Assembly: GCA_028870115.1 (NCBI GenBank)
Contig: JAGWQH010000024.1
Location: 1-47,501 of the forward strand
Origin: Candidatus Methylomirabilota bacterium
GTDB taxonomy: Bacteria; Methylomirabilota; Methylomirabilia; Methylomirabilales; Methylomirabilaceae
DNA: 47,501 bases
Direction of reading: 5' to 3'
Part shown: piece after piece, positions 1 to 47,501 of the stretch
Position numbering within the stretch: the stretch's first letter is position 1
How the letters are laid out: each line of letters starts with the position of its first letter
Program-made: the position numbers and the translations under genes
The notes under the pieces: generated by a model
Seen by the model: only the letters and a program-made list of their open reading frames with translations
Databases searched by the model: none
Told to the model about the DNA's origin: nothing

Positions 1-137
1 ATGCTCCGGCTCTCGCGCGCCAGACCGTGGCAGGCGACCTTCCTCGCACATCTCTCGCGCCTGCTCCCGAAGGACGCCAACTGCAATGCAGTTCCGGTGA
101 CAGAGGCTAAGATATGAGTTCAACTGCAATATTCCGG
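1..137 (+). repeat. Terminal inverted repeat, left copy (insertion-element end)
   Basis: These 137 bases are the exact reverse complement of 47361-47497. Both copies diverge from each other immediately inside the CCGG at their inner ends (TTGAAA here, ATTATG on the other side), so that edge looks like the true end of a mobile element. The copy carries a short open frame from base 1 that stops at 114-116 (38 codons, no recognisable domain), and a near-direct repeat of CAACTGCAAT...CCGG (80-96 and 121-137). I infer the contig is bounded by two copies of one insertion sequence whose body was not assembled. I cannot name the family. Confidence 0.85.
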
Positions 138-151
138 TTGAAAAAACCAAG

Positions 152-346
152 GTGCCTTTGGATTGGGAATATGATGAGGAGGCCGACACCCTCTACTTGA
201 GTTTCGGTCAGCCTCGCGCCGCCGTGGGATTAGACGTGGGAGAAGGCGTCATTATCCGGTATGACGAGAAGGCCAGAGAAGTAGTGGGTTTGACGATTGT
301 CGGCGTGGGACATCGGCTGGAGGAGTATCTGCGGAAGCAGTCATGA
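152..346 (+). CDS. DUF2283 family small protein
   Basis: A 64-residue protein starting with GTG. It has the DUF2283 pattern: an acidic YDEEADTLYLSF opening, a middle VGEGVIIRYDE strand pair and VVGLTIVGVGHRL near the end. The family is small, beta-rich and of unknown biochemical role, and is often found beside toxin-antitoxin or other small accessory genes. It begins only 15 bases inside the repeat edge and no convincing ribosome site is visible, so an upstream promoter may have been supplied or removed by the element. The YgiT-like zinc-finger gene follows 31 bases downstream, suggesting a two-gene unit. Confidence 0.7.
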   Translation: MPLDWEYDEEADTLYLSFGQPRAAVGLDVGEGVIIRYDEKAREVVGLTIVGVGHRLEEYLRKQS

Positions 347-377
347 TGTGCATCGATCACCGGAGACGGAGGTAGCC

Positions 378-608
378 ATGTTTACTTGTCATGTGTGTGG
401 CCACACCGCCGCCAGATCCGAGTTCATGAGCGAGGTGTTCATGATCGACGGTCGGCGCGTTCTCGTGGAGCATATTCCAACGCAAGTGTGCCAGCGTTGC
501 GGGGAGGCAACCTTTTCACGCGAAACCACGGAGAAGATTCGCCAACTCGTGCGAGGAGTAGGTCAGCCGATCAAAACGGTGCCGTTGGAGGTTTTTGCCC
601 TGGCTTGA
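378..608 (+). CDS. YgiT/MqsA-type zinc-finger protein
   Basis: A 76-residue protein with two CxxC pairs (CHVCGH at residues 4-9 and CQRCGE near 38), the zinc-binding arrangement of the YgiT-type N-terminal domain of MqsA-like antitoxins. The VPLEVFALA tail is also usual for this family. The start at 378 is preceded by GGAGG at 367-371; an upstream in-frame start at 297 lacks this and would overlap the DUF2283 gene. The usual C-terminal helix-turn-helix of full MqsA is absent, so this is the short single-domain form. A toxin partner is not obvious; DUF2283 is the only candidate neighbour. Confidence 0.75.
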   Translation: MFTCHVCGHTAARSEFMSEVFMIDGRRVLVEHIPTQVCQRCGEATFSRETTEKIRQLVRGVGQPIKTVPLEVFALA

Positions 609-624
609 GCCTTGCCAATACCCG

Positions 625-1059
625 CTAGGTCCGCCAGGGGTGGACCGGGAGGTCGGCGAGGCCGATCGCTTCGACCCCGGCCTTGGCCACAAGGTGGTCG
701 TGCTCCACGGTGCTGCCGCTGACCCCGATCGCTCCGATCAGGACTCCTTCCGTATTGACGATCGGCAGCCCTCCCGGAAAGGTGATGAGCCCTTCGTTAC
801 TGTGCTCAATCCCGTAGAGCGGGCCGCCGGGCTGCGACAGCTTACCGATCTGTCCCGTCGGCATCGCGAAGAAGCAGGCGGTTTTCGCCTTCTTAAAGGC
901 GATGTCGATGCTCCCGACCCACGCATCGTCCATCCGGACGAATGCCTTCAAGTTGGCGCCTGAGTCCACGACCGCAATATCCATACACGTCCCAAGTTCT
1001 GTGGCCTTATCGATGGCTGCTGCGATTGCCTTCTCTGCCTGTTCAAGCGTGACGTGCAT
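625..1059 (-). CDS. GlcG/HbpS family haem-binding-like protein (DUF336)
   Basis: A 144-residue protein of the GlcG/HbpS (DUF336) fold. Visible signatures are [21 protein letters not shown], the central [11 protein letters not shown] helix, [20 protein letters not shown] and the closing [25 protein letters not shown]. Members bind haem or small cofactors (HbpS) or accompany glycolate or diol metabolism genes (GlcG). The ATG at 1059 has GGAGGTGTG directly upstream; a longer in-frame extension to 1224 has no such site. It points away from vapBC, and its 3' end nearly abuts the zinc-finger gene (16 bases between). Its substrate is unknown. Confidence 0.8.
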
Positions 1060-1238
1060 CTCACACCTCCTGCCGCTGGATGGACCCCTCGGGCCCTCAC
1101 CAGACAGCAATCTCCTTGCCCGATGCTTATTGTCGGAATTCAGTGGATTGGTATGGTCATTATCCTCACTTTGGCGACGATTGACAAGAGGGAGCAGGGT
1201 AGTCGTATTTCCACCCCTAGGCAACGCATCTACTATGG

Positions 1239-1320
1239 GTATACTACAAGTATAACGTAAGAATAATATTTCATTGACTAATTATTTTATATATGGTATA
1301 CACTTAGTAAAAGTATTCTT
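1239..1320 (+). promoter_or_regulatory. vapBC promoter with palindromic operator candidates
   Basis: In an unusually AT-rich stretch, TTGACT (1274-1279) and TATACA (1297-1302) are separated by exactly 17 bases, a good sigma-70 promoter. GTATAC occurs at 1239-1244 and again across the -10 box at 1296-1301. AAGAATA (1259-1265) and TATTCTT (1314-1320) form an inverted pair around the promoter. VapB/AbrB-type antitoxins repress their own operons by binding such palindromes, so these are plausible autoregulatory operators (inference). AAAGGAGG follows at 1321-1328 as the vapB ribosome site. Confidence 0.65.
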
Positions 1321-1332
1321 AAAGGAGGTTCC

Positions 1333-1563
1333 ATGGACAAAGCGGTTGTCACGGTCAAAGGTCAAGTGGTGATCCCGTCGAGGCTTCGACGGAGGTTTGG
1401 CATTAAAAAGGGCACGCAGGTGTACCTGTACGAGCGGGAGGGGGAAATCGTTCTCAAGCCGATTACTGACGAATATATCCGGACGATGGCAGGCATGACC
1501 GGTACCAAGGGCAGACTCCTGAAGGCGTTAATGGAGGAAAAAGCAAAGGAGCGGGAGCTGTGA
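1333..1563 (+). CDS. VapB-type antitoxin (AbrB/SpoVT swapped-hairpin)
   Basis: A 76-residue protein whose first 45 residues form an AbrB/MazE/SpoVT-type swapped-hairpin DNA-binding domain: VTVKGQVVIPSRLRRRFGIKKGTQVYLYEREGEIVLKPI. The remaining tail is charged and helical, as expected for the part of an antitoxin that wraps and neutralises its toxin. It is preceded by a strong AAAGGAGG site and its stop overlaps the toxin start. It should both inhibit the downstream PIN ribonuclease and bind its own promoter. Confidence 0.88.
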   Translation: MDKAVVTVKGQVVIPSRLRRRFGIKKGTQVYLYEREGEIVLKPITDEYIRTMAGMTGTKGRLLKALMEEKAKEREL

Positions 1564-1967
1564 GGGCGGCACCTCGGGTGCTGGACTCGTACAGTCTCAT
1601 CGCCTATCTGGAGGGTGAAGCCGGGGCGGAGAAGATGATCGAACTGTTTCGGCTCGCGCGAGATTCCGGGCGCGATCTCCTCGTGTCAGTAATCAACTGG
1701 GGCGAGGTGTACTACGTCACGCTGAGAGAGGCGGGACGTGAGCGGGCCGATGAGGTGGCTCACCTTATTGCGACGCTGCCGATCGAGGTTGTCCTTGCCG
1801 ATCTGGATCTGACCCGACAGGCGGCTGATTTCAAGTCCAGCAAGAAAATGTCTTACGCTGACTGTTTCGCCGCAGCCTTGGCAAAAGCGAGGAAGGCGGA
1901 GTTAGTGACAGGAGATAAGGAATTCAGGCAAGTTGACGGGGAAGTGAAGATTCTGTGGATTAGCTAG
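1560..1967 (+). CDS. VapC-type PIN-domain ribonuclease toxin
   Basis: A 135-residue PIN-domain protein. The expected acidic metal-binding residues are visible: D9 in VLDSYSLIAYL, E49 in INWGEVYYV, D101 in SYADCFAAALA and D119 in VTGDKEF. Such toxins cut tRNA or rRNA when freed from the antitoxin. It starts with GTG inside the last codons of vapB (GTGA overlap), the translational coupling typical of vapBC. All active-site positions are intact, so it is probably functional. The RNA target cannot be predicted. Confidence 0.88.
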   Translation: MRAAPRVLDSYSLIAYLEGEAGAEKMIELFRLARDSGRDLLVSVINWGEVYYVTLREAGRERADEVAHLIATLPIEVVLADLDLTRQAADFKSSKKMSYADCFAAALAKARKAELVTGDKEFRQVDGEVKILWIS

Positions 1968-2048
1968 TCTTTCAATCTGTCGTCGGCATCTTTTCCTCCA
2001 GTCGATTCGTCTCCGTCAGGACCTGACGACTGGATATCAAATATCGAG

Positions 2049-3376
2049 CACTACTGTCCCAACGTTAAATACGTAAAATCAACTGGTTATCGTCATCGGT
2101 CTCCGGCTCTTCGTAATCGAGAGGCGAAAGCGCCGGTAAAATGGGCGTTTTCTCGAAGAGTGACACGCTCAAAATCTGTAGAATTGTGTAGAGACTCCGA
2201 TCCAGCTTCAGCCGTTTCTTGACGATGGCGACGAGCACGTACACGGAGATCGCGATCCAGATTTGGGTCTTGACGGCGTTCTCGGTCGTGCCATAGAACG
2301 CTTTGATCCGCAGGTGTTGCTTGATCCATTTGAAGAACAGTTCCACCTGCCAGCGACATTTGTAGAGCTGTGCAATCATCAGCGCAGACAGGGTGAAGTT
2401 ATTGGTGAGGAACACCAGGCGCTTCTTGGTCTCGGCATCGCGGTACCGGATGCGCCGGAGCTTCTCGGGGTAGTCTTTCTGCGTGTAAAAGCCGGTGGCG
2501 GTAATCACCTGATCGACTTGCACACCGGTCGCTTTGTCCACCGGTTGGGAGTAGAGGCGCTTGAAAACGAAATTGCGCTTGGCCCGCGTCACGAAGAACG
2601 CCAGCGACTGATGCAGCCGATAGAGACGGCCAAAATCGACATACGCGCGATCCATGATGTAGAGCGCGCCCGCCTCGATCAGGAGGTCGTCGAGGATCTT
2701 GATCTCGTGCACGGTGCCGGGCGTAATGCGGATCATCGTGGGAATGCGGCCGCGCAGGTCCAACAGCGTATGGAGCTTCACCGCCGCCTTGCCCGTGCGG
2801 AACGTGGCCCAGGGGAACACTGACAGACACAGGTCGATGATCGTGGCATCGAGGGCGTAGACGGTGTGATCCAGGTCCAGTCCGAACGCCTCGCCCGCAT
2901 ACAGCGCTTTGGCCGTGCGGATCAGTTCCTGGGCAAAGTCGGCATAGATCCGCCAGTCGCGGGTCTCGTTGGCATGAGCCAGGGTGTTGCGCGCGACTCT
3001 GCCCCGGATGCCCATATGGTACAGCTTGGTCGTTGCCACACGCAGGCAGGCCTCGATATCGCGCAGACTCTCTCGATAGGTGAGTTGCGCAAAGGCCATG
3101 CAGAGGAACTGATCCCAGCAGGAAAAGCTCTTCACCTTGTAGTTGCCGTGGTAGCGCTCGACGCATTGCCGAAACTCGTAGCTGGGCACAAAGTCCATCA
3201 GTTGCGCAAACACGGTTCTCCCGATATGCATCGGCCATCTCCTTTCGCTCAGACGTTGCGGAAGTATGGCCTATCGGCAGAAAATAATTCAAATCGATAA
3301 AATGCATGTGGGGCTCACAGCTCATATTTGTCGCTGCGTTAGAACGCGCAACGGATTCAACGTTGGGACAGTAGTG
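2049..3376 (-). mobile_element. Complete IS4-family insertion sequence with target duplication
   Basis: A 1328-bp element bounded by perfect 18-bp inverted repeats, CACTACTGTCCCAACGTT at 2049-2066 and its complement at 3359-3376. It is flanked by a direct repeat of AATATCGAG (2040-2048 and 3377-3385), a 9-bp target duplication. It encodes one intact transposase, whose stop codon lies within the inner edge of the left repeat. The intact ends and identical target copies indicate a recent insertion. It landed between vapC and the GHKL-ATPase operon and may have separated that operon from part of its upstream region. Confidence 0.93.
2065..3231 (-). CDS. IS4 family transposase
   Basis: A 388-residue DDE transposase. 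The catalytic residues fall at about D128 (YALDATIIDL), D194 (YIMDRAYVDF) and E297 (CRWQVELFFKWIKQHLRI, the Y/W-x2-R-x3-E-x6-K type signature of IS4). The N-terminal region resembles the DUF4372-type domain seen in this group. Length and order match full-length members and there is no frameshift. It spans nearly the whole element described at 2049-3376. Confidence 0.92.
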   Translation of the reverse strand: MHIGRTVFAQLMDFVPSYEFRQCVERYHGNYKVKSFSCWDQFLCMAFAQLTYRESLRDIEACLRVATTKLYHMGIRGRVARNTLAHANETRDWRIYADFAQELIRTAKALYAGEAFGLDLDHTVYALDATIIDLCLSVFPWATFRTGKAAVKLHTLLDLRGRIPTMIRITPGTVHEIKILDDLLIEAGALYIMDRAYVDFGRLYRLHQSLAFFVTRAKRNFVFKRLYSQPVDKATGVQVDQVITATGFYTQKDYPEKLRRIRYRDAETKKRLVFLTNNFTLSALMIAQLYKCRWQVELFFKWIKQHLRIKAFYGTTENAVKTQIWIAISVYVLVAIVKKRLKLDRSLYTILQILSVSLFEKTPILPALSPLDYEEPETDDDNQLILRI

Positions 3377-3489
3377 AATATCGAGGGTAAATCAATTTAT
3401 GGGCGTTGTGCTCTGCGAGGCGGGTACGGTGCTCGTGGAGCCTTCATGGCGAGTACGGCTTGTAACACCGAAAAGGAGAACAACTGGTC

Positions 3490-5406
3490 ATGGCTTATCG
3501 GTGGCAGTTCAACACGGCGCGTCCGGCTTACAAAGCGCGAGAGCCCATTCACGGAGAGTTCTTTGCCACAGAAGCTGTCAGCGACCCTGGTGAGGCGCTC
3601 GTGCGGGAGGGGATTCAGAACTCAATCGATGCGCGGCGCAATGGCGAAAAGGTCATGATTCGAATCCGCGTCAGCGGAACCGGTGCTGCGGTGGCAAGAG
3701 ATGCTGTCGCCCCTTTCCTGAACGGCCTTGACGAACATCTCAAAGCGCCTGGAAACGGGCTGCGGGAAATTCCCAACGACTGCGACGACTGCCCTATTCT
3801 CGTGTTTGAAGACTTTGGGACAACTGGGCTTCTTGGCGATCCCACCGAGTGGAAACCGGTGTTCGGTTCATGCAACCATTTCTATCATTTCTTCCGGGCC
3901 GAAGGACGTTCCGACAAACGTGAGAAGGATATCGGGCGCTGGGGTGTCGGGAAACAGGTCTTCCCGAGAGCCAGCCGGATCAACAGCATTTTCGGGCTGA
4001 CGGTTCGAGAAAATGATAAAAAGAAACTGCTGATGGGTATGGCGGTCCTGAAATCCCACGATGTCAATGGGACGCGCTACGCTCCGGATGGCTGGCTTGG
4101 TCGTGCTTCTGAGGATGGTGATAATGCTCTCACTCTTCCTATCGAAGACTCCACCTTCATTGACTCCTTTTGCAAAACCTTCGATGCTCAGCGCGGCGAC
4201 GATCCGGGACTCACCATCGTCGTTCCCTGGTGCGATCTCGAACTTACGGACGAAAACCTTGTGCGCGCTGTGTTGCGCGGTTACTTTTGCCCGATCTTGC
4301 GAGGGCAGTTGGAGGTAATCGTTGAAGCCAGAAGCATCCAGACGATCCTTGACGCCTCAACTCTAGAGAACGAGATTAGAAAGATCGGCAATGACCTGGA
4401 GCGGGAAATTCTTCCACTTGTCGAATTGACGAAGTGGGCGGATTCGCTTCACGAATCCGGCTTTGTCCGGCTGTCAAGCCCGGCTCCACAGCGAGCATGG
4501 CAGTGGTCGAAAGAACTTTTTCCCGAAGAGTCGCTGAGCGATATTCGTAACCGATACGAACGTGGAGACAAGATTGCGATCCGCGTTCCGGTCAGCGTGA
4601 GAGAGAAAGATCAATCGCCACGCGAAAGTTTTTTCGATGTATTCCTTCATCGCGACGGTTCGGAGCAGAGTGGCCGTCCCGTTTTCATTCGGGAAGGCAT
4701 CAGCATTCCGGACGTTCGCGCTCCACGGACCCGTGGCGTGCGTTCGCTTCTCAATGCAGAGGATGGGCCGATCGCAGCCTTCCTGGGTGATTCGGAAAAT
4801 CCGGCACACACCCAGTGGCAGAAAGACGGGGCAAACTTCCGGGGCAAGTATGTTTCCGGGGCATCGGACCTGCAATTCGTCGTCCGAAGCGTCCATGAAA
4901 TAGTGAATATCATCTTCGAACGGGACAAGAAGCAAGACCGCACGCTTCTGGTCGATCTGTTCTCGATCCCCGCGCCGCCGGAAGAGCAGGAAAGCCGGAC
5001 CCGCGAGCAAAAGAAGCCTAAAGACGAGGGCAAGGGGCCGGATGTGCCGAATCCCCCAGTATCTCAGCCAAGGCCATTTGTTATCCAGCGCGTAGAGGGG
5101 GGCTTCGTAGTGCGCGACGGCAATATGAACGCAGCGCTGCCGACGAGTATACTGCTCGTTCGCGTCGCCTACCAGGTTCGTCGAGGCAACCCCTTCAAGA
5201 AGTACCACCCCGCCGATTTCGATTTCTCAGAGGGCATGAAAATCCAACTCAATGGTGTAACGGCTCTTGAGAAGAAGGAGAACAGGTTGCGGGTTAAGAT
5301 TGACAGTAACGATTTTCGCATCGAGGTTACAGGCTTCGACCCGAAGCGCGACGTGCGCGTGGAAGTCAGACGCCAGGAGGCCGACAATGCCGGTTCGGAC
5401 GCTTAA
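3490..5406 (+). CDS. GHKL (Hsp90/MutL/MORC-like) ATPase, defence-type
   Basis: A 638-residue protein with an N-terminal GHKL ATP-binding fold. The N box is REGIQNSIDA (about residues 39-48), the D-containing box is LVFEDFGTTGL (about 103-113), and the glycine-rich lid is GRWGVGKQVF (about 150-159). The middle and C-terminal parts are less recognisable, with a low-complexity hinge (residues about 495-525, rich in E, K, P) before a beta-rich tail. MutL/MORC-type ATPases are known companions of methyltransferase, Vsr and helicase genes in prokaryotic restriction systems (Iyer and Aravind). AAGGAG lies 12 bases upstream of the ATG. It overlaps the next gene by 20 bases, so the three + strand genes are one operon. 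Confidence 0.82.
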   Translation: MAYRWQFNTARPAYKAREPIHGEFFATEAVSDPGEALVREGIQNSIDARRNGEKVMIRIRVSGTGAAVARDAVAPFLNGLDEHLKAPGNGLREIPNDCDDCPILVFEDFGTTGLLGDPTEWKPVFGSCNHFYHFFRAEGRSDKREKDIGRWGVGKQVFPRASRINSIFGLTVRENDKKKLLMGMAVLKSHDVNGTRYAPDGWLGRASEDGDNALTLPIEDSTFIDSFCKTFDAQRGDDPGLTIVVPWCDLELTDENLVRAVLRGYFCPILRGQLEVIVEARSIQTILDASTLENEIRKIGNDLEREILPLVELTKWADSLHESGFVRLSSPAPQRAWQWSKELFPEESLSDIRNRYERGDKIAIRVPVSVREKDQSPRESFFDVFLHRDGSEQSGRPVFIREGISIPDVRAPRTRGVRSLLNAEDGPIAAFLGDSENPAHTQWQKDGANFRGKYVSGASDLQFVVRSVHEIVNIIFERDKKQDRTLLVDLFSIPAPPEEQESRTREQKKPKDEGKGPDVPNPPVSQPRPFVIQRVEGGFVVRDGNMNAALPTSILLVRVAYQVRRGNPFKKYHPADFDFSEGMKIQLNGVTALEKKENRLRVKIDSNDFRIEVTGFDPKRDVRVEVRRQEADNAGSDA

Positions 5407-6157
5407 CTATACCAATCGCCAGCGCATACGGCGCGAAGACGCGCGTATTACCATTCGCGAAGAAAAAAGCGAGAACTTATTCGACGCCGGTCTGAGTCTG
5501 TCGGGTTACAGTTTGCCGGGTGAAGCACGCATCTTCATCGAGGCTTATCGCCGGACTCACTACATGCGATTCGACTTTGGTCAGGTGGGTGCGATACGAA
5601 TACCCGAAGACCGAACCCTGCGTGACTTTGATTCCACCGAAGGTATCCTGTTTCGTGTAAAGGTTGTCACCAGCGCCGACCCTCACGGCCTGCTCCTGGC
5701 TGAGGCTGATCAGATCAGGCCACGCAAGTTTACCGATGAGGATGAAAACCGGATTCCGCTTCTACCCGTGGTGCCCGACGATAATATGGGTGATGAAATC
5801 TGGCAACTCGAATTCGATGACCAGCAAACGCTGCTTAAGGTAAACTCCCGACTGGGTGACTGGCGGGCGCTGGCCCGCGATCCCGTCTTCCACTCCCTTG
5901 TCTATCCCTCGGTGATCCGCACAGTGCTCTGGCGTATCCTGCTGAAGGAAGAGCACTGCGACACCGAGGACATGGAGAACTGGTGCTCGCGCTGGCTTCG
6001 CTTCGCCGTCAGCCTTCCAGGCGTGGGCGATCCGCCGACTGAAGTTCACGAGTCCCGCGTAGAAGACTGGATCGACAGCGCGACGTCAGCATTTTGTCGC
6101 CGCCACAACATTAGGGCGACCTATGAACGCTATTGGACAGGAGCACAGGAACAATGA
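5387..6157 (+). CDS. Unrecognised protein in GHKL-ATPase operon
   Basis: A 256-residue protein I do not recognise. It starts at an ATG preceded by AGGAGG (5375-5380) inside the end of the ATPase gene, and ends in an ATGA overlap with the next gene, so translation is coupled on both sides. There is no signal peptide or membrane segment. It is acidic with many aromatic and charged residues, and has no obvious nuclease or nucleotide-binding motif. Its position between the ATPase and the third gene suggests a structural or target-recognition subunit of the same system (inference only). Confidence 0.8.
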   Translation: MPVRTLNYTNRQRIRREDARITIREEKSENLFDAGLSLSGYSLPGEARIFIEAYRRTHYMRFDFGQVGAIRIPEDRTLRDFDSTEGILFRVKVVTSADPHGLLLAEADQIRPRKFTDEDENRIPLLPVVPDDNMGDEIWQLEFDDQQTLLKVNSRLGDWRALARDPVFHSLVYPSVIRTVLWRILLKEEHCDTEDMENWCSRWLRFAVSLPGVGDPPTEVHESRVEDWIDSATSAFCRRHNIRATYERYWTGAQEQ

Positions 6158-6885
6158 ATCTCAGACGACTGAATGAACAGGGCATGTTGCGGTTCACTGA
6201 GTTCCTCGATTCTCTCACGGGCGAAACACCCCTTCCATACCCGTTAGCGCTGTTGTCCGATCTCAAGGCAACCGAAGAAGTCAGTCCACCCATCGTGATT
6301 GAGCAGCGTACGTTCGGCAGCCGTTATGCTTCCGCTGAATATCTTTACAGTCTCTTCAAGGATTCCGGTCTGAACGATATCGAGCGCGATCGTGGCCTAT
6401 GGGCTTGGCTCTCGCTCTTCTACTTCGAGGAACTTTGCCCAGCGGATGGGAAAGGCCGACGCAAGCCAGGAGAACATGCGAGGTGGATACCGGAAACCGA
6501 AGTATCGTGGCGATACTACCGTCACCTCCTCGCCGGGCCATATCGCATCTACAGCGGACACAGCGACCGCCCTGATAAAGTGATGCTCGTTCTCTGCGGC
6601 GCTCTGCACCAACCGGGTGAAATTGTTGAACAGATTGTGTCTCGCCAGGAAATCATCACGAACGTTGGAGTTATGGAGGCAGCCTCAAGTCTGTACTATG
6701 ATCAGTCTTCAAGCAAACCAAAGCGCGGAGCCGCTACCAAAGAAGGCAGGGGCACTATCCGACGTTTTACGGATATTCTGAACCAATTCGACGTTACGTG
6801 GGATCTGTACAGTCTGGAAGCAGTAGATGTGATTCAGATGTTGCCGGATGAGTTTTCACGGTTTCGTAAGGCGATGTCTGCCTGA
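6154..6885 (+). CDS. Unrecognised protein, possibly DUF6339-like, third gene of GHKL operon
   Basis: A 243-residue soluble protein starting at the ATGA overlap with the preceding gene. Visible features are LWAWLSLFYFEELCP in the middle, followed by WRYYRHLLAGPYRIYSGH. This recalls DUF6339-type proteins of restriction loci, but I cannot confirm that without a profile search. Its last 52 bases overlap the 3' end of the oppositely oriented vsr gene, showing how tightly the two halves of this locus are packed. No catalytic motif is evident. Confidence 0.75.
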   Translation: MNLRRLNEQGMLRFTEFLDSLTGETPLPYPLALLSDLKATEEVSPPIVIEQRTFGSRYASAEYLYSLFKDSGLNDIERDRGLWAWLSLFYFEELCPADGKGRRKPGEHARWIPETEVSWRYYRHLLAGPYRIYSGHSDRPDKVMLVLCGALHQPGEIVEQIVSRQEIITNVGVMEAASSLYYDQSSSKPKRGAATKEGRGTIRRFTDILNQFDVTWDLYSLEAVDVIQMLPDEFSRFRKAMSA

Positions 6886-7298
6886 CGTTCTGACTCCGCG
6901 AGGAAACGGATCACTCGGTTGGCAAGGGCCTTCTTATTCGAAAGCTGGCACTCCCATGCCAGCAGGATTCGCCATCCTCGCTTCCGAAGGGATTTAAGGG
7001 CCTGCTTATCGCGCGCTACGTTATCGTCAAATTTTCGTTGCCAGAATTCGATGCGGGTTTTCGGCGTATATGCGTATCTGCAACCCTTGTGTCGATGCCA
7101 GTAACAGCCATGAACAAAGATCACTGCGCGAAGGCGTGGCAGGACGATATCCGGCTGTCCGGGCAAGTCTCTGCGGTGAAGTCGAAAGCGGTATCCAAGT
7201 CCATGAACAAGCGACCGCACGGTTTTTTCAGGTGACGTATCCTTGCCGCGAATCCGCGACATGTTCCAACCGCGACGTTCTTTTGATAGGCGGTCCAT
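6834..7298 (-). CDS. vsr: Very short patch repair endonuclease Vsr
   Basis: A 154-residue Vsr family nuclease. It has the N-terminal MSRIRGKDTSPE motif, the catalytic aspartate D50 in LPGQPDIVLP, and the zinc/active-site segment FVHGCYWHRHKGC (residues 61-73) equivalent to the known HGCFWH motif. Vsr nicks T:G mismatches created by deamination of 5-methylcytosine, so it normally partners a Dcm enzyme. The ATG directly follows the dcm stop codon with no gap, indicating a dcm-vsr operon. It overlaps the end of the convergent third gene of the GHKL operon by 52 bases. In MutL/GHKL restriction loci, Vsr can act as the nuclease component. Confidence 0.92.
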   Translation of the reverse strand: MDRLSKERRGWNMSRIRGKDTSPEKTVRSLVHGLGYRFRLHRRDLPGQPDIVLPRLRAVIFVHGCYWHRHKGCRYAYTPKTRIEFWQRKFDDNVARDKQALKSLRKRGWRILLAWECQLSNKKALANRVIRFLAESERQADIALRNRENSSGNI

Positions 7299-8945
7299 TT
7301 ATTCTGCTAGCCCACATTCCTTCAGGAACCTGAACACCGACGCGGCTATCTGATTCGCCAGCAGTGGCGGTACCGCATTTCCAACCTGAATGTACTGCGC
7401 TGTCCTCGGCCCGCAAAAAAAATAATTGTCCGGGAATGTCTGCAGTCGTGCTACCTCTCGGACAGTCATGCTTCTGCACTGGCTAGGGTCAGGGTGAATA
7501 AAGTAGTGACCATCTTTCGCCAGATGGCTTGTTACAGTTGTTGAAGGGCGATCAGATATCTGCACACGGAAACGATCGTCAAACGCGCCATCTCGTATAG
7601 ACTGATTTGTGTTCTTATGTTCTGGCAGCAATTCTGCCGGAAAGTCCCTCAGTTCGGGAGATCGATTCCGTATTCCGGCATAGCATGCGGCATAGAGGTA
7701 GCGGTGCAGGTCTGCCGGGATATGCAATCGGGTCGTATGATTACATACCCCCTGAAGTCTGGGGTCAACGAACCAGTCCGGGCGGTACTGCGGGTGCGGC
7801 CTGCACGTCACAAATTCCCCACCGCGAGATAACTGCTTTATAGAAAGAGATTCTACGGCCTCTTTAACTGCTTTTATGACCGAGTGCCCCTCTGCTACGG
7901 CTTGGCCGTTCATGAATGGGGAAGAGCATATTTGCCGGACGCTCTCACGCCAGCGACCAGGAGCGTCCTCCTGTCTGGACAGGCCGCTGCGAACTTGTGG
8001 TAAGTCTGAAATTACCTCCTTGACCGTGATTGGATTGCTTTCTGGCAACGCGGCGACGTTTTCTGCGTTAAGGTCGCTCCTCACCCCGAGGATTATCAAT
8101 CGGTGCCTTGCTTGGGGTATTCCGTAGCGCTCCATTCGAATGATGAACCTGTGCAGATCTTCTGTGTTACCATTTCCGGATTGGACCAGTGAGAGCAGGT
8201 TGTATCGCGTTCTGTACCTGCCATCTGCAAGGCTGCGTCCTTCTCTGGCAACGGCTTCACAAGGGGACCGGAGGTCCTCCAGTATCCGCTCAAAAATGCG
8301 CTGATTCTCCAGTGTGGCAGACAGCAGGCCTTTTACATTCTCCATGATAAAGATCGCTGGATGATGATCGGCGAGTACCTGGAGGTATTCCACATAGAGC
8401 CGCTGGCGCTTATCCTCAGTTGCGTTGTACCCAGGGTTCCCACGATTACGGGACCGACCCATCACGGAATAAGCTTGGCATGGCGGTCCGCCCAGGAGAA
8501 CAAAATCGGTGTAGCCGTGAAGGGAACGGTTTATACGCTCTCGAACAGCGAGCCCATCCTCTACACCCAGTTCCGCAAATAGAGCGGTATCTGCAGCTCG
8601 TCTGGCCTGTTCGGGATACGCATCAAAAAGACGGCTGCGCCGGTGCGGTTCAGGTTCATCTGCCTTTCGGAGGTACACGTAGTACTCTTCCGGCACAGCC
8701 TCTGGCGGGAAATGCCGAAAGAAAGATCGAAGAACCAGCGTCTGGTGGGCGTATGTGTCCTTTTCGATGGACAGGGCGATCTTGAAGGGCTGGCAGCCGT
8801 CAGCCGTCTGGAACGCCGCGAAGCCTTCGCCAAGCCCGCCGGGACCAGCAAACAGATCGATGATCGGAATTGTCTTCATATATGCCGTGCCCACGAGTCG
8901 GCTCAGCGTTTTCTGCAATATCTGTGCATCTGTACCCGGCTCCAC
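7299..8945 (-). CDS. dcm: DNA (cytosine-5) methyltransferase
   Basis: A 548-residue C5 methyltransferase with the expected motif order: I (IDLFAGPGGLGEGF, about residues 29-42), IV with catalytic cysteine C156 (GGPPCQAYS), VI (MENVKG, E202), VIII (QARHRLIILGVR), a long target-recognition region, and IX-X ending VGNAVPPLLANQIA. The called start is GTG at 8945. ATG at 8879, just before MKTIPIIDLFAG, is an equally reasonable start because neither has a strong ribosome site. The length exceeds the usual 330-480 residues, mostly through an insert between motifs I and IV. It should protect host DNA and mark self for the GHKL/Vsr system. Confidence 0.92.
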   Translation of the reverse strand: MEPGTDAQILQKTLSRLVGTAYMKTIPIIDLFAGPGGLGEGFAAFQTADGCQPFKIALSIEKDTYAHQTLVLRSFFRHFPPEAVPEEYYVYLRKADEPEPHRRSRLFDAYPEQARRAADTALFAELGVEDGLAVRERINRSLHGYTDFVLLGGPPCQAYSVMGRSRNRGNPGYNATEDKRQRLYVEYLQVLADHHPAIFIMENVKGLLSATLENQRIFERILEDLRSPCEAVAREGRSLADGRYRTRYNLLSLVQSGNGNTEDLHRFIIRMERYGIPQARHRLIILGVRSDLNAENVAALPESNPITVKEVISDLPQVRSGLSRQEDAPGRWRESVRQICSSPFMNGQAVAEGHSVIKAVKEAVESLSIKQLSRGGEFVTCRPHPQYRPDWFVDPRLQGVCNHTTRLHIPADLHRYLYAACYAGIRNRSPELRDFPAELLPEHKNTNQSIRDGAFDDRFRVQISDRPSTTVTSHLAKDGHYFIHPDPSQCRSMTVREVARLQTFPDNYFFCGPRTAQYIQVGNAVPPLLANQIAASVFRFLKECGLAE

Positions 8946-9002
8946 TCGTGGGCCGTGTTCTAAAGTTAATTATATCCAGAATGGCATGAGCCTGAAACGG
9001 TT

Positions 9003-9126
9003 TTATGCCTGAAGGGCCGATGGCCGCAACGCGAAGAGCAACAGCAGGACGGAGAGGCCAGCCAAGGCCGCGCCGACAGTGAAGGCTGACCCGGCGCCGA
9101 AGGACTGATAGAAAAAGCCCATCAGT
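9003..9126 (-). pseudogene. MFS transporter C-terminal relic
   Basis: This short stretch translates as MGFFYQSFGAGSAFTVGAAL followed by AGLSVLLLLFALRP. It matches almost residue for residue the last 40 residues of the intact MFS transporter at 31407-32618 (GYLYQSFGAGPAFTVGAALAG...). Homology ends abruptly near 9127, just upstream of the DVxx-less junction. It is the tail of a former duplicate, or of a related transporter lost by deletion. It is not expected to be expressed as a working protein. Confidence 0.8.
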
Positions 9127-9141
9127 TGGCATGGGTAAGAG

Positions 9142-9543
9142 TCAGTCGGTTGAGTCTCGTCTTTCGACCTTCTCGAGGTGATACATCTTCATCGGCTCGT
9201 TGAGGGTGGCCTTGATCCGGTCTCCTGCCCTTAGCCTATATAGCAACTTGCTTTGCTCCCCGCCTACCTCCCTGATTGTGTAGACGCGGTCCTCTGGGGC
9301 CGTGATTTCAATTTCAACGCTGGAATCATGGGGGTTGATTGCCATGATTTTGCCCTCAAAACTGAGGAGATTCGCCAGACCTTTCGGTGGGGTCGGATCA
9401 AAAATCCAACAGCACTTAGGTCCGCTGGGGTTTGGTGGAGCAGGCTGTGGAGTAGGCGCAAGTGGAGACATTGACTGCCCATAGGAGTTAATCCCCAAAC
9501 TCATCACAAAGGTAAAGCTAAGCAGGCCAGCTCTGATGTTCAT
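9142..9543 (-). CDS. Small secreted protein of unknown function
   Basis: A 133-residue protein with an N-terminal signal peptide (hydrophobic LLSFTFVMSLGIN, cleavage likely near GQS) and a proline-rich linker. The C-terminal beta-rich domain (LLSFEGKIMAINPHDSSVEIEI, then RAGDRIKATLNEPMKMYHLEKVE) looks like a small OB- or DUF-type fold for periplasmic binding. Similar short proteins with an I-x-x-I-D-P repeat are sometimes linked to metal or cofactor handling, but I do not recognise the family. It overlaps the 3' end of the upstream gene by 26 bases, so both are probably co-transcribed. Confidence 0.65.
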   Translation of the reverse strand: MNIRAGLLSFTFVMSLGINSYGQSMSPLAPTPQPAPPNPSGPKCCWIFDPTPPKGLANLLSFEGKIMAINPHDSSVEIEITAPEDRVYTIREVGGEQSKLLYRLRAGDRIKATLNEPMKMYHLEKVERRDSTD

Positions 9544-10270
9544 GTTTTCCTCCCATCCTCATCTGGAGCTCCGGCTCCATGGCAGTTACCAAATTGGAAA
9601 TACTATCCTGGAACGTTCTTACTTCCTGTTCTCCAATCCGTACCTCTCGCGGGAGGCTGTTGTATGACATTCGGAGGTTGTTAGTCGCGTCTTTCGCCTT
9701 ATTTCCAAAGTAGAGCGGAATCTCACGCAACAAGCGGGCGATCTTGGGTTCAACGTCGAGGCGAGCCCTAGTCCACTCTCGACGAGCCCTTGTGGCCCCC
9801 TCAACTAAAGCATCACTGATTCCGGGTGTACCTTTGAATGTCTGCTCTTCGGCAATAGCATCTTGAAGATGAAGCATCAACTGCAAGAATTGGGTAAATA
9901 GTTGAGCTGAATCCGAATAAAGCTCTATCATCTTAGTTGTCTTAGCCTTCTCCGTTTCGAACTTCTTTTGTCTCTTCCAATATAAGTGGTTGGCATAAGG
10001 AACAGCCCCCGCCAGTATCAATATTCCAGTCAGTAAGGGTGACGTTAGTAAATCGGACCAGGAAATCCTGCCTCTCATTTTTTCGATCGCGGCAAGTAGA
10101 TCGACTAACGCTTTTCGCCTATCGACTTCTTCTTTTGACTGTATTGTCACGTTCTTTAGTGACTCTATTAGAATCTCGTGCTCTAATTGTTGTGTTTGTG
10201 CCAAAGATGCGGGCGTCATTGGACCTCCCAGCAGAGCGATGATCACTACGAATACTACCTTTTTAACCAT
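9518..10270 (-). CDS. Unrecognised membrane-anchored coiled-coil protein
   Basis: A 250-residue protein with an N-terminal signal sequence (KKVVFVVIIALLGG...PASLAQ) and a second hydrophobic segment near residues 80-100 (LLTSPLLTGILILAGAVPYA). A basic, strongly helical region follows (residues about 105-240). The ATG at 10270 is preceded by AAGGGGA, making it better than the longer start at 10291. I recognise no enzymatic motif. The helical cytoplasmic or periplasmic part may be a scaffold. It forms a two-gene unit with the overlapping small secreted protein. Confidence 0.65.
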   Translation of the reverse strand: MVKKVVFVVIIALLGGPMTPASLAQTQQLEHEILIESLKNVTIQSKEEVDRRKALVDLLAAIEKMRGRISWSDLLTSPLLTGILILAGAVPYANHLYWKRQKKFETEKAKTTKMIELYSDSAQLFTQFLQLMLHLQDAIAEEQTFKGTPGISDALVEGATRARREWTRARLDVEPKIARLLREIPLYFGNKAKDATNNLRMSYNSLPREVRIGEQEVRTFQDSISNLVTAMEPELQMRMGGKHEHQSWPA

Positions 10271-10366
10271 TTGCGTTCCCCTTAAATCCACGGGGGTTTC
10301 ATAGTATCAGCGCAGGATACCCCCAACTTGCTGCGGGGTAATTTACTGCTCATGAGTTGTACCCGA

Positions 10367-11344
10367 CTAGGGAAAGATCGGGAAGAACCGAATGAAAGCA
10401 AGATAGCAAAGAATGGCCGCGCTGGCAAACCCTGCGCTGATTAAGAGCTCGGGGAGGCCCAGGGGCGCGGCCGGGCCTTTCCAGAGCGCCGGGACGACGA
10501 GTACGTACCGCTCCACCCACATACCGCCAGCGATCGCCAACCCCATCGGCAGCAGGGCAAAGGGGTCCTGCTTGGCGCGGCGGCTGAAGAAGACGACCAA
10601 CGGTCCTAAGAATCCCGCCATCAGCGCGACCCAGGAGAAGAGTGCCCACGGGAGCACCTGCGTTCTCAGGATCACATACTGGGTCTCCTCAGTGATGTTG
10701 CCGTACCAGATGACAATGTACTGCGCCCACACAAGGCCGATGACCAGCATATCGAAGCTAAACAGGAGCTTGCCCAGGTCATGGAAATGGACAGGGGTGA
10801 TCCACTGCTCCAGTCCGAGGGTCATCCGGAGTACGATGGTAATGACAACGATCCCGGCGAGGCCCGAAAAGCGGGATCGCATGCAGAAGAGCCGAACCGG
10901 CTTTTCCTCCCCGGCCATGCGGACCCAGGCCGTGCCCCAGTCAACCTCCGCCTCCCGGGCGATCTCCGGGTCTAAGGGCAGGACTGCCGTCACCGTGTGC
11001 CATCCCCGCCGTGCCTTCTGCTCCCGCACCCATCGCCTGACCGTCGACTCCGCGCCCGTAAACCCATACTCGTCGACCAGCCGGGTCCAGATCCGGTGGG
11101 CGGTGTGGCGCTGCTTCGTGGGGGCCTCCTGATCTGTCTGGAGCCAGCCGTCGATAATGGCGGCGACTGGCGCCATGACTCGGCAGCCCGGCTCCTGTCG
11201 CCGTCGGTACTTCGGCTCCCACCCTGCCAAGACCTTGCGGACGGTTTTCCGGGTATGGCCGGTCTCCCGCGCGATCTGCCGGATACTCTTCTTGTACACC
11301 CTGGCCGCCGTCCTGATGAGTTCGTACTGATCCATCCCTAACAC
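10367..11344 (-). pseudogene. Chimeric ORF: IstA transposase N-terminus fused in frame to NrfD/ActF-like C-terminus
   Basis: The 325-codon frame joins two unrelated proteins. Residues 1 to about 162 are the start of an IS21-type IstA: a helix-turn-helix (KKSIRQIARETGHTRKTVRKVL), then EAEVDWGTAWV with the first DDE aspartate, ending RSRFSG. From about residue 163 it becomes a multi-span membrane protein of the NrfD/PsrC/ActF superfamily (ITPVHFHDLGKLLFSFDML, YIVIWYGNITEET, GMWVERYVLVVPAL). Transposase catalysis is impossible and the membrane protein lacks its N-terminal half, so I treat it as a deletion fusion rather than a gene with a designed function. The junction is near 10858. Translation of the hybrid cannot be excluded. 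Confidence 0.8.
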
Positions 11345-11456
11345 TCCTCTCCCTCCCTGTCTCCGGTGTGGTCTGACCTATACACACGAGCAACAGCGAG
11401 CGTATCAGGGTGGGTCCCTTTTGCTCGATCATTTCCGCCTCAGGTGGGTCCCTTTT
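10859..11456 (-). mobile_element. IS21-family remnant (istA 5' part and terminal repeats)
   Basis: The istA start region is intact, but everything downstream (catalytic core, istB, other end) has been lost at the junction with the NrfD-like fragment. Upstream of istA lie two copies of the terminal motif, TCAGGGTGGGTCCCTTTT (11405-11422) and TCAGGTGGGTCCCTTTT (11440-11456), starting 35 bases apart. Multiple terminal repeats of this kind are characteristic of IS21-like ends. The element end at 11456 abuts the truncated IS1182-like gene, so IS21 probably inserted into that older element. Confidence 0.75.
11405..11456. repeat. IS21-type terminal repeats (two copies)
   Basis: Two near-identical 17-18 base direct repeats containing GGTGGGTCCCTTTT, starting 35 bases apart, just upstream of the istA fragment. 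They are the probable transposase-binding sites of the IS21-like end. Confidence 0.7.
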
Positions 11457-11461
11457 ACGTT

Positions 11462-11736
11462 ATCGAAATCAGCCTTTCGACAGCGACCCCCCGCCGCCCG
11501 ACGCGCCGGTCATCGCGCAGATGCGACACACACTGCAGACCGTTGGCGGACAGGCGATCTACGCACTGCGTAAGACGATCGTCGAACCCGTCTTCGGCCA
11601 GATCAAGGCCGAACGGGGCTTCCGGCGCTTTGCGTCTCGGGGACAGGCCAAGGTGACTGCGGAGTGGCTGCTGATCTGCCTCACGCACAACCTGCTCAAG
11701 CTGTTCCGATCGGGGTGGACCCCCCAGCGGGCGTGA
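11462..11736 (+). pseudogene. IS1182-type transposase C-terminal fragment
   Basis: The frame encodes the tail of an IS1182/IS5-superfamily transposase: YALRKTIVEPVFGQIKAERG carries the catalytic glutamate, followed by GFRRFASRGQAKVTAEWLL and ICLTHNLLKLFR. The N-terminal two thirds, with both catalytic aspartates, are missing. The cut coincides with the IS21 terminal repeat at 11456, so the gene was interrupted by that insertion and then lost its other half. It is non-functional. Confidence 0.8.
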
Positions 11737-12100
11737 CGGGCATGGCCAGGGGCGCTTCACGACCGAAGCTCGTCGCGCTCCATGACTGCTGGCGTGCACC
11801 CGCAGTCGGTCGGGACCCGACGCCTTATGCTGTAACGTGAGTCGCAACGCTATTTCTCCGATAGGCTCCTGGCAGCGCCTTAATGGTGTTGAGCTGCGCG
11901 GTTCGAGTGAATATCCTATCTCTAATGACGCCGCCGATCGCATGCATCTCCCCGAAGCGACTCTTGTCGGTAAAGGCGCTCATGAAGGCGCCGTCTCAGA
12001 GCGTGGAAAGGATCTTCGACGCGATCTCTCCAGAATGTCATTGCGGGTGTAGCGCAGCAATTGAGGCTCCTGTCGGCTCGCCACCGACATGAGACAGATA
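11737..12100. other. Intergenic region, no gene recognised
   Basis: About 360 bases between the transposase relic and the respiratory-cluster promoter. Short frames on both strands show no recognisable protein similarity. The stretch may include leftover IS ends. A small hairpin, TGTCGG/CCGACA around 12071-12089, sits just upstream of the promoter at 12106 and could be a regulator site or the end of an earlier transcript. Confidence 0.5.
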
Positions 12101-12105
12101 AACAC

Positions 12106-12134
12106 TTGACATTCCACATAAGCAGTCCTATAGT
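12106..12134 (+). promoter_or_regulatory. Sigma-70 promoter of the mtrAB-like genes
   Basis: TTGACA (12106-12111, perfect -35 match) and TATAGT (12129-12134, five of six at -10) are separated by 17 bases. The predicted start near 12141 leaves a leader of about 57 bases before the decahaem cytochrome gene. This suggests strong basal transcription of the outer-membrane electron conduit genes. Confidence 0.75.
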
Positions 12135-12197
12135 TCCCCCACTACTGGAAGTCAGGGTCGCGTTTCCATTTGCGTTCCATACCAAGAGGGTTCAAAG

Positions 12198-13196
12198 ATG
12201 AAGAAGCGTGACGCTGTCACCGCCCTGTTGCCCTTACTGGCTGCGGTTCTCCTTGTTGGATGGGCTTGCAGTCGATTCAGCTCACCGCCATCCGGCCCCG
12301 AAGGTCTTCATGTCCAAACGGCATCCGCTACGGGCACCGATGCGCCTCGGCCTCAGTGGACCGGTCCCCCACCGGGCGCCAAGTATGTAGGGAGGGAGTC
12401 CTGCCTGGAGTGCCATCAGGAGTCGGACCGGCGCTTTCACAAGACGAAGATGGGGCGGATCATGTCTGTGAACCCGCGCACCCCCCAAGAGCGGCGAGAC
12501 TGTGAGTCGTGCCATGGTCCGGGGGGCCCGCACGTGGACGCGGAGGGCGGCGCCGAAGACACATTGATCACGTTCAAGAAGGGGGCAGAACCGGTCGAGG
12601 TGCAAAATGCCGCCTGCGTGAATTGCCATGAAAAGGGTGAGCACACCTTCTGGAAGGGGAGCACCCACGAAGTACGGGGAGTAGCGTGCGTATCCTGCCA
12701 CAAGGTGATGGAGTCGGTGTCAGACCGGTACAACCTGGCGAAGCCGACTGCGATCGAGGTCTGTTCGCAGTGTCACCAGACCCGGCGGGCCCAGCTCCAG
12801 CGCAGCTCTCACATGCCGCTCCGCGAGGGGAAGATCAGTTGTACCGACTGCCACAACCCGCATGGAACTGCGACGCAGGCGATGCTCCGCGAGGACTCCG
12901 TCAATGAGAACTGCTACAAGTGCCATGCCGAGAAACGGGGGCCGTTCCTGTGGGAGCATGCGCCCGTCGTCGAGAGCTGTACGAACTGCCACGAGCCGCA
13001 TGGCTCCACCAATCCGCGGCTCCTGAAGATCAGGATTCCCCGCCTTTGTCAGCAGTGCCATATCGAGACCCGACACCCGACGAGTCCATACGATCCAAGA
13101 ACCGGAACGAGATTCGTCATCAATCGGGGCTGCATTAACTGCCACCAGAAGATCCATGGGTCAAACCATCCCTCAGGGCATCTCTTCACAAACTGA
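12198..13196 (+). CDS. Decahaem c-type cytochrome, MtrA/DmsE family
   Basis: A 332-residue exported cytochrome with ten CXXCH sites (CLECH, CESCH, CVNCH, CVSCH, CSQCH, CTDCH, CYKCH, CTNCH, CQQCH, CINCH). Spacing and length are typical of MtrA/DmsE/PioA proteins, which fill an outer-membrane porin and carry electrons across it. The N-terminus has a hydrophobic signal; a cysteine at residue 24 makes a lipoprotein possible, though the preceding residues fit a lipobox poorly. The MtrB/PioB-type porin follows 34 bases downstream. No MtrC/OmcA-like outer-surface cytochrome is encoded in the window, so the external partner is unknown. Confidence 0.92.
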   Translation: MKKRDAVTALLPLLAAVLLVGWACSRFSSPPSGPEGLHVQTASATGTDAPRPQWTGPPPGAKYVGRESCLECHQESDRRFHKTKMGRIMSVNPRTPQERRDCESCHGPGGPHVDAEGGAEDTLITFKKGAEPVEVQNAACVNCHEKGEHTFWKGSTHEVRGVACVSCHKVMESVSDRYNLAKPTAIEVCSQCHQTRRAQLQRSSHMPLREGKISCTDCHNPHGTATQAMLREDSVNENCYKCHAEKRGPFLWEHAPVVESCTNCHEPHGSTNPRLLKIRIPRLCQQCHIETRHPTSPYDPRTGTRFVINRGCINCHQKIHGSNHPSGHLFTN

Positions 13197-13230
13197 GGTG
13201 ACGATCTGCATCAAGCGGAGGATGTGGGCC

Positions 13231-15564
13231 ATGGGCGCATTGCTCGGAAAAAGAAGGTTTGGTCAAGCACTGCTACTCGCCATAGCCCTGCTGCTGGCAG
13301 CCCCGGCACCAGGCCAGGCTCAACAAGCGCAGTCGGAGGAGGCTCTCCCGTGGTGGGTCAACTGGCTTAACGATCGGCTGCCGTTCAGCCTCGGCGTGAC
13401 CGGAGTGGATATCGAGGGCGGCTATCGGACGATTGGCGGCAATCGGAGTTCGGCCAAGTTTCAGGAGTACCGGGTCCTTGAAGAGAGTCCCTTTATGGAC
13501 CACCTTCGTCTCTCTCTGGAGACCAAGGACAAGAAGCAATACGTCGAGTTCTCGACGATAGACAGTTTTAAGCAGGATCAGAGCTACCTGTTTCGAGCAG
13601 GGCAGTACGGCGGCTATGAGGTGGAGGTCTTCTGGGATCAGGTCCCGCATCTGTTGAGCACGACGGGGCGAACCCTATTCAACACAACGCACGAAGATAG
13701 CACCGTGAGTCTGACCCTGCCACCTGGCGTCGCATCGACGGTACAGGCCGCCACGCCTGCGACCAGAGCCTCCGTACTGGCAGGTTTTCTGGCCAATGCC
13801 ACGCCGGTTGATCTCAGCTTCCTGACCTCCAAAGCGGGATTTGGGCTGAAGTACAACCTGACCGATTCGCTGGATTTCGGTGTTCGGTACACGTTCACGC
13901 AGAAGGATGGGACGATCCCTTTTGGCGCGGGGTTCGGCAGCCCCGGCGGTAATGTGGTCGAGCTTCCGGCCCCCCTCTTTAACCGGACCCACCAGATTGA
14001 GGCCAAGACGCAGTATGCTCGGCCCGGCTGGAATATCGGCCTCGGTTACACTGCTTCGTTCTTCGATCAGGGCATTGATAATATCACGTTCGACAACCCC
14101 CTGTCGGCGACCAACAGTCCGACCGCTGCAGCCCGCGGCCTGACCACCATGGACCCGAGCAATCAGGCTCATAACATATTTCTGACAGGCGGCCTCTCTC
14201 TCCCCCTTCAGACTCGGATCACCGGCAAGGTGTCCTACGGGTGGCGGCTTCAGGATGAATCGTTTGTCTCTCATACTATCAACCCGGCTCTGGCCGCCGA
14301 TCCGCAGTTGGCGCTCCCAAGAAACAGCCTGGATGGAGATATCAGGACGACCCTCGTAACGCTCAACGCGACGAGTCGTCCGCTTGCGGCGTTACCGCTG
14401 ACGCTGAATAGTGGCTACCGCTTCTACGATTTTAATAACCGAACGCCCGAGATCGTATTCCCGGCGACCACAGTCCGGGATACGTCATTGGCGGTCGGTC
14501 CAGAGGTCAGCACGCCCTTTTCCTACAGGAAGCACAATGCCCATCTGGACGCGGGATATCCACTGCTGAGCGACCTCCATGTTAATCTGGGCTACGAGTG
14601 GGAGCGTTGGGATCGCGATCCGAACCAACGGGAGGTGCCGACCAGCGACGAGCACTTCCTGAAGACCAGCCTGGATTACACACCGATCGACTGGCTTCTG
14701 CTTCGTGCCGCCTACCGTCGAAGCTGGCGCAACATCGGCAACTACAATCCTCAGGCCCATGACGCCCACGTCACGACGAATATTGAAGGGGAAGCATTCG
14801 TGCCGGATCCGCTGGGGCAGTCGATCCTGCTCCGAAAGTTTGACGAGGCCGATCGGACCAGAGACAGGGTAGAGATTCTGGCGTCGATCACGCCGATCGA
14901 GACGCTGAGCTTTACGGCTACCTATAGCCTTATTCGAGATGATTTTGGCTTATCCCCGCTCGGGCTGCAGGACTCGAGGGGGTGGAGCCTGGGTGGCGAT
15001 CTGACTTATAGCCCGCGTTCGTGGCTTTCGTTCTTCGTGAACTACGTGAGGGAGGAGTTCAACTACGATCAGCTCTCTCGCTCCAGGGCGGTGGTTGGCG
15101 ACACAGTCTCTGACTTTTCCGATTTCAACTGGAGGAGCATTAACAGAGACAAGGTCGATACCTATGGGGTCGGCGCCGACGTCAGTCTGATCCCCAAACG
15201 CCTTAATTTTCGGCTGACCTACTCCTTCTCGGATGCCGACACGATCATCAACTCATTCAACCCGGTGACGCCGACCAGTGGCACCGTAGCCCAGCAAGCG
15301 ACCGCGACCGCCGTTCGCTATCCCCTGTCGAACACGAATCTGCACACCCTTATCGCCGCGCTTCGCTATAACCTGACCAGGAACTGGAGCCTCAAAGGCG
15401 AATATCGATTTGAGCAGTTTCGGGAGAAGGACTGGGCGACGGATGCGATCGGGCAGTCGGGCCTGACGAACCTGTCGCCGACGACCGATACCTTTTTAGG
15501 CGCTCGGTTTCTCCAGAATTACGACGCCCATATCGGAGCGTTCACGCTTCGGTACCAGTTCTAA
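13231..15564 (+). CDS. MtrB/PioB-type outer-membrane beta-barrel
   Basis: A 777-residue protein with a cleavable signal peptide (LLLAIALLLAAPAPGQAQ). The long beta-strand-rich body has alternating hydrophobic and aromatic residues and ends in ...FTLRYQF, the terminal phenylalanine typical of outer-membrane barrels. Length and position right after the decahaem cytochrome match the decaheme-associated MtrB/PioB family. I chose ATG 13231 because GGAGG at 13217-13221 is correctly spaced; in-frame GTG 13198 and ATG 13222 are alternatives. The CXXC near the N-terminus known from Shewanella MtrB is not seen. Confidence 0.9.
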   Translation: MGALLGKRRFGQALLLAIALLLAAPAPGQAQQAQSEEALPWWVNWLNDRLPFSLGVTGVDIEGGYRTIGGNRSSAKFQEYRVLEESPFMDHLRLSLETKDKKQYVEFSTIDSFKQDQSYLFRAGQYGGYEVEVFWDQVPHLLSTTGRTLFNTTHEDSTVSLTLPPGVASTVQAATPATRASVLAGFLANATPVDLSFLTSKAGFGLKYNLTDSLDFGVRYTFTQKDGTIPFGAGFGSPGGNVVELPAPLFNRTHQIEAKTQYARPGWNIGLGYTASFFDQGIDNITFDNPLSATNSPTAAARGLTTMDPSNQAHNIFLTGGLSLPLQTRITGKVSYGWRLQDESFVSHTINPALAADPQLALPRNSLDGDIRTTLVTLNATSRPLAALPLTLNSGYRFYDFNNRTPEIVFPATTVRDTSLAVGPEVSTPFSYRKHNAHLDAGYPLLSDLHVNLGYEWERWDRDPNQREVPTSDEHFLKTSLDYTPIDWLLLRAAYRRSWRNIGNYNPQAHDAHVTTNIEGEAFVPDPLGQSILLRKFDEADRTRDRVEILASITPIETLSFTATYSLIRDDFGLSPLGLQDSRGWSLGGDLTYSPRSWLSFFVNYVREEFNYDQLSRSRAVVGDTVSDFSDFNWRSINRDKVDTYGVGADVSLIPKRLNFRLTYSFSDADTIINSFNPVTPTSGTVAQQATATAVRYPLSNTNLHTLIAALRYNLTRNWSLKGEYRFEQFREKDWATDAIGQSGLTNLSPTTDTFLGARFLQNYDAHIGAFTLRYQF

Positions 15565-15565
15565 G

Positions 15566-15775
15566 CGAGCCTCACAACAGAGAGAGAAAAGAAACAAAAA
15601 CCTTGTGTGCCGCATGTGAAGCGGATATAAAGGGCGTGGGTGACCACAGTCCCGTTCACCCACAAGGTGAGGCTCGTGAACGACAAACGGTGTTGCCCTT
15701 CAAGATCGAGGACCGGCGAGACGTTACCCGTCCAATAGGGGGCTCTTTGGGACGGATCCGTGTCTTGCAAGGGCA
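15566..15775 (+). ncRNA. Candidate structured RNA between porin and cytochrome operon
   Basis: Immediately after the porin stop the sequence can form a nested fold. CGAGCCTC (15566-15573) pairs with GAGGCTCG (15669-15676), and ACCTTGTG (15600-15607) pairs with CACAAGGT (15661-15668). An unpaired purine-rich bulge separates their 5' strands. Inside lie CCGC/GCGG (15610-15613/15621-15624) and GGGTGA/TCACCC (15638-15643/15656-15661). A second domain pairs TGCCCTTCAAG (15694-15704) with CTTGcAAGGGCA (15764-15775), enclosing CCGTCC/GGACGG (15728-15733/15750-15755). It matches no riboswitch class I know. It could be a processed 3' leader, terminator or regulatory RNA. Evidence is pairing only. Confidence 0.4.
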
Positions 15776-15793
15776 GAAGGCATCGTGTATAAT
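15765..15793 (+). promoter_or_regulatory. Sigma-70 promoter of the pentahaem/molybdoenzyme operon
   Basis: TTGCAA (15765-15770) and a perfect TATAAT (15788-15793) are 17 bases apart. The predicted start near 15800 gives a leader of about 210 bases before the pentahaem cytochrome gene. The -35 box overlaps the 3' strand of the second predicted RNA helix (15764-15775). Confidence 0.75.
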
Positions 15794-16009
15794 GTGCAAG
15801 ATTGTGAAGAATTTCTCGAACTGAGGGCACGTTCATGGCCGATGCCATGCGCGCGCAGGTTGTGTAGAAAGCTACGATTTGTTGGGGGCTCCGGGGATGA
15901 TAGCGCGCCTCGGAGCCTTCACTGTGATGTGCGTGCCCAGGCGCATCCAAAGACATCTATTCGGAAGGAAAGCGGTTCTCAGCGGTAGGTGACGATACAG
16001 GGAATCTTC

Positions 16010-16516
16010 GTGAAGAATCTTCGGTTGATCTTGGTCACTGGAATCCTCGTCGTTGCGTCTGCTGGCGTCTATGTGCCCGGATCTGGAGCAGTAAGCCAGC
16101 CGATACAATTCAGCCACAAGGCCCACGTCAAAGAGATCAGATGTCTGGCCTGTCATCCCTACTATGAGCAACAAGCGTCCGCCGGGTTGCCGAGACTTGC
16201 AGATTGCCTCGTGTGTCACGTGGGAACGCAATCCAAGAAGCCTGAAGACTTAACGGAAGAGAAGAAGCTCGCCGAGCGCGCCGAGAAAAAAGAGGAAATC
16301 CGTTGGGTCAGGCTCTACCGGCTTCCCGATCATGCGTTCTTCTCTCATAGGCGGCACGTCGTCTTGGGGAAGCTTGAGTGCGAAACATGCCATGGTGACA
16401 TTGCAGCGATGGACGTGCCGCCGGAGAAGCCTGCACAACCGATCAAGATGGGGTGGTGTGTCTCATGCCACCGGATGAAAAATGCCAGCACCGACTGCAA
16501 TGCCTGTCATCACTGA
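16010..16516 (+). CDS. Pentahaem c-type cytochrome (ActA-like/class III)
   Basis: A 168-residue exported protein with five CXXCH sites (CLACH, CLVCH, CETCH, CVSCH, CNACH) and several lone histidines (FSHKAHV, FSHRRHV) suited to bis-histidine ligation. The first hydrophobic stretch (LRLILVTGILVVASAG) is a signal peptide or anchor. GTG at 16010 has AGGGA at a suitable distance; GTG at 15989 is possible. A pentahaem protein ahead of a molybdopterin subunit, ferredoxin and NrfD subunit matches the gene order of alternative complex III (ActA) and related quinone-linked complexes. Confidence 0.85.
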   Translation: MKNLRLILVTGILVVASAGVYVPGSGAVSQPIQFSHKAHVKEIRCLACHPYYEQQASAGLPRLADCLVCHVGTQSKKPEDLTEEKKLAERAEKKEEIRWVRLYRLPDHAFFSHRRHVVLGKLECETCHGDIAAMDVPPEKPAQPIKMGWCVSCHRMKNASTDCNACHH

Positions 16517-16559
16517 GCCCGGAGCGTACGGTCGCTCTGTCGTGTAATGGATAGTTGAA

Positions 16560-18998
16560 ATGGACTTAGATCGTCGGGATTTTCTGAAGGTCTCGACAGC
16601 GGCCTGCGCGGGATTGGGTCTGTCGGGATGCGTGCTCAAGAAGCTGATCGAGAGCGAGGAGGCCGAAGCGCCGTGGCCGCCTGGCCCCGAGAGTTGGGTT
16701 GCTTCCGTCTGCCAGCAGTGCCCTGGGGGTTGCGGTATCCAGGTACGGGTCATCGACGGAACGGCAGTTAAGATCGATGGCCTTCCGTTTCACCCGGTCA
16801 ACCGTGGCCGGCTGTGTGCCGTGGGGCAGGCGGGGTTGCAGGTTTTGTACGATCCCGACCGGATCAAGGGACCGATGAGGCGGATGGGCGGGAGGGGATC
16901 CTCGAACTGGCAGAGCCTAAGCTGGGATGAAGCGATCCGATTGGTGGCCGAAAAACTTGCCGAGATCAGGAGGCGCGACGAATCGCACACCGTGGCGATC
17001 CTGGCCGGCCAACCCCGTGGTCTCATGGACAGGCTCTTGGCCAGGTTCCTGGACGCGTACGGCTCTCCGAACTACATCCGTAATAGCTGTGATGGCACCG
17101 CAAAGGCCGTGCTGCTCACACAAGGAATCGATACCCTGGTTGGCTACGATCTCGAACACTCCAACTTCATCCTGTCCTTCGGGTATAGCCTGGTAGAGGC
17201 GGGCTGGTCGCCCGTTCTGGCCCATCGGATCTATGGGTACCTGAGGCAGGAGCGGCCGGGCGTCAAAGCAAAAATCGTTCAGGTGGAGCCCCGTCTTTCC
17301 ATGACGGGGGCCAGGTCGGATCAGTGGATTCCCATTACGCCTGGCACCGACGGGGCCCTGGCCCTTGGACTTGCGTATGTCATTGTCCGGGAGGGACTCT
17401 ACGATAAACGATTCGTCGAAGAGCAGACATTCGGCTTCGAAGATTGGCAGGACGGCAGCGGGGCTTCTCACCTCGGCTTCAAGTCCCTTCTCCTGAAGGC
17501 GTATCAACTGGAGGAGGTCTCCACAATTACCGGCGTGCCGGTGGAAACCATCATTAGGTTGGCCAAGGAGTTCGCAAGGGAGAAGCCGGCGGTGGCGCTC
17601 GCCGAGCGCGGGGCCAGCATGCACACCAACGGCCTCTACACCAGGATGGCGATCCACTGCCTGAACGCGCTGGTCGGGAGCATTAATGTCCCCGGGGGGG
17701 TGGTGTTGTCGGAGGAGGTTCCCCTCACACCGTGGCCGCCGGTAGAGGGCGACGCGCTCGGCCTGAAGGGACGCCTGATGCCTCGAATCGACCACGCCGG
17801 CACCAGCCGGTTTCCCATCGCCTCTCATGTGTTCTCGCAGGTTCCCCGCAGCATTCTCCGGCAGGACCCCTACCCGATCAATGTCCTCTTCCTCTATTAC
17901 ACCAACCCGATCCACTCCGCGCCTGATGCGATGGGGTTCGCGAAGGCCTTCGAAAAGGTTCCCTTCATCGTGAGCTTCTCTCCATTCATGGATGAGAGCG
18001 CGCAGCAGGCCGATCTGATTCTTCCCGACCACACCTACCTGGAGCGATGGCAGGATGATCCGGTTAACCCGATGATGAAATATCCGGTATTGGGGATCCG
18101 GCGACCGGTTGTGAAGCCGTCGTACGACACCAGGAATACCGGCGACGTGATCATCGGGATCGCAAAGGCCATCGGCGGAAAGGTCGCCGCGGCGTTCGCC
18201 TGGGACGATTTTGAAGGGATCCTGAAGGATGCCGCGAAAGGGATCTTCCATGCTGGCGGCACCCTGTTCACCGCTCCTTTTGAGGAAGCGCAGGTCAAAT
18301 CACTGGAGGAGCGCGGGTGGCGTCCCCCCAGATACAAGTCCTTCGACGAGTTCTGGGACCAGCTCGTCGAACGCGGTGGGTGGTGGGACCCGGCCTATCA
18401 ATTCGTTGGCGGTCGCCGGCTCTTCAAGACCGTCTCCGGCAAGTTCGAGTTTTACTCGCAGCATCTGCGTCGAACCTTGGAGCGCGTGGCGGCCGGGAAA
18501 CCGGTGAGCGAGTTGCTCAGGGAGCTGAAAGTAACCGCGCGGGAGGACCAGGCTTACCTCCCTCATTACGAGCCCGCCCGGTTCATCGGTGAGGCCAAGG
18601 ACTATCCGTTCTATCTCAACACCTTCAAGTCGGCGACCTATGCCGGAAGTCGTGGTGCAAGCCAGCCGCACCTCCAGGAAATATCCCGGCTGCCTATCGG
18701 TCTGCCATGGGATTCGTGGGTCGAGATCAACCCGCAGGCTGCGAAGGGACTCGGGATCGCCGATGGCGACTGGGTCTGGGTGGAGTCGCCGCTGGGTAAG
18801 TTGAAGACTCGAGCCAGACTCTACCCGGGGGCGATGCCCGACGTCGTGAATATGCCGGTGGGCCAGGGGCATAAAGCGTATGGCCGATGGGCGAAAGGGA
18901 GAGGGGAGAACCCCAACCGGATCCTGGGCGAAGAGCGCGACTCCCTGGCCGGATTTACAGCCTGGTACGCGACTCGAGTGAAGCTTTCGAAGGCTTGA
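16560..18998 (+). CDS. Molybdopterin oxidoreductase, Tat-exported catalytic-type subunit (PsrA/PhsA/ActB-like)
   Basis: An 812-residue complex iron-sulphur molybdoenzyme. The N-terminus has the twin-arginine motif RRDFLK and then GLGLSGC, a possible Tat lipobox. A [4Fe-4S] site follows: CQQCPGGCG with a fourth cysteine in GRLC. Molybdopterin-binding stretches are visible (YIRNSCDGTAKAVL, PITPGTDGALALGLAYVI, and the C-terminal WVEINPQAAKGLGIADGDWVWVESPLG domain). SCDG contains a cysteine where PsrA-type enzymes have the metal ligand, but I cannot prove ligation. ActB in alternative complex III has lost the cofactor and is fused to the ferredoxin; here the iron-sulphur cysteines remain and the ferredoxin is separate. 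Substrate unknown. Confidence 0.88.
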   Translation: MDLDRRDFLKVSTAACAGLGLSGCVLKKLIESEEAEAPWPPGPESWVASVCQQCPGGCGIQVRVIDGTAVKIDGLPFHPVNRGRLCAVGQAGLQVLYDPDRIKGPMRRMGGRGSSNWQSLSWDEAIRLVAEKLAEIRRRDESHTVAILAGQPRGLMDRLLARFLDAYGSPNYIRNSCDGTAKAVLLTQGIDTLVGYDLEHSNFILSFGYSLVEAGWSPVLAHRIYGYLRQERPGVKAKIVQVEPRLSMTGARSDQWIPITPGTDGALALGLAYVIVREGLYDKRFVEEQTFGFEDWQDGSGASHLGFKSLLLKAYQLEEVSTITGVPVETIIRLAKEFAREKPAVALAERGASMHTNGLYTRMAIHCLNALVGSINVPGGVVLSEEVPLTPWPPVEGDALGLKGRLMPRIDHAGTSRFPIASHVFSQVPRSILRQDPYPINVLFLYYTNPIHSAPDAMGFAKAFEKVPFIVSFSPFMDESAQQADLILPDHTYLERWQDDPVNPMMKYPVLGIRRPVVKPSYDTRNTGDVIIGIAKAIGGKVAAAFAWDDFEGILKDAAKGIFHAGGTLFTAPFEEAQVKSLEERGWRPPRYKSFDEFWDQLVERGGWWDPAYQFVGGRRLFKTVSGKFEFYSQHLRRTLERVAAGKPVSELLRELKVTAREDQAYLPHYEPARFIGEAKDYPFYLNTFKSATYAGSRGASQPHLQEISRLPIGLPWDSWVEINPQAAKGLGIADGDWVWVESPLGKLKTRARLYPGAMPDVVNMPVGQGHKAYGRWAKGRGENPNRILGEERDSLAGFTAWYATRVKLSKA

Positions 18999-19011
18999 AA
19001 GAGAGGAAGGA

Positions 19012-19713
19012 ATGGCGCGCTGGGGGATGGTGATCGATCTGGATAAATGCGATGGATGCCAGGCCTGCGTCGTCGCCTGCCGGGTGGAGAACAACGTTCC
19101 GGTTGTCGGGCCGGAACAGACAGAGATGGGTCGAGCGATCTCTTGGATCGAGGTTCTCTCTGTGATCGAAGGGGAGTACCCGCACGTGAAGATCCGTTTC
19201 ATTCCTCGGCCCTGCATGCATTGCGATCGACCTCCTTGCACGGCGGTCTGCCCTACAGGGGCCACGTACAAGAACGATGAGGGACTGGTTGCGCAGATCT
19301 ATCCTCGGTGCATCGGCTGCCGCTACTGCACCAATGCCTGCCCGTATACAGTGAAGTTCTTTAACTGGTTTAAACCTGAGTGGCCGCCGCAGGTGCATGG
19401 TTTCAACCCGGACGTCGCCATAAGACCGGTCGGCGTCGTGGAGAAGTGCACGTTCTGCCATCATCGCCTGCAAAAGGCCAAGGAGCAGGCGAAGATCGAA
19501 AAGCGAGAGCTGCGGGAAGAGGATTATGTTCCCGCCTGTGTACAGACCTGTCCGACCAAAGCGATGTATTTCGGCGACCTCGACGATCCCGAAAGTACCG
19601 TCTCTCGCCTGTCCAGGAGCACCAGAGCCTTCCGACTGCTGGAGGAGCTGGGAACCGAGCCGAAGGTGTACTACCTCTCGGAAGGGGAGTGGTATGGGGG
19701 ACATAAGGGATAG
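19012..19713 (+). CDS. Four-cluster ferredoxin electron-transfer subunit (PsrB/DmsB-like)
   Basis: A 233-residue protein with four cysteine groups typical of the CISM electron-transfer subunit: CDGCQACVVAC (residues about 13-23), CMHCDRPPCTAVC, CIGCRYCTNAC and CTFCHHR paired with the later CVQTC. These would hold four [4Fe-4S] clusters relaying electrons between the molybdopterin subunit and the NrfD membrane subunit. There is no signal peptide; it would travel with the Tat-exported partner. It starts 14 bases after that gene and overlaps the next by 20 bases. Confidence 0.92.
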   Translation: MARWGMVIDLDKCDGCQACVVACRVENNVPVVGPEQTEMGRAISWIEVLSVIEGEYPHVKIRFIPRPCMHCDRPPCTAVCPTGATYKNDEGLVAQIYPRCIGCRYCTNACPYTVKFFNWFKPEWPPQVHGFNPDVAIRPVGVVEKCTFCHHRLQKAKEQAKIEKRELREEDYVPACVQTCPTKAMYFGDLDDPESTVSRLSRSTRAFRLLEELGTEPKVYYLSEGEWYGGHKG

Positions 19714-21037
19714 TCACGAGTCCGATCTCGCCCTTTTCCAACCGATCCTGCAGACCGGGCGCTGGTTCACTATTACCGCGGGCGCGCTCGGGGCGGTAGT
19801 TGCCTGGGCGATCTTCGCCTGGCTGTATCAACTCACGCACGGCCTCGGCGTCACCGGTCTGAACCGGCCGATCTACTGGGGTCTCTACATTACGAACTTC
19901 GTCTTCTTCATTGGGATCAGTCACGCCGGGACACTGATCTCCGCCATCCTTCGCCTGTGCCAGGCTGAATGGCGACGCGCGATCACGCGATCGGCCGAAG
20001 TGATCACTGTCCTCGTCCTCTTTTTTGGGGTGGGGAACGTGGTCCTCGATCTCGGGAGGCCTGATCGCGCCCTCTACGTCCTCTGGTACGGCAATCCGCG
20101 GTCCCCTCTGCTCTGGGATGTCACAAGTATCGCCACCTACTTAACCGCCAGCACGATCTATCTCTATCTTCCGCTGATCCCCGATATCGCACTCCTACGG
20201 GATCGCGTCCCGAAATGGCGTGGGCTCTACCGCCTGCTGGCCCTCGGGTGGACGGGGAGCGAGCGGCAGCACCGGCGTCTTGAGACCGCTATCTCGATTA
20301 TGGCGGTCATTGTGATTCCGATTGCGGTATCGGTCCATACGGTCGTGTCCTGGGTTTTCGCCATGACCATCCAACCGATGTGGCATAGCACCATCTTCGG
20401 CCCATACTTCGTCGTCGGAGCGATCTTCTCGGGGATCGCAGCCCTGATCATCGCCATGGCGATCATCAGGCGGGCCTACCATCTCGAGGACTATCTCAAG
20501 CCGGTCCATTTCAATAACCTCGGCCTGCTGCTCCTGGTCATGTCCCTCCTCTGGTTCTACTTCACGTTCGCCGAGCATCTGACCACCTATTACGGCGGCG
20601 AGCCGAGGGAGATGGCGGTCTTTTCTGCCAAGCTGTTCGGGAAGTATGCTCCGTTTTTCTGGGCTATGGTGGTGACGAACTTCGTCGTCCCGCTGGTCAT
20701 CCTCAGCAACAGGAGAACGCGGACGGTTGCCGGAACCGTTGTGGCGTCGGCTTCGGTGACGGTCGGGATGTGGCTGGAGCGCCTTACGATTGTGGTTCCG
20801 TCATTAGCGAACCCTCGGCTGCCTTATGCCAGAGGGCTGTATATGCCGACATGGGTCGAATGGTCGATGATGGCCGGATTTTTTTCGATGTTCATCCTGC
20901 TGTACATGTGCTTCACGAAACTGTTCCCGATCGTTTCCATTTGGGAGATTCGCGAGGGGAGAGAGAAAGGGCTAGCGGAAACGCGCGAAAGAATCGAAAG
21001 CTATCTCCCCCCTGGCGAAGGGGTCAGCAGGGAGTGA
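19694..21037 (+). CDS. NrfD/PsrC/ActC family quinone-interacting membrane subunit
   Basis: A 447-residue protein with about nine or ten membrane spans. Recognisable NrfD features are NRPIYWGLYITNFVFFIGISHAG, the VHTVVSWVFAMTIQPMWHSTIFGPYFV stretch and GMWLERLTIVVPSL near the end. It should exchange electrons with quinone/quinol and dock the ferredoxin subunit. The ATG at 19694 lies within the ferredoxin gene, preceded by AAGGGGAG. The stop overlaps the next start (TGATG). A truncated relative of this family sits at 10367-10858 on the other strand. Confidence 0.9.
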   Translation: MGDIRDSHESDLALFQPILQTGRWFTITAGALGAVVAWAIFAWLYQLTHGLGVTGLNRPIYWGLYITNFVFFIGISHAGTLISAILRLCQAEWRRAITRSAEVITVLVLFFGVGNVVLDLGRPDRALYVLWYGNPRSPLLWDVTSIATYLTASTIYLYLPLIPDIALLRDRVPKWRGLYRLLALGWTGSERQHRRLETAISIMAVIVIPIAVSVHTVVSWVFAMTIQPMWHSTIFGPYFVVGAIFSGIAALIIAMAIIRRAYHLEDYLKPVHFNNLGLLLLVMSLLWFYFTFAEHLTTYYGGEPREMAVFSAKLFGKYAPFFWAMVVTNFVVPLVILSNRRTRTVAGTVVASASVTVGMWLERLTIVVPSLANPRLPYARGLYMPTWVEWSMMAGFFSMFILLYMCFTKLFPIVSIWEIREGREKGLAETRERIESYLPPGEGVSRE

Positions 21038-22278
21038 TGAAGCCGCAATATGGACACTTGGGCCTAAATCGGGTCGCTGTCGTGGTGATCCTATTGTCTT
21101 TTATCCTCATTGGGGAAGCTGCCGGCCGGGTTCCGGTCTCCTCCGGTCTGCCCGAGAACCCGCTGGCGGGGGCGGTCGTCTTCGAGCAGAAGGGGTGCGG
21201 AAGATGCCACGCCATCTGGGGTTCCGGGGGAACCCTTGGTCCGGACTTGGCGACGGTTGATCAGGGTTGGAGCGTCGTGGAGTTCGCGGGGGTCCTGTGG
21301 AACCATTCGCCGAAGATGATGGAAGCGATGAAAGAGATGAAAATCTCCAGGCCGCAGTTAACCCCGGAAGAGATGGAGGCCCTTACCGCCTACCTCTACT
21401 ACCTGAATTTCTTCGACAGGCCAGGGGACGCTTCCAGGGGTGAGAGGCTCATATCGAGCAAGCGGTGCATCGAGTGTCACGCATTAGGCGGCCGGGGAGG
21501 CAAGATCGGACCCGCCCTTGACAAGTACGGCCATTATATGTCGCCAATCTTTCTTGCCACAGCTATGTGGAACCACGGTCCCAAGATAGCGGAAAAGTTG
21601 CGTGAACACCGGATGGCGATGCCTCAACTGTTCGGCTCCGATATCGCTGACCTTCTGGCCTATATCAACAGGGCGGCGAATGGGGAGGCGTGGCGCGCGA
21701 CTTCCATGGTGACGGGAAGCCCGAGGCGCGGGGCGGAGCTTTTTCGTGAGAAGCGATGTGTCGCCTGCCACGCGGTGAGAGGCGAAGGCGATCATGTAGG
21801 ACCCGACCTGGCTCAGAAGCGACTGCCCAAAAAGGCGAGTGCGGTCGCGGCGATTATGTGGAATCATGGGCCGCAGATGTGGGCCAAGATGGCAGAACAT
21901 GACATCCCGATCCCGATCTTCGCAGACAACGAGATGGCCGACATCATCGCGTACCTTTCCTTTCTAGGCTACTCCGATGAGCCGGGCGACCCGACGCGTG
22001 GCCGGAAGGTCCTCCGTCAGAAGGGATGTGTGCGATGCCATTCGATCAGGGGAGAAGGGGGGGGTGAGGGACCGGATCTGGCGAGGTCGAAAGGACTCAA
22101 TTCTTCGATCGGCCTGGTGACGGCGATCTGGAACCATGCTCCCAACATGGAGGCGGAGTTTAAGAAAAGAGGGATCGCATGGCCGGATTTTCGGAGCACC
22201 GAGATGGCTGACCTCGTAGCCTATCTCCAAAGGATGCGTAGTCAGCCTCCGAAAGAGAAACGAGTTGGGGGAGGATAA
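21037..22278 (+). CDS. Four-domain cytochrome c (tandemly repeated class I modules)
   Basis: A 413-residue exported protein made of four successive cytochrome c modules of about 95-100 residues, each with one CXXCH (CGRCH, CIECH, CVACH, CVRCH). Each module carries a matching W-N-H-x-P-x-M/I motif (WNHSPKM, WNHGPKI, WNHGPQM, WNHAPNM), then a helix ending in LxAYLxxL. The repeated methionine/histidine element may supply or flank the distal ligand. An N-terminal hydrophobic helix acts as signal or anchor. The ATG overlaps the NrfD stop, so it belongs to the same complex or accepts its electrons. Confidence 0.88.
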   Translation: MKPQYGHLGLNRVAVVVILLSFILIGEAAGRVPVSSGLPENPLAGAVVFEQKGCGRCHAIWGSGGTLGPDLATVDQGWSVVEFAGVLWNHSPKMMEAMKEMKISRPQLTPEEMEALTAYLYYLNFFDRPGDASRGERLISSKRCIECHALGGRGGKIGPALDKYGHYMSPIFLATAMWNHGPKIAEKLREHRMAMPQLFGSDIADLLAYINRAANGEAWRATSMVTGSPRRGAELFREKRCVACHAVRGEGDHVGPDLAQKRLPKKASAVAAIMWNHGPQMWAKMAEHDIPIPIFADNEMADIIAYLSFLGYSDEPGDPTRGRKVLRQKGCVRCHSIRGEGGGEGPDLARSKGLNSSIGLVTAIWNHAPNMEAEFKKRGIAWPDFRSTEMADLVAYLQRMRSQPPKEKRVGGG

Positions 22279-22356
22279 CGATTCCTAGACAACACAGCGG
22301 GTTAGAAGCGCGTGATCGTGTCGCGAAATAACTCAGGCGAGAATGAGGAGGATCGA

Positions 22357-22716
22357 ATGAGAACATCGGGCAAGGGGACCGTCTTGATCGTGTCTATCAT
22401 GGCGCTGTTGTTGGTTGGAGGCACGACATGGGTCATCCCTGCGTTTGGAGCTGATGTGGCGAAAGGGAAGAAGGTCTATGCGGACAAGTGTGTCGGATGC
22501 CATGGGGAGAAGGGGAAAGGCGACGGCGTTGGCGCAAGGATGTTGTCGAAAAAGCCCATCGACTATACCGATAAGAAGGCGATGTCCAAGTTGACTGATG
22601 AGGACATGAAAAGGACCGTGAAACAGGGGAAGGCCCCGATGCCCGCGTGGGGTACGTTGCTGACAGACCAAGAGATCGACAACGTGGTCGCCTATATCCG
22701 GACGTTCAACAAGTAG
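22357..22716 (+). CDS. Monohaem cytochrome c (class I)
   Basis: A 119-residue periplasmic cytochrome: signal peptide (TVLIVSIMALLLVGGTTWVIPAFGA), haem site CVGCH, and a C-terminal MPAWGTLLTDQEIDNVVAYIRTF segment that supplies the axial methionine (KAPMPAW) and the last helix. GAGGAGG lies just upstream of the ATG at 22357; a longer start at 22312 lacks it. It is a typical mobile carrier linking the membrane complexes to terminal acceptors. Confidence 0.9.
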   Translation: MRTSGKGTVLIVSIMALLLVGGTTWVIPAFGADVAKGKKVYADKCVGCHGEKGKGDGVGARMLSKKPIDYTDKKAMSKLTDEDMKRTVKQGKAPMPAWGTLLTDQEIDNVVAYIRTFNK

Positions 22717-22768
22717 CGTGAAGGTCCGGGATGTCCGCTGGAAGCAGGAGCGTAGTGCTCTAGTCCAT

Positions 22769-22855
22769 ACAGAGAGAGAAAAGAAAAAAATCTTAAAAAG
22801 CTCTGCAGGCGCCTCGCTGATGTGGTAGCATGTTGAAAGCGAAAGCGGCATATAA
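22769..22855 (+). promoter_or_regulatory. Leader motif shared with the 15.58 kb RNA candidate
   Basis: ACAGAGAGAGAAAAGAAA at 22769-22786 is identical to 15577-15594, and GCGGCATATAA (22845-22855) resembles GCGGATATAA (15621-15630). Both copies lie between modules of the cytochrome cluster and are followed by a stable hairpin. This suggests a repeated regulatory or RNA-processing element. The function is unknown. Confidence 0.35.
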
Positions 22856-22892
22856 GCCATCCCGTTGGGGGCCGTCTAACGGGCTGGCTTTT
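22854..22892 (+). terminator. Hairpin before the Rieske gene, possible terminator/attenuator
   Basis: AAGCCAtCCCGTT (22854-22866) pairs with AACGGGcTGGCTT (22878-22890), giving 12 pairs with one mismatch and an 11-base loop, followed by TT. The U-run is short, so termination would be partial; it may separate expression of the upstream six genes from the Rieske/cytochrome b genes. Confidence 0.5.
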
Positions 22893-22915
22893 CATGTTTA
22901 AGACTGAAGGAGGGA

Positions 22916-23371
22916 ATGGTTGTGCAACAGCAGGATGAACAGGTCGATCGCGGGCGACGAGTAGTGAATTGGCTTTTGGGGAGTTCTCTCGCCGTACTCT
23001 TCGTATCTATTTTTTACCCGATCGTCAAATACCTGGTTCCCCCAAAACTTGCCGAGCCAATGACATTCAGCGTGACCCTTCCCTGGAAGCTCGCGGAGCT
23101 GAAGGCGAACTCGGGGCGGATCTTTCGCTTCAGGAGTCTCCCGGGCCTCTTGGTAAAGACATCGGGGGGCGAGTTGCGAGCCTTCTCTGCCGTCTGCACC
23201 CACCTGCAATGCACAGTGCAATACCGAGAAGATCGGCAGGACATCTGGTGCGCTTGTCATAATGGCGTGTACGACCTGAATGGGAAAAACATCAGCGGCC
23301 CGCCGCCGCGGCCCTTGGAGCCCCTGAAGCTGAATGTCAGGGGAGATCAGATTATCGTCATGAAAGGATAA
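22916..23371 (+). CDS. Rieske iron-sulphur protein
   Basis: A 151-residue protein with one N-terminal membrane anchor ([22 protein letters not shown]) and a Rieske domain: CTHLQC (box I) and [12 protein letters not shown] (box II) bind the [2Fe-2S] cluster through two Cys and two His. The proline loop GPPPRPL follows. GAAGGAGGG precedes the ATG. With the cytochrome b gene 5 bases downstream it forms the core of a b6f/bc1-type quinol oxidase. Confidence 0.93.
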
Positions 23372-23376
23372 GTCAG

Positions 23377-24465
23377 GTGACAGGGGTTCGAATCACAGCG
23401 TGGCTTGAAGAGCGGATCGATCTCTGGCCGCTCAGGCATTTCATCCAGAAGAAGGCCATCCCTGTCCATCGTCATACCGTCTGGTACTATTTCGGCGGAA
23501 TGACGCTCTTTCTTTTCGGGATCCAAGTGGCGACCGGGATCCTGTTGACCCTTTACTACCGGCCCAGCGGTGAAGAGGCGTACGAGAGCGTTCAATTTAT
23601 CATGACCGACGTCCAATTCGGTTGGCTCGTACGTTCGATCCATAGCTGGTCGGCCAATCTGATGGTGTTGACCATGATGATGCATCTGTTCAGCGTCTAC
23701 CTCACCCAGGCCTACCGAAAGCCACGAGAGCTGACATGGGTGACCGGCATGTTGCTGTTCGGCATAGTGCTTTGCTTCGGATTCAGCGGGTATCTGCTGC
23801 CTTGGAATGTTCTGTCGTATTTCGCCACCAAGGTCGGCACCGAGATCGCCGGGCAGTTCCCGCTTGTGGGTCAGGTTCTGATGCGGCTTCTGCGAGGCGG
23901 CGACGAGGTCACGGGCGCGACGGTGTCTCGCTTTTACGGTTTCCACATTGCCATCCTGCCGGCGACAATTACCGTGATCCTCGGCCTCCATCTGTTCCTG
24001 GTCCAGAAGCAAGGAATGAGCATTCCTCCGGCCGTAGAGCGAGCGCACAGGGGGCAGCCGCTCAAGACCATGCCGTTTGTCCCCAATTTTCTATTACGAG
24101 ACCTCTTTGGCTGGTTTGTCGCCCTCGGGCTTTTGGCCGCCTTGGCCTCCCTGTTCCCCTGGGAGCTTGGACAAAAGGCCGATCCATTCGCGCCGGCGCC
24201 TGCCGGAATTCGACCGGAATGGTACTTCGTCTTCATGTTCCAGAGCTTGAAGTATATCCCGGCCAAGATCGGTCCATTTGAGGGTGAGGTCCTGGGGGTT
24301 CTAGGTTTCAGTCTGGGCGGCCTATTCCTCCTGCTGGTCCCATTTCTGGACAAACGGTCAGCCTCGGGAGAGCCAAGTCCGCTCTTTCGATGGATCGGGA
24401 TCGGCATCATTGCGTACATCGTGATATTTACCGTGTTTGGATATGTCGCGCCGGCCATGAAATGA
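23377..24465 (+). CDS. Cytochrome b, fused b6/subunit IV type
   Basis: A 362-residue membrane protein. The N-terminal half is cytochrome b6-like, with haem-b histidines in [18 protein letters not shown] and [20 protein letters not shown] and the GYLLPWN segment. The C-terminal half matches subunit IV, with RPEWYF (the PEWY quinol-site motif) and three further spans. It starts with GTG right after the Rieske gene. No separate cytochrome c1 or f gene follows; the 9-haem protein at 24473 probably takes that role (inference). Confidence 0.92.
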
Positions 24466-24472
24466 GGACGCC

Positions 24473-25741
24473 GTGAGGATTGTGCTGCGCGTCGCATGCT
24501 TCGGCCTCCTCCTGGCCGCGGCTTGGCTGATCCGCGTCCCCTTCGCGATGGCGGAGAATGCCTGCATTGACTGTCACAAGGCATTAAAGGATGAGCGCCT
24601 CAACCGTCCGGCTATCAAGATTAAAGACGATTACCACCTGGCGCGGGGACTGAGCTGCCACAACTGTCATGGCGGCGACCCCACCGCGCTCGACAATAAG
24701 GCGCAGGCCCACAGTCCGGCCAAGGGGTTCCTGGGCAAACCGAAGCGGCGCGCGATCCCTGAAGCCTGCGGGAAGTGCCACAGCGATCCACGCTATATGC
24801 GGCAGTTCAATCCATCCATTCGGACCGACCAGGTCAAGGAATACTATACCAGTGTTCACGGCAAACGACTTCGCGAGGGAGATCAGAAGGTCGCCGTCTG
24901 TATCAGTTGCCATGACGTGCATGCCATCCGTGCCGTCAAGGACCAGATGGCTTGGACCTATCCTACGAACGTCGCTGAGACCTGCAGCCGATGTCACGGT
25001 AACGCTGAGTATATGAAAGCGTACAAGATCCCCACCGATCAGTTCGAGAAGTACAAACAGAGCGTTCATTACGAGATGTTGACGAAGAGGGCCGACCTCG
25101 CCTCTCCGACGTGCAGTAGCTGCCACGGCAGCCACGGCGCCGCCCCTCCCGGTGTCGATTCGGTTGCGAATGTCTGCAGTCACTGCCATGTCGCGACGGC
25201 CGAGCTCTTCGCCAAGAGCCCGCACAAATCGGCATTTGCCGATCTGGGGATGCCGGCGTGCGTGACATGCCACAGTAATCACGACATTACGAAACCGTCA
25301 GACGCGATGCTGGGCGGTGGAGAAGGCACCCCTTGCGCGACCTGCCACGAAGCTGGCTCCGCACCTCTCAAGAAGGCCGCCGAGTTGCGAACCATGATTG
25401 AGGGTCTTTCGAGCCGGATCGATCAGGCGACCACAATCCTCACCAAGGCCGAGCGCGCAGGCATGGAGATCGGCGCTCCTCGATTCGAGCTCATCGCGGC
25501 AACGGAGTCCTTAATCAAGGCCAGATCCGCAATACATTCACTCGAAGTGGGACAGATCAAAGCCGCCACGGACTCCGGATCGATCGTCGCGCAGAAGAGT
25601 CTCGAGAGCGGCCAAGGCCTCCTGGCCGAGGTGCAGTTCCGTCGTAAGGGGCTGGCGGCCTCCATGCTGGTCATTGTCGCCGTCCTGGTCGGCCTCTTCT
25701 TCAAGATCAGGGACGTTGATCGGCGGGGAGGGCCTGATTGA
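24473..25741 (+). CDS. Nonahaem c-type cytochrome with C-terminal helix domain and membrane anchor
   Basis: A 422-residue exported protein with nine CXXCH sites (CIDCH, CHNCH, CGKCH, CISCH, CSRCH, CSSCH, CSHCH, CVTCH, CATCH) in the first 300 residues. An alpha-helical segment (AAELRTMIEGLSSRIDQATTIL and following) and a C-terminal membrane span (MLVIVAVLVGLFFKI) come after. The GTG start is 7 bases after cytochrome b. The position suggests it replaces cytochrome c1/f as acceptor from the Rieske centre. The family resembles cytochrome c3/NrfH-type multihaem proteins. Confidence 0.88.
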   Translation: MRIVLRVACFGLLLAAAWLIRVPFAMAENACIDCHKALKDERLNRPAIKIKDDYHLARGLSCHNCHGGDPTALDNKAQAHSPAKGFLGKPKRRAIPEACGKCHSDPRYMRQFNPSIRTDQVKEYYTSVHGKRLREGDQKVAVCISCHDVHAIRAVKDQMAWTYPTNVAETCSRCHGNAEYMKAYKIPTDQFEKYKQSVHYEMLTKRADLASPTCSSCHGSHGAAPPGVDSVANVCSHCHVATAELFAKSPHKSAFADLGMPACVTCHSNHDITKPSDAMLGGGEGTPCATCHEAGSAPLKKAAELRTMIEGLSSRIDQATTILTKAERAGMEIGAPRFELIAATESLIKARSAIHSLEVGQIKAATDSGSIVAQKSLESGQGLLAEVQFRRKGLAASMLVIVAVLVGLFFKIRDVDRRGGPD

Positions 25742-25874
25742 CCACGCCGCCGGCATTGACATGCATGGGGAGAGCGACTATAGTCCGCATAACAGCCGGC
25801 TTGCATGGGCCATCGGCGTAGGACTCGATGAGACTTTTAAGATTCGGGATATCTGCCCGCAGAAAGGAGAACGT

Positions 25875-26261
25875 ATGAAATCAGTGATCGGAAGGAGCGC
25901 AACGCTTGTGCTCGCGTGCCTCCTGCTTGTGAGCTTCACACCGTCTCGTAGCTTCGCCCAACCAAAGCCCAAGGTTCCACCTCCCTTCGCCTTCGAGCAG
26001 AAGACCAAGGATGAAGAGGGGAACTCGAGCCCCGGACGGGTGACGTTCGATCACAGCGCGCATCTGGCGAAAGGGCAGAAGTGCCTGAACTGCCACGGTA
26101 AGGATAAACCTTTTAAGACTAAGATTGGAACCTCTCCGAACCTCAACATGAAGGCCTACAATGAAGGAAAGGCGTGTGGTACATGCCATAACGGGAAGGT
26201 TGCATTCTCCACAAAGGAGATGGGCAACTGCCTGAAGTGCCATAAAGTACCATCATCATAG
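25875..26261 (+). CDS. Trihaem cytochrome c7-type protein
   Basis: A 128-residue periplasmic protein: signal peptide (ATLVLACLLLVSFTPSRSFAQ) and three haem sites (CLNCH, CGTCH, CLKCH) with FDHSAHL and the spacing of c(7)-type triheme domains. AAAGGAGA precedes the ATG at 25875. It is probably a soluble shuttle between the neighbouring large cytochromes. It ends 10 bases before the 13-haem gene. Confidence 0.88.
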   Translation: MKSVIGRSATLVLACLLLVSFTPSRSFAQPKPKVPPPFAFEQKTKDEEGNSSPGRVTFDHSAHLAKGQKCLNCHGKDKPFKTKIGTSPNLNMKAYNEGKACGTCHNGKVAFSTKEMGNCLKCHKVPSS

Positions 26262-26271
26262 TTCCGTACCT

Positions 26272-28437
26272 GTGCAGCACCGAGACGCGGCGGCCGGAAT
26301 CGTTTTCGTTGTCTGGGTGTTTCTGGCGGTAGTTCCGAATGCCTTCGCGGCCGTTTCGAGGTCGACTTCCACTTCTCAGGAGTGCCTAGCCTGCCACAAC
26401 GATCCCGACCTGAAGAAGGCGACCGGCGGGGGACGATACAGATCGCTGTTCGTAAAGCCGGCCGACTTGGTTCAATCTGCGCACGAAAAGCTTGCCTGCG
26501 CCGACTGCCATAGCGATATCCCAGAAGGGCCCCATACTGAAACGCCCCGCCTGGTCCGTTGCGGCGCATGCCATCGCACGCCTCATGACAAGGTTGCGGA
26601 GAGCACTCATAATAAGCTGGGTGGCAGCGGACCCAGCGCTGATTGCATCGCCTGCCATGGCACTCACCGGATTCGGAAGATAGCCGCGGATGGCCATGTC
26701 GTCTGCGCTTCGTGTCATAGCCGTCAGGCAAAGCAGATGGCGGCCGGCATTCATGCCGACAGTCGTGAGGAGAAAACCCGGCACCTGCCTACCTGCGTGA
26801 CGTGCCACGGCGCCCACGCCGTCACATCTCGCCGCGACCCCGCATCGCCTACCCATCGCTCGCACATTCATGAAACCTGTGCCCGCTGCCATGCCGATCC
26901 GAAGGTCATCGCCCGGGAGCGGATCGCCAGGCCGCGGGTCGTGGCGCTCTTCGAGCAGAGCATCCACGGCCAAGCCATCCTACAGAAAGGCAATCTTACT
27001 GCCGCAACCTGCACCGATTGCCATGGCGCCCATGAGATCCGGCGAGCTGCCGATCCCGCCTCAGCCATTTTCAAGAGGAACGTGGCGACAACCTGTAGTC
27101 ACTGCCACAGCGACGAAGCGGCGCAGTTTCGGGATAGCGTCCATGGGGAAGCCGTCTCGCGCGGGATTTTTGCGGCGCCGACATGCACGGATTGCCACGG
27201 AGAGCATGGGATCACCGGCACGCGCGCGCCGGGATCGCGGGTGGCGCCGCTGACGGTCTCCAAGACCTGCGCTGCCTGTCACGAGGCGGCGCCGGTGGTC
27301 GAGGAGTTCGGCCTCGCGCCGCGCCGCGTCGGGACCTTCTTCGAGAGCTTCCATGGCCTGGCGGTGAGAGGCGGATCGCCCGTGGTGGCCAACTGTGCAA
27401 GCTGCCATGGAACCCACAACATCCGGCCATCCTCCGATCCTCGTTCGACGGTCAACCCGATGAACCTCTCGCGAACCTGCGGGCAGTGCCACCGAGGCGC
27501 CGGCATGCAATTGGCCGGTGTCAGGATCCACGTGGCCCCCGGGTTTGGCGAGCACCCATGGGTGACCCTGGTCCGACGGATCTACCTCGTGATCATCTTT
27601 GTCGTCATCGGCGGGATGAGCCTGCACAACGGCCTTGACTTCCTGGCGCAACTGCGGGAGCGTTGGCGGGCAGAGGGGCAGCGGGAAGAGCCATCCCGCG
27701 TGCCTTCCGAGGTGGCGCGCCGACTCTTTGAGCGCTTCACGCTCAACGAGCGGATTCAGCATATCGCGCTGGTGGCGACCTTCACGATCCTGGTGATCAC
27801 CGGCTTTGCGCTGAAGTTTCCTGATGCGTGGTGGGCGCGGCCGCTGGTCTGGATCGAAAGAGGGTACACCGTCCGAGCCTGGCTACATCGGATCGCCGGC
27901 GCTCTGATGACGCTGGCGGCAGGGTATCATCTGGCGTATCTCTTCGGCACAGCGCGTGGTCGTACTCAGTTCCGGTTGATGCAATCCTGCCGCCGGGACG
28001 TGCGCGAGGCGTGGGACATGGTGGTCTTCAATCTGGGTCTGCGGCCGCACCGGCCCCGTTTCCACCGCTTCACGTACGTGGAGAAGCTGGAGTATTGGGC
28101 GGTCATTTGGGGAACTGTTGTGATGGCCGGCACCGGGTTTATCATGTGGTTCCAGACTGTTGTGCTGAAGCGCTGGCCCCTTTTGGTGATTGACCTGGCA
28201 ACCGTTATCCATTATTACGAGGCTTGGCTTGCCACACTGGCTGTCCTGGTCTGGCACTTCTACAGCGTTATCTTCCGGCCTGATATCTATCCGATGAGCC
28301 GAGTCTGGCTGACAGGGACGCTCACGGGGGAACAGATGGCCAAGGATCATCCCGCCGAACTGGAGGAGACGCTCGCGGCGGAAACCGCGCCAAGTCCATT
28401 ACCGGCGGACGAGATAACGAAACCGTCGGCGAGCTGA
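26272..28437 (+). CDS. 13-haem cytochrome c fused to cytochrome b-type membrane domain
   Basis: A 721-residue fusion. After a signal peptide, residues about 35-410 hold thirteen CXXCH sites (from CLACH to CGQCH). Residues about 425-690 form a membrane domain with several spans and conserved histidines (ERIQHIALVATFTILVITGFAL, WLHRIAGALMTLAAGYHLAYL, VIHYYEAWLATLAVLVWHFY), resembling di-haem cytochrome b561/NarI-like modules. The protein could pass electrons from quinol straight into a haem wire. The GTG start lacks a clear ribosome site and lies 10 bases after the previous stop, so coupling is likely. Confidence 0.88.
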   Translation: MQHRDAAAGIVFVVWVFLAVVPNAFAAVSRSTSTSQECLACHNDPDLKKATGGGRYRSLFVKPADLVQSAHEKLACADCHSDIPEGPHTETPRLVRCGACHRTPHDKVAESTHNKLGGSGPSADCIACHGTHRIRKIAADGHVVCASCHSRQAKQMAAGIHADSREEKTRHLPTCVTCHGAHAVTSRRDPASPTHRSHIHETCARCHADPKVIARERIARPRVVALFEQSIHGQAILQKGNLTAATCTDCHGAHEIRRAADPASAIFKRNVATTCSHCHSDEAAQFRDSVHGEAVSRGIFAAPTCTDCHGEHGITGTRAPGSRVAPLTVSKTCAACHEAAPVVEEFGLAPRRVGTFFESFHGLAVRGGSPVVANCASCHGTHNIRPSSDPRSTVNPMNLSRTCGQCHRGAGMQLAGVRIHVAPGFGEHPWVTLVRRIYLVIIFVVIGGMSLHNGLDFLAQLRERWRAEGQREEPSRVPSEVARRLFERFTLNERIQHIALVATFTILVITGFALKFPDAWWARPLVWIERGYTVRAWLHRIAGALMTLAAGYHLAYLFGTARGRTQFRLMQSCRRDVREAWDMVVFNLGLRPHRPRFHRFTYVEKLEYWAVIWGTVVMAGTGFIMWFQTVVLKRWPLLVIDLATVIHYYEAWLATLAVLVWHFYSVIFRPDIYPMSRVWLTGTLTGEQMAKDHPAELEETLAAETAPSPLPADEITKPSAS

Positions 28438-28451
28438 GGCGAGAGGATCTG

Positions 28452-30647
28452 ATGGCCGAACAGCCGCCCATCCGACGCCGGCGCATGCGCTTCTTCCTGC
28501 TCGCCGCGGGTGCCTGCGTCGTTGTTGGAGGTCTCGCGCTGGGCGGGCTCTATCGCCTCAGCTCGAGCCCGCTTCTATGTAATTCCTGCCACATTATGAA
28601 ACCGTATGTTGAGGCCTGGAGAGCCTCCAAACACAGCAACGTCACGTGTATCGATTGTCATTATCCTCCTGAGCTTCGCGGCACCATATGGGTCAAATAT
28701 CAGGCGCTGGCGCAGGTGGCGAAGTGGGCGACGCAGACCTACAGCTCGAAGCCGTTCGCCGAGGTTGAGGATGCGAGTTGTCTTCGCGCGGGGTGTCACA
28801 CGAGTCGGCTCTTGGAGGGGAAGGTCACCTTCAAGCGGGGGATCATCTTTGACCACGGTCCCCACCTGAAAGAGAAACGTCGGGGGCGACAGCTCCGATG
28901 CACAAGCTGTCATTCCCAGATCGTGGTGGGAACCCACATCGAGGTGACCACCACCACCTGTTACCTCTGCCACTTCAAGGGAATGAAGACCTCGCGGGAA
29001 TTTCACCCCCTCGGCGGCTGTACTGTCTGCCACACGGCGCCCAAGGCGGACATTCAGATGGGGACCATCACCTTCAATCACGAGTCGATGGTGAAGCGCA
29101 ATGTCGGATGCGAGAAGTGCCACCTCAACGTGGTTGAGGGGGATGGTCAGGCCCCAAGAGAGCGCTGCTACACCTGCCACAACCAGCCGGAGAAGCTTCA
29201 AAAGTACGCCGACACCTCATTCATGCACGAGTTTCACGTGACCGGTCATCATATCGAGTGTACCCGTTGCCACAGCGAGATCAGCCACAAGCTTCCGCCG
29301 CCCATCGGCCTGTCCGTGAGCCGGTTATGGCGATGGTTATCCGGACCTACCAGCGCCGAGGCTGCTGAGAATGACGCCCAAGCCCAGCCCAAGCGCCTCT
29401 TCCAGCCACCGCCAGTCACGATGCCGGAGGTGCACCCTGCTGCTCGAGATCGGGAGCTTGATTGCAAAGCCTGCCATCAGGCCACCCACCGCGGTGTCCT
29501 CGAGATGTATATCGGCATGGGAGGAAAGGGAACGCCGATGATCCCCGGCCATATGTTCCAGGTTCGGGTAGAGTGCGTGGCCTGTCATGTAGAGCCTGGG
29601 AAGGATAAGGCCCTGGAGAAATTTTCCGGTCGGACATTCAGACCCTCCGAACGCGCCTGTCTGGGCTGTCACGGTACGCGATATAAGGGCATGCTGGAAC
29701 GCTGGACGAAGACCATCAATACCATGCTCACGGCGGTCAATGCCAAACTTCTGTTGGCAGAGCAGGCATTGCAGACGACTGGTCGGACTCACCCGCAGTT
29801 TACGAAGGCCAGGCAGTTGGCCGCTGATGCGCGGCACAATGTGGAATTCGTTACGCATGGAAAGGGTGTCCACAACGTCTTTTTTGCCGCCGACCTGCTG
29901 AAGGTCGCGGCCGGTTACCTGGATCAGTCGATGGCCGCTATCGGGCAGTCGCCGCCGAGCGTTGCAGACGAGACCCTCGTCCGGGGAGGCTATTGCGCGG
30001 TGCTGTGTCACAACCAGGCGGGGGTACGGGCACCGGAGGATGTGACATTTGGGGCTGAGACGATCCCGCATATCCGCCACGTGACTGATTTCGGTGTTAC
30101 ATGTACGGCATGCCACTCGGCAGAGCAGCACAAGGCGGTGACCGCCACAAAAGAGACCTGCTTGAGCTGTCATCACCGCGCAGGCAACAACAACGAGCGG
30201 TGCATCGCCTGCCATAAGCTCCAATACGCCTTCTTTTCTGGTACTATTGAGATTAAAGGCGTTGAGCCGGCCCCCAGCAGTCACGCGCAGCTTACCGACT
30301 GTGTGGGATGTCACAACGTTCAGGCAAAGCATTCCCGGCAGGCGGTAGCGGGGCGCTGTCTGGGCTGTCACGACACGACGTCCCTTAAAGCGTTAGCGCA
30401 GTGGCGGAAGGATATAGGTCGAGGTGTAGAAGAAGCGATGCGCCCCCTGAGGAAAGGCGAGTCCAGCCTGCGCCATGCCCCTCAAGACCCAAGAGCGCCT
30501 GAGGCGCGCCTGCTCCTTCAGGCGACAAAAAGAGACCTCGATCTGGTCGTAAAGGCCGGAGGTGTGCACAATCCCGATCTGGCAAAGGCGATCCTGGTCA
30601 AAGCGAAGGAATCGGCCGAGCGGGCCGTGAGCCTCTTGAACCGATAA
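28452..30647 (+). CDS. NapC/NirT-anchored giant multihaem cytochrome (16-18 haems)
   Basis: A 731-residue protein anchored by one N-terminal span (FFLLAAGACVVVGGLALGGLY), followed by a NapC/NirT-like start (CNSCHIMKPYVEAW). I count sixteen CXXCH sites plus two expanded ones: CLRAGCH (CX4CH, about residue 109) and CAVLCH (CX3CH, about residue 517). The tail holds two copies of a helical module, at about residues 415-498 and 645-731, each around a G(G/K)GVHN motif. NapC/NirT proteins oxidise quinol and feed periplasmic reductases; here the whole relay appears to be one polypeptide. It follows the b-type fusion by 14 bases. Confidence 0.87.
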   Translation: MAEQPPIRRRRMRFFLLAAGACVVVGGLALGGLYRLSSSPLLCNSCHIMKPYVEAWRASKHSNVTCIDCHYPPELRGTIWVKYQALAQVAKWATQTYSSKPFAEVEDASCLRAGCHTSRLLEGKVTFKRGIIFDHGPHLKEKRRGRQLRCTSCHSQIVVGTHIEVTTTTCYLCHFKGMKTSREFHPLGGCTVCHTAPKADIQMGTITFNHESMVKRNVGCEKCHLNVVEGDGQAPRERCYTCHNQPEKLQKYADTSFMHEFHVTGHHIECTRCHSEISHKLPPPIGLSVSRLWRWLSGPTSAEAAENDAQAQPKRLFQPPPVTMPEVHPAARDRELDCKACHQATHRGVLEMYIGMGGKGTPMIPGHMFQVRVECVACHVEPGKDKALEKFSGRTFRPSERACLGCHGTRYKGMLERWTKTINTMLTAVNAKLLLAEQALQTTGRTHPQFTKARQLAADARHNVEFVTHGKGVHNVFFAADLLKVAAGYLDQSMAAIGQSPPSVADETLVRGGYCAVLCHNQAGVRAPEDVTFGAETIPHIRHVTDFGVTCTACHSAEQHKAVTATKETCLSCHHRAGNNNERCIACHKLQYAFFSGTIEIKGVEPAPSSHAQLTDCVGCHNVQAKHSRQAVAGRCLGCHDTTSLKALAQWRKDIGRGVEEAMRPLRKGESSLRHAPQDPRAPEARLLLQATKRDLDLVVKAGGVHNPDLAKAILVKAKESAERAVSLLNR

Positions 30648-30671
30648 GCGTCAGTGTCAACATCATGAACC

Positions 30672-30688
30672 GCCTGCCGACGGCAGGC
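30672..30688. repeat. Short perfect palindrome
   Basis: GCCTGCCG-A-CGGCAGGC forms an 8-bp stem with a one-base centre, 25 bases after the giant cytochrome stop. It resembles REP-type palindromes or an RNA stability element; no T-run follows. Confidence 0.55.
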
Positions 30689-30724
30689 CGCAAAGATTTG
30701 AAGGAGGTTGCGACTGATCGAGCT

Positions 30725-31333
30725 ATGGCACACACTGTGAACTCAGAAAAGATCATGGAAGGAAAACGGTCGACCGGCAGGATACGTCTCGCCATCATGT
30801 TGAGCAGCACGTTGGCCGTAGGCTTTCTCCTCGGCTACCTGGCCTCAGCCTTTGTTCCGCTCGTCCGACCGCCACAATCGCCTGCCTCTTCGGTATCAAC
30901 TGATTCCAGTCCCCGCCTCTCACCCTCCGAGATTGAGTCGGCCCTGAAGGCGGCCCACGCCTCGCTTGACGCCGGTGATCTCCAAGCAGCCTGGGAGAAA
31001 TACCACCAGATTCTGCTAACCGATCGGAGCCAAGTCGAGGCACTGACTCACCTCGGAATCATCCTGATGGCGAGCAACCGGCCGGATGAGGCCATAAAGC
31101 TGTATGACCGCGCGCTGAGCCTGAACCCACAATACGCCCATGCCCTGTTCGACAAGGGGCAGGCCTTGAAAAAGAAGGGAGATGCGAAGGAGGCCACTGA
31201 GGCGTTCCAGCGGTTTCTCACCCTGGTGCCGCCGGACTCAGACGATGCCAAGCGGGTCAAGGGATGGATAGCGGAGTTTGGCCGCTCCGGTCGTCCCGCA
31301 CAGAACAACGGTGACGGGCCTGGGAAAAAGTAG
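30725..31333 (+). CDS. Membrane-anchored TPR protein
   Basis: A protein of about 202 residues with one N-terminal span (LAIMLSSTLAVGFLLGYLASAFV), a Ser/Pro linker and at least two TPR-like repeats (EALTHLGIILMASNRPDEAI..., HALFDKGQALKKKGDAKEATEAFQRFL). Such proteins often help haem delivery or complex assembly (as NrfG/CcmH do). As the last gene of the cytochrome cluster it is a reasonable assembly factor (inference). The start is uncertain: ATG 30725 or 30755. An upstream ATG at 30665 would place the palindrome inside the gene. Confidence 0.75.
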   Translation: MAHTVNSEKIMEGKRSTGRIRLAIMLSSTLAVGFLLGYLASAFVPLVRPPQSPASSVSTDSSPRLSPSEIESALKAAHASLDAGDLQAAWEKYHQILLTDRSQVEALTHLGIILMASNRPDEAIKLYDRALSLNPQYAHALFDKGQALKKKGDAKEATEAFQRFLTLVPPDSDDAKRVKGWIAEFGRSGRPAQNNGDGPGKK

Positions 31334-31406
31334 AGTTACTGCCCACCATGTTGTAGTGTTCGCGGTTCTTTTCTGCGGTGAGTCAATCGCAATCCCTGGC
31401 TGGTAT

Positions 31407-32618
31407 TCATGTCTGGGGAGATCCGGGTCGGAGCAGGATGAGTAGCAGGAGGGCTGACAGGCCGGCCAGGGCGGCGCCGACGGTGAAGGCCGGCCCCGCG
31501 CCGAACGACTGATAGAGATAGCCCATCAGCAGACTGCTGGGCAGGGCAGCGATCCCGATGCAGGAGTGAAAGAGGCCAAAGGCGGAGGCCTGGCGATCCT
31601 GGGGAACCAGGTCGGCAATGAGCGCCCGTTCACCCCCTTCGGTCAGCCCGAAATACAGGCCATAGAAACCCATGAGCACCCAGATGTGCCAAGGCTGGCC
31701 GGCGACACCAAACCCCAGGTAGGCGAGGGCGTACACCAGCCATCCGGCGATGATGGCGCCCCGCCGCCCTCGAAGGTCCGAGAGCATCCCGCCCGGCATT
31801 CCTGTCATCGCCTTCACCAGGCTGAAGAACATCCAGAGCAGCGGCAGGTGGATGGCTGCGATCCCGATCTCCTGCGCCCGCAGCAGGAGGAAGGCGTCGC
31901 TGGAGTTGCCGAGTGTGAACAGCGTCACGACCAGCAGGAAGCGAGATAGTTGACTATCCGGACGGCCGGCGCCCGGCGTCGCTTCTGGGGCTGCCGTAGA
32001 AGTGACCTGAATGTCCCTCACCTTCAGAACAAGAATAAGGACCGAGAGGATACCAGGGATCGCGGCCAGCAGGAAGAGCGTCCGGAGCCGATCCCCCAGG
32101 AGCAGCAGGATCGCATAGGCCAAGGCCGGGCCGCCAACCGCCCCCAGGTGGTCCATCGAGCGATGGAACCCATAGGCCCGTCCGCGGATAGCTACGTCGG
32201 TGGAGCCGGCGATGAGGGCGTCCCTGGGCGGGGTCCGCAATCCTTTGCCCAGGCGGTCTGTGAACCGGATCATCAAGACATGCCAAGGCGCCAGGGCCAA
32301 CGCGACGAACGGGCGACTTACGGTGGACAGGGTATACCCGGCGACCACCAGCCCCTTGCGCCGTCCAAGCCGGTCAGACAGCCACCCTGACAACAGCTTG
32401 GTCAGGCTGGCCGCGCTCTCGGCGATCCCCTCTACGAGTCCAACAAAGGTCTGGCCTGCCCCCAGCACGCTGGTCAGAAACAGCGGCAACAGCGGATAGA
32501 TCATCTCTGAGCTGACATCGGTCAGCATGCTGACCAGCCCAAGAGCCACCACGTTCCCGCTGAGGCCGAACAGGCGAACCCCCCGATTATCTGACACGGT
32601 AGGTGTCGATGCGCTCAT
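31407..32618 (-). CDS. MFS transporter
   Basis: A 403-residue, 12-span major facilitator. The loop 2-3 signature is visible (GWLSDRLGRRKGLVVAGY) with its second-half counterpart GMLSDLRGRRGAIIAGW. The segment DRLGKGLRTPPRDALIAGS is characteristic of a subgroup of uncharacterised exporters. Its start overlaps the end of the pyrophosphatase gene by 32 bases, so they share a transcript. A fragment of a paralogue's C-terminus lies at 9003-9126. Substrate unknown. Confidence 0.88.
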   Translation of the reverse strand: MSASTPTVSDNRGVRLFGLSGNVVALGLVSMLTDVSSEMIYPLLPLFLTSVLGAGQTFVGLVEGIAESAASLTKLLSGWLSDRLGRRKGLVVAGYTLSTVSRPFVALALAPWHVLMIRFTDRLGKGLRTPPRDALIAGSTDVAIRGRAYGFHRSMDHLGAVGGPALAYAILLLLGDRLRTLFLLAAIPGILSVLILVLKVRDIQVTSTAAPEATPGAGRPDSQLSRFLLVVTLFTLGNSSDAFLLLRAQEIGIAAIHLPLLWMFFSLVKAMTGMPGGMLSDLRGRRGAIIAGWLVYALAYLGFGVAGQPWHIWVLMGFYGLYFGLTEGGERALIADLVPQDRQASAFGLFHSCIGIAALPSSLLMGYLYQSFGAGPAFTVGAALAGLSALLLLILLRPGSPQT

Positions 32619-33093
32619 GGGCTGCGCCTCGACCCAGCCAACCGGATGTCAGGGTCGTTCGCCCTTCCAGTTCTTTGTATACGTTAAAGAAGTGTTCGAT
32701 CTCTTTTAATACATGGGGCTCCACGTCGGCAAGGTCATCAATCCGCTGATAACGCGGGTCTCTGTGGGCTACGGCCAGGATCTTTTCATCGATCCCCTTG
32801 TCGTCGACCATGTCCAGCATCCCGACGGGGCGAGCTTCAACCAGGCAACCGGGGAATGTGGGCCGCGAGATCAGGATCAGGATGTCGAGCGGGTCGCCGT
32901 CCTGGCCGAGCGTACCCGGGATAAATCCGTAGTCGGCCGGATAATGCACCGGCGAGTACAGCACGCGGTCCAGCTTGAATACGCCCAGGTTGACGTCGTA
33001 CTCATACTTATTGCTCGATCCCGAGGGGATCTCCACAACCGTATTCACGATGGCCGGCGCCCCTTCGCCGATCGGTAAGCCCTTGTAATTCAT
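32587..33093 (-). CDS. ppa: Inorganic pyrophosphatase, family I
   Basis: A 168-residue soluble pyrophosphatase. Active-site motifs include IPSGSSNKYEYD, HYPADYGFIPGT and DGDPLDILILISRPT with the metal-binding aspartates, then DMVDDKGIDEKILAV. It hydrolyses pyrophosphate to phosphate in the cytoplasm. The ATG at 33093 has GGAGG upstream; the longer in-frame extension is not supported. The C-terminal codons overlap the MFS gene start. Confidence 0.94.
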   Translation of the reverse strand: MNYKGLPIGEGAPAIVNTVVEIPSGSSNKYEYDVNLGVFKLDRVLYSPVHYPADYGFIPGTLGQDGDPLDILILISRPTFPGCLVEARPVGMLDMVDDKGIDEKILAVAHRDPRYQRIDDLADVEPHVLKEIEHFFNVYKELEGRTTLTSGWLGRGAAHERIDTYRVR

Positions 33094-33121
33094 CGTTGCG
33101 CCCTCCTTTGAATTCGTTTCA

Positions 33122-33130
33122 TTATCGCAC
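33122..33130 (-). promoter_or_regulatory. ppa: Extended -10 promoter of ppa
   Basis: On the minus strand TGCGATAAT gives an extended -10 element (GATAAT at 33122-33127 read in reverse), about 30 bases upstream of the ppa start. A convincing -35 box is not seen, as is common with extended -10 promoters. Confidence 0.45.
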
Positions 33131-33503
33131 GGTGAGACTTGTCGCGAAAGCCAATTTGACGTTGCCGTGCGCCCGGATGAGAGAGTGGGGGAATGGGTGA
33201 CGTGTGAAAGTGTTCTGTTAAGTACTTGGAACCTTCCGCCCTTCCAGATGCTTCTGGTAATAGGGGAGTCAGGCGACGTGTGGTGGGAGATTCCTATCTC
33301 TAGTATACTAATACTCAAAAGCTATAAGTACTTATACGCTTGCATTTGGAAGATACAAACCCCCAAGATAGCACGCGGTCCATGACTGTTCCATCCAGTT
33401 CGGGCCAGCTTGTGTCTTCGATTCGATCCATTCGATCCATTCCACACGGTGCAATCGCAAGAGCGATTCTTGGGGGAGTCGGTCTGCTGGAACGAGTTCA
33501 AGA
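33131..33503. other. Divergent intergenic region, ppa to V4R-LuxR gene
   Basis: About 370 bases with no gene. It includes an AT-rich core around 33300-33345 (TAGTATACTAATACTCAAA...), the likely promoter area for the regulator, and a tandem ATTCGATCC repeat near 33420-33440. I could not pick a single convincing -35/-10 pair. Confidence 0.5.
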
Positions 33504-34304
33504 ATGAGAGACGGCAAGAAGCGTGTGATTCTGATGCCTAGTGTTCGCGGCAAGAACAGCCAGCGATCGATTTGTCCGCAGGCGCTACTGACCAGAGGGC
33601 TGGCGGGCGTGATCCATGCAGTCACAAGACAGATCCACCCTTCGGTTTTTCAAGACATCGTCCGCGGCGTAGGGGCGGAGCACGGCGGACTCGCAGCGTC
33701 CGAGTGGCGGCTGACGCATGGCACAGTAAGACTGTATGACAGCCATACCGGCGTTCAATGCCTGAAGGCGGTAGCGCAGCAGTGTGGGTGGAAGCTTCAG
33801 GTAGCGGTGGAGTCCGCTGACGTGCTGCGTATTACCATACTGGAGTGCCGGTACACGGAGCCGCGTGAATCCGGATGGTACCTGTGCGAGCTTGCTGCAG
33901 GGCTCTTTGCCGGGGTTGTGGCGGAGACGATCGGTTATGCAAAGGTCTCTGTCGGCCCATGTTCAGAGACGCCGCCGCTCGACTGCGCTTTTACGATCTA
34001 TCTCCGGGAGTCCGAGGAGCATCCGGAGATACCCGACATCGTCCATCCGTACATCGAAAAAAAGTCGGTCCTGTTTAAGGAAAGAGCACTGAACGGCGTC
34101 CTGGATGAGCGTCTGACGCCGTGCGAGTTGCAGGTCCTCCGGCTCATTGCTCAGGGTCTTTCCGACAAGCAGATCGCCGCATCCCTTCAACGATCCGTTC
34201 GGACCGTCGAGAACCATGCCGCGCGAATCCGCCAGAAACTTCGCATCGGCAGCCGTACCGGGCTGGTCCGATTTGCGTTTCGCACTCGTCTGATCGAGCT
34301 ATAA
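33504..34304 (+). CDS. V4R-type sensory domain - LuxR regulator (first paralogue)
   Basis: A 266-residue transcription factor. The middle shows a V4R-like ligand domain (WYLCELAAGLFAGVVAETIGYAKVSVGPCSETPPLDCAFTIYL). The C-terminus is a LuxR helix-turn-helix (LTPCELQVLRLIAQGLSDKQIAASLQRSVRTVENHAARIRQKL). It is a close paralogue of the protein at 37360-38139. Alignment to that paralogue would favour ATG 33534 as the start; neither start has a clear ribosome site. V4R domains bind small hydrophobic or metal-linked ligands through conserved cysteines. It probably regulates the adjacent signalling genes or respiratory genes (inference). Confidence 0.82.
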   Translation: MRDGKKRVILMPSVRGKNSQRSICPQALLTRGLAGVIHAVTRQIHPSVFQDIVRGVGAEHGGLAASEWRLTHGTVRLYDSHTGVQCLKAVAQQCGWKLQVAVESADVLRITILECRYTEPRESGWYLCELAAGLFAGVVAETIGYAKVSVGPCSETPPLDCAFTIYLRESEEHPEIPDIVHPYIEKKSVLFKERALNGVLDERLTPCELQVLRLIAQGLSDKQIAASLQRSVRTVENHAARIRQKLRIGSRTGLVRFAFRTRLIEL

Positions 34305-34583
34305 GGCCGCAGAGGGGGCTGTAGCCGCTCCGTGCGCAGTCCTGCTATATACCCCGCGCCTCTCCCATCACCCCACACGACCCCTCCTGTTACCGCCATC
34401 TTTGCGAGGCGAAACTGAAGCCATCGCACAGTCTTTCGGAACGTTCCTACGCATGGGTGCGCCGTATAAATAAGTAATTGCATACGCATTATAGGTGGTA
34501 GTACTCTTGCATTGGATTCAGAAATGTTATAGAAATAATAACGGGAGCATAGAATGTCAAGTAAACACGTGTGACAGCAGGCC

Positions 34584-36779
34584 ATGCGCGATCAAATCGA
34601 CACTCGTCAGCTCACATCGCAATTGCGGTGGATTCCACAAGCTGCAAGCGCGGGTGCGGTCGTAGTCGGCGGTCTGGTCCTGGTCGGCTGGTGGCTTGAC
34701 GTTGCTACCCTCAAGAGCCCGATGCTAGGGTTTCACGCCATAAAGGCAAATACGGCGCTCGCCTTCGTTCTGATCGGCCTCTCTCTCTGGTGGTCGCAAG
34801 CAGAGTTTACCAGTAGGTGGAAGCGGGGAGTCTCCCAGGTCTGCGCAGCGATCGTCGCCCTCGTCGGTCTGCTCACGCTCAGCGAATATCTATTTGGGTG
34901 GGATGTGGGGATCGACCAACTGATGGCCAAAGATCTCCAAGAGATCACTGAACCTTATCATGTGTCGGGCCGGATGGCGTTTGTGAGTGGGCTGAACTTT
35001 CTTCTGCTCGGCAGCGCCCTTCTGCTGCTGGAAGTCGAGACACGCCGCAGCTATCAGTACGCTCCGGTCCTTGCGGTTGTGGCGGCCGCATCCGCTGTCT
35101 TGAGCCTTGTGGCGTACCTCTACGGCGGGGCCGCGGTGCATCAGGTCTATCCTCGGGAAACAGTCGCTCCCCACACGGCCCTGCTGTTCCTCGTGCTTGC
35201 CGTCGGCATCCTGTTCGCTCGATCGCAGCATGGGATCGTGAGTTTCGTAATGAGCGATACTGCCGCTGCCTCCGCCGCGCGGCGCCTGATGCTCATCGTG
35301 ATCGTGCTCTCGGTTTTCCTCGGCTGGATGAGACTCATGGGCGAACGGCTGAACCTCTTCGGCACGGAGTTCGGGCTGGCGCTCATCGTGGTGTTCGGTA
35401 TCCTCGGGTTGACAGGGAGCATCTACTGGCAGGCGAAGTCGCTGATGCGGGCGGAACTGTATCAGCGCGGGATCAATGAGATGTCCGCGGTGTTGGGGCG
35501 GTCGCTGCAGCTTGAGGAGATCTATCCCGCCTTTGCCGAGGCGGTCAAGGCGGTCCTTCCCTACCATCGGATCTCTGTCGTGGTGCCGGATGGGGAGTCG
35601 CTGGTCGCAGTGCTCTCGGTCGCCGAGTCGCCCCTGCAAGCCTATCAGCGAAAGGTGTGGCGTCGGCGGTCGGATACCGCCGTCGAGTGGGTCATCGCCC
35701 ACAAAACCCCTCGTCTGATCCGGGACCTGACGCGGGAGCAAGGTTTTGCCGATGAAGCGTTCGTCGCGCAGGAGGGGGTGCGCGCGACCCTGATACTGCC
35801 CCTTGTCGCGGGGGGCGAGACGGTAGGAGTCTTCGTGATAGACAGCCGGACTCCGGGTGTGTATTCAGAAGGCCACGAGGATCTGGTGGGCCTCATTGGG
35901 AAGCAGCTTGCGCTCGCCATCCAAAATGCCAACCTCTACGCTCAGGTCAAGCGCCACGCCGTAGAGCTGCAGCAGCAGGTCGATGAGCGGACGCAGCAAC
36001 TCCAGGAGGCCACTCGCCGGGCAGAGGAAGCCTCCCGCCACAAGTCTGTCTTCCTGGCCAACATGTCCCACGAACTGCGGACGCCCCTGAACGCGATCCT
36101 CGGTTTTTCCGACCTGCTGCGCGACCAGGCCTTTGGGTCGCTCTCCGCTAAGCAGGCTCGCTACGCGCACCATATCCACACCAGCGGCCGCCACCTGCTG
36201 ACCCTGATTAACGACCTACTGGATCTGTCCAAAGTCGAGGCGGGTAAACTGACCCTGCGTCCCGAGCCCTTTGCCCTCTCTGAAGCGCTGACCGCCGCGC
36301 TGCAAGAGATCCACCCCCTAGCCGACCCGAAACGGCTTACCCTGACGCTGGACACCGACACGGTGCCGGCCGTCCTCACCGCCGACCCGATCCGCTTCAA
36401 GCAGATCGTCTACAACCTGTTGTCGAATGCTGTCAAGTTCACCCCAGAGGACGGTCGGATCACGGTCACTGTACGGATTGTGTCAGACGCCGGGCATCAG
36501 GAGGCAGGAGGTGGGTGTGAGTTCGTCGAAATTGCCGTGACCGACACCGGGATTGGGATCGCGGCGGAGGATCTCCCCAAGCTCTTCGGGCGCTTCAGCC
36601 AGCTCGAGACGACCAAGCAGTCCCAGGGGAGCGGCTTGGGCCTCGCGCTCACCCGGCAGTTGGTCGAACTGCACGGGGGGACGATCACGGCCGCATCCGC
36701 CGGCCCAAGCCAGGGAAGCCGTTTTACGGTGCGGCTTCCGATGGCGCCGGCCGCGAGTTCGGAGCCAAGAGCGCGATGA
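34584..36779 (+). CDS. Membrane sensor histidine kinase (multi-span, GAF, HisKA, HATPase)
   Basis: A 731-residue kinase. Residues 1 to about 290 hold about eight membrane spans of a MASE-like sensor. Residues about 300-450 form a GAF domain (LVAGGETVGVFVIDSRTPGVYSEGHEDLVG). A short coiled coil leads into HisKA with the phospho-acceptor in FLANMSHELRTPLNAILGFS. The HATPase_c domain has N (NLLSNAVKFTPEDG), G1 (VTDTGIGI) and G2 (GSGLGLALTRQL) boxes. The stop overlaps the next start (ATGA), so it is co-translated with the receiver protein. Confidence 0.92.
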   Translation: MRDQIDTRQLTSQLRWIPQAASAGAVVVGGLVLVGWWLDVATLKSPMLGFHAIKANTALAFVLIGLSLWWSQAEFTSRWKRGVSQVCAAIVALVGLLTLSEYLFGWDVGIDQLMAKDLQEITEPYHVSGRMAFVSGLNFLLLGSALLLLEVETRRSYQYAPVLAVVAAASAVLSLVAYLYGGAAVHQVYPRETVAPHTALLFLVLAVGILFARSQHGIVSFVMSDTAAASAARRLMLIVIVLSVFLGWMRLMGERLNLFGTEFGLALIVVFGILGLTGSIYWQAKSLMRAELYQRGINEMSAVLGRSLQLEEIYPAFAEAVKAVLPYHRISVVVPDGESLVAVLSVAESPLQAYQRKVWRRRSDTAVEWVIAHKTPRLIRDLTREQGFADEAFVAQEGVRATLILPLVAGGETVGVFVIDSRTPGVYSEGHEDLVGLIGKQLALAIQNANLYAQVKRHAVELQQQVDERTQQLQEATRRAEEASRHKSVFLANMSHELRTPLNAILGFSDLLRDQAFGSLSAKQARYAHHIHTSGRHLLTLINDLLDLSKVEAGKLTLRPEPFALSEALTAALQEIHPLADPKRLTLTLDTDTVPAVLTADPIRFKQIVYNLLSNAVKFTPEDGRITVTVRIVSDAGHQEAGGGCEFVEIAVTDTGIGIAAEDLPKLFGRFSQLETTKQSQGSGLGLALTRQLVELHGGTITAASAGPSQGSRFTVRLPMAPAASSEPRAR

Positions 36780-37147
36780 CACAGGCAGTGATTCTGATCG
36801 TGGAAGATAATCCGCTCGGCCGGGAGCTGGCGAAGGAGATTCTCGACGCGGCGGGGTATACCGTCCTGTCGGCAGAGGATGGCGTCGGCCTATTGGAACG
36901 GGTCACGCGTGAGCGGCCGGATCTCATTCTTATGGACCTGCAACTCCCCGATATCGACGGCTTCTCGCTCATCCGCGACCTCAAGGCGCATGACGAGACC
37001 CGCCAGATTCCGGTCGTCGTCACAACCGCGTATTCTCATCCGGAGGCGCAAGCCAAGGCGATCGAGACCGGCTGTGCCGCCTACCTCACCAAACCCCTCG
37101 ATTCCCACGTCCTGCTGAGGACCGTCGCGGACGTACTCGCGCGCTGA
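36776..37147 (+). CDS. Stand-alone response regulator (receiver domain)
   Basis: A 123-residue CheY-like receiver without output domain. The acidic pocket and phospho-acceptor are visible (IVEDNPLGRELA; LILMDLQLPDIDG), with the conserved T/A (VVTTAYSHPEAQ) and lysine (YLTKPLDSHVLL). It probably accepts phosphate from the upstream kinase and passes it on by protein interaction, as DivK-like proteins do. Its target is unknown; the LuxR paralogue lies next. Confidence 0.93.
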   Translation: MTQAVILIVEDNPLGRELAKEILDAAGYTVLSAEDGVGLLERVTRERPDLILMDLQLPDIDGFSLIRDLKAHDETRQIPVVVTTAYSHPEAQAKAIETGCAAYLTKPLDSHVLLRTVADVLAR

Positions 37148-37183
37148 GTTGCGTATATTCTGATTGACCGGCTCAAATCCTTG

Positions 37184-37217
37184 AAGGGGAATGGCCGTTT
37201 GCTCATCGCCCCCTTTT
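37184..37217 (+). terminator. Possible rho-independent terminator after the receiver gene
   Basis: AAGGGG (37184-37189) pairs with CCCCTT (37210-37215) and a short T-run follows. The loop is long (20 bases), so it is weak. It lies between the receiver gene and the second LuxR gene. Confidence 0.4.
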
Positions 37218-37359
37218 GTTCTGGGAGACTGAGGCTGGCGTACCGACAGTTATTGCCATATATTACAACATTGTGGTAGTTTACGAACCAACATAGATCT
37301 TGTCATATGGTGCTGTATATTTCTTTGGCAGGTGCAAAGATAGGTCAGGTGAGCGTAGC

Positions 37360-38139
37360 GTGGCGCGTGGTGGTCGTAACACGGGCGGCCAGCAACCGAT
37401 CCCTCGGCAGACATTGCTGATGAAGGCGCTGATCGGGCTGATCCAAGCCGCCGAGAGGCAACTCGCCCCTTCGGCGCTTCAAGCGATGGTTCGGGAGGTC
37501 GGGGCGCAGTTGGGCCGGCAGGCGGTGTCCGAGTACTCTTTGACGCGCAACGGGGGTGAACGGCTCGCCGGTTATACCTGGGCCGAGTGTCTGAAGGAGA
37601 TCGGGGAGCAGTTCGGGTGGACGCTTGAGGTCTCGGTCGAGTCGGGGGGCGTGATTCGCGTCACCGTGCTGGACTGCCGGATTGCGGAGCGGGATGAATC
37701 CGGATCGTATCTGTGCGAGCTAGGCTCCGGACTCTTTGGCGGGGTCATGGCGGAGGCGTTTGGCGACGTCAAGGTCTGCGTGAGCGGATGCTCGGAGACG
37801 CTGCCGCGCAATTGCGTCTTTGCGATCTACTACCGCACGTCCGAGGAGAGCATGGCGGCATTCGGGGTCGTCTATCAGCGTATAACCGATCAACCGGCGG
37901 CCCAGCGTGCCGAGGGGCTAGTGGAGAGGAAACTAGGCGTGCGCCTGACATCCCGCGAGGCGCAGATTCTCCAGCATATCGCGCTCGGTTTATCCGACAA
38001 GGAGATCGCTGAGAGCCTCGGACTGTCCGTTCGGACCGTCGAGAACCACGCTGCGCGAATCCGCAAGAAGCTCAACATCGGTAACCGCGTCGCGCTGGTC
38101 CGGTTTGCGCTTCGCACCGGTCTGGCCGATCTGTCCTAG
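37360..38139 (+). CDS. V4R-type sensory domain - LuxR regulator (second paralogue)
   Basis: A 259-residue protein closely similar throughout to the regulator at 33504-34304: V4R-like region SYLCELGSGLFGGVMAEAFG followed by DVKVCVSGCSETLPRNCVFA, and LuxR helix-turn-helix (LTSREAQILQHIALGLSDKEIAESLGLSVRTVENHAARI). I chose GTG 37360 because AGGTGAG precedes it and it aligns with an internal ATG of the paralogue; TTG 37300 is a longer alternative. The two paralogues bracket the kinase/receiver pair, indicating a local duplication. Confidence 0.82.
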   Translation: MARGGRNTGGQQPIPRQTLLMKALIGLIQAAERQLAPSALQAMVREVGAQLGRQAVSEYSLTRNGGERLAGYTWAECLKEIGEQFGWTLEVSVESGGVIRVTVLDCRIAERDESGSYLCELGSGLFGGVMAEAFGDVKVCVSGCSETLPRNCVFAIYYRTSEESMAAFGVVYQRITDQPAAQRAEGLVERKLGVRLTSREAQILQHIALGLSDKEIAESLGLSVRTVENHAARIRKKLNIGNRVALVRFALRTGLADLS

Positions 38140-38203
38140 CGCAGCGGATTCGACCCTTCGTGTTGATTGTCGTCTTGATGTACCCGCCTCTTTTGCCTAA
38201 AGA

Positions 38204-38232
38204 TTGCCTTTCAGACGGCCTTCGTGTATGAT
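38204..38232 (+). promoter_or_regulatory. Sigma-70 promoter of the radical SAM-RNase G operon
   Basis: TTGCCT (38204-38209) and TATGAT (38227-38232) are separated by 17 bases. The predicted start is near 38239, 37 bases before the GTG start codon, with AAGGAGAGG as ribosome site. Confidence 0.65.
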
Positions 38233-38275
38233 CTTTCCGACGATGTGAGTCGCACGAGAACAAGGAGAGGCACTG

Positions 38276-40888
38276 GTGCGTAGCTTCCGACAAGCGATAG
38301 CGGACGAGATTCTTCCCGGGGTCAGCAAGCCGTCTCGCTATATCGGAATGGAGTGGAACGCCGTCAAGAAAGACCCAGCCACGACACCCGTCAGGGTTGC
38401 GCTCGCCTTCCCCGATACCTACGAAATCGGCATGTCCCATGTCGGCCTGAAGATCCTGTACCAGATTCTCAACCGGCGGCCGGAGTTTATGGCCGAACGG
38501 GTCTATGCGCCCTGGACCGATGCGGACGCGCTGCTGCGGCAGCGGCGGATTCCCCTGTGTACCCTTGAATCCGGTTACAGCCTGGCCGATTTCGACCTGA
38601 TCGGCTTCACGCTGCAGTACGAACTGTCGTACACCACCATCCTGAACATGCTGGACCTGGGCGGCGTCCCCCTGAAGAGCGGCGACCGGCGGGAGGGCGA
38701 CCCGTTTGTGATCGCGGGCGGGTCGGTCGGATTCAATCCCGAGCCGATTGCGGAGTTTATCGACCTGTTCGTCCTGGGCGACGGCGAGGAGGCCATCCTT
38801 GATGTCTGCGAGGCGACGGCCGCGTGGAAGGCCTCGGGCGGTCGGCGTGACGCGCTCCTTGAGGCATGGGCTGGGATTTCCGGCTGCTACGTCCCGGCGC
38901 TCCATCAGGGCGAGACCATCCGCAAGCGGACGGCGATCCATCTGAGCGGGATCGACTACGGCGCCTTTCCGGTCCCTTTCATGGAGATCGTCCACGACCG
39001 CGTCAGTATCGAGGTGATGCGGGGCTGCACCCAGGGGTGCCGGTTCTGCCAGGCGGGGTATCTGTATCGGCCGCTCCGGGAACGATCGAGCGAGGAGATT
39101 CAGCAATTGGCCTTACAGGCGGTCCGGGAAACAGGATACGAAGAGGTCTCGCTCGCGTCGTTGAGCATCGCCGATCTGACGGTCCTGCCCGATGTGGTGC
39201 CTTCACTGATGGATCAGCTCCTGCCGGACAAGATCTCGCTGTCGCTTCCCTCCCTTCGGGTTGAAACCCTGAATCGGTTTCCGCAGGTGGCTGAGGAGAT
39301 CAGTCGGGTTCGGAAGACCGGCTTCACCATCGCGCCGGAGGCCGGCAGCGCGCGGCTTCGAAAGGTGATCAACAAGGAAGGATTCGATGAGGAGCAGATC
39401 TATACGGCCGTTCGGAACGCCGCCAGGTCAGGGTGGGAGTCGGTTAAGTTTTACTTTATCATCGGACTGCCGACGGAGACGCAGGAGGACCTGGACGAGA
39501 TCGTACGCATCACGCGGGAATCGGCGCGGATCGCGCGGGCCGAGTCGGCAAGAGGCTTTGGATTGACGGTCAGCACCTCCTCGTTCGTCCCGAAGCCGCA
39601 TACGCCCTTCCAGTGGTGCGCCCAGGAACCGATGGAGATGCTCAAGGACAAGCAGGACTACCTGAGACGAAAGCTGCGGGAGATCAGGGTCTCGTATAAG
39701 TGGCATAACGTCCAGTCCTCGTTTCTGGAGGCGGTCTTCTCACTGGGCGACCGTTCGCTTGGACGCGTCATTCAGCGTGGCTATGAGCTGGGGTGCCGGC
39801 TTGACGGCTGGACCGAACATCTGAAGTTTGACCGGTGGATGCAGGCCTTTGACGAGACGGGGATCGATCCGAAGGTATTTGCGAATCGACCGCGTAACGT
39901 GGATGAGCCGATGCCGTGGGATCATATCGACTCCGGGGTCGACAAGTCGTTCCTGCAGCGGGAGTACAAGAAGGCCATGGAGGTTCGCGGGACGCCCGAT
40001 TGCCATACATCCACCTGCACCGCCTGCGGCGAGATCTGCATGCCCAACTGGCCGACCTGGGCGGCGCAGGTCGGAATGGACGTCCGAAGTGCAAAATCCC
40101 CCCACGGGGGGATTTTGGAGCCAGAGTGCGTTAGTCCTGCTGCCGAACCAAACCCCCAACCCCCAACCCCCAACCCCCAAAGCGAAGCGCCCGTACAGCG
40201 CATCCGGTTTATTTTTCAGAAGATTGGTGTGCTCCGGTTTCTCTCGCACCTGGAGTTGATGAGGGCGCTGAGCCGGGCGCTGCGGCGGGCCGGCATCGCC
40301 GTGGCGTACTCGCAGGGGTTCAACCCTCAGCCGAAGTTGTCGCTCGCGCTCGCGCTGCCTGTGGGGGTCGAGGGGCGGCAGGAGTTGGCGGACATCGAAC
40401 TTCGTGCGGCCATGGCCCCTGAGGAGTTGGTGGCGCAGGTCAACCGTTGCCTCGCTGCCGAACTTCAATGGCTTCGGGCGTGGGAAGTCCCGTTGACGGC
40501 GCCATCGCTGACGGCGTTGGTGCGGGAGACCGTCTATCGCGTCTCATTGCCGCTGAACGGCTTGGCGGAACAGATCGGCGAGCGGCTCGGCACTCAGGCG
40601 CTGTGCGACGAGTGGCTGGACCGGCCCGGCATTCCAGTGACCGTGGAGCGGAAGGAGGGGCGGAGAGAGGTCGATGCCCGTCCGCAGATCCTGGGGTTGA
40701 CGGCCGAGCGGCAGGAGGAAGGGACGCTCTGTTGGGACCTTCGTTTGAGGACAGGACAGGGCATTGGCGTGCGGCCACAGGCGATTATGACCAGCTTGCT
40801 GCAAGAGACGCTTCATGGAGAGTACGAGCGGTGGGACGCGAAGCTGCGCGTGGCGAGAACAGCCCTGATCCTGGACGGCGACCAATGA
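38276..40888 (+). CDS. B12-binding radical SAM protein fused to DUF2344 domain
   Basis: An 870-residue fusion of a TIGR03960-type B12-binding radical SAM protein and a TIGR03936/DUF2344 protein. The radical SAM cluster motif is MRGCTQGCRFCQAGYLYRP (about residues 246-264). A cysteine-rich segment (CHTSTCTACGEICMPNW) closes the first part at about residue 590. The DUF2344 part begins near RIRFIFQKIGVLRFLSHLEL (about 643). The family normally precedes ribonuclease G/E and ribosomal protein genes and is suspected to modify RNA or the translation apparatus; the reaction is not established. Between the halves is an odd low-complexity linker (see 40093-40178). GTG start with AAGGAGAGG. Confidence 0.9.
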   Translation: MRSFRQAIADEILPGVSKPSRYIGMEWNAVKKDPATTPVRVALAFPDTYEIGMSHVGLKILYQILNRRPEFMAERVYAPWTDADALLRQRRIPLCTLESGYSLADFDLIGFTLQYELSYTTILNMLDLGGVPLKSGDRREGDPFVIAGGSVGFNPEPIAEFIDLFVLGDGEEAILDVCEATAAWKASGGRRDALLEAWAGISGCYVPALHQGETIRKRTAIHLSGIDYGAFPVPFMEIVHDRVSIEVMRGCTQGCRFCQAGYLYRPLRERSSEEIQQLALQAVRETGYEEVSLASLSIADLTVLPDVVPSLMDQLLPDKISLSLPSLRVETLNRFPQVAEEISRVRKTGFTIAPEAGSARLRKVINKEGFDEEQIYTAVRNAARSGWESVKFYFIIGLPTETQEDLDEIVRITRESARIARAESARGFGLTVSTSSFVPKPHTPFQWCAQEPMEMLKDKQDYLRRKLREIRVSYKWHNVQSSFLEAVFSLGDRSLGRVIQRGYELGCRLDGWTEHLKFDRWMQAFDETGIDPKVFANRPRNVDEPMPWDHIDSGVDKSFLQREYKKAMEVRGTPDCHTSTCTACGEICMPNWPTWAAQVGMDVRSAKSPHGGILEPECVSPAAEPNPQPPTPNPQSEAPVQRIRFIFQKIGVLRFLSHLELMRALSRALRRAGIAVAYSQGFNPQPKLSLALALPVGVEGRQELADIELRAAMAPEELVAQVNRCLAAELQWLRAWEVPLTAPSLTALVRETVYRVSLPLNGLAEQIGERLGTQALCDEWLDRPGIPVTVERKEGRREVDARPQILGLTAERQEEGTLCWDLRLRTGQGIGVRPQAIMTSLLQETLHGEYERWDAKLRVARTALILDGDQ
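40093..40116. repeat. Perfect hairpin inside the radical SAM-DUF2344 linker
   Basis: AAAATCCCCCC-AC-GGGGGGATTTT is an 11-bp inverted repeat with a 2-base centre, read in frame through the coding sequence. It looks like an inserted palindromic repeat or an old intergenic terminator absorbed by the fusion. Confidence 0.8.
40153..40178 (-). repeat. Four-tract C5/G5 tandem repeat (G-quadruplex motif on minus strand)
   Basis: Four CCCCC tracts separated by AA (40153-40178) encode the NPQPPTPNPQ-like linker. The minus (template) strand is four G5 runs with TT loops, a textbook G-quadruplex pattern. Tract number is likely to vary by slippage. Confidence 0.85.
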
Positions 40889-42417
40889 AACGCGAGATTA
40901 TCGTCAACTCTTCGATCGTGGAAACCCGGGTGGCCGTCCTGGAGGACGGCGTTCTGGTTGAGTTGCTAATCGACGACTCGAAGAATAAGAGCATCGCCGG
41001 CAACATCTACAAAGGGCGCGTGCTGAAGATTCTTCCAGGAATGCAGGCAGCCTTCGTCGATTTAGGTCTGGCAAAGGACGCTTTTCTGTACGTCCGGGAC
41101 ATCTTCGAGGATGTGGAAGAGTATGAGCAGTTACTGACCATCGGGGAGGAGGGCGAGCCTGCCGAACCTGTCTCCGAGGAGCCGAGGCCCAGCTTCTCTC
41201 GAGGTCGCCGCCCGCAGGCCAGCATCGAGGAGTTGCTCAAGGAGGGGCAGGAGATTGTCGCGCAGGTGGCCCGAGAGCCGCTTGGGACCAAGGGCGCTCG
41301 CATCACTTCGCACATCACGCTGCCCGGACGCTATCTGGTCTACATGCCCACCGAGCAGCACGTCGGGGTCTCGCGGAAGATTGAGAACGAGGCAGAACGA
41401 TCTCGGTTGAAGGCGATCATCGAAGAGATCAACCCGGAGCGGGAGGGGGTCATCGTTAGGACCGCCGGAATCGGCAAGGAGAGAGCGGAGATCGAGGCCG
41501 ATCTCGAGTTTCTCCGATCCCTCTGGAAAAAGATCAAGAGTAAGGCTGAAACACTCACCGCCCCGGCATTGGTCCAGAAAGACCTGGACCTGATCTTCCG
41601 GATCTTCCGCGACCTCTTCACGAAGGAAGTGGTTCGCCTGGTGGTGGACAGTCCGACCGAGTACGAGCGGTGTCTGGAGTATGCCGAGTCGCTGCATCCC
41701 GAGCTGAAATCGCATCTGTTTCTGTACACCGAGGACGAGCCGATCTTCAAATCGTTCGGTATTGAACGGGAGGTCGAGAAGGCGCTACGACACAAGGCGT
41801 GGCTCAAATCGGGGGGCTATATCGTGTTGGAGGAGACCGAGGCGCTCGTCTCCATCGATGTCAACACCGGTAAGTATGTCGGCAAGCATGATTTTGAAGA
41901 GACGATTCTCAAGACTAACCTGGAGGCGGCCCGGGAGATCGCGCGCCAGGTGCGCCTGCGAGACTTGGGTGGGATCATTATCATCGACTTCATCGATATG
42001 GCTCGCCAGGAGAGTCGGGATCGGGTGCTGCAGGACCTGAAGGAGGCGCTGAAGCCCGATCGCTCGCCGACCAATGTATCGCTTCTGTCGGAACTGGGCC
42101 TGGTTGAGATGACACGGAAGCGGGTCCGTCAAGGATTGAATAAGGCCCTGAGCGCGTCCTGTCCAGAGTGTGGCGGTCTTGGCTACATCCGTTCAACCCC
42201 CTCCATCGCCCATCAAGTCCTTCGAGAGGTAGAGTGGCGGCTGTTCAGCAAGCGGATCCCGCTGGTCCGGATCCGGGCCCACCCCGACCTGATCGGCTGG
42301 TTCCAGGCGGAGGACGGCGAAGTGATCGAAGCGCTCCAACAGACCTATGGCGGGGAGATCGTTCTGGTTCCGGAAGAGTCGTTGGCTCCAGGAAAATACC
42401 AGTTGCTGGAGGGGTAG
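40885..42417 (+). CDS. rng: Ribonuclease G/E family protein
   Basis: A 510-residue RNase E/G. It has the S1 RNA-binding region at the N-terminus (GNIYKGRVLKILPGMQAAFV, DLGLAKDAFLYVRDI), with a 60-residue acidic insert. The RNase H-like and 5'-sensor parts follow, then the catalytic metal residues in VSIDVNTGKYVG and IIIIDFIDMARQ, and the zinc-link CPECGG. The length fits RNase G rather than full RNase E. The ATG overlaps the radical SAM stop (ATGA). It processes rRNA and mRNA in the cytoplasm. Confidence 0.93.
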   Translation: MKREIIVNSSIVETRVAVLEDGVLVELLIDDSKNKSIAGNIYKGRVLKILPGMQAAFVDLGLAKDAFLYVRDIFEDVEEYEQLLTIGEEGEPAEPVSEEPRPSFSRGRRPQASIEELLKEGQEIVAQVAREPLGTKGARITSHITLPGRYLVYMPTEQHVGVSRKIENEAERSRLKAIIEEINPEREGVIVRTAGIGKERAEIEADLEFLRSLWKKIKSKAETLTAPALVQKDLDLIFRIFRDLFTKEVVRLVVDSPTEYERCLEYAESLHPELKSHLFLYTEDEPIFKSFGIEREVEKALRHKAWLKSGGYIVLEETEALVSIDVNTGKYVGKHDFEETILKTNLEAAREIARQVRLRDLGGIIIIDFIDMARQESRDRVLQDLKEALKPDRSPTNVSLLSELGLVEMTRKRVRQGLNKALSASCPECGGLGYIRSTPSIAHQVLREVEWRLFSKRIPLVRIRAHPDLIGWFQAEDGEVIEALQQTYGGEIVLVPEESLAPGKYQLLEG

Positions 42418-42422
42418 GGCGC

Positions 42423-43118
42423 GTGAAGCGCCTCACCTTATCCAATAACCGCCTGGGATTGTATACCGAGTGTCCCCGTTGCTTCTGGCTGGAGATCAAC
42501 GCCGGAATCAGGCGCCCGGAAACGATCTTTCCGAGTCTCCCTGGCGGGCTGGACCTTCAGTTCAAGCGATACTTTGATCAGTTCAGGGACCGGGATGAGC
42601 TGCCTCCTGAAGTGAAAGGCAAGCTTCCGGGAAGACTGCTATCGGATGCGCAGACTATGGATCGTTGGCGTGACTGGAGACGCGGGATCCGCTCTGCCAC
42701 GGTCTGGGCTGACGTTGAGGTGATGGGGGCGCTGGACGAGTGCCTGGTGGATGAGGCCGGCTTCTACTATCCGCTGGACTACAAGACCCGGGGGTATGCC
42801 CCGAAAGCCGACACCCACGTATTTTACCAGGACCAGATGAACCTCTACACGCTGTTGCTGGAAGGCAACGGCCACAAGACCAAACGCCTCGCATATCTGA
42901 TCTACTATCATCCCGTGAAAGTGAAGGAATACGGCCTCATTCGGTTCCAAGTCGACGTCCATGAGGTGGCAACTGACCCCGCAGCCGCCGAAGCGCTCAT
43001 CAAGGACGCCGTGGTGGTCCTTCGCGGCCCTGCGCCAGCCGGCTCATCCTCATGTGGATTTTGCAAGTGGAACAGCGCGGTCCAGGAGTGGGAAGCGACC
43101 CCGCGACTTGACCTGTGA
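42423..43118 (+). CDS. RecB/Cas4-like PD-(D/E)XK nuclease
   Basis: A 231-residue protein with the PD-(D/E)XK core ...GALDECLVDEAGFYYPLDYKTRGYAP, in which D, D and K are the catalytic residues, followed by a QMNLYTLLLE helix. Cysteines at the start (ECPRCFWLE) and end (CGFCKWNS) could bind a [4Fe-4S] cluster, as in Cas4/AddB-type nucleases. There is no CRISPR array or cas gene in the window, so it is a stand-alone member with a likely DNA-repair role. GTG start 6 bases after the rng stop. Confidence 0.85.
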   Translation: MKRLTLSNNRLGLYTECPRCFWLEINAGIRRPETIFPSLPGGLDLQFKRYFDQFRDRDELPPEVKGKLPGRLLSDAQTMDRWRDWRRGIRSATVWADVEVMGALDECLVDEAGFYYPLDYKTRGYAPKADTHVFYQDQMNLYTLLLEGNGHKTKRLAYLIYYHPVKVKEYGLIRFQVDVHEVATDPAAAEALIKDAVVVLRGPAPAGSSSCGFCKWNSAVQEWEATPRLDL

Positions 43119-43161
43119 GTCGGAAGGGGTCTGGTGACTAAAAGACAGAATGGAGAGAGCG

Positions 43162-43527
43162 ATGGCGAGATTACTGATCACCGCGACTTACGGGTATGAC
43201 AACTCTACGCGGGCGACGATGCCGTTCTTTGTGGCGAAGGGCGCGAAGGAGTCTGGCATCGACGTCGGCATTGTGTTGGCGCTCGATGCCACGGTTCTGA
43301 TCAAGTCGGAGTTGCGGCAGCACGTCAAGCCCTACGGACTCCCGCCGCTCGACGAACTGTTCCAGTTCGCCGTGGACCATCAGATCCCGATTTACCTCTG
43401 AGGGGGGTGAGCCCAGACCCGTGGGGTCTTGGATGAAGACCTCAAGCGTGTGTCGGTCGTTCAGAAGATCGATATCAAACGGTACGCCCAACTGCTGGTA
43501 GAGTACGACCGATCGGTTACTTACTAA
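43162..43527 (+). CDS. DsrE-family protein, candidate double-selenocysteine (UxxU) selenoprotein
   Basis: The first 79 codons give a clear DsrE/F-like protein (MARLLITATYGYDNSTRATM, VGIVLALDATVLI, FQFAVDHQIPIYL). In the family a CxxC or similar cysteine site follows directly. Here the codons are TGA-GGG-GGG-TGA (43399-43410). The same frame then continues as AQTRGVLDEDLKRVSVVQKI, DIKRYAQLLVEYDRSVTY and a TAA at 43525-43527: the expected C-terminal half, with no other stop. Read-through gives 121 residues with Sec at 80 and 83. Downstream hairpins fit bacterial SECIS rules. GGAGAG precedes ATG 43162; ATG 43150 is an alternative. If the TGAs are real stops this is a pseudogene with a 79-residue product. 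Selenocysteine machinery is not in the window. Confidence 0.7.
43412..43443 (+). promoter_or_regulatory. Two overlapping SECIS-like hairpins
   Basis: Hairpin 1: AGACCC (43415-43420) pairs with GGGTCT (43424-43429), extendable by CC/GG across one mismatch, with loop GTG. Its loop begins 19 nt after the first TGA. Hairpin 2: GGGGTCTT (43423-43430) pairs with AAGACCTC (43436-43443), with loop GGATG; its loop begins 20 nt after the second TGA. The two share the GGGTCT strand and so are mutually exclusive. Bacterial SECIS elements are small hairpins with a G early in the apical loop, roughly 16-37 nt after the UGA; both fit. Confidence 0.6.
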
Positions 43528-43548
43528 TGCAAACGCAGAAAGTCATGT

Positions 43549-43629
43549 GTCATCGCGAGGGAGCGAAGCGATCGAAGCGATCTCACGCACGGCGAGATTG
43601 CCACGCTCCTTTCAGTCGCTCGCAATGAC
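43549..43629. repeat. Palindromic interspersed repeat (MITE/REP-like)
   Basis: GTCATCGCGAG (43549-43559) is the near-complement of CTCGCAATGAC (43619-43629), and inner arms GCGATCTC/GAGATTGC continue the pairing. This 'GTCATTGCGAG...' family of imperfect palindromes recurs in intergenic regions of many bacteria. It separates the DsrE gene from the quinone oxidoreductase. Confidence 0.75.
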
Positions 43630-43723
43630 GATGTAACAGGAGTTAGTGTGTGTATGAGGTGTGACTTGTGTCGGTGGGTGGCTTGCTTCGGAGAAGCGAC
43701 ACACGTAGGACAGGAGGTAGCGT

Positions 43724-44692
43724 ATGCGCGCGATTCGCATACATGAGTATGGCGATCCTGACGTGCTCCGCTGTGAGGAGGTGGCGCTCCCCGAACCCGG
43801 CGCTGGCGAAGCGCGGGTTAAGATCGACGCGGTCGGGATCAACTTTATCGATATCTACCAGCGGAAGGGCCAATACCCTGACCCGCTGCCGGTGATCCCG
43901 GGCAGGGAGGCGGCGGGCGTTGTCGATGCAGTCGGCCCTGGCGTATCGGAACTCACGCCGGGAACCCGTGTCGGCTACGCCATGCAGGTGGGCGCCTACG
44001 CGGAGTATGCAATCATCCCGGCGCGAAGGCTGGTGCCGATTCCGGACGCAGTAGAGACGCGGCAGGCCGCAGCGGTGATGCTGCAAGGACTGACCGCGCA
44101 CTATCTGAGCCACAGCACCTATCCGCTGCAGCGAGGCGACAGCGCGCTGATTCACGCGGCGGCGGGCGGCGTGGGTCTGCTCCTGGTCCAGATAGCCAAG
44201 CGACGTGGCGCTCATGTCATCGGGACCGTCTCAACCGAGAAGAAGGCGCGTCTGGCGAAGGAGGCCGGCGCCGATGAGGTCATCCTCTACACGCAGACTG
44301 ACTTCGAGGCGGAGACCAAGCGCCTGACAGACGGTAAGGGCGTGCACGTGGTCTACGACTCGGTCGGACAGACCACCTTCGATAAAAGCCTGAACTGCCT
44401 CAGACCTCGCGGCTGCATGGTCCTCTACGGCCAGTCCAGCGGGCCAGTGCCGTCGCTGAACCCCCAGGTGCTCAGCGCCAAGGGTTCAGTCTATCTGACC
44501 CGTCCCAACCTGATGCACTACACGCTTGACCGGACGGAACTGCTGAAGCGGGCAGGGGACCTGTTCGACTGGATCATAGCCGGGACGCTTACCGTACGGA
44601 TCGACGCGACCTTCCCGCTTGCCGAGGCCGCACTCGCCCATCGCCGTCTTGAAGCGCGCCAGTCTACAGGGAAACTATTGCTGATCCCCTGA
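43724..44692 (+). CDS. qor: NADPH:quinone oxidoreductase (zeta-crystallin type)
   Basis: A 322-residue medium-chain dehydrogenase/reductase of the zinc-free quinone oxidoreductase group. It has the GroES-like N-terminal domain ([32 protein letters not shown]) and the nucleotide-binding motif [24 protein letters not shown], ending in STGKLLLIP. It reduces quinones with NADPH in the cytoplasm. AGGAGGT precedes the ATG. Its stop overlaps the start of the next gene (TGATG). Confidence 0.92.
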
Positions 44693-45807
44693 TGCGCGGC
44701 TTTCGACGCGGTCTGTCCTTACTCGTGTTGCTGACAGGATCGGTGTCTTGCGGCAGCGTAAACGGCGCGCAGGAGTTACCGCTGCATCAGATCCACCTGC
44801 CGCCCCGGTTTGGGATCAGCGTATATGCGAGCCATCTCCCCGATGCCCGGTCAATGGCCCTCGGCCCGAACGGTACGCTGTTTGTCGGCACTCGCACGGC
44901 GGGGAATGTCTATGCCGTCCTGGATCGCAACCAGGATCAGAAGGCGGACGAGGTTGTCACGCTCCTGCGGGGCCTGAATATGCCGAATGGCGTCGCATTC
45001 CACAACGGGGCGCTCTACGTGGCCGAGATAAACCGGATCCTGCGGTACGATGATATCGAGAGTCACCTGAAGGACCCGCCTGCGCCGGTAGTGGTGTACG
45101 ACGGCTTTCCCCGGGATCGCCATCATGGCTGGAAGTTCATACGCTTCGGTCCCGACGGTTGGTTGTATGTTCCAGTCGGCGCGCCATGTAATGTCTGCGA
45201 GCGCGAAGATGCGCGCTACGCATCGATCACGCGCATGAAGCCGGACGGGACCCAATTGGAGATCTTCGCGCGGGGCGTCCGCAATACGGTCGGGTTCGAT
45301 TGGCATCCGAAGACGCATGAGCTCTGGTTTACGGACAACGGACGAGATTGGATGGGTGACGATCTGCCGCCGGACGAGCTGAATGTTGCGCCACGTCCGG
45401 GACTGCATTTCGGCTTTCCCTATTGCCATGGGCGAACTATTTCCGATCCCGGGTTCGGGAAGCAGCGGAGGTGTGAGGAGTTCACCCCGCCGGCGATGGA
45501 ACTCGGGCCGCACGTGGCGGCGCTCGGTATGCGCTTTTACACAGGGACGATGTTTCCGGAAGAGTTTCGGAATCATATTTTCATTGCGGAACACGGATCG
45601 TGGAACCGGAGCGCGCCGATCGGGTATCGTGTCATGCTGGCGCGGGTTGCTGACCGGCGCGCGCTGACGTATGAGGTGTTTGCCGAGGGCTGGTTGCAAG
45701 ACGGTCACGCCTGGGGACGCCCTGTGGACCTGCTGGTCATGCCGGATGGGGCGATGCTGGTGTCGGATGATCAAGCAGGTGTCATTTATCGGATCAGCTA
45801 CAGATAG
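44692..45807 (+). CDS. Secreted PQQ-dependent sugar/sorbosone dehydrogenase-like beta-propeller
   Basis: A 371-residue exported protein (signal peptide LSLLVLLTGSVSCGSVNGAQ). The repeated beta-propeller blades include GPNGTLFVGTRTAGNVYAV, MPNGVAFHNGALYVAEINRI, FGPDGWLYVPVGAPCNVCE, RGVRNTVGFDWHPKTHELWF and FIAEHGSWNRS. It resembles L-sorbosone dehydrogenase/GdhB-type proteins that use PQQ. A CNVC pair is present. Its substrate is not known, and PQQ synthesis genes are not in the window. Confidence 0.85.
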   Translation: MRGFRRGLSLLVLLTGSVSCGSVNGAQELPLHQIHLPPRFGISVYASHLPDARSMALGPNGTLFVGTRTAGNVYAVLDRNQDQKADEVVTLLRGLNMPNGVAFHNGALYVAEINRILRYDDIESHLKDPPAPVVVYDGFPRDRHHGWKFIRFGPDGWLYVPVGAPCNVCEREDARYASITRMKPDGTQLEIFARGVRNTVGFDWHPKTHELWFTDNGRDWMGDDLPPDELNVAPRPGLHFGFPYCHGRTISDPGFGKQRRCEEFTPPAMELGPHVAALGMRFYTGTMFPEEFRNHIFIAEHGSWNRSAPIGYRVMLARVADRRALTYEVFAEGWLQDGHAWGRPVDLLVMPDGAMLVSDDQAGVIYRISYR

Positions 45808-45979
45808 TAACCTATCTAAGATTTCAGCAAGAAAGGTTTTCGGATGAAAGTCGGGTTGCATATTTTGCGCGACAAGAAAGAAAATTCATGGTAAAGATGA
45901 TAGACCTTTTAGGGAATGGGGAAGGGGCGTCGATAAGCGATTCCAAACATCGGCTTTGACCAAGGAAAGGAGCGAGAGG

Positions 45980-46753
45980 GTGGGACACAGGGCCAGGAAA
46001 TCATTGCCGTGGATTGGTGCATTGGCCGTTGCTGTGACAATTGCAGGCTTGATGGGTGCGTCGAGCGTCATGGCGGCGGATCCGCAATCGACCGATGAAG
46101 GCGCTACCCGACAGATGGAAGGCGCGGTATCGCTGGAGAAGGAGCAGGTTGAGGAGTACGACCCCTGGGAGCCGTATAACGAGAAGATGTTCAACTTTAA
46201 CCACGATATGGTTGATCGGTATGTCCTGAAACCCGTGGCCACCGCCTGGGACAAGGTCCTACCTACTGAGGTGCAGCAGGGCTTCAGCAATGCGTTTGAC
46301 AACATAGCCGTACCGAGGCGGGTGATCAACAATGCGCTCCAGGGCAAATTCAAGCGGGCCAGCAACGAGGTGTTTCGCTTCCTGTTCAATACCATCTTTG
46401 GCGTCGCAGGGTTCTTCGATGTGGCGAAGGCCTCAGGGCTTGAAAAGAGCGATGCGGACACCGGCCAAACACTGGGTAAATGGGGGGTAGGTCCAGGTCC
46501 CTATGTCGTCTTGCCGTTCTTGCCCCCGCTGACGGCGCGCGACGGGGTTGGGCTTGCAGCAGACGTTGTCATGGATCCGATGAGTTTCGTAGCCCCGCTG
46601 GCGTCTACGTTCGGCAAATGGGGTGGGGAGGCCGTCAATACCCGGTCACAGAACCTGGAAATGTACGAGAGCGTTGAAGAGTCGACCGTTGACCTGTACA
46701 GCGCGGTGCGGAACGCCTATCTGGTACGGAGGCAGCAGGCCATCGAGAAGTAA
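45980..46753 (+). CDS. mlaA: MlaA/VacJ-type outer-membrane lipid asymmetry protein
   Basis: A 257-residue exported protein of the VacJ/MlaA family: DPWEPYNEKMFNFNHDMVDRYV, FLFNTIFGVAGFFDVAKASGL, DTGQTLGKWGVGPGPYVVLPFL and GRDG/ARDGVG-type segments. MlaA removes misplaced phospholipids from the outer leaflet of the outer membrane. GTG 45980 has AAAGGAGCG upstream; TTG 45956 is less likely. Unlike Escherichia MlaA the signal ends in VMAADP rather than a lipobox cysteine. The other mla genes are not adjacent. Confidence 0.9.
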   Translation: MGHRARKSLPWIGALAVAVTIAGLMGASSVMAADPQSTDEGATRQMEGAVSLEKEQVEEYDPWEPYNEKMFNFNHDMVDRYVLKPVATAWDKVLPTEVQQGFSNAFDNIAVPRRVINNALQGKFKRASNEVFRFLFNTIFGVAGFFDVAKASGLEKSDADTGQTLGKWGVGPGPYVVLPFLPPLTARDGVGLAADVVMDPMSFVAPLASTFGKWGGEAVNTRSQNLEMYESVEESTVDLYSAVRNAYLVRRQQAIEK

Positions 46754-47065
46754 TCGAATACTCTCAACTCTTGCGCCTTTATGACGTGAAGCGCCTGTCA
46801 ATACTCCGGATACCGTGAGCCCTCACCAAAGAGTAATCCTCCTCTGAGGGTGGTCTCTCGCCGATTCATTGCCTTCGCCTCTGACGGCAGGAGATGCAAC
46901 ATGGCCTTCTGCAGGCATAGCTTCATGGCCGAGCCGGTCTCGGCGTCTTTTGCGCCGCATTCGGATTGACGGGCCAGACCGTTCCGCTGGCTCCATTGAT
47001 TGTTATGTTGGTGTCATTGAGCCGGTCGTCATTGTCGGTCTCGATAGCCGTTTGTCGATTTAGAA
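46754..47065. other. Intergenic region, no gene recognised
   Basis: About 310 bases between mlaA and the porin relic. A short + frame from 46966 has a hydrophobic stretch (TVPLAPLIVMLVSLSRSSLS) but no recognisable family. No clear terminator or promoter was found. Confidence 0.45.
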
Positions 47066-47293
47066 CTAGATCTGCACCTCAGCAATCCCCTCGTGAACCA
47101 GCTCGCCGTGCGTACTATTGCTCACGCCAATGGTATTCCGTCCCGGCCGGACATCGGTGAGGAGATAGTTCACCCGCAACCGGACGCTCGGGTTGACATA
47201 CCAGTTTAGGCCGAGGGTGCCGGAACGCGCATCTTCATCGGCCGCAGCCGCTGCATCTCCCGCTGCAACTGCTGGAGCGACCCCTGCTGCGTC
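47066..47293 (-). pseudogene. Outer-membrane porin C-terminal fragment
   Basis: The minus-strand frame reads ...DEDARSGTLGLNWYVNPSVR then LRVNYLLTDVRPGRNTIGVS and ends HEGIAEVQI. GLNWYVNPxVRxxxNY is the penultimate strand pair of OprO/OprP-like phosphate-selective porins. An in-frame stop at 47294-47296 and the inverted repeat at 47361 leave no room for the rest of the gene, so only about 75 codons of the tail remain. The nearby element probably cut it. Confidence 0.65.
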
Positions 47294-47360
47294 TCAAAGG
47301 CCGGCTCGAGCTCTGTGAGCTTGTCAGCCCAAGCCCACACCACCTTCTGTGCGCCATAAT

Positions 47361-47497
47361 CCGGAATATTGCAGTTGAACTCATATCTTAGCCTCTGTCA
47401 CCGGAACTGCATTGCAGTTGGCGTCCTTCGGGAGCAGGCGCGAGAGATGTGCGAGGAAGGTCGCCTGCCACGGTCTGGCGCGCGAGAGCCGGAGCAT
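47361..47497 (-). repeat. Terminal inverted repeat, right copy
   Basis: Exact reverse complement of bases 1-137, with four further bases (CGGC) at the contig end that extend beyond the left copy. It is interpreted as the end of the same insertion element, entering from the other side. Confidence 0.85.
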
Positions 47498-47501
47498 CGG
47501 C

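Follow-up and report, generated by a model that had tools for sequence, protein, structure and literature searches.

The DsrE-family gene and its reading frame

Within the window, i.e. the whole stretch of 47,501 nucleotides of Candidatus Methylomirabilota DNA that has been analysed, a gene of the DsrE family that is predicted to encode a selenoprotein is located at positions 43162..43527 (+). From the ATG at 43162, its frame runs through 79 residues ending in ...IPIYL, reaches the codons TGA GGG GGG TGA at 43399-43410, and continues for 38 sense codons (AQTRGVLDEDLK...SVTY) to a TAA at 43525-43527; the 121 codons in all would yield a protein of 121 residues with selenocysteine (Sec) at positions 80 and 83, an assignment that draws on the frame, the profile match, the orthologues and an AlphaFold2 model. 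A likely ribosome binding site, TGGAGAG at 43151..43157 (+), lies ahead of this ATG, with GGAG found there in most orthologues; we take 43162 rather than the in-frame ATG at 43150 as the start, since it is 43162 that GGAG precedes in the orthologues, and the upstream ATG is unconserved. Under translation table 11, the locus holds only an ORF of 83 residues, which starts at the upstream ATG. The preliminary description of this locus had traced the same frame up to PIYL, across the two TGA codons and on to the TAA, and had foreseen its truncation; both points are borne out, the first by the sequence and the profile match, and the second by the fragment of 79-83 residues that ordinary annotation would yield, on which the gene would be mistaken for a truncated one.

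Two further features accompany the gene. An antisense ORF of 106 residues, open at 43171-43491 (-), overlaps it and recurs in several relatives; gene callers might pick this ORF over the DsrE gene. Directly downstream, at 43540-43640, lies a repeat (TCATCGCGAGGGAGCGAAGCGATCGAAGCGATCTC...GAGATTGCCACGCTCC...CGCTCGCAATGACGATG) with 37 full or partial matches across its own genome, and we therefore regard it as a dispersed intergenic element, either REP-like or a small mobile one. When the window was scanned for further TGA-interrupted genes, no convincing second case emerged.

The read-through protein is matched by PF02635 (DsrE) across both TGA codons, over residues 4-120, with an E-value of 3.6e-13 and a score of 50.1 bits against a curated cut-off of 22.7 (35.2 bits in the genome search); no other DsrE-family match has been found in its own genome, where the window gene is the only one. 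The AlphaFold2 model (mean pLDDT 93.6, pTM 0.88) finds its best fold matches with Foldseek in YchN (1JX7, E 5.7e-7), DsrE of DsrEFH (2HY5, 4.3e-6) and TusD (2D1P, 2.1e-5), and it also matches DsrF of DsrEFH. YchN, DsrE and TusD share the fold of the window protein at 16-19% identity, but have cysteine where the window protein would have Sec: U80 and U83 align with both cysteines of the YchN motif CKTC. By its motif, U80 is predicted to occupy the position of DsrE/TusD Cys78, the established site that binds sulfane sulfur (PMC3397948), and it also falls on the active-site cysteine column in a weak match to the TusD profile.

The protein differs from these systems in several respects. It scores 14.7 bits against the TusD/DsrE sulfurtransferase subunit equivalog TIGR03012, below the cut-off of 89.25, and, unlike DsrE of DsrEFH, its gene has no dsrF/dsrH-type neighbours. 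YedF, a SirA-DsrE fusion that has been linked to selenium metabolism, carries the motif CGxC in its DsrE domain (PMC5322559); the YedF model TIGR03527 gives no match to the window protein, which consists of a DsrE domain of 121 residues, without a SirA domain.

The two TGA codons among relatives

Our survey set comprises 95 genomes of the phylum, 17 of which, the window's own genome included, contain a close orthologue (Methylomirabilis and Rokubacteria). The codons predicted to specify U80, at 43399..43401 (+), and U83, at 43408..43410 (+), are TGA in 17/17 of these genomes, with the other close orthologues being 69-94% identical to the window protein; the double-TGA gene is present in a single-contig genome of 2,752,854 bases (G005), and in one genome (G001) the orthologue is split across two contigs (L030, L077). 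The same 17 genomes and one more (G027, with L038) have been recovered by searching with a DNA pattern, while the reversed control pattern has given zero matches. Two distant relatives from the same order, L038 (38% identical) and L060 (35%), also have two TGA codons. The motif of L060 (G017:C25:1137-1493) is UTGU, followed by an 8-bp hairpin at another position, and its second Sec is possibly an independent gain.

The sequence beyond the two codons is under constraint as well. Calculated over the 15 full-length orthologues, pN/pS is 0.16 for the part that precedes the first TGA and 0.22 for the part that follows the TGA codons, the corresponding values within the genus being 0.07 and 0.17; purifying selection acts on the sequence past the second TGA.

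In all relatives that we have compared, the two motif columns are occupied exclusively by cysteine or TGA. Most of the other relatives have one TGA and read UGRC, UGKC, UGAC, UTAC, UTPC or UDTC, whereas those without Sec read CSPC, CKPC, CGAC or CTPC. The first TGA thus recurs at the same column in most one-Sec relatives, while the column of the second TGA holds cysteine in UxxC and CxxC relatives (TGC or TGT in the former); cysteine is the common state at this second position, as L033-L045 show. Several additional one-Sec DsrE paralogues with varied motifs occur in Rokubacteria and their relatives (L033-L045, L062, L063, L070-L076); in one case (L075, G057), a UxxU and a UxxC gene are located 2 kb apart on one contig.

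The machinery for Sec insertion is complete in the genome of the window: tRNA-Sec (selC; C97, 65.9 bits, above the cut-off), SelB (C73, 385.8), SelA (C96, 596.2) and SelD (C66, 395.8). SelD (L047, G000:C66:1534-2460) is a selenoprotein itself, with a TGA in the motif GAGUACK and strong hairpins past its UGA, one of which carries GUC as its apical loop, about 33 nt downstream. selA is found in 18 of the 19 genomes that carry a double-TGA gene, and its absence from the matches in the remaining one (G058, a 250-contig assembly) is possibly an assembly gap; since selA occurs in 83/95 genomes of the phylum overall, this co-occurrence is consistent with Sec insertion, but not very informative.

Hairpins downstream of the TGA codons

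According to the published model of the bacterial SECIS element, the hairpin has a loop of 3-9 nt, a stem of 4-16 bp, a G in the first two loop positions, a UGA-to-loop distance of 16-37 nt and an energy of -7.5 kcal/mol or lower (PMC13188914). No Rfam family matches the region at E<=1, and our assignment of SECIS elements therefore rests on these published rules and on our own counts. Counting from the first base of the first UGA (UGA1, 43399) as position 1, two hairpins are found downstream of the second (UGA2).

Hairpin H1, AGACCC-GUG-GGGUCU, is located at 43415..43429 (+), with its apical loop at 43421-43423; positions 17-22 pair with 26-31 around the loop 23-25, and the loop lies 19 nt past UGA1 and 10 nt past UGA2, so that H1 can serve UGA1 only, the latter distance being below the limit of 16 nt. 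H1 meets the SECIS rules in UxxC relatives, and also in L029 and L032; the window sequence retains its pairs, but the lone stem is not listed there below the energy limit. Together with the first UGA, H1 is common to the window gene and to the UxxC relatives, and it is the rule-meeting hairpin in most of those tested, with the exceptions of L059 and L072, which have none. Its pairing is supported by covariation, both among the UxxC sequences (score 0.171, against a shuffled mean of 0.071) and across the UxxU and UxxC groups together (0.302 against 0.140); none of the 500 shuffles has reached the observed score in either case, and the signal is lost when the pairing partners are slid.

Hairpin H2, UGGGGUCUU-GGAUG-AAGACCUCA, is located at 43422..43444 (+), with its apical loop at 43431-43435; positions 24-32 pair with 38-46 around the loop 33-37, forming 9 bp at -11.9 kcal/mol. 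H2 satisfies every published SECIS rule for both codons, at 29 nt from UGA1 and 20 nt from UGA2, and it is the only hairpin of the two at a legal distance from UGA2. A hairpin that is legal for the second codon occurs in both UxxU lineages and in 0 of the UxxC sequences tested. Part of the H2 pairing is also present in some UxxC relatives.

The energy of H2 is modest evidence by itself, because a hairpin that is legal for both UGA codons also appears in about 10% of synonymous reshufflings of the window sequence. A further signal comes from codon usage: among 61 degenerate codons with a constant amino acid, five are represented by one codon in 15/15 sequences, and these five (codons 88, 89, 90, 93 and 94) are all located within H2. 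The placement of 5/5 invariant codons on the six such codons of the stretch 88-94 corresponds to p ~1e-6 if positions are exchangeable, a value that is optimistic given the relatedness of the sequences. Covariation of H2 has not been seen among the UxxU sequences, where H2 is nearly invariant.

A probable double-selenocysteine DsrE protein

We consider it very probable (about 0.94) that the locus encodes a DsrE-fold selenoprotein of 121 residues with the motif U80-G-G-U83, both UGA codons being read as Sec by SelB and tRNA-Sec under the direction of the downstream hairpins. H1 would have been inherited from UxxC ancestors and would be fixed on UGA1, while H2, at a legal distance from both codons, would direct Sec insertion at UGA2. 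The preliminary description had proposed a UxxU selenoprotein candidate; this proposal has gained support from the double TGA in 17/17 genomes, from homologue columns that hold cysteine or Sec and nothing else, from a Sec machinery with all four of selA, selB, selC and selD, and from the hairpins that follow the SECIS rules, Sec insertion at both codons being inferred from these comparisons.

It had also been argued that two stops at the positions of a CxxC pair are hardly a product of decay. A decayed gene or a sequencing error would turn the TGA codons into mutational or assembly mistakes and leave a dead fragment of 79 residues, much like the short ORF that ordinary annotation would return; against this, TGA stands at exactly these two codons in each of 17 separate genomes, with the rest of the gene intact, which excludes chance and assembly error, and purifying selection extends past them, so that the earlier argument holds and the probability of decay or error is close to negligible. 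The frame would be equally open if TGA were read as another amino acid, through a code with Trp or Gly or through plain readthrough of the stop, but the complete Sec machinery and the columns, which hold cysteine or Sec and never Trp or Gly, speak against it. Moreover, TGA ends the gene upstream and terminates this same ORF in 5/15 full-length orthologues; it is therefore still a stop and no general sense codon, and a reading as another amino acid is very improbable. A recoded genome has been rejected, as TGA terminates other genes, and the DsrE gene itself in relatives.

Sec insertion in bacteria is often inefficient, and H1 is placed for UGA1 alone; it is thus conceivable that only UGA1 is decoded as Sec and that UGA2 acts mostly as a stop or is read inefficiently, with a one-Sec form of 82 residues as the main product. 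We regard this as unlikely, though slightly less so than a different amino acid at the TGA codons: the 38 codons past UGA2 are conserved, UGA2 is invariant although cysteine could be reached by one change, and in both UxxU lineages H2 follows the SECIS rules for UGA2, whereas such a hairpin is missing from the UxxC sequences tested. The insertion of Sec at both codons remains our preferred reading.

Since the strand GGGGUCUU (43423-43430) belongs to both H1 and H2, the two hairpins are mutually exclusive and cannot coexist, which has led us to the idea of a toggling SECIS, with H1 serving UGA1 and H2 serving UGA2. In H1 the shared strand would pair with the upstream arm AGACCC, and in H2 with the downstream arm AAGACCUC; by its advance of nine bases, from UGA1 to UGA2, the ribosome would open H1 and release the strand to form H2, so that SelB would meet a hairpin in almost the same register at the second Sec codon. 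We put this forward as a speculative arrangement that is rather unlikely to hold as described. In the distant UxxU relatives L038 and L060, the downstream hairpin is located elsewhere, which suggests a separate solution.

With respect to function, the window protein may be pictured as a small protein of the cytoplasm with a redox or sulfur/selenium-relay role, where U80 would act as the nucleophile, by taking up a chalcogen atom or attacking a disulfide, and U83 would resolve it via a diselenide; we propose such a role tentatively, at somewhat less than even odds. The genomic context suggests no substrate: within the genus, the gene is followed by a zinc-type dehydrogenase/quinone reductase, a glucose/sorbosone-dehydrogenase-like protein and MlaA, and in several members is preceded by a PD-(D/E)XK protein and RNase E/G, but this context is not kept around the Rokubacteria copies, for which no shared neighbouring gene family has been found, and the gene therefore appears to travel alone.

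The DsrE-like selenoproteins described from 2005 onwards are UxxC proteins with one Sec (PMC1088965, PMC2398784, PMC9312934, PMC13188914), in agreement with the preliminary description, which had counted a DsrE-like family among the known selenoproteins; those from the Sargasso Sea, the Global Ocean Sampling families and Desulfovibrio belong to the same Pfam family, PF02635, as the window protein, which would differ from them by having Sec at both positions. UxxU, with two Sec spaced as in CxxC, has been listed for Prx-like thiol:disulfide oxidoreductases, for putative mercuric reductase/metal-binding proteins and for FmdB, not for DsrE (PMC13188914, PMC9312934, PMC2398784), and the folds of these proteins are unrelated to that of DsrE. 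NCBIfam has no model for a UxxU DsrE, and our literature search, which did not cover Deng et al. 2026, has found no DsrE protein with UxxU; that study, as cited in PMC13188914, reports a Methylomirabilota MAG from groundwater with 63 predicted selenoproteins, a set that may include this gene. What is new here is thus a well-supported, sequence-based candidate for a variant with two Sec residues within a selenoprotein family that is already known.

A family that is listed elsewhere as single-Sec would thereby gain a double-Sec member that is phylum-wide and strongly conserved, and Methylomirabilis, a methane oxidiser of wide interest, would have a selenoprotein as the sole DsrE-family protein of the genome examined here. 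The gene would lend itself as a natural test case for the way in which a single mRNA directs two Sec insertions at a distance of nine bases, and its product would offer a naturally occurring diselenide motif to redox or chalcogen-transfer chemistry.
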